Positions 1-24,772 of a stretch of DNA of 24,772 nucleotides are shown in pieces. The notes under the pieces are model-generated. The model saw nothing but the letters and a program-made list of their open reading frames with translations. It searched no databases and was not told the DNA's origin. A program made the position numbers and the translations under genes. Numbering within the stretch: the stretch's first letter is position 1; each line of letters starts with the position of its first letter. Source of the stretch: a virus; IMG/VR virus record IMGVR_UViG_3300009183_000347, positions 1-24,772 of that record, one strand, 5' to 3'.

Positions 1-201
1 ATCGTTTACCTTTTTAACCAGCTCTTGGTACCGTAATGTTTCCTTGCGTGTTCTACGGCATTCTACACTTTCCATATCTGCGGCTGTAATAGCATGATCT
101 ACTGCACGAACCATTTTTAGCAGATCTTTACGGGCTACTTTATTTTTGACATTGGCTATAGCTCGTTCTGCACGGTCTAGGCGTTGAAATAGTTCGTCCA
201 T
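1..201 (-). CDS. Small charged helical protein, 5' part only (runs off left edge)
   Basis: The minus strand reads an open frame of 67 codons from an ATG at 199-201 to the window edge with no stop. It begins MDELFQRLDRAERAIANV and is rich in Lys, Arg, Glu and Asp with Leu/Ile/Val at heptad-like spacing, so it is probably helical and perhaps a coiled coil. No family is recognised. The start is supported by a strong sigma70-like promoter whose -10 box lies only 7 bases before the ATG, with no ribosome binding site between, suggesting a leaderless message. It is divergent from gp14. The sigma70-type promoter, instead of a late box, suggests it is expressed by unmodified host polymerase, possibly earlier than the structural genes. 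Function unknown. Confidence 0.72.
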   Translation of the reverse strand, partial: MDELFQRLDRAERAIANVKNKVARKDLLKMVRAVDHAITAADMESVECRRTRKETLRYQELVKKVND

Positions 202-208
202 GTGTGTA

Positions 209-237
209 ATTATACGAGCTTTTGGGTTCCAGGTCAA
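209..237 (-). promoter_or_regulatory. Sigma70-like promoter for the left-edge gene
   Basis: On the minus strand TTGACC (237-232) is followed by a 17-base spacer and TATAAT (214-209), an almost perfect consensus. The expected start site falls at about 201-203, on or next to the ATG at 201. Confidence 0.75.
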
Positions 238-244
238 TCAAACC

Positions 245-252
245 CATAAATA
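245..252 (+). promoter_or_regulatory. T4-late-like promoter for gp14
   Basis: CATAAATA differs from the T4 late consensus TATAAATA at the first base only. The same octamer precedes three other structural genes in this window. By T4 spacing (+1 six bases after the box) transcription would start near 258, only about two bases before the gp14 ATG at 260. Confidence 0.65.
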
Positions 253-259
253 CATAACT

Positions 260-1615
260 ATGCCACGATTAAGCCTGTACCGCCCAAATAGAACTGCTGA
301 CTACCGATTCTTTGATCGCACTATCAAAGAAATGTTTACCGTTGGCGGAATTGATATCTACGTTCACAAATATCTTGGACCTATAGTAGATCCAGAACAA
401 GCCAACAATCCTGGTGATGCTACACTACCCACTTACGATACTACCAATCCCTTGTTTATTGAAGACTTGTTGTTGTTGGAAAATCGAGATCGAGCATACG
501 ATCCAGACGTGTTTGTCATGCGTGGTGTTTATCGAACGCAAGACGTTGATTTTGATTTGACGCAATTTGGTCTGTTCTTAAACAACGATACCTTGTTTAT
601 CACATTCCACTACAACAACATGATCGACACTTTTGGACGCAAGCTCATGGTAGGTGATGTTATTGAAGTTCCTAATTTAAAAGACTACCATCCATTGAAT
701 CGTGCAATTCCTAATGCACTGCCTAGATATTATGTGATACAGGATGGCAACTATGCCAGTGAAGGATTTAGTCAAACTTGGTTACCACACCTATGGCGGA
801 TCAAAGCCACGCCGCTGGTTAATGCTCAAGAATACAGCCAAATCATCGACCAGCCGTTTATGCCGGAAAATATTTGGGATCCAGGCAATTTTTATCCTTC
901 TGGTGAAACTGTTAACAACGGTGGTACCTACTATGTTGCACAACAAAACGTTCCACCAGGAACTGATATCACCGACACTGATTACTGGCAACCAGTAACC
1001 ACGCCTACTACAGTGGGCGACCAAATGAGTACCAGGCCCAAAGATCTGGAAATCAATGATGCATTACTGGTACAAGCACAGGCCGATGTTCCGCTCAGTG
1101 GTTACGATGTTACAAAATTCTATATATTGCCCACTACTGACAATGGGCAACCTGCAGGAGCCGGTCTCACTGCCGATGACACTTATCCTACAGTAGACAG
1201 CACTCAAACCGGTGAAGGTAATACTCCCAAGAGCTTTGGCTATGTCATGGGTTACCTAACTGGTGATGGACAAGCACCCAATGGCTTGCCTGTAACACCA
1301 GGAGTTAGCTTTCCACCCAATCCAGTTGCAGGCGACTATGCCCTGCGTTTAGATTACTTTCCCAATCGCTTGTTTAGATTCAGTGGCTCGAGTTGGGTTA
1401 AAATTGAAGACAATGTTCGTACCGATCTTGATTTGGCTTCAGGCGCATTAACTCAACGTGCCAGCTTTGTCAACAATACATACACTGTTGCTACCACAGA
1501 TCAAGGCAATATTCCAAGTCGTCAAAGTTTAAGTCAAATACTCAAACCACAAGCCGACAACGGTAGCCAAGGCGGCAATATTACACCACCAAACCCAAGA
1601 CCCCCAGGACGATAA
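260..1615 (+). CDS. 14: Neck protein, T4 gp14 family, with long C-terminal extension
   Basis: A 451-residue protein starting MPRLSLYRPNRTADY. The N-terminal 200 or so residues match the pattern of gp14 neck proteins of marine T4-like phages: YVHKYLGP, a GDVIEVPNLKDYHPL segment, RYYVIQDGNYASEG and LPHLWRIKATPL. In T4, gp13 and gp14 form the neck that closes the filled head and docks the tail. T4 gp14 is 256 residues, so this protein carries nearly 200 extra. Residues about 203-245 (IWDPGNFYPSGETV to DYWQPV) resemble a small aromatic chitin-binding-type module, and the tail end is Gly/Pro/Asn-rich. The ATG at 260 is preferred over the in-frame ATG at 200, because the longer start adds an unconserved leader and would place the CATAAATA box inside the gene. 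The TAA is followed directly by the ATG of gp15. Confidence 0.88.
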   Translation: MPRLSLYRPNRTADYRFFDRTIKEMFTVGGIDIYVHKYLGPIVDPEQANNPGDATLPTYDTTNPLFIEDLLLLENRDRAYDPDVFVMRGVYRTQDVDFDLTQFGLFLNNDTLFITFHYNNMIDTFGRKLMVGDVIEVPNLKDYHPLNRAIPNALPRYYVIQDGNYASEGFSQTWLPHLWRIKATPLVNAQEYSQIIDQPFMPENIWDPGNFYPSGETVNNGGTYYVAQQNVPPGTDITDTDYWQPVTTPTTVGDQMSTRPKDLEINDALLVQAQADVPLSGYDVTKFYILPTTDNGQPAGAGLTADDTYPTVDSTQTGEGNTPKSFGYVMGYLTGDGQAPNGLPVTPGVSFPPNPVAGDYALRLDYFPNRLFRFSGSSWVKIEDNVRTDLDLASGALTQRASFVNNTYTVATTDQGNIPSRQSLSQILKPQADNGSQGGNITPPNPRPPGR

Positions 1616-3025
1616 ATGGCACAATTTTTTTACGATCAACAAATTCGTCGCTTCTTACTACAGTTTGCCAGAATCTTCAGTAACTTCAGTGTCGAGTATG
1701 GCCGCAACGAATCTGGCAAAAACGACACACTAATTCGTGTGCCCGTTCGGTACGGCGATGCTAGCCGTCAAGCACAGACTATTATGCAACAAAACAGTGC
1801 CAGTGACATGCCGTCAACTCCATTAATGACGTTTTATGTCACAGGACTTGATTACGATCGTCCAAGAATGCAAGAGCCTAACTTTGTAAGTAACATGCAA
1901 GTTCGCCAACGCACCTATGATGAAGCAACTGACACATACGAAACCACGCAGGGCAATGCATTTACCATTGAGCGTTTGATGCCGGTACCATACAAGTTGA
2001 CCATTGCATTGGACATATGGACTTCAAACACCAATCAAAAAATGCAGATATTGGAGCAAATATTAGTGTTGTTTAACCCTGCATTAGAAATACAAAGCAC
2101 CGATAATTTTATTGACTGGACCAGTCTGACTGTGTGTAATCTTGAATCAACCAAATGGAGTAATCGAACCATTCCGATCGGAACTGAAAACCCTATAGAC
2201 ATAGCTACGCTTACCTTTAGTATACCAATTTGGTTGTCAAGTCCAGCCAAGGTCAAGAAGTTGGGCGTAGTCGAACGCATTGTCATGAGTGTGTTTGATG
2301 CCAATGGTGACGCTAGTAATGCTATTCTTGACAATGACCTGTTGTTGGGCACACGACAAGTGATTACCCCGTACGGATATCAAACTTTGTTGATTGGCGG
2401 CAGTCCTGGCACTGTTGGTCGATTACAAGCCTTGCGTGAACAACAAGTGGTTGATCAACCCAATGCCAGTTTGAATCCGGCCAGTAGCCCAGACAGCAAT
2501 TTGTTATGGCACAATGTTGTTGGAGCATACGGGGTGTTGAGAGACGGCATCAGCTACATTAAATTAGAACAAGATGATGGAACCGAAGTGGTTGGTCATG
2601 TCAGTTACGATCCAACTGATGATCGATTCCTGTTATTCACTGTGGACCCTGTGTCGACTCCTGGCAACACATTAGAACCGGTATTGTCTGTTATTGATCC
2701 ACTACGCAGTGGACCAGGTGCAGGATTGATTGCACCAGTGGCAGGACAACGGTATTTGTTTACTGAAGCTACCGGAACATTTAACGAAGGCTATGCAGAA
2801 GCATGGGCCGGTGTCAGTGGGCAACCTCTGGTTGCTCAAGCCAACGATATTGTTGAGTATGATGGCGCCAGGTGGACAATTTCTTTTGACAGCAGCTCAA
2901 GTCCAGATAATATACAGTATGTCACAAATATCACAACAGAAATACAGTATGAATGGACTGGTACAGCATGGATTAAATCATATCAAGGCCTGTATCCTGG
3001 AGGCACATGGAGTCTAGTATTATAA
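1616..3025 (+). CDS. 15: Tail sheath stabiliser/completion protein, T4 gp15 family, extended
   Basis: A 469-residue protein. The N-terminal half has the gp15 hallmarks: FFYDQQIRRFLLQFARIFSNF (compare FYNSSFRRYATLMGDLFSN in T4), IRVPVRYGDASR, then MPVPYKLTIALDIWTSN and QILEQILVLFNPAL, which align by pattern with T4 YELSIFTRYEDDMFQIVEQILPYFQP. T4 gp15 caps the sheath and tube and joins them to the neck, and is 272 residues long. Here about 235 residues are added, ending in a Trp-rich segment with YDGARWTISF and YEWTGTAWIKSYQG, reminiscent of fibre or sugar-binding repeats. It starts immediately after the gp14 stop, so the two are co-transcribed and probably co-translated, consistent with their adjacent roles at the head-tail joint. 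Family assignment is strong; the function of the extension is unknown. Confidence 0.85.
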   Translation: MAQFFYDQQIRRFLLQFARIFSNFSVEYGRNESGKNDTLIRVPVRYGDASRQAQTIMQQNSASDMPSTPLMTFYVTGLDYDRPRMQEPNFVSNMQVRQRTYDEATDTYETTQGNAFTIERLMPVPYKLTIALDIWTSNTNQKMQILEQILVLFNPALEIQSTDNFIDWTSLTVCNLESTKWSNRTIPIGTENPIDIATLTFSIPIWLSSPAKVKKLGVVERIVMSVFDANGDASNAILDNDLLLGTRQVITPYGYQTLLIGGSPGTVGRLQALREQQVVDQPNASLNPASSPDSNLLWHNVVGAYGVLRDGISYIKLEQDDGTEVVGHVSYDPTDDRFLLFTVDPVSTPGNTLEPVLSVIDPLRSGPGAGLIAPVAGQRYLFTEATGTFNEGYAEAWAGVSGQPLVAQANDIVEYDGARWTISFDSSSSPDNIQYVTNITTEIQYEWTGTAWIKSYQGLYPGGTWSLVL

Positions 3026-3447
3026 AAGCAGTGGGTGTTTGGTTTTATGCGGTCAATACTCGCCGCTATCTGTATCTCATGCGGAATGATTCAAAACATC
3101 CGGGGTCATGGGGATTACCTGGTGGACGTGTGGAATTCGGCGAAACCTTAATGACTGCTATTGTCAGAGAGTGTGAAGAAGAAATTGGATCAATGCCTGA
3201 CTATGTGCGTATGATGCCGTTGGAAAAGTTCACTACCGTAGATGCAGGATTTGAGTATCATACGTTTTTTTGCATTGTGAATCAAGAATTTCGACCCACG
3301 CTAAATTACGAACATATAGGTTATGCCTGGATTGATTCAGGCACTTGGCCCAAACCCATGCATCCAGGACTGTGGTCAACTGTGAATTTTGAAGCGGTAC
3401 AAAATAAGATTTTGACTATTGAATCCAGCGTTTATACATCACAGTAA
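3007..3447 (+). CDS. Nudix hydrolase (GDP-mannose mannosyl hydrolase-like)
   Basis: A 146-residue protein with a complete Nudix box at residues about 37-59: GGRVEFGETLMTAIVRE followed by CEEEIG, fitting G-x5-E-x7-REU-xEExGU with every metal-binding Glu present. Nudix enzymes cleave a nucleoside diphosphate linked to another group. The upstream WGLPGGRVEFGE segment and the small size recall the GDP-mannose/sugar-nucleotide subgroup, but the substrate cannot be read from sequence. The ATG at 3007 lies inside the end of gp15 (19-base overlap), so translation is probably coupled. The 3' end overlaps the convergent 220-aa gene by 16 bases, with no terminator between. T4 also carries a Nudix gene, but placement directly after gp15 is not the T4 arrangement. 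Confidence 0.85.
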   Translation: MESSIIKAVGVWFYAVNTRRYLYLMRNDSKHPGSWGLPGGRVEFGETLMTAIVRECEEEIGSMPDYVRMMPLEKFTTVDAGFEYHTFFCIVNQEFRPTLNYEHIGYAWIDSGTWPKPMHPGLWSTVNFEAVQNKILTIESSVYTSQ

Positions 3448-4094
3448 CTGATAAACTCAGGGTAGGTCATAACCTGAGTGTTAAAACAGTCAACCCAGAC
3501 GTCAGGCATACGTGTGCTTTCGCCTACCAGATAAAACTTAACACCCGGATAAGCTAAAAATACTTCAGCAAGTTGTGATTCCCAATTTAATGAATTGCCT
3601 GGTGATTCATCTGTGTAGCCCAATAAGAACACTTCCTTATGGCCATCAAACGCAGCCAGATATACCGCAAGAGTCATATCAATTAATCTGGGTTTATGCG
3701 GAATTAAATAAAATTCTCCAGGATTAGCAATACAATTACGTGCAGTGGTATACACAATATTGTCTTGTTGATAACCTGTCTCTAAAATTGTAGCTAAATT
3801 GTTGTTATCAGTTTCTACTGCAAAGTCCAGTCGCATTTGTTGAGCAACCAATCCTGTGCCGTAAGTTTGTAGTTTTTTACTGCCTAGTAATCCGCCGCGG
3901 TGACGTTGTAGTCGTGTGTAATCAAACTGCCACTGATCTAAATTGCTGCCAATGCAGGCCGCACGACCCGACAGGTGATGATTGTCAATGGGATTTGGAA
4001 TCCATTCTCTGGATTCTTCTTTTTTACCGGCACCCCATCGAGTTTCTAATATTACAAATTCGCCAGCATAGTCTGTGCGATATCTAGACTGCAT
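3432..4094 (-). CDS. Conserved-looking protein of unknown function, possibly sugar-transferase-like
   Basis: A 220-residue protein beginning MQSRYRTDYAGEFVILETRW. It has no signal peptide or membrane span. Two segments stand out: GRAACIGSN near residue 44 and, near residue 140, DMTLAVYLAAFDGHKEVFLL followed by GYTDE. The second resembles the pattern of a helix, a strand and an acidic end (xxALGxKEIYLxGxD) in sialyltransferase-like and DUF115-like proteins, but this is weak inference. Its ATG shares a base with the stop of the 353-aa fibre gene (TAATG), so it is translationally coupled to a fibre and probably acts with it, as assembly factor, tip protein or modifier. The 3' end overlaps the Nudix gene on the other strand. 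Confidence 0.75.
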   Translation of the reverse strand: MQSRYRTDYAGEFVILETRWGAGKKEESREWIPNPIDNHHLSGRAACIGSNLDQWQFDYTRLQRHRGGLLGSKKLQTYGTGLVAQQMRLDFAVETDNNNLATILETGYQQDNIVYTTARNCIANPGEFYLIPHKPRLIDMTLAVYLAAFDGHKEVFLLGYTDESPGNSLNWESQLAEVFLAYPGVKFYLVGESTRMPDVWVDCFNTQVMTYPEFISYCDV

Positions 4095-5155
4095 TATGAC
4101 CTTCCTACTGCTACTTCTATCACTCCAGGTTCGGTTGAATTGTATTCTTGTAAGGCTTTACCAACTATGCATCCAGGTTGGTATAAATTGACATCTAAGG
4201 CTTGGGCAACGCCAGGTCGATCACTGGACACTAAACGATCGCCTTTGCGTACGGTGCCAACTACTGAGCAAGGAACTCGCCCGACCAAAGCCACTTCAAG
4301 TGGATGCTCGCCTGTTTGAGTAGAGTTCATTAGGTATGCTGGTTGTGTAGATATAATGCCAGCCACCTGTGTGGAGTGTGTTGCGCTTGTGATTGTTATC
4401 TCACGGTCGCCGCCGAATTCTACCACTGTTCCAGGAGCATAGGCCGTATCGGCTACATACATTTCGGCCAAGTCAGCGTATTGTGCTGACGTTGCTTTGG
4501 CAAATATAGTGTTGTAGCTGAGTGTGGCACTGCCGATATTGGCAGTGGCATTGGCTGTTGGCATGAGGTTGCCAGTGACAACAACATTACCTGTGCCATT
4601 AGGAATAAGATTAATGTTGCCATTGGTTGCGGTTGTTTGCAAATCAAGATTACCAGTGTTATCAACTAAGATGCCAGTTATAACCAAGTTACCACCATTT
4701 ATGTTGCCACTAACACTTAAACTAGTACCTGTTATTACTCCGCCAACTACACTTGCGGCTGTTGTTGTGCCAGTTACACTTGTGCTTGATCCTGTTATTA
4801 CTCCGCCAACTACACTTGCGGCAGTGACAGCACCAGTGGCACTGATTAATCCAGTAACTGCCAATCCACTTGAGTAGGTGTTTGTAATTGTGCTTCCGCC
4901 TACGTTGGCACGAATGTTGCCGCCGCTGGCAATCACTGCTACACTTGATGTTCCAAAGCTGATGCTGTTGGCACTTAGAGCTGATATTTGACTAGTCACA
5001 TAGGCCACAGTGGCAATGTTGCTGCCTCCCACTGTGATAGCATCATGCACCCGCAGGGTTCCGTTAGTAGTGTCTACTGTGATTTCTGCCAAAGCGCCGG
5101 TGAATGCCGCATTTTGTGCATTGGTACCGCGTCTGTATTGAACTTGTGAGGCCAT
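4094..5155 (-). CDS. Tail fibre with Mtd_N-like start and YADLAE C-terminal domain
   Basis: A 353-residue protein. Residues 1-50 (QVQYRRGTNAQNAAFTGALA, then TVDTTNGTLRVHDA) match the N-terminal domain of the Bordetella phage major tropism determinant, which is common at the start of phage fibres. The middle is Gly/Ser/Thr/Asn-rich and holds two copies of the 21-residue AASxVGGVITG repeat. Residues about 227-353 form a compact domain starting YADLAE and containing AGIIST, ALVGRVPCSVVG, VRKGDRLVSS and GKAL. A close relative ends the 1802-aa fibre. This recalls self-cleaving or chaperone domains of fibres (peptidase G2 type), but no catalytic residue can be assigned. A CATAAATA box and an AGGA ribosome binding site precede the start. 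The 220-aa gene is coupled downstream. Confidence 0.88.
   Translation of the reverse strand: MASQVQYRRGTNAQNAAFTGALAEITVDTTNGTLRVHDAITVGGSNIATVAYVTSQISALSANSISFGTSSVAVIASGGNIRANVGGSTITNTYSSGLAVTGLISATGAVTAASVVGGVITGSSTSVTGTTTAASVVGGVITGTSLSVSGNINGGNLVITGILVDNTGNLDLQTTATNGNINLIPNGTGNVVVTGNLMPTANATANIGSATLSYNTIFAKATSAQYADLAEMYVADTAYAPGTVVEFGGDREITITSATHSTQVAGIISTQPAYLMNSTQTGEHPLEVALVGRVPCSVVGTVRKGDRLVSSDRPGVAQALDVNLYQPGCIVGKALQEYNSTEPGVIEVAVGRS
4700..4840 (-). repeat. Two 21-residue repeats in the 353-aa fibre
   Basis: Two tandem 63-base units encode AASVVGGVITG, the same unit as the larger fibres. Limits are approximate. Confidence 0.8.
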
Positions 5156-5171
5156 TTTAAATTCCTATATG

Positions 5172-5179
5172 CTATTTAT
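5172..5179 (-). promoter_or_regulatory. T4-late-like promoter for the 353-aa fibre gene
   Basis: CATAAATA on the minus strand contains the TAA stop codon of the upstream 1208-aa gene. There are 16 bases to the ATG at 5155, including an AGGA ribosome binding site. Predicted start site near 5166. Confidence 0.62.
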
Positions 5180-8100
5180 GTTACTATGGCACGGTCTGTT
5201 ACTCTGCGCCAATTTGTGCCATCGCCAAAGGCTGGCACTGGGCCGCCCGTTTCGTTGGTCACATATATCATTGCGCCAGCTATTGCGGAACTGGGCAAAG
5301 TACCGGTGGTGTAACTGGGCAAAACAAACTGATCTGGGTAAAGCAAGCCCGAAGTTACAATAGTGTCTAGATCACTTTGAGACGTAACTGCATCAGTAAC
5401 CAAGCCCAAATCTTCTGATACTGTAACTGGTTCTATTACTGTTCCGAAATCTGCGCCGTCTACAAAAAGTTCACTGCCGCCCTGTGTGCCAATGGTTATA
5501 GTGTCTGTAGTTGGATCAACCGTAATACTGATACCGGTACCGGCTGTCAAAGTCAGGGTGTCGGCTATGCTGTCTGCTACAGCACTGTTGCCACCAGTGA
5601 CTGTGACGTTGCTGAATACATTGATACCAGACAAGCCAGCACCGTTGCCTAAAATATTACCACCTGTGACATTTCCACTGGCACTTAAACTACTACCAGT
5701 TATTACCCCGCCAACTATAGATGCCGCTGTTGTTGTACCAGTTACACTTGTTGAAGATCCAGTTATTACTCCGCCAACAGTTGAGGCAGCTGTTTGTGTG
5801 CCAGTGACCGATACACTTGAGCCTGTAATTACACCACCCACTGTGCTGGCTGCAGTTACAGTTCCTGTAACACTGGCACTGGATCCGGTAATAACCCCAC
5901 CAGCTAGTGATGCGGCGGTGACTCCGCCACTAACGCTGGCACTGGATCCGGTAATAACCCCACCCACTGTTGAAGCAGTAGTCACAGTTCCTGTTACACT
6001 TACGTTGGTTCCTGTGTGATTGGTGGCACTGATGTTGCCACCAGTGATGTTACCGGTTGCACTTAATATTCCTTGCGATGATAACCCATTGGTTGCTACC
6101 CAAATATTTGATGTGCTGTTGTAGGTCAAACTAATATATTCACTGCCGGCTGGTCCAACTCCAATACCGCCACCATTGGCTGCGGCTGCAGTGGCTGCAT
6201 TGTTGGCCATGTTAATGGTTAGGTCATTTGTAGTGACGTTGTTACTGTTGATATAAGTTACGTTACCTGTAACACTCAAGTTGCCTGTGATGATCACGTT
6301 GCCGTCGGTGCCGCCAGATCCGTTTGGATCAATAGTCAATGTCGGACCGGTACTGACAATGTTGGCACCAGTGATTGTAATATTGCCATTGGTTAATGCT
6401 GTAGAGGCTACAACATTGCTACCTGTTACATTACCAGTGACACTGGAACTTGACCCAGTGATCACTCCGCCCACAGTGCTGGCAGCTGTTACCGTTCCGC
6501 TTACACTGGCAGAGCTACCGGTTATAACACCACCTACAGTGCTGGCGGCAGTTTGTGTACCAGTTACGCTGGTTGAACTACCAGTTATTACACCACCCAC
6601 AGTTGATGCGGCAGTAACTGTTCCTGTTACACTTGCACTACTACCAGTTATTACACCACCAACAGTGCTGGCAGCTGTAACTGTTCCAGTAACACTTGAA
6701 CTGGATCCAGTTATAACTCCACCTACGGTACTAGCGGCAGTAGCAGTGCCGGTTACAGAACTACTAGATCCAGTTATTACACCACCAACAGTGCTGGCAG
6801 CTGTAACTGTGCCGGTTACACTTACATTAGTTCCAGTATGATTAGTGGCACTGATGTTGCCACTGGTGATGTTACCGGTAACACTTAACAATCCTGTTAC
6901 GTATTCACCCGTTGAGGCAAATACTACTACGTTACTTGTTCCACCTATGCTGATGTTGGCATTGCCACCGCTGGTGCCAACATTGGCTTCACTGGTTCCA
7001 TTGTAGATTTTGCTGGCAGTGATACCGTTGGCGTAGAATACGTTGCCTAATAAATAATTTCCTGTGATGTTGCCGGTGGCACTTACTACACCGCCAGTTA
7101 AGACATTGCCGCCAGTTACATTACCTGTAACTGATGTTGAACTGCCGGTTATAACTCCACCAACCGTACTGGCTGCTGTAACTGTTCCTGTTAATGATGC
7201 ACTGGTTCCAGTTATCACTCCGCCCACTGTGGAGGCTGCTGTTTGTGTACCAGTAACACTAGAACTTGACCCAGTGATCACACCGCCCACAGTCGATGCG
7301 GCTGTAACCGTGCCAGTTACCGAAACATTAGTTCCTGTGTGGTTGGTAGCTGAGATATTACCACTGGTGATATTACCTGTTACACTGAGTAATCCAGTTA
7401 CATATTCACCCGTGGTGGCAAAAACAACCACGTTGCTGGTTCCGCCAATTGATATATTAGCATTACCGCCCGAAGCGCCAATGTTGGCTTCACTAGTACC
7501 GTTGAATATACGACTGGCATAGATACCACTTGCACAAGCCACATTACCTAAAAAATAATTTGCCGTGATATTACCAGTTGCCGAAACTACTCCAGCAGTT
7601 AAAACATTACCGCCTGTAACGTTTCCAGAAGCACTTAAACTTGATCCAGTTATTACACCACCCACAGTTGATGCAGCAGTTTGTGACCCGGTGACACTGG
7701 TTGATGTTCCTGTAATAACACCACCTGCCACTGAGGCAGCAGTAACACCACCCGATACGCTTGCACTTGTGCCAGTAATCACGCCACCCACAGTTGATGC
7801 AGCGGTGACTGTTCCAGTAACACTTGAACTAGATCCTGTAATAACACCACCCACCGTGCTGGCAGCCGTCACAGTACCTGTTACACTTGCACTAGTTCCT
7901 GTAATAACACCACCTACAGTTGAGGCTGCTGTAACTGTTCCTGTAACACTAACAGTAGTTCCTGTGTGATTAGTAGCAGAAATATTACCACCAGTGATGT
8001 TGCCAGTGGCTGAAATCAAGCCACCTGTAAGAATGTTACCACTAGTGACGTTACCCGTACTACTCATTATGCCACTGGTTAAAATATTGCCACCAGTGAT

Positions 8101-8802
8101 GTTGCCAACTGTGCTGGTATTGCCACTGGCATCAGCAGTTACTACATTGGCGCTGTTGATTGTTAATGTATTTGAAGTTGCACCGATAGTAACGTTACCA
8201 ATATAGATACTATTATTGGCTACATATAAACTTTTCCAAACATTGGTTGCACTACCTAAATTATATGTGGCATTGGCTGCTGGAACAATGTTTCCAGTTA
8301 GAACTATACCGGTACTACTCACTGTCAACACGTTGGCCGTGCCGGCGCTGCTGATAACAACGTTGGCATTTGAGAATACCGTTACATTGCTCGAGCCACC
8401 TGCGATCGAGTTGGCCATGTAGTTTTGTGTAAAGGTCAGGGCTGTGGTATTGATCGTAATAGGATCATCGGTGATCAGTTTCCACTGTGTATCAGCGTAA
8501 ATTACACCTTCAGTGACCATCACAATCATACCGGCTTCTATTTCACCGTTTTCGTTACCATCGCTTGTTCTTGCCCAGGTACCGTTTGAGCCGGATCCTA
8601 ACGTAGTTACATAGTATAATCCATTTTGACTGCCTGTAGTTTGACCTGTTACCAGAACACGGTCGCCAACACTAAGACTAACACCATCTACACTACTAGG
8701 GGCACCGCCGGTCAACGAAACACTGACTGTGGTCACTACTCTTGTAGACTGTTTGTAGTCTAAATTAAATATCTGCGCGGCACGTGGTTTGGTTAATCCC
8801 AT
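5176..8802 (-). CDS. Long repeat-rich tail fibre (1208 aa)
   Basis: The N-terminal 130 residues resemble a widespread fibre module: DGVSLSVGDRVLVTGQT, NGLYYV, an aromatic WARTSD, then IYADTQWKL. The shaft (about 150-1040) is Gly/Ser/Thr/Asn/Val-rich and has 19 copies of a 21-residue unit (SVTGTVTAASTVGGVITGSS type) in four arrays of 5, 3, 6 and 5, separated by unique segments. These include two near-identical blocks around NVVVFAxTGEYVTGLLSVTG. Regular Val/Ile spacing fits a trimeric beta-helix or beta-roll shaft, an inference. The C-terminal 160 residues are unique, with no YADLAE domain, and end NWRRVTDRAIVT. A terminator and then a GCTAAATA box precede the start. As a long fibre it would carry host recognition at its C-terminal tip. 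Confidence 0.9.
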   Translation of the reverse strand: MGLTKPRAAQIFNLDYKQSTRVVTTVSVSLTGGAPSSVDGVSLSVGDRVLVTGQTTGSQNGLYYVTTLGSGSNGTWARTSDGNENGEIEAGMIVMVTEGVIYADTQWKLITDDPITINTTALTFTQNYMANSIAGGSSNVTVFSNANVVISSAGTANVLTVSSTGIVLTGNIVPAANATYNLGSATNVWKSLYVANNSIYIGNVTIGATSNTLTINSANVVTADASGNTSTVGNITGGNILTSGIMSSTGNVTSGNILTGGLISATGNITGGNISATNHTGTTVSVTGTVTAASTVGGVITGTSASVTGTVTAASTVGGVITGSSSSVTGTVTAASTVGGVITGTSASVSGGVTAASVAGGVITGTSTSVTGSQTAASTVGGVITGSSLSASGNVTGGNVLTAGVVSATGNITANYFLGNVACASGIYASRIFNGTSEANIGASGGNANISIGGTSNVVVFATTGEYVTGLLSVTGNITSGNISATNHTGTNVSVTGTVTAASTVGGVITGSSSSVTGTQTAASTVGGVITGTSASLTGTVTAASTVGGVITGSSTSVTGNVTGGNVLTGGVVSATGNITGNYLLGNVFYANGITASKIYNGTSEANVGTSGGNANISIGGTSNVVVFASTGEYVTGLLSVTGNITSGNISATNHTGTNVSVTGTVTAASTVGGVITGSSSSVTGTATAASTVGGVITGSSSSVTGTVTAASTVGGVITGSSASVTGTVTAASTVGGVITGSSTSVTGTQTAASTVGGVITGSSASVSGTVTAASTVGGVITGSSSSVTGNVTGSNVVASTALTNGNITITGANIVSTGPTLTIDPNGSGGTDGNVIITGNLSVTGNVTYINSNNVTTNDLTINMANNAATAAAANGGGIGVGPAGSEYISLTYNSTSNIWVATNGLSSQGILSATGNITGGNISATNHTGTNVSVTGTVTTASTVGGVITGSSASVSGGVTAASLAGGVITGSSASVTGTVTAASTVGGVITGSSVSVTGTQTAASTVGGVITGSSTSVTGTTTAASIVGGVITGSSLSASGNVTGGNILGNGAGLSGINVFSNVTVTGGNSAVADSIADTLTLTAGTGISITVDPTTDTITIGTQGGSELFVDGADFGTVIEPVTVSEDLGLVTDAVTSQSDLDTIVTSGLLYPDQFVLPSYTTGTLPSSAIAGAMIYVTNETGGPVPAFGDGTNWRRVTDRAIVT
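5690..6006 (-). repeat. Array 4 of the 1208-aa fibre (5 units of 63 bp)
   Basis: Five tandem units of the 21-residue repeat, with variants AASLAGG and AASIVGG. The peptide is conserved while codons vary between units. Limits are approximate. Confidence 0.85.
6437..6832 (-). repeat. Array 3 of the 1208-aa fibre (6 units of 63 bp)
   Basis: Six tandem units, all AASTVGGVITGSS, differing at the residue after TG (T then V, A or Q) and at the final Ser/Ala/Thr. Limits are approximate. Confidence 0.85.
7132..7332 (-). repeat. Array 2 of the 1208-aa fibre (3 units of 63 bp)
   Basis: Three tandem units between the two copies of the NVVVFAxTGEYVTG block. Limits are approximate. Confidence 0.82.
7630..7962 (-). 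repeat. Array 1 of the 1208-aa fibre (5 units of 63 bp)
   Basis: Five tandem units including one AASVAGG variant, nearest the N-terminus. Limits are approximate. Confidence 0.85.
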
Positions 8803-8822
8803 TGTTTATCCATTAGTATCCA

Positions 8823-8832
8823 ATATTTAGCC
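8823..8832 (-). promoter_or_regulatory. Late-type promoter variant for the 1208-aa fibre gene
   Basis: GGCTAAATAT on the minus strand is identical over ten bases to the element before the 1139-aa gene. The core GCTAAATA ends 21 bases before the ATG at 8802. It abuts the preceding terminator. Confidence 0.5.
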
Positions 8833-8860
8833 AAAAAAAACAGGACTGCTTGGAGTCCTA
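8833..8860 (-). terminator. Rho-independent terminator after the GPGW pair
   Basis: Stem AGGACT/AGTCCT (8842-8847 with 8854-8859) and a 6-base loop, followed on the minus strand by G then eight T (8840-8833). Confidence 0.82.
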
Positions 8861-8883
8861 TTTTGGAGCAGTTATGTTATTCC

Positions 8884-9213
8884 TTAATATCCTTCAAAAG
8901 TATAAAATAACCCAGGTTGGAATAGGCCGCCGCTCACTATAGGATAAACTGAGTCAGCATCTTGTGGCACGCTGAGTACAGGAACAGTGGCAGTACCGCT
9001 GCCAAAATCACCGGTGGCTGTCCAATTTCCGTCATTGCCTGTGGCGGCAAAATAGTCCCAGTCTGTATTACCTCGGTTTAGCACAGCATAGAAAAATCCT
9101 TGGGCACCGGGACTACCAGTGACATTTTGCCCATTGGCTGTGACAAGAGTGGGGCCACCATCTATTGCCCATCCTGCGCCTATGCTCCATCCTGGTCCTA
9201 TTGATACTGACAC
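8884..9213 (-). CDS. GPGW-motif small protein, copy 2 (109 aa)
   Basis: A 109-residue protein starting MSVSIGPGWSIGAGWAID and ending LFQPGLFYTFEGY. It has the same length, the same opening GPGWSIGxGW motif and the same ending (FYTFxG) as the gene just upstream, so the two are diverged tandem paralogs. The composition (Gly, Trp, Ser, Thr, Phe; almost no Lys) suits a small beta-structured virion or fibre-tip protein. No family is recognised. It starts 3 bases after the stop of copy 1 and is followed by a terminator. Its placement between two long fibre genes suggests an accessory fibre subunit or adhesin; this is inference. Confidence 0.8.
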   Translation of the reverse strand: MSVSIGPGWSIGAGWAIDGGPTLVTANGQNVTGSPGAQGFFYAVLNRGNTDWDYFAATGNDGNWTATGDFGSGTATVPVLSVPQDADSVYPIVSGGLFQPGLFYTFEGY

Positions 9214-9216
9214 TAA

Positions 9217-9546
9217 TTATACGCCTGTAAATGTGTAAAAATCACCGCTGGTAAAAGTTCCGCCAGTAATGGTAATTGTTTGATTGCCAGGATCGGTGCT
9301 GACCACAGTGGCACCAGGGATTTGATCTACCGTCCAGCCAGCTGCAACATTGTTTAAATTTGGTGTTCCGGTTAACGTGCTCCACCCTCCGCCAACGAAG
9401 AAAAATCCAGTGGTACTACCAGGAGGGGCTTCTACGTCCTGAATAGAGGGTGTTGTTGTTTGGCCTTCATAATTGCCTACACCTATTTTCCATCCTGGTC
9501 CTATTGACCACCCTGGGCCTATTGTTACGTTTGTCGGTAATGCCAT
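9217..9546 (-). CDS. GPGW-motif small protein, copy 1 (109 aa)
   Basis: A 109-residue protein starting MALPTNVTIGPGWSIGPGWK, then a Gly/Thr/Pro-rich body with FFFVGGGWSTL and an end GDFYTFTGV. It is a paralog of the following gene. An AGGT ribosome binding site lies about 10 bases before the ATG. The gene follows the terminator of the 1802-aa fibre and no separate promoter is visible in the 65 bases between, so expression may rely on read-through. Repeated GPGW and GGGW suggest tight turns displaying aromatic side chains, as in carbohydrate-binding tips, but the function is unknown. Confidence 0.8.
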   Translation of the reverse strand: MALPTNVTIGPGWSIGPGWKIGVGNYEGQTTTPSIQDVEAPPGSTTGFFFVGGGWSTLTGTPNLNNVAAGWTVDQIPGATVVSTDPGNQTITITGGTFTSGDFYTFTGV

Positions 9547-9569
9547 AATATTCTACCTATCCAATAAAA

Positions 9570-9594
9570 AGATAGGGTCCGTCGGACCCTATCT
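9570..9594 (-). terminator. Rho-independent terminator after the 1802-aa fibre gene
   Basis: A perfect 11-bp stem (9570-9580 with 9584-9594), loop of three bases, followed on the minus strand by TTTT. It lies 18 bases past the stop codon. Confidence 0.92.
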
Positions 9595-9611
9595 GTTACA
9601 GTGTTAACTGT

Positions 9612-12600
9612 TTAGAAGCGTCCTACTACCACTTCAATTGTGCCTTCTGCACCGTCAAAGTCTTCCAGTGCTTTACCAATCACTGAGCCAACCTTTGGAT
9701 CTACACTTGACTGTGCGCGACCCAAGCCTGCTGCCACCATCAAGTCACCCTTGCGGACTGGTCCAACCACTAGTGTTGGCACACGACCTGTCAATGCCAC
9801 TGTGGCCACATGCTCGGCTTCTAATCCGCTATTCATGGTGTAACTTGGATTGGTACTCACTACACCAGCTACTTTGGTATCACCGGCTACAGCGTTGACT
9901 GTGACTTCTGCTGTGCCACCAAATATGACCACTGTGCCCGGTGCGTATTCTGCATCAGCTGTGTATTTCTCTGCCAAGTCAGCATATTGAGCTGAAGTTG
10001 CTTTGGCAAACACAGTGTTGAAGTAGTTTGCTGAACTACCAATATTGCCCACGGCATTACCGTTGGCGTTGATGATATTACCTAATGTAACATTACCAGT
10101 ACCCAATGTTACACCACCTGTGGAAAATACTGCCACATTACTTGTTCCACCAACGCTCACAGTTACGTTGCCGCCTGAACTGACAACTTTGGCATTTGAT
10201 GTGCCGCTTACTATTTGAGTAGCATCAATACCAGTCAACTGACTACCGTTACCAAGAATGTAACTTCCACTAATATTGCCAGTGCCAGTTACATTGCCAG
10301 CCACACTCAAACCACTGGCACTGCTAAATGCAGCTATTGCAGTAGGAGTTATAGAATTTGTAGCTGTTGTGAAAATTGCTACATTGGTAGCACGGCTGGT
10401 ATCAGTAAAGGCCTCTGCGGCCACAACGTCAACTCGACCAGTTGATGCATTACCAAACTGTAAGGTTCCGCTACTGAATCCACGTCCGGTAAACTGAGCA
10501 ATGGTATCTGCAGACTGTGTTTGTGTAGGACTGGCCGCAGTACCTCTGGCCGCACGTCCAGTAAACGCCACGTATGCAGCTGTACCAAACGTGTCTTGTG
10601 TGATACGAGTCTGTGTAGCATCTGCACCAACTATGTGCAAGTCTGTTCCCAAGGTAGTGCTGAAGCCAGTTAGCGTGTAGGTTGACGTTTGTGGGTTTGC
10701 CAAAATAGTAATTTCAGCATCTGGAGTAGCGGTACCTACACCAATACGGCCGGGTGTAGAAGTATCGGTGCCAGTGATAATGTTGCCAAATGCACTTACA
10801 ATACCACCAGTGATGATGTTACCACCAGTGATGTTACCTGCTACACTGCTTGAAGTAGTTGCACCGGCCAACACAGTTTGTCCGCCTGCTGGGTTGGTCA
10901 TCACAATTGCTGTGGCATTGGCACTGATTTGAGCATTGCCCAGATAGATTGTGCTGTTGCTCAAGTATAAATCTTTCCAACGCTGTGTTGCACTACCCAA
11001 GTTGTAGACAACGTTGCTCAAAGGCAGGATGTTGGCATTGGCAATCATGTCTGTTCTAGTAAACAGAGTCATAGGGTCATTGCTACCCACGTCAATATTC
11101 ACGTTGCCATTGGGTGTTGGTATTTGAACAGCACTGTTGCCATTTTGAATCTGGTTAGTGGCCACGTTACCAAGAATAGTAGCATTGCCTGATACATTCA
11201 AATCACCCACAACGTTGGCTATACCTGTTATGGTAACAATGTTATTGGTGTCACTGACTCCAACTGAAGCATTGGCACTTACGTTGGTCAAACTCAACAA
11301 GGTTGTTGTTGTGGTCAATGCACGAACATCAATCAAGTCGCCTGATGCAGGAGCTTCTGTAAATGTCAATGTCACGTTGGCCACACTGTAGGCCGAAGTT
11401 GGTATCTGTAACACACCGTTGATACTGACAATTGTTGCAGCTGTGGTTGACGCATTGGCCAATGTAAAGTCAACTGTTGCTCCGTCACCGTTGAACTGTT
11501 GATCAGTGATAACTGTAAACACTGTAGATCCAACACCTATCCAAGCACTGTTGTTGTATATTTCTATACTGTTGGTAGTGCTGTTGAACCGCAACATACC
11601 AGTAACACCTGTGGCCGGACGCTGACCTTGCGTACCAGCTGGTAACAAGATTGAATTGGTACTGTTGAACGCTACAATAGCATTGACGGTCTGTGTGCTT
11701 GAACCAAAGCTGGCTGTGTTGGCGGTTGCATCAACAAAGAACACATTGGCGCCAGTTCCACTTACTGAGAAGTTGGTGTTGGCTCCGGCTCCGTTGATTT
11801 GTATTGTACCACCTGCGGCCAACATGTTAATAGCGTTGCCAGTAGTACCACCAACCACAATGTTACCAGCAATTACATTGCCGGTTATGACGTTGCTGGT
11901 AGCACCGGTACTGATATTACCAGTAGCACTAATCAACCCACCTGTTAACACATTGCCCAATGTGGCGTTGCCAGTAGCACTTACGGTTGTGCTATACACA
12001 TTACCATTGAAACTGACTGCGTCAACGTTGGCACCAACTGTGACTGTGTTTGATGTTTTGTTAAATGTGAATCCGCTGGTAGCGTTGGCTATTCCACTGT
12101 CATTGAATAGAATGTTGGTGTTGGCACCAGGAGAAGTAATATTACCAGAAACGTTACCAACAAAGTAGTTACCATACACGTTGCCAGTGGCACTTACGAT
12201 ACCACCAGTTAGGATGTTTCCACCAGTGATGTTACCAGAGCCACTGATTGCACCACCAGATCCACTTGTTACAAGATTTCCGGCTGTGACGTTGCCAGTT
12301 GCACTTACACTGGTACCTGTGATTACACCGCCCACTGTTGAAGCAGCAGTAGCGGTGCCAGTAACACTGACACTCGAACCAGTAATAATACCACCCACTG
12401 TGCTGGCTGCTGTAACAGTACCTGTAACACTGACTGTGGTTCCATATACGTTGCTGTTGGTATTGCCAGCATCTACGTTGCCAGTAACGCTAACTGAACT
12501 ACCTGTAATCACACCACCCACTGTTGATGCAGCAGTTTGTGTGCCAGTGACTGAACTAGAACTACCTGTAATCACACCACCCACTGTAGATGCAGCTGTT

Positions 12601-15020
12601 TGTGTGCCAGTGACACTAGAACTTGAACCGGTGATTACACCGCCCACTGTTGAAGCAGCTGTTTGTGTGCCAGTTACTGAACTGGAACTACCAGTGATCA
12701 CACCACCCACTGTTGAAGCGGCAGTAGCAGTGCCAGTAACACTGACACTTGATCCTGTAATCACGCCACCCACTGTGCTTGCAGCTGTGACTGTGCCTGT
12801 TACACTGACACTTGTTCCTGTGGCTGCACCAATGTTGGGTGTGGTCAATACAGCACCGGCTGGTATATATAACTGATTACTACCATTGATGCCAATTGTG
12901 GCATTGCCCGATGTATCATAAAGAACGTTGAACTGTGTTCCAGTAAGACTTAATGCGTTACCTGCTGTGTATTGACCTGCACCAGAGAACTGTACGAATA
13001 CAATTGCTGTTGTTCCCATAACTACTGGTGCATTGGTGGTACAGACCCATCCAGTATCAGCATAAATTGTACCGTCTTGAACAAATGTAAACGCACTTGG
13101 AACTTCAGCAGCCTGGTTCATATCTGTGGCACGGGTCAATACTGTGGCACTGGTATAGGTGTAGATACCGTTGTTTGCTTGTGTTGCTTCGTTCTTGACC
13201 AACACACGAGTGCCAACTGTGGCAATATTTACACCGTCAATTGTGGTGTATGTACCAGTTGTGGTCAATGTGGCACCCACACCCGCGGTACCGTTGTTGT
13301 ATGTTATTACACCACCAGAAAGATTGGCCAATGTGTTACCGGTCGCAGCCAACACAGGTGCCTTGGGACTAAGACCTTGTGCCACACTGTCAACATAGAA
13401 TTTGGTTGCGGCATCTTGGTCGGCCACTGGATCTGCTAAATTGTTGATCCATCTGCTGTTCATACCCACGTTGCCGGTAGGATTTAAACTGATTGTTTGA
13501 GCACTAATTGTAAGTGTTGTGTTTGCAGTGGTACTGTAAATGTAATCAGTAATGACATTACCGCCTGTTACGTTGCCACTAACACTGACACTTGTACCAG
13601 TAATAACGCCACCCACAGTGCTAGCGGCAGTTTGTGTGCCAGTGACACTCGAACTTGAGCCAGTGATCACACCACCTACAGTGCTGGCCGCTGTTTGTGT
13701 ACCAGTGACACTTGAACTTGAGCCAGTGATCACACCACCAACCGTACTGGCAGCTGTTTGTGTGCCAGTGACACTTGTGCTTGTGCCAGTGATAACTCCA
13801 CCTGCTACACTGGCTGCATCAACGCCACCTGTAACGCTGACTGAACTACCGGTGATAACACCACCCACTGTTGAAGCAGCAGTTTGTGTACCAGTGACAC
13901 TAGAACTTGAACCTGTAATTACACCACCAACCGTACTGGCAGCTGTTTGTGTGCCAGTTACTGAACTGGAACTACCAGTGATCACACCACCCACTGTGCT
14001 GGCAGCTGTTTGTGTGCCAGTGACACTGGTTGAAGTACCTGTAATGACTCCGCCTGCTACTGAGGCTGCATCAACGCCACCTGTAACGCTGACACTTGAG
14101 CCAGTTATGACTCCACCCACTGTGCTAGCGGCTGTTTGTGATCCGGTGACACTGGTACTTGAGCCAGTGATAACGCCGCCCACTGTGCTGGCTGCAGTTG
14201 CAGTGCCAGTGACACTGACATTTGTACCAGTTAAATTAGTTCCACTTACGTTGCCAGCATCAATGTTGCCGCCTGCACTGATCAATCCACCAGTTAATAA
14301 ATTACCGCCAGTGATGTTGCCACTAACACTTATACTTAAAGCACTAAATGATCCAGCGGTACTAATATTACCGAAGATACCATTGCCAGTTGCACTTACT
14401 TGTCCACCGGTTAATACATTGCCAAATGTGGCATTTCCTGTGCCTGATGTTATACCACCAGTTAAGATATTGCCGCCGGTGATGTTGCTGGTGGCACTCA
14501 CTGTGCCCGGAGTGGCCAAGTTGCCGCCGGTGATTGTGGCCGTAGCGTTGACAGCACCAATCAAGTTACCAACTAGACTTGTAGTGCCTTGAACTGTGGT
14601 ATTTCCACTGTGTAAGTTAGCATAGGTGGAGATGGTAAATGTTGTATTACTAACCGTAGTGCTACTCAGTGCTGTAACGAATTCTTTCTGGTCTTCTTTC
14701 CAGGCCAATACTGCAGATTGTTGACTGCCACGCAGGCCAATTGTACCAATGTCCAAAGTAGGAGTACCAACGGTCTGTCCGTCGGCTAGTGTGATCAACG
14801 GGTCTGCAATTAGTGTGTTAACTGTGTCAACGTTGGTTGTGGTACCCGAAACTGTCAAGTTACCCGTAATAGTCAAATCACTACCGTAGGTCAAATTGTT
14901 GGCAATTCGAGTGGCTGTAATCGAATATGGTTGTAATTTGGTTCCAGCGTTAATACCTACTATGGTATTACCGGCCGCGGCGTCGGTTACTTGATTGTTA
15001 TTAATTCTAGTTACGGCCAT
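9612..15020 (-). CDS. Giant modular tail fibre (1802 aa)
   Basis: The largest gene here. Modules in order: an N-terminal fibre-start domain (MAVTRINNNQVTD to about residue 130); a Gly/Ser/Thr shaft with ten 21-residue repeats (about 265-480); a globular fibre module at about 530-715 (DAATKFYVDSVAQGL, GTRVLVKNEAT, NGIYTY, YADTGWVC); a second shaft with seven repeats (about 735-905); a module at about 1127-1243 (GQRPATGVTGMLRFN, YNNSAWIG, FTEAPASGDLIDVRAL) shared with two other proteins here; further beta-rich spacer; and from about 1678 the YADLAE C-terminal domain shared with the 353-aa fibre. The start has a GGAG ribosome binding site 7 bases upstream. It is probably a long tail fibre. The C-terminal domain may aid trimerisation or be cleaved off; that is inference. 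Confidence 0.9.
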   Translation of the reverse strand: MAVTRINNNQVTDAAAGNTIVGINAGTKLQPYSITATRIANNLTYGSDLTITGNLTVSGTTTNVDTVNTLIADPLITLADGQTVGTPTLDIGTIGLRGSQQSAVLAWKEDQKEFVTALSSTTVSNTTFTISTYANLHSGNTTVQGTTSLVGNLIGAVNATATITGGNLATPGTVSATSNITGGNILTGGITSGTGNATFGNVLTGGQVSATGNGIFGNISTAGSFSALSISVSGNITGGNLLTGGLISAGGNIDAGNVSGTNLTGTNVSVTGTATAASTVGGVITGSSTSVTGSQTAASTVGGVITGSSVSVTGGVDAASVAGGVITGTSTSVTGTQTAASTVGGVITGSSSSVTGTQTAASTVGGVITGSSSSVTGTQTAASTVGGVITGSSVSVTGGVDAASVAGGVITGTSTSVTGTQTAASTVGGVITGSSSSVTGTQTAASTVGGVITGSSSSVTGTQTAASTVGGVITGTSVSVSGNVTGGNVITDYIYSTTANTTLTISAQTISLNPTGNVGMNSRWINNLADPVADQDAATKFYVDSVAQGLSPKAPVLAATGNTLANLSGGVITYNNGTAGVGATLTTTGTYTTIDGVNIATVGTRVLVKNEATQANNGIYTYTSATVLTRATDMNQAAEVPSAFTFVQDGTIYADTGWVCTTNAPVVMGTTAIVFVQFSGAGQYTAGNALSLTGTQFNVLYDTSGNATIGINGSNQLYIPAGAVLTTPNIGAATGTSVSVTGTVTAASTVGGVITGSSVSVTGTATAASTVGGVITGSSSSVTGTQTAASTVGGVITGSSSSVTGTQTAASTVGGVITGSSSSVTGTQTAASTVGGVITGSSVSVTGNVDAGNTNSNVYGTTVSVTGTVTAASTVGGIITGSSVSVTGTATAASTVGGVITGTSVSATGNVTAGNLVTSGSGGAISGSGNITGGNILTGGIVSATGNVYGNYFVGNVSGNITSPGANTNILFNDSGIANATSGFTFNKTSNTVTVGANVDAVSFNGNVYSTTVSATGNATLGNVLTGGLISATGNISTGATSNVITGNVIAGNIVVGGTTGNAINMLAAGGTIQINGAGANTNFSVSGTGANVFFVDATANTASFGSSTQTVNAIVAFNSTNSILLPAGTQGQRPATGVTGMLRFNSTTNSIEIYNNSAWIGVGSTVFTVITDQQFNGDGATVDFTLANASTTAATIVSINGVLQIPTSAYSVANVTLTFTEAPASGDLIDVRALTTTTTLLSLTNVSANASVGVSDTNNIVTITGIANVVGDLNVSGNATILGNVATNQIQNGNSAVQIPTPNGNVNIDVGSNDPMTLFTRTDMIANANILPLSNVVYNLGSATQRWKDLYLSNSTIYLGNAQISANATAIVMTNPAGGQTVLAGATTSSSVAGNITGGNIITGGIVSAFGNIITGTDTSTPGRIGVGTATPDAEITILANPQTSTYTLTGFSTTLGTDLHIVGADATQTRITQDTFGTAAYVAFTGRAARGTAASPTQTQSADTIAQFTGRGFSSGTLQFGNASTGRVDVVAAEAFTDTSRATNVAIFTTATNSITPTAIAAFSSASGLSVAGNVTGTGNISGSYILGNGSQLTGIDATQIVSGTSNAKVVSSGGNVTVSVGGTSNVAVFSTGGVTLGTGNVTLGNIINANGNAVGNIGSSANYFNTVFAKATSAQYADLAEKYTADAEYAPGTVVIFGGTAEVTVNAVAGDTKVAGVVSTNPSYTMNSGLEAEHVATVALTGRVPTLVVGPVRKGDLMVAAGLGRAQSSVDPKVGSVIGKALEDFDGAEGTIEVVVGRF
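12300..12820 (-). repeat. Second repeat array of the 1802-aa fibre (7 units, interrupted)
   Basis: Five tandem 63-base units, one degenerate spacer (NVDAGNTNSNVYGTTVSV), then two more units. Limits are approximate. Confidence 0.84.
13580..14222 (-). repeat. First repeat array of the 1802-aa fibre (10 units)
   Basis: Ten tandem 63-base units. Units 3-6 and 7-10 form a higher-order duplication of 4 x 63 = 252 bases: the marker GCATCAACGCCACCTGTAAC occurs on the plus strand at 13816 and again at 14068. Limits are approximate. Confidence 0.86.
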
Positions 15021-15238
15021 TTTTTTCTCCAGTTGGCTTCTTTTTTACAGCACTTTCACTGCATTTGCAGTAAAATAATAAAGGTTTGTCGCTCTAATTT
15101 GGGCTATATGTTATTTACCATGGCCGTGAGAAAACGGTTCTCTGCGCCGATTATTCACTGCGGAGCTAATACTTGTCGAGAACTATAGGGGATTATAAAT
15201 TGTAGAATAACAATTGGTTGAACTGTTATTTAGCTTTT
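15021..15238 (-). other. Long leader of the 1802-aa gene with a possible fibre-gene relic
   Basis: This 218-base stretch has no convincing gene. It holds a GCTAAATA box at its upstream end, a short inverted repeat at 15209-15227, and at 15100-15156 a stretch resembling the end of the 1208-aa fibre gene plus its downstream spacer (about 5163-5214). In the matching frame it reads NNRRREPFSHGHGK then stop. Confidence 0.45.
15227..15234 (-). promoter_or_regulatory. Late-type promoter variant upstream of the 1802-aa fibre gene
   Basis: GCTAAATA on the minus strand, the same octamer as before the 1139- and 1208-aa genes. It lies just after the 344-aa gene stop and would give a leader of about 200 bases. 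Confidence 0.4.
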
Positions 15239-16273
15239 TTACAAGAATCTGATGTCTATTACGTCACCTGTAGCCGGCGCTTCTGTAAACACTAGATTGG
15301 TGCTGGGACTGGGCGACATTGAATAAGATTGATCAGGAACCTGCGTAATACCATTCAACATGACCAATGCAGCCGCTGTGGTTGTGCTGCGATTTAATGT
15401 AAATGAGGTAGCAGTTCCGTTGCCGTTGAGTGTTTGATTAGTCACTGCCTGGCTGGTGGAATTCCAAGCATTACCGTTGTAAACTTCTATCAGTCCAGTG
15501 GTCGTGTTGAATCTTGTGGTGCCTGTTGAGGCTGGACTAGGACGTTGATCTGTATTGCCCACCGGCAATATCAATCCTGTTGTGGTGTTGATGCTGACTA
15601 GCCCTGTACCAGTAGGCTGTAATGTAATTGTAGCATTGGCCAAATTGCTGCTGATTGTGGTATTGCTGATGGTCAAGTTGCCCAATAGAGCCGTGCCTGC
15701 AACACCAAATGGTCCTACATATCTGTAGCCCACAATAAACACAGATTTGCCTGTGACTCCGCCTGCAATTACCGACGGAATAGTAGCACCGTTAAAGTTT
15801 AAAATGCCGGCCTGGTAATCAAAGAACCAGGTGTCGTCACTGCCAGAACCGGTCTGGAACAGTCTGGTGCCCGTGGTTTGTGGAGTTGTAGATCCTGTAG
15901 TATCTACATAAACCACTACCAAATAGTTGTCGCCAAATTGTGTAGGTATCCAGTTGGTGAGATTGGTTTTCCAAGTTTGATTATCAGGTGCTGTTAGGTC
16001 TTCGGTACACTGCACAGTAGGGCTGTATCCGCCGCCACCACCATCTTTGTAAACTTGAACTATGGAGCTGGTGTTGCTGGGCGGAGTTGCAGGAATATCA
16101 CCGCTGTTGGTCCAGACCAAATCACCACGATACAGCAGGGGACTGGGTATGCTTTCGTTAAATGCTTCTTTACTGCCACTTCCCGGCGGAGGTATAGAAG
16201 TTTTAGCTACACCGTAACCAACTTTTTTCCAGAGATAATCTAGTTTCTGACTTTCACCAAATGTAGCAGCCAT
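15239..16273 (-). CDS. Fibre-like virion protein with shared C-terminal module (344 aa)
   Basis: A 344-residue protein beginning MAATFGESQKLDYLWKKVGYGVAKT. The first half contains KDGGGGGYSP, NWIPTQFGDNYLVVVYVDTT, DDTWFFDYQAGILNFNG and VGYRYVG, a beta-rich pattern seen in structural proteins of marine T4-like phages. Residues about 238-344 (ILPVGNTDQRPSPASTGTTRFN, YNGNAWN, FTEAPATGDVIDIRFL) repeat a module found inside the 1802-aa fibre and in the 132-aa protein. The ATG overlaps the stop of the PKD fibre by one base (TAATG), so the two proteins are probably made together and may form one fibre or its baseplate connector. Exact role unknown. Confidence 0.85.
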   Translation of the reverse strand: MAATFGESQKLDYLWKKVGYGVAKTSIPPPGSGSKEAFNESIPSPLLYRGDLVWTNSGDIPATPPSNTSSIVQVYKDGGGGGYSPTVQCTEDLTAPDNQTWKTNLTNWIPTQFGDNYLVVVYVDTTGSTTPQTTGTRLFQTGSGSDDTWFFDYQAGILNFNGATIPSVIAGGVTGKSVFIVGYRYVGPFGVAGTALLGNLTISNTTISSNLANATITLQPTGTGLVSINTTTGLILPVGNTDQRPSPASTGTTRFNTTTGLIEVYNGNAWNSTSQAVTNQTLNGNGTATSFTLNRSTTTAAALVMLNGITQVPDQSYSMSPSPSTNLVFTEAPATGDVIDIRFL

Positions 16274-19200
16274 TACGCAGCGTCTCCTATCGAAAGTGCA
16301 GTTATAGTTTGTCCACTACTCAATGCTATACGAACCAAAATGTTATTGCCTGTGCTGTTGCTGGAGTTTTGCGAACCTAGTGTCATGGTATAGCCCACAT
16401 TGGCAATGGCCGAATTAAGTGGCACAACGTCAGCACCGGTTAAGGCAACACCGTTGGTACCGTTGCCGCCGCCGGCTATGTTTGCGCCTGGCACACCTGA
16501 TCCGTTATACTGTAGTGAACAGCTCAACCAACCATCGAGCGTTGAGGTTGGTCCAGGAAAGCCCGGAGTAGGTGAGCTGAATCCACCTGTGTCAATCGTG
16601 GTTCCTGGAGCCGCAATCCACATGCCGGCTATGCCTGTGGTGCTGGTAAGTCTGATATCAAAGTTGGCCATTGTGGCTCTGCGGAATGCAAAGGTAAAGT
16701 ATTGTAGTCCGCTGCGGCCTGTGGCAAGATCGGGTCCCACTGGCAAATATCCGGTACTCAAGTCAGTTACATAATGTTTAACTACACCATACCGGTCAAC
16801 TGCTTCTTGAGTTCCTGCAATAGTTTGCACTCCAGTCCACACGTTGCCAGTGTAGTAGTTTGTGGCTCCATTGAATGCTGGTGTGTTGGCCGCTGAGCCA
16901 AACCCAGTTATACGTAGACCGTTGTCGGTGTATACAGAACCCAATGTCACACTGACTGCAATGTTGCCTTCACTGATACCAGTGTTGGCTGAGGCATTGA
17001 CCTGTATCTTGGTCGGCAATTGAACTGTGCTACTGGTGCCAATCACGTTGAATATGTTGGCACCTACGTTGGCCACAGCGTTGACTGCTCCGTTGATCAG
17101 CACATTAAGATTGCCCATGGTATAGTTTGATGCAATGCCCACATTGGCATTAACATTACTACCAGTGAGCATACTGGTTGTTCCGTTGATCTGCGCCAAA
17201 GTTTTGGTTTGTGTGGCAATGATTGATCCAGTGCCTTCAATAGCTGATCCAGCACTCAATGTCATTGGATCAGCACTGCGGAAAGTTTGACCTGTAAAGT
17301 TTTGCAGTTCCAACGTGGCCACGGTGATACTTGGGCTTCCGGTGGCACTGTAATAAGGAATACCCGAAATATAAGTGTAAGTTCCGTTTACGTTGCCAGC
17401 CATAACCACGTTGCTGGTCACCAAGGTAGGTGCTGAATTCAAATTGTCTTTGACCATACCTACAGTATTGGTGTTGCCCGACACTGTGTGTCTCAGTTGG
17501 AAATCATTGTAACCGGTGCCCAAGCTGGCCAGGGTATTGCTGATAGTAGCAGAAAATACCTTGTAGAATCCGGTTGGCACAGCGGCATTGGCCACATGCA
17601 GATCTCTGTCGGCTGACACAATCAATGCGCCTGCTGTGCCAACAGTGTTTCCACTGGTAGTAAATGTCACATTGCCGGCGGCTGTGTTGTTGACATAAGC
17701 AGTGAGCGTGCCTGTGGTTGCAGTATTGGCATTTTGAACTTGTGTGCTGGTAGCAACTGGTGTGGTAGTGGCCACACGAAGCACTGAGGTACCATTGGCC
17801 ACAATGTTACCACCGGTGTTGTCTTGGGCACCGGCGGCCAACAGCGGACTAGTTCCTTGACTGGCTGTGGCTATGGTCACATTGGTGTAACCACTGAGAT
17901 TGGTAGGTGCTGTAGGATTGGCCAAGATTGTGATGTAGGCTGTTCGAGTCTGTGTGTTACTTTGTGATATGGTGCCTGGTGTTCCGTTGGCCTGTAGTGC
18001 AACTGTCTTGGTTCCGGTAGTTGGAGATCCTACTGCTGTTATATACGAATGTGTGACGTTGGCAAAAGTTACCAGGCCAGTGTTGCTGGTAGTATCGCCC
18101 CAGGTCCAGTTGAACACATTTCCTGTAAAGGCCACGTTGGGCGATGTATCGTTGCGGAAGTTGAATAAACTTCGATCAAGACCGTTGTAGTCAGTGTATA
18201 GGTATCCAACCTGTGCATTGGATGTGAATCCGGTAGCATCAGTTTGTGTATTACTGGTTCCTACAAAGCCAGCTCGAACTTCGGGTTCAATAGAAATGGT
18301 CACGTTGCTGGACTTGAATGGGCTGGTGCTAAAGCCGGTGTATAACCAAAGATTTGCCACACGGTTCACTGTGGTTGCGGCATTTTGTTGCCCTGCGGTC
18401 AGAGCAAAGGTATGAGTAACGTTGGCTGCACCGGGATTACCGGCCAGTCCAGTTTGAATATTGATGTTGCTGTTGGCTGTGCTGTCGCCCCACTGGAAGT
18501 TATACAACTGTTGGGCACCAAAGCTGGCTGTGTTACCAGGACTGCCGGGTGTTTGATTTTGAAAACTTACCACACCACCCGAAGTGGCCAAGTAGTTGAT
18601 TGTGGTTGCGACATTGGCCGCTATCGCAGGACTTTGCGGTGCGTAAACTTTGACGTTGGTGTTGGCCGACGTGACACTGTAAGGTGGTGCATTGCCGGCT
18701 GTTTGATTTGTACCTGTTAAATTGATTCCGTATATGGCATCTGTGTTGGCAGAGTTGATGTAGGTGTGACTGTTGGTGGTCCAACTATTGCCAGGATTGA
18801 CTGCACTATTACCATCGCCATAATTGATCGTGTATGATGTAGCATACTGACTGGTGTTGGTCAATGTTACACTGCTGCCAGTGTCCAACGTTGTTGGGCT
18901 TGTGGTAAACGACGGTATCGGTAACGGAGTATACAGAGTGATGTAATTGGTGTTGGTAGATGTTGCTGTTGATCCTTTAGCTCCAACATTGGCATTACCG
19001 CTATAGGTTCCATTGGTGTTGTAGGCAGTATAGACCACTGTAAATTGTCCACCAAGCACATTGCTGTAGGTGTGTGTTGGGTTAGCCGATGTGCTGGTTG
19101 TGCCATCACCGAAGTCCCAAAGATAACTGTTTGGATTACCAATGTAGTGGCCAGTAAACGCCACACTGAGTGGACTTGGGCCCGATGTCACATTGGCTGT

Positions 19201-19692
19201 AATATAAACATTACCCACATAGGTATTACCAGCAATATTCAAAGCCACTTGGTTTAAATCGTCCAGGCCGTCGGTTACAAAAGTAGCAGTGGTCCACCCA
19301 GGATAAGCCACATTGGTTGTTAGGCTACCGTCAGTGGGTGTTCCTAATGGAATGGCGTTACCGATTACATTGCCAGCAACATTGCCAACTGTTTGATCTA
19401 CATAAAATTTAGTTGTGGCATCAGAATTAGCCACTGGCTCAGCTAGGTTGTTAATATTAACATTGCCAGCACTGATATTGCCAACGTTGGAAATGATTAT
19501 ATTTCCAACTGTAAGAACTCCGGCTATTTCAAGTGCAGACGCAGGGCTATCAGTATTGATACCAATTTGACTATTGGCAACGTCGATATAAAGAGTTGGG
19601 GTAGAGTTTGCTGTATCAACAATAGACAGACTATTGCCGTCTCTTTCAAGAATGCTTGATAAAATCTGCCCTTTTACATAATTGACTGCCAT
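16273..19692 (-). CDS. Tail fibre/adhesin with four PKD-like domains (1139 aa)
   Basis: The N-terminal ~100 residues are a fibre-start module (VKGQILSSILERDGNSLSIV, ending NSDATTKFYVDQTV, also met inside the 1802-aa fibre). Four PKD-like beta-sandwich domains follow, recognised by aromatic-x-(W/Y)-GD...HT(Y/F): YLWDFGDGT near residue 196, YTINYGDGN near 291, YNFQWGDST near 402 and FNWTWGDTT near 532, each closed by THTYS, SHTY, VTHTF or VTHSY. PKD domains are rigid Ig-like spacers, common in surface adhesins and carbohydrate-active enzymes. The C-terminal ~200 residues (RYGVVKHYVTDLSTGYLPV, FAFRRATMANFDIRL, GMWIAAPG) form a separate globular domain. Promoter element GGCTAAATAT and an AGGGA ribosome binding site precede the start. 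Confidence 0.88.
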   Translation of the reverse strand: MAVNYVKGQILSSILERDGNSLSIVDTANSTPTLYIDVANSQIGINTDSPASALEIAGVLTVGNIIISNVGNISAGNVNINNLAEPVANSDATTKFYVDQTVGNVAGNVIGNAIPLGTPTDGSLTTNVAYPGWTTATFVTDGLDDLNQVALNIAGNTYVGNVYITANVTSGPSPLSVAFTGHYIGNPNSYLWDFGDGTTSTSANPTHTYSNVLGGQFTVVYTAYNTNGTYSGNANVGAKGSTATSTNTNYITLYTPLPIPSFTTSPTTLDTGSSVTLTNTSQYATSYTINYGDGNSAVNPGNSWTTNSHTYINSANTDAIYGINLTGTNQTAGNAPPYSVTSANTNVKVYAPQSPAIAANVATTINYLATSGGVVSFQNQTPGSPGNTASFGAQQLYNFQWGDSTANSNINIQTGLAGNPGAANVTHTFALTAGQQNAATTVNRVANLWLYTGFSTSPFKSSNVTISIEPEVRAGFVGTSNTQTDATGFTSNAQVGYLYTDYNGLDRSLFNFRNDTSPNVAFTGNVFNWTWGDTTSNTGLVTFANVTHSYITAVGSPTTGTKTVALQANGTPGTISQSNTQTRTAYITILANPTAPTNLSGYTNVTIATASQGTSPLLAAGAQDNTGGNIVANGTSVLRVATTTPVATSTQVQNANTATTGTLTAYVNNTAAGNVTFTTSGNTVGTAGALIVSADRDLHVANAAVPTGFYKVFSATISNTLASLGTGYNDFQLRHTVSGNTNTVGMVKDNLNSAPTLVTSNVVMAGNVNGTYTYISGIPYYSATGSPSITVATLELQNFTGQTFRSADPMTLSAGSAIEGTGSIIATQTKTLAQINGTTSMLTGSNVNANVGIASNYTMGNLNVLINGAVNAVANVGANIFNVIGTSSTVQLPTKIQVNASANTGISEGNIAVSVTLGSVYTDNGLRITGFGSAANTPAFNGATNYYTGNVWTGVQTIAGTQEAVDRYGVVKHYVTDLSTGYLPVGPDLATGRSGLQYFTFAFRRATMANFDIRLTSTTGIAGMWIAAPGTTIDTGGFSSPTPGFPGPTSTLDGWLSCSLQYNGSGVPGANIAGGGNGTNGVALTGADVVPLNSAIANVGYTMTLGSQNSSNSTGNNILVRIALSSGQTITALSIGDAA

Positions 19693-19710
19693 AGATTATC
19701 CCTGTATAGG

Positions 19711-19720
19711 ATATTTAGCC
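19711..19720 (-). promoter_or_regulatory. Late-type promoter variant for the 1139-aa fibre gene
   Basis: GGCTAAATAT on the minus strand, identical to 8823-8832. The core ends 19 bases before the ATG at 19692, with AGGGA between. Confidence 0.5.
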
Positions 19721-19722
19721 GG

Positions 19723-20121
19723 TTAGCTAGAGGTGTGAATTACATTAATTGGCACGGTATTGGGTGGTGCTGATGTAAATTCAATATCGTAACCACCATC
19801 GACCGAGTATGAAGTAAGAGGGTCTTGATAAATTGACCCTACAAATACTATGATATTTTCTGCTATGTCTTCTGGTATAGTCATTGTAAAAATTGTTTGC
19901 ACTCCGTCACCTTCAAAATCGTCCACAGTATAGCTGACGCTGCCGCCAGTGCTGAGTGTGTTCCAAACTGTGCCATTGTAGAATTCTACAAGGCCTATTT
20001 CAGTATTATACCGAATCATGCCAAAATTTGCAACAATAGGACGTTGCGCCGACGATCCGGTGGGCATTACAACACCACTACTTCCTGACCGTAAACGTCG
20101 ATTTTTTACAAAATATCCCAT
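19723..20121 (-). CDS. Small fibre-module protein (132 aa)
   Basis: A 132-residue protein. After a basic start (MGYFVKNRRLRSGSSG) almost the whole chain is the module also found in the 344- and 1802-aa proteins: VVMPTGSSAQRPIVANFGMI, YNTEIGLVEFYNGTVWN, then FEGDGVQTIFTM and an ending with DPLTSYSVDGGYDIEFTSAP. It is thus a single-module virion protein, perhaps a fibre cap or adaptor. Its ATG overlaps the preceding stop by one base (TAATG). No enzyme motif is seen. Confidence 0.83.
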   Translation of the reverse strand: MGYFVKNRRLRSGSSGVVMPTGSSAQRPIVANFGMIRYNTEIGLVEFYNGTVWNTLSTGGSVSYTVDDFEGDGVQTIFTMTIPEDIAENIIVFVGSIYQDPLTSYSVDGGYDIEFTSAPPNTVPINVIHTSS

Positions 20122-20450
20122 TAAATTGTTGTGTATGAAGTAACGGCATTAAGAGTATTGGCCGACGAATTGGCAAAAATTGAATCGCCATTCGCTAACA
20201 ATAATTTTTCGCCGCCTACGTAAAGCTGATAGGTATCGCCACCTGTGGTGTTTGCAGCAGATAATATTTCAAGACTTGCTATAATAAGATTAACGTTACT
20301 TGGTGATGATCCACTTGGTACTACATAAACATTAGCTGAAACATCAGCATTGCCATAGTTGGTCATTGTTAGCCATGTAATGGCTGTATTGCCACCACTG
20401 GTATACACAGTGTTACCGGTTGTAGTTATATTAGATGTTGCTATTGTCAT
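20121..20450 (-). CDS. Small virion-type protein (109 aa)
   Basis: A 109-residue protein, Asn/Ser/Thr/Val-rich, with VYTSGGNTAITWLTMTNYGN, VYVVPSGSSPSN, YVGGEKLLLANGDSIFANSS and a Val/Thr-rich end. The pattern (extracellular-type beta-sandwich, EKLLLxNGDSI) resembles small structural proteins repeatedly found near fibres in marine T4-like phages; this is from memory, not a search. The start has an AAGGA ribosome binding site overlapping the upstream stop (9-base gap). It is coupled to the 132-aa gene downstream. Specific role unknown. Confidence 0.82.
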   Translation of the reverse strand: MTIATSNITTTGNTVYTSGGNTAITWLTMTNYGNADVSANVYVVPSGSSPSNVNLIIASLEILSAANTTGGDTYQLYVGGEKLLLANGDSIFANSSANTLNAVTSYTTI

Positions 20451-20459
20451 TGTTGTTCC

Positions 20460-21065
20460 TTAAAATATGATTGCAAATACTATGGCTTTGCTTTTGCTGA
20501 CCAGCTCGTCGTTGGCTGAAGAGGATGTAAAGTATAGACCTGTTCCACCAGATCCTGTGACATTGCTGTATAGTGCCACAGCATTGGCCACGTTGGCTGG
20601 AGTGGCTGTATTACCAAATACTTGATAGCCCAACATGGTCAATTTGTTGTTGCCGTAATCAAATGTCAAGTTACCACTGGCACCAAATACACCACCTTGA
20701 TTGAACTGTATCTGTGTGTTGGATCCAGCAGCATTGGCCGCTGACGCTGTGGTTAAAATATTAGCATAAGTTCCAACACCCAATCCTGATACATTACTAC
20801 TGATCTGCCAGGCATTGATTGTTGCGTCAAATCTTAATCCAGCATAAAGACCGTTTCCGGTATTAATCCCGGCCAATAAACCCATGTCTGTAACAGTGCC
20901 AGTGTTGTTGGCGGCCACTACAATAAAATCGTCAACTGTGGTCAAGTTACCTGTGTAGGTCAAACTACCGTTAAAAACGGTATTGGCATAGTTGATCGTA
21001 AGTGTAGCAACCCCATTGTTGCCGGTTAGGGTTAGGTCGCCACTGGTATTCTTGTATGTAGACAT
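20460..21065 (-). CDS. Fibre-like virion protein (201 aa)
   Basis: A longer open frame begins at 21113, but the start at 21065 (MSTYKNTSGDLTLTGNN) is chosen. An AAGGA ribosome binding site lies 8 bases before it, and a CATAAATA box 17 bases before it would be inside the longer frame. Residues about 120-155 (AGSNTQIQFNQGGVFGASGN, LTFDYGNNKLTMLG) are a widespread phage-fibre motif, with a weaker relative in the 1802-aa fibre. The end (ELVSKSKAIVFAIIF) is hydrophobic and beta-like. It is first in a 201-109-132 cluster of small virion-type proteins. Confidence 0.85.
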   Translation of the reverse strand: MSTYKNTSGDLTLTGNNGVATLTINYANTVFNGSLTYTGNLTTVDDFIVVAANNTGTVTDMGLLAGINTGNGLYAGLRFDATINAWQISSNVSGLGVGTYANILTTASAANAAGSNTQIQFNQGGVFGASGNLTFDYGNNKLTMLGYQVFGNTATPANVANAVALYSNVTGSGGTGLYFTSSSANDELVSKSKAIVFAIIF

Positions 21066-21082
21066 CTCAGGATCCTTTTTGT

Positions 21083-21090
21083 TATTTATG
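21083..21090 (-). promoter_or_regulatory. T4-late-like promoter for the 201-109-132 cluster
   Basis: CATAAATA on the minus strand, 17 bases before the ATG at 21065, with AAGGA between: the same layout as at the 353-aa gene. Predicted start near 21077. Confidence 0.66.
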
Positions 21091-21113
21091 CGGTATACAA
21101 TAGTGAAAGTCAT

Positions 21114-21143
21114 AAAAAATCCCCACCGCAGCAGGGATTTTTT
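21114..21143 (-). terminator. Rho-independent terminator after the 316-aa gene
   Basis: Perfect 10-bp arms AAAAAATCCC/GGGATTTTTT (21114-21123 with 21134-21143). On the minus strand the stem can extend through G-T pairs to a TGCG loop and ends in TTTTTT. The A-tract arm makes it bidirectional in principle. Confidence 0.88.
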
Positions 21144-21157
21144 GGACGTTACGCGAA

Positions 21158-22108
21158 TTACGAAGTATAGTTCTGAACATCGCCCAAGGTCAATAGACCA
21201 GTGGTATTGGTCCAGGTTGAAACTTCTGCACCAGATTTAGCAGTTGTTGAAGTTTCTTCGCTGAATGTAAGGCCGCGTGTATTACCAGCCACAGTAACAA
21301 TGTTGGCAGCACCTTCAGAAGCAGCCAACTGGAATGTTGTTGTTCCGTTAGTATCAACTACATAATAAACGGTTGGATCAACATAGCCAGTGATTGTGGC
21401 ATTACCTGTTAAAGTTCCGCTGACATTGATAATTTGACCTGTTGTAAAGGTGCTAGCATTGGCCGTAAACCAACCTGCAGTATTGGCAACAGCAACACTG
21501 CCTAGTGTAACAGCAGTTGTTTCGCCGGCTACAAAGAAGTTAACTGCATAACGAACAGGTTGAGGACTTGTATTATCCCAAATATACTTGTTGGTCAAGC
21601 GACTGGCGTAAATTGCGCTGCCGTCAGCATTGAATACCATGTTCATTTCACCTGAGTTGATAGTACCACCTGCAACTAAATTGCATTGAGCAACCGCAGT
21701 AGCAGTACCAGTACCAGAACCCACGTCTGTGGCTGTGAACACAGTGCCAACTACTGGCACAGCAGGTCCGCCGATTGCTGTCCAATCGGTATCACCTACG
21801 CTAAGAATTCGATAGCTGTAACCGACTGTAAAACTTCCTGCACTGACCGAACTTGCATCTGTTACCAGATACTTGGTAGTGCCTTTTTGTGTAATAATGT
21901 AAGCGGCACCTTCTACACCATTGATGTTGGCTGTAATTTTAACTACTGGATAATCAGCAGTAGCAATACCAACATTGGCACCACCAACTACACCTAGGAA
22001 TTCTGTAGAAGTTATTCCGGTCGGAATAACTGCGGCTGTTAAGTTACCAAAGTCATTGAAACCAATGTCAACGGTAGTAGATTGTTTAATTTTAAGTGGA
22101 CGACCCAT
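21158..22108 (-). CDS. Virion structural protein, possibly capsid decoration or fibre (316 aa)
   Basis: A 316-residue protein opening MGRPLKIKQSTTVDIGFNDF, then GNLTAAVIPTGITSTEFLGV VGGA. This opening recalls abundant structural proteins of marine T4-like phages. Residues about 95-140 (YSYRILSVGDTDWTAIGG followed by GTVFTATDVGSGTGTATA) form a small beta module common in phage surface proteins. The C-terminal third (FQLAASEGAANIVTVAGN, RGLTFSEET) is beta-rich. A GGAG ribosome binding site lies 8 bases upstream. It has its own late box, a structured leader and its own terminator, so it is a monocistronic unit, consistent with a protein made in high copy. Confidence 0.8.
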   Translation of the reverse strand: MGRPLKIKQSTTVDIGFNDFGNLTAAVIPTGITSTEFLGVVGGANVGIATADYPVVKITANINGVEGAAYIITQKGTTKYLVTDASSVSAGSFTVGYSYRILSVGDTDWTAIGGPAVPVVGTVFTATDVGSGTGTATAVAQCNLVAGGTINSGEMNMVFNADGSAIYASRLTNKYIWDNTSPQPVRYAVNFFVAGETTAVTLGSVAVANTAGWFTANASTFTTGQIINVSGTLTGNATITGYVDPTVYYVVDTNGTTTFQLAASEGAANIVTVAGNTRGLTFSEETSTTAKSGAEVSTWTNTTGLLTLGDVQNYTS

Positions 22109-22134
22109 TTTGTTTTCTCCTTAAAGAAGTCCTA

Positions 22135-22193
22135 TGTGGGTTCTAGCCCACTACGCAGGGGGTAAAGCCTGCATAAAACGCATGATTGCGTTG
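22135..22193 (-). promoter_or_regulatory. Structured 5' leader of the 316-aa gene (three hairpins)
   Basis: Three successive inverted repeats lie between the predicted start site (about 22193) and the ribosome binding site: AACGCA/TGCGTT with loop TGAT (plus-strand reading), GCAGG/CCTGC, and GTGGG/CCCAC. None has a T tract, so they look like stabilising or translation-control structure, not a terminator. Confidence 0.5.
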
Positions 22194-22219
22194 ACAAGTA
22201 TTTATGGTTAATATATATT
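22191..22219 (+). promoter_or_regulatory. Sigma70-like promoter for the TPR glycosyltransferase
   Basis: TTGACA (22191-22196), 17-base spacer, TATATT (22214-22219). Expected start site about 22226, giving a leader of some 22 bases. The minus-strand late box of the 316-aa gene lies inside the spacer. Confidence 0.72.
22199..22206 (-). promoter_or_regulatory. T4-late-like promoter for the 316-aa gene
   Basis: CATAAATA on the minus strand, 90 bases before the ATG at 22108, separated by the three-hairpin leader. Confidence 0.6.
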
Positions 22220-22247
22220 TTACAGGTGTTGCTTTATATCATTAAAT

Positions 22248-23399
22248 ATGATCATGGATACAGAACTATTGATAGCACACGGCAACACTGCCAGAGAAGA
22301 AAACAACCCAGAACTGGCATTAAAATATTATGCCCAGGCCCTGACTGAAGATCGCCGTTCAGCATCAGCATTCAACAACTACGGAAACGTATTACGCGAA
22401 TTGGGTGACCCGTTGGGTGCTATACCATTTTTACAACGCAGTATACAGCTGGCACCCACTCATCCAACTTCACAGTTCAATCTGGCTGTGGCTTATTTGT
22501 TAGCCGGTGACTATGCTCGTGGATGGCCACAATACGAAACTAGATGGAACTACGAACATCTTGCTGGCGAATTACCACAGTTTCCACAACCCAGATGGAC
22601 TGGGCAAGACGTCAAGGGCAAAACAGTCTTGGTCACAGGTGAACAAGGGCACGGGGACAATATACAATTTGTTCGATTCATTGGCGACATCATTGAGCGC
22701 GGCGCACGGGTAATTTTAACGTTGAATCCAAATCTTCGCCCATTGTTGCTTGGTCCTAGTATTCCGACAATTCTGGTTGAAGGTGATCCGTTGCCTGAGT
22801 TTGACTACTGGACACCGATCATGAGTATTCCTGGAGTGATTGGAACTACAGTTGAGAATTTGGCCAATGTGCAATTCTATTTGACTGCCGATGCCAAATT
22901 GCAACAAGAGTGGCAAACACGATTAGGCCACAAGAACCGACTGCGTGTGGGTTTTTGTTGGAGTGGTCGTAGGGACACTTGGATCAATCGACACAAAGCA
23001 ATGCCGTTTGAAACTATGTTAGAGCTGATTAAACGCAATCCCAGCTACGAATGGGTCAATTTACAATGTGATTGTACTGCTGATGAAGAAGCCCAACTAG
23101 TGGCCGCAGGTGTTCGAGCATATCCGGGTGCTATACGAAGTTTTGCTGATTCAGCTGCATTGATCATGCACATGGATGTGGTGCTGAGTGTTGACACTGC
23201 TGTGGCTCACTTGGCTGGTGCATTAGGTCGACCAGTCTGGGTCATGTTGAGTCAGTATGCACTTGATTGGCGCTGGTTACTTGACCGTGATTCAAGTCCA
23301 TGGTACTCGACTGCTAGATTGTTCCGTCAACCTACAATGGGCGACTGGACCACGGTTACAGATAAAATACACAAATTTTTAAGTTGGTACAAGATCTAA
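22248..23399 (+). CDS. TPR-domain glycosyltransferase (heptosyltransferase/GT9-like)
   Basis: A 383-residue protein. Residues about 5-110 are three TPR-like helical repeats (HGNTAREENNPELALKYYAQAL, FNNYGNVLRELGDPLGAIPF, FNLAVAYLLAGDYARGWPQY). Residues about 125-383 are a GT-B-type transferase: TGEQGHGDNIQFVRFI, VGFCWSGRR, then AALIMHMDVVLSVDTAVAHL, AGALGRPVWVML, DWRWLLDRDSSPWY and RLFRQ near the end. The last motifs match the donor-binding half of bacterial TPR-containing, ADP-heptose-transferase-like proteins. Acceptor and sugar are not readable. The ATG at 22248 is used; the one at 22254 is a possible alternative. It is the only plus-strand gene in a 21-kb minus block and has its own sigma70-like promoter, suggesting a later-inserted cassette. 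It ends 3 bases from the convergent 277-aa gene. Confidence 0.87.
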   Translation: MIMDTELLIAHGNTAREENNPELALKYYAQALTEDRRSASAFNNYGNVLRELGDPLGAIPFLQRSIQLAPTHPTSQFNLAVAYLLAGDYARGWPQYETRWNYEHLAGELPQFPQPRWTGQDVKGKTVLVTGEQGHGDNIQFVRFIGDIIERGARVILTLNPNLRPLLLGPSIPTILVEGDPLPEFDYWTPIMSIPGVIGTTVENLANVQFYLTADAKLQQEWQTRLGHKNRLRVGFCWSGRRDTWINRHKAMPFETMLELIKRNPSYEWVNLQCDCTADEEAQLVAAGVRAYPGAIRSFADSAALIMHMDVVLSVDTAVAHLAGALGRPVWVMLSQYALDWRWLLDRDSSPWYSTARLFRQPTMGDWTTVTDKIHKFLSWYKI

Positions 23400-23402
23400 A
23401 GA

Positions 23403-24236
23403 TTAAAATACCGAGTCAATAAAATCAGAATCTATTCCATATTGCAACAAAATAGATCGTGTTAGATCTAAGTATTTAGGATCTGTAAATCTCCTACTGT
23501 GCATCCAAATAATTGCATTAGGATCTTGGCCAAAATTTTCCATGTCTAGTAGTATTTCTTGATAAGTTCGAACTGTGTTCCACCCACCTGCACATAAAAA
23601 TGTATGAAAAGAACTTGGAAAGAATTTTATTTGGCTCTCTGGATCTTGCATTAAAAAAATATAATAACCATAATATTCACACCCAACAGGAAACTCGGTC
23701 CATTTACTATAATGACCAAATCGTTGATTGAGTGCAGACCAATAACGAGCAGTCTGCTGAACATTAAAAATATTAGGACGCAAGTTTACCATACCGGCAT
23801 AGTGACCTATTGGTCCGTCTACTAATCCAGATAAATTATAACCCATGTCTACTAGACGTTGAGTATTGTCTTGGCAAGGAATTCTATATTCGGTATTCTG
23901 TTTAAATGTTGACAAATCTGTGGGCTTTAACAAAAAACATTTACAATCCCAGGCTATTGCATCATCAACAGTTGAACTAGCAATACGATAGATTAAATTA
24001 ATTTGGTTACCGTAGTTGCCGTTGTCATAAGGATGGATTGTAGGGCAGATCTCTATAACCCAGTCTGGATCAAAAATTTCTAGTGCAATATTTTCAAAGA
24101 CATCTACACTGTCGCCTGTATCTAAACAAACTAACAAATTTTTATCACCTTTCCAGTTTTTGTTCATGCAGTAACAAAACATTTTAAACTGTGGAATGTC
24201 ATCAGTGAAAGTAGTAACTATGTTTTTATGAGTCAT
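23403..24236 (-). CDS. Protein of unknown function, possible glycosyltransferase (277 aa)
   Basis: A 277-residue soluble protein starting MTHKNIVTTFTDDIPQFKMF. The N-terminal third alternates strands and helices (NLLVCLDTG, WVIEICP, NQINLIYRIASSTVDDAIAW, DCKCFLLKPTDLS). DAIAWDCKCFLLKPTDL recalls the DSD-containing segment of DUF6492/GT-A-like enzymes, where an acidic pair precedes a hydrophobic strand and a Pro-x-Asp-Leu turn. The C-terminal half (IPCQDNTQR, GHYAGM, FPVGCEYYGYYIFLM, FHTFLC) is Tyr/Phe-rich. The similarity is weak. Base composition looks more A/T-rich than the fibre genes (many AAA/AAT codons), hinting at a separate origin. No convincing promoter is visible; the gene lies between the gp23 terminator and the TPR glycosyltransferase. 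Confidence 0.75.
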   Translation of the reverse strand: MTHKNIVTTFTDDIPQFKMFCYCMNKNWKGDKNLLVCLDTGDSVDVFENIALEIFDPDWVIEICPTIHPYDNGNYGNQINLIYRIASSTVDDAIAWDCKCFLLKPTDLSTFKQNTEYRIPCQDNTQRLVDMGYNLSGLVDGPIGHYAGMVNLRPNIFNVQQTARYWSALNQRFGHYSKWTEFPVGCEYYGYYIFLMQDPESQIKFFPSSFHTFLCAGGWNTVRTYQEILLDMENFGQDPNAIIWMHSRRFTDPKYLDLTRSILLQYGIDSDFIDSVF

Positions 24237-24274
24237 TTTTTTACTTATTTGTTAACAATATTGACACCAAAGAA

Positions 24275-24294
24275 AAACCTGCCGAAGCAGGTTT
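24275..24294 (-). terminator. Rho-independent terminator after gp23
   Basis: An 8-bp stem AAACCTGC/GCAGGTTT (24275-24282 with 24287-24294) with the stable loop TTCG on the minus strand, continuing as TTTTTCTTT. It lies 31 bases past the gp23 stop. Confidence 0.9.
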
Positions 24295-24325
24295 CTCTCC
24301 TTCCCATCCCTGGGTAGTTCTCTGA

Positions 24326-24772
24326 TTAGGAGAATGACAAGTTCTGAACTGCGATCTCGCCAACATAGTCAGCTGCGTTACCGAAGCTGGATGCTGTGTT
24401 GGTCAACTCAACAAATCCATAACGTGTCATGAATGACACGACTGGTTCGAAGGTTGATGGATCAAGAACAACGCCACTGCTCATCAACGGAATGTATGGG
24501 CAATAGAACGCTGCGGCATCAGCTTCGCTTGTGCCCTTATAGCCAACCAATACACTAGCTGTATCAGAAGCATAAGAGTTAACAAACACACGCATTGCAC
24601 CGTTCAATGTACCAACAAACTTGGTGTTTGTAGGTGCTTCGAATGTGCCTTCTGTTGTGCGAGCAAATGCACTAGTTGTTGCAGATTGCAACACTGTCAA
24701 CGAGGCTGGAGAAACAACAGCCCAGTTACCAGCACCACGACGTGTGCGTTGTGCGATCAAGTTAGCAACACG
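24326..24772 (-). CDS. 23: Major capsid protein, T4 gp23 family, C-terminal part (cut by right edge)
   Basis: 148 residues plus stop. The frame is open to the window edge, so the gene continues beyond it; the TTG at 24758-24760 is an internal codon, not a start. Hallmarks: IAQRTRRGAGNWAVVSP, TEGTFEAPTNTKFVGTLNG, VLVGYKGTSEADAAAFYCPY, IPLMSSGVVLDPSTFEP and FMTRYGFVEL, all characteristic of gp23 C-termini in marine T4-like phages. gp23 forms the hexamers of the head; T4 gp23 is 521 residues and is cleaved near its N-terminus, outside this window. It reads leftward, opposite to gp14 and gp15, and is followed by a strong terminator. Confidence 0.93.
   Translation of the reverse strand, partial: RVANLIAQRTRRGAGNWAVVSPASLTVLQSATTSAFARTTEGTFEAPTNTKFVGTLNGAMRVFVNSYASDTASVLVGYKGTSEADAAAFYCPYIPLMSSGVVLDPSTFEPVVSFMTRYGFVELTNTASSFGNAADYVGEIAVQNLSFS

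Follow-up and report, generated by a model that had tools for sequence, protein, structure and literature searches.

The main gene of interest in this 24.8-kb viral contig (24,772 nt, the whole stretch analysed and hereafter the window) lies at 22254-23399 on the plus strand and encodes a 381-aa protein, TPR-GT, in which about three TPRs (residues ~5-96) are followed by a GT-B/GT9-like domain. We propose, with a probability of roughly 0.45, that TPR-GT is a late cytoplasmic protein glycosyltransferase that acts on a virion protein and is FlmG/OGT-like in action. This reading is based on the architecture, conservation and position of the gene, on the promoter-like signals in front of it and on the sugar genes found in long relatives. 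The window belongs to a T4-like myovirus, as it combines the C-terminus of gp23, a gp15-type tail-sheath stabiliser gene (PF16724 match) and a long minus-strand adhesin block. The gp23 major capsid gene (24326-24760, minus strand; PF07068, 1.3e-41) is cut by the contig end, and its remaining C-terminal 144 aa are ~71-75% identical to gp23 of jumbo phages such as Phosso and PA5oct. TPR-GT is a lone plus-strand gene between s316 (21158-22108, minus strand), which opens the virion adhesin block and is its divergent neighbour, on one side and the minus-strand genes gp23 and u277 on the other. The earlier note had described a lone TPR/GT-B gene between capsid and structural genes, and Pfam, an AlphaFold model and a large set of relatives all bear this out.

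The open reading frame was first called at 22248-23399 (plus strand, 383 aa), two codons longer; the start at 22254 is the probable one, because it is where most relatives start and because the TAAATA box discussed below runs into the first ATG. Both halves of the protein are recognised by Pfam, with TPR_2 at 3.8e-10 and TPR_1 at 1.9e-9, and with Glyco_transf_9 (PF01075) at 4.6e-6 over residues 250-330 (26.6 bits against a cut-off of 22); PF01075 also exceeds its cut-off in all ten long TPR-GT-bearing records. The AlphaFold model (pLDDT 90, pTM 0.88) has TPR helices up to residue ~96-103 and then a two-Rossmann GT-B domain, for which the best domain-level PDB matches in Foldseek were the GT9 heptosyltransferases 1psw and 3tov (TM 0.53-0.54). 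OGT and SPINDLY gave the top Foldseek E-values, yet only with TM 0.25-0.36, because TPRs are paired with GT-B in both, and the sequence matches to OGT/SPY chains are confined to residues ~6-102, i.e. the TPRs. Consistent with this, Pfam found GT9 and no match to the GT41 catalytic model on TPR-GT. In sequence alignment alone, residues G134, G136 and D137 of a G-x-G-D loop are invariant across the main clade and unrelated phages, and D137 may occupy the catalytic Asp position, as in heptosyltransferases. An argument from an asparagine ladder in the TPRs (N44 and N78 are invariant) was dropped, as Asn at those sites belongs to the general TPR consensus. A scan of genome contigs for cellular relatives gave none that could be confirmed, and widening the alignment yielded no stretch fit for use.

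The GT9 assignment gives rise to the main rival explanation, which we consider rather unlikely, namely that TPR-GT does a GT9-like job on the host surface polysaccharide (LPS or capsule) and thereby blocks superinfection or re-adsorption of progeny. The catalytic domain is indeed closest to GT9 LPS heptosyltransferases, and the fact that characterised GT9 members make lipopolysaccharide counts against a virion-protein acceptor; on the other hand, the cellular GT9 LPS enzymes do without a TPR array.

Relatives of TPR-GT were found at a minimum of 346 IMG/VR loci, and none of the 50 dereplicated copies in the kept loci has an internal stop, so that the gene is not a chance open reading frame; it belongs to the regular gene content of one clade of large T4-like freshwater phages. 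The order s316 (minus), TPR-GT (plus), optional genes and gp23 (minus) was observed at essentially every locus with enough coverage, making gp23 and s316 the constant neighbours of the gene. TPR-GT is missing from several long records whose gp23 is 90-94% identical, which indicates that this type of capsid can do without it. A search for gp23 columns that split TPR-GT-bearing from TPR-GT-lacking phages returned 14, of which six are Ser/Thr gains, and was set aside as too confounded by ancestry. Distant TPR-GTs were also located in four unrelated phages (a podovirus, two freshwater cyanophages and a rhizobial phage; a set with no statistical control). The gene lies near the major capsid gene in podovirus MW202512, with two small genes between, downstream of a long tail-fibre gene in S-SRM01, and near a tail-fibre gene in BUCT-ZZ01; in RHph_X2_30 its neighbour is a convergent block that includes endolysin and tail genes. 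That distant homologues likewise sit beside or near virion genes speaks against a host-surface role.

Upstream of the gene, a TAAATA late-promoter-like box (22243-22248, plus strand) lies 5 nt 5' of the ATG at 22254. The box is present in all 65 distinct upstream regions, at 5 nt (45), 4 nt (19) or 7 nt (one) from the start codon, and the ~20 nt ahead of it vary among these loci; the base before it is usually T or G, that of most other late boxes C or A. T4 late promoters carry TATAAATA at -13 to -6, and those of phage Aeh1 carry CTAAATA from -12 (PMC1524935). The window contains no canonical TATAAATA late promoter and has TATAAAT at chance level, and its working late motif is [CA]TAAATA, as in Aeh1. 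Of the 13 structural genes of this window, 6 have TAAATA, with C, A or G in front of it, within 120 nt upstream on the coding strand, against 0.44 expected. When the T4 spacing is applied to the box of TPR-GT, the +1 falls on the A of the ATG at 22254, and transcription is thus predicted to give a leaderless late mRNA; a Shine-Dalgarno-like tetramer precedes the gene at only 9 of the 65 loci.

The same region holds a sigma-70-like promoter, TTGACA-17-TATATT (22191-22219, plus strand; 11/12 to consensus), of which TTGAC is kept at 59 of the 65 TPR-GT loci and is absent from most of the TPR-GT-lacking loci inspected. Its conservation was discarded as the mark of a purely TPR-GT promoter, as TTGACA overlaps the promoter/leader start of the divergent operon, and for this reason only the absence of TTGAC in most TPR-GT-lacking relatives counts. 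With both signals present, early as well as late expression of TPR-GT may be possible, and the sigma-70-like promoter would permit a modifier of the host surface to be expressed early. Against such a modifier, the late-type box and the position, which is kept down to 51% protein identity, link TPR-GT to the virion genes.

The divergent s316 operon provided an internal check of the spacing rule. Its ATAAATA late-promoter-like box (22199-22205, minus strand) gives a predicted +1 at 22193, which coincides with the first base of a match to the freshwater-2 RNA (Rfam RF02980; 22106-22193, minus strand). The match scores 64.4 bits with the covariance model against a gathering threshold of 49.9, covarying pairs were found across 20 leaders, and the 3' end of the leader carries a strong Shine-Dalgarno sequence. 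Of 24 related long phage records, 23 contain exactly one copy, 21 of them scoring above the cut-off, whether or not TPR-GT is there, and none of 14 cellular control genomes has any. To judge from these sequence matches, the Rfam orphan freshwater-2 is the structured 5' leader of a late adhesin operon in large T4-like phages; the orphan RNA would in this way gain a genomic home as the leader of a late virion operon. A literature search for freshwater-2 returned nothing on it.

Between TPR-GT and gp23, about one third of the loci have a gap without any gene of at least 90 aa, mostly 60-250 bp long, and the remaining gaps hold at least one gene. These genes include a cluster of SegE-like GIY-YIG endonucleases (29 loci), a family of 330-394 aa (12), radical-SAM proteins (9), structural proteins and the 277-aa family, with 14 entries that in part show one contig more than once. 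GT17, RimK ATP-grasp and 2OG-oxygenase genes turned up in one case each. From this varied content it follows that the gap is an insertion hotspot, which occasionally acquires modifying enzymes, and that the 277-aa gene (u277; 23403-24236, minus strand; possibly DUF6492-like) is optional. It had been put forward as a possible part of a glycosylation set, in which a core role does not suit one of many optional inserts, among which SegE-like GIY-YIG homing endonucleases are commoner. The DUF6492 profile gave a weak hit to one of eight members of the family, a relative (E=0.002), and none to the 277-aa protein of the window itself, for which a PDB profile search also gave no match; a GT-A-type transferase is a possible identity of the family.

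The repeat fibres of the window, fib1208 (5176-8802) and fib1802 (9612-15020), both on the minus strand, contain 32% and 28% Ser+Thr, respectively. They are thus as rich in these residues as the earlier note had claimed, and its dozens of SSSSVTG sites reduce to 12 exact motifs, or 39 with degenerate forms included. These fibres could specifically be the acceptor of TPR-GT, an explanation that their Ser+Thr content favours, as does the occurrence of strict repeats in 6 of 10 long TPR-GT-bearing records versus 2 of 18 without the gene (p 0.011; one of the two being an 85-kb fragment and the other a 1e-4 match). The proposed co-occurrence is therefore seen, with repeats that are not required: they are missing in 4 of the 10 TPR-GT-bearing records and present in the 85-kb fragment, in which no TPR-GT was found. 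Moreover, the association may reflect shared ancestry, and the fibres diverge faster than the TPR domain, so we regard the repeat fibres as an improbable specific acceptor. As a separate observation, fibres of the window (4094-5155 and 9612-15020) share a C-terminal domain, YADLAE...IEVxVGR, and are freely variable upstream of it, suggesting from sequence that fibre modules are exchanged at a fixed C-terminal cap.

Two further genes had been placed in the same set, a 220-aa Rossmann protein (3432-4094, minus strand), whose start overlaps the stop of a fibre gene, and its convergent neighbour, a Nudix hydrolase (3007-3447, plus strand). The coupling of the 220-aa gene to a fibre gene is real: at nearly all of 54 loci it lies 3' of a fibre with a conserved IEVxVGR-type C-terminus, usually with overlapping stop and start. 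It is followed by the convergent Nudix gene and then gp15 at all 64 of 64 loci. Fibre, 220-aa gene, Nudix gene and gp15 accordingly form a fixed block of their own, which several long records carry without TPR-GT, and a set that joins the 220-aa and Nudix genes to TPR-GT is not supported. For the 220-aa model (pLDDT 88), the top fold match was CstII (1ro8) at E 1.1e-3, with none under 1e-3, and two further GT42/Maf structures were among the top ten (9c08, TM 0.44; 5mu5, TMq 0.45), all three matches being weak. A fibre-specific transferase could be encoded here, which we offer as a lead only. The suggestion that the 277-aa and 220-aa proteins are transfer enzymes thus has weak support from the GT42/Maf-like matches and from the DUF6492 hit in one relative.

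Genes for a sugar donor were sought in the long relatives. A DegT aminotransferase gene with an NDP-sugar dehydratase/epimerase gene nearby was found in all ten long TPR-GT-bearing records versus four of nine without TPR-GT (Fisher p 0.011), and PF01370 (epimerase) counts are higher with TPR-GT (p 0.004), related phages being counted as independent in both tests. The closest long relative also encodes GalE-like epimerase, dTDP-glucose-dehydratase-like and sugar C-methyltransferase-like proteins. The cassette lies more than 60 kb from TPR-GT even if the genome is circular (one genome measured) and is present in some phages without TPR-GT; such distant sugar genes could feed other transferases instead. 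NeuB (PF03102) was found in none of 19 phage records and in 9 of 14 control genomes, Caulobacter included, and a nonulosonic sugar could be supplied by the host despite its absence from the phages; no PF00483 nucleotidylyltransferase was found in the phage records. In the large phages, ThyX-like, dehydratase, DegT aminotransferase, amidinotransferase-like and carbamoyltransferase-like genes form a conserved cassette (dehydratase and DegT called by profile, the others by eye).

That the long genomes carry sugar-nucleotide enzymes would suit a host-surface polysaccharide as well as a virion protein. A third explanation, in which small molecules, DNA bases or host proteins receive the sugar from TPR-GT and the gene's adjacency to gp23 is due only to frozen gene order, draws on the sugar and carbamoyl/amidino-transfer-like genes seen by sequence inspection near ThyX-like genes in long relatives, and on the fact that T4-type phages glucosylate DNA. 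We nevertheless think it quite unlikely, as the virion-gene neighbourhood is common to unrelated phages and DNA glucosyltransferases are not known to be TPR-fused.

Returning to the modification of a virion protein as the preferred reading, we propose that TPR-GT is expressed late as a soluble, cytoplasmic enzyme, whose short TPR array would dock a co-produced virion protein, either gp23 or a product of the neighbouring adhesin operon, with the repeat fibres as a possible but not required acceptor. The GT9-like GT-B domain would then draw on a nucleotide-sugar to attach one sugar to Ser/Thr in this protein before or during assembly, resulting in a glycosylated particle, and the donor may be an amino-deoxysugar from the phage-encoded cassette. 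Catalysis, the protein acceptor, the donor and the purpose, be it shielding or adsorption, are what we infer here. Virion glycosylation, as first suggested, fits the architecture, position, late-type signals and distant relatives, and the set of fibre, Nudix, 220-aa and 277-aa genes proposed with it is not supported in that form. Going further, TPR-GTs may represent a phage-specific class of TPR-guided, GT9-type counterparts of FlmG and OGT, leaderless and late, that decorate freshwater T4-like virions with a phage-made amino-deoxysugar, although we would not expect this full picture to hold. Virion protein glycosylation has been documented in few phages, and how the enzymes choose virion proteins is a gap. 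If our reading is true, a TPR-guided transferase beside gp23 in an abundant freshwater clade offers a clear enzyme-acceptor pair to test, could account for how uncultured phages are shielded or adsorb, and might become a compact protein-glycosylation tool.

A TPR plus GT9-type domain as a capsid-linked phage gene appears to be new, and the titles that literature searches brought up included no description of one; the enzyme type is already known from cells. Databases already contain phage proteins of homologous fold, unnamed or labelled 'GT9': the S-SRM01 'tetratricopeptide repeat protein' (YP_010670313.1) and Caudovirales 'Glycosyl transferase, family 9' proteins have the same TPR+GT9 fold (TM 0.85/0.73), with an identity of only ~20% over the matched part and a different locus. 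TPR-GT shares PF01075 and the GT-B fold with the GT9 heptosyltransferases (E. coli heptosyltransferase II, 1psw; 3tov), has a G-x-G-D loop that may correspond to theirs, and differs from them in its TPR fusion, its late-type phage gene and an acceptor that is probably not LPS. Similarly, OGT and SPINDLY (GT41) have a TPR array ahead of a GT-B domain, whereas the catalytic domain of TPR-GT scores as GT9 and its sequence match to them is confined to the TPRs. The mycobacteriophage enzymes that glycosylate virions are not known to be TPR-fused. The glycosylation of mycobacteriophage capsids and tail tubes, tied to phage glycosyltransferases (Freeman et al. 2023, as cited in PMC12619734), resembles our proposal in its glycans on virion proteins and its phage glycosyltransferases. 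FlmG of Caulobacter crescentus binds flagellin by its TPR domain and glycosylates it in the cytoplasm, and this protein of 596 aa, including a 313-aa TPR part, uses a pseudaminic acid donor made with NeuB (PMC7591256). TPR-GT differs in having only about three TPRs and, in 19 phage records, no NeuB; by description, both have N-terminal TPRs and a C-terminal GT-B domain, and, like the soluble cytoplasmic FlmG, TPR-GT would act on a surface-fibre or shell protein that assembles by itself, ahead of that assembly.
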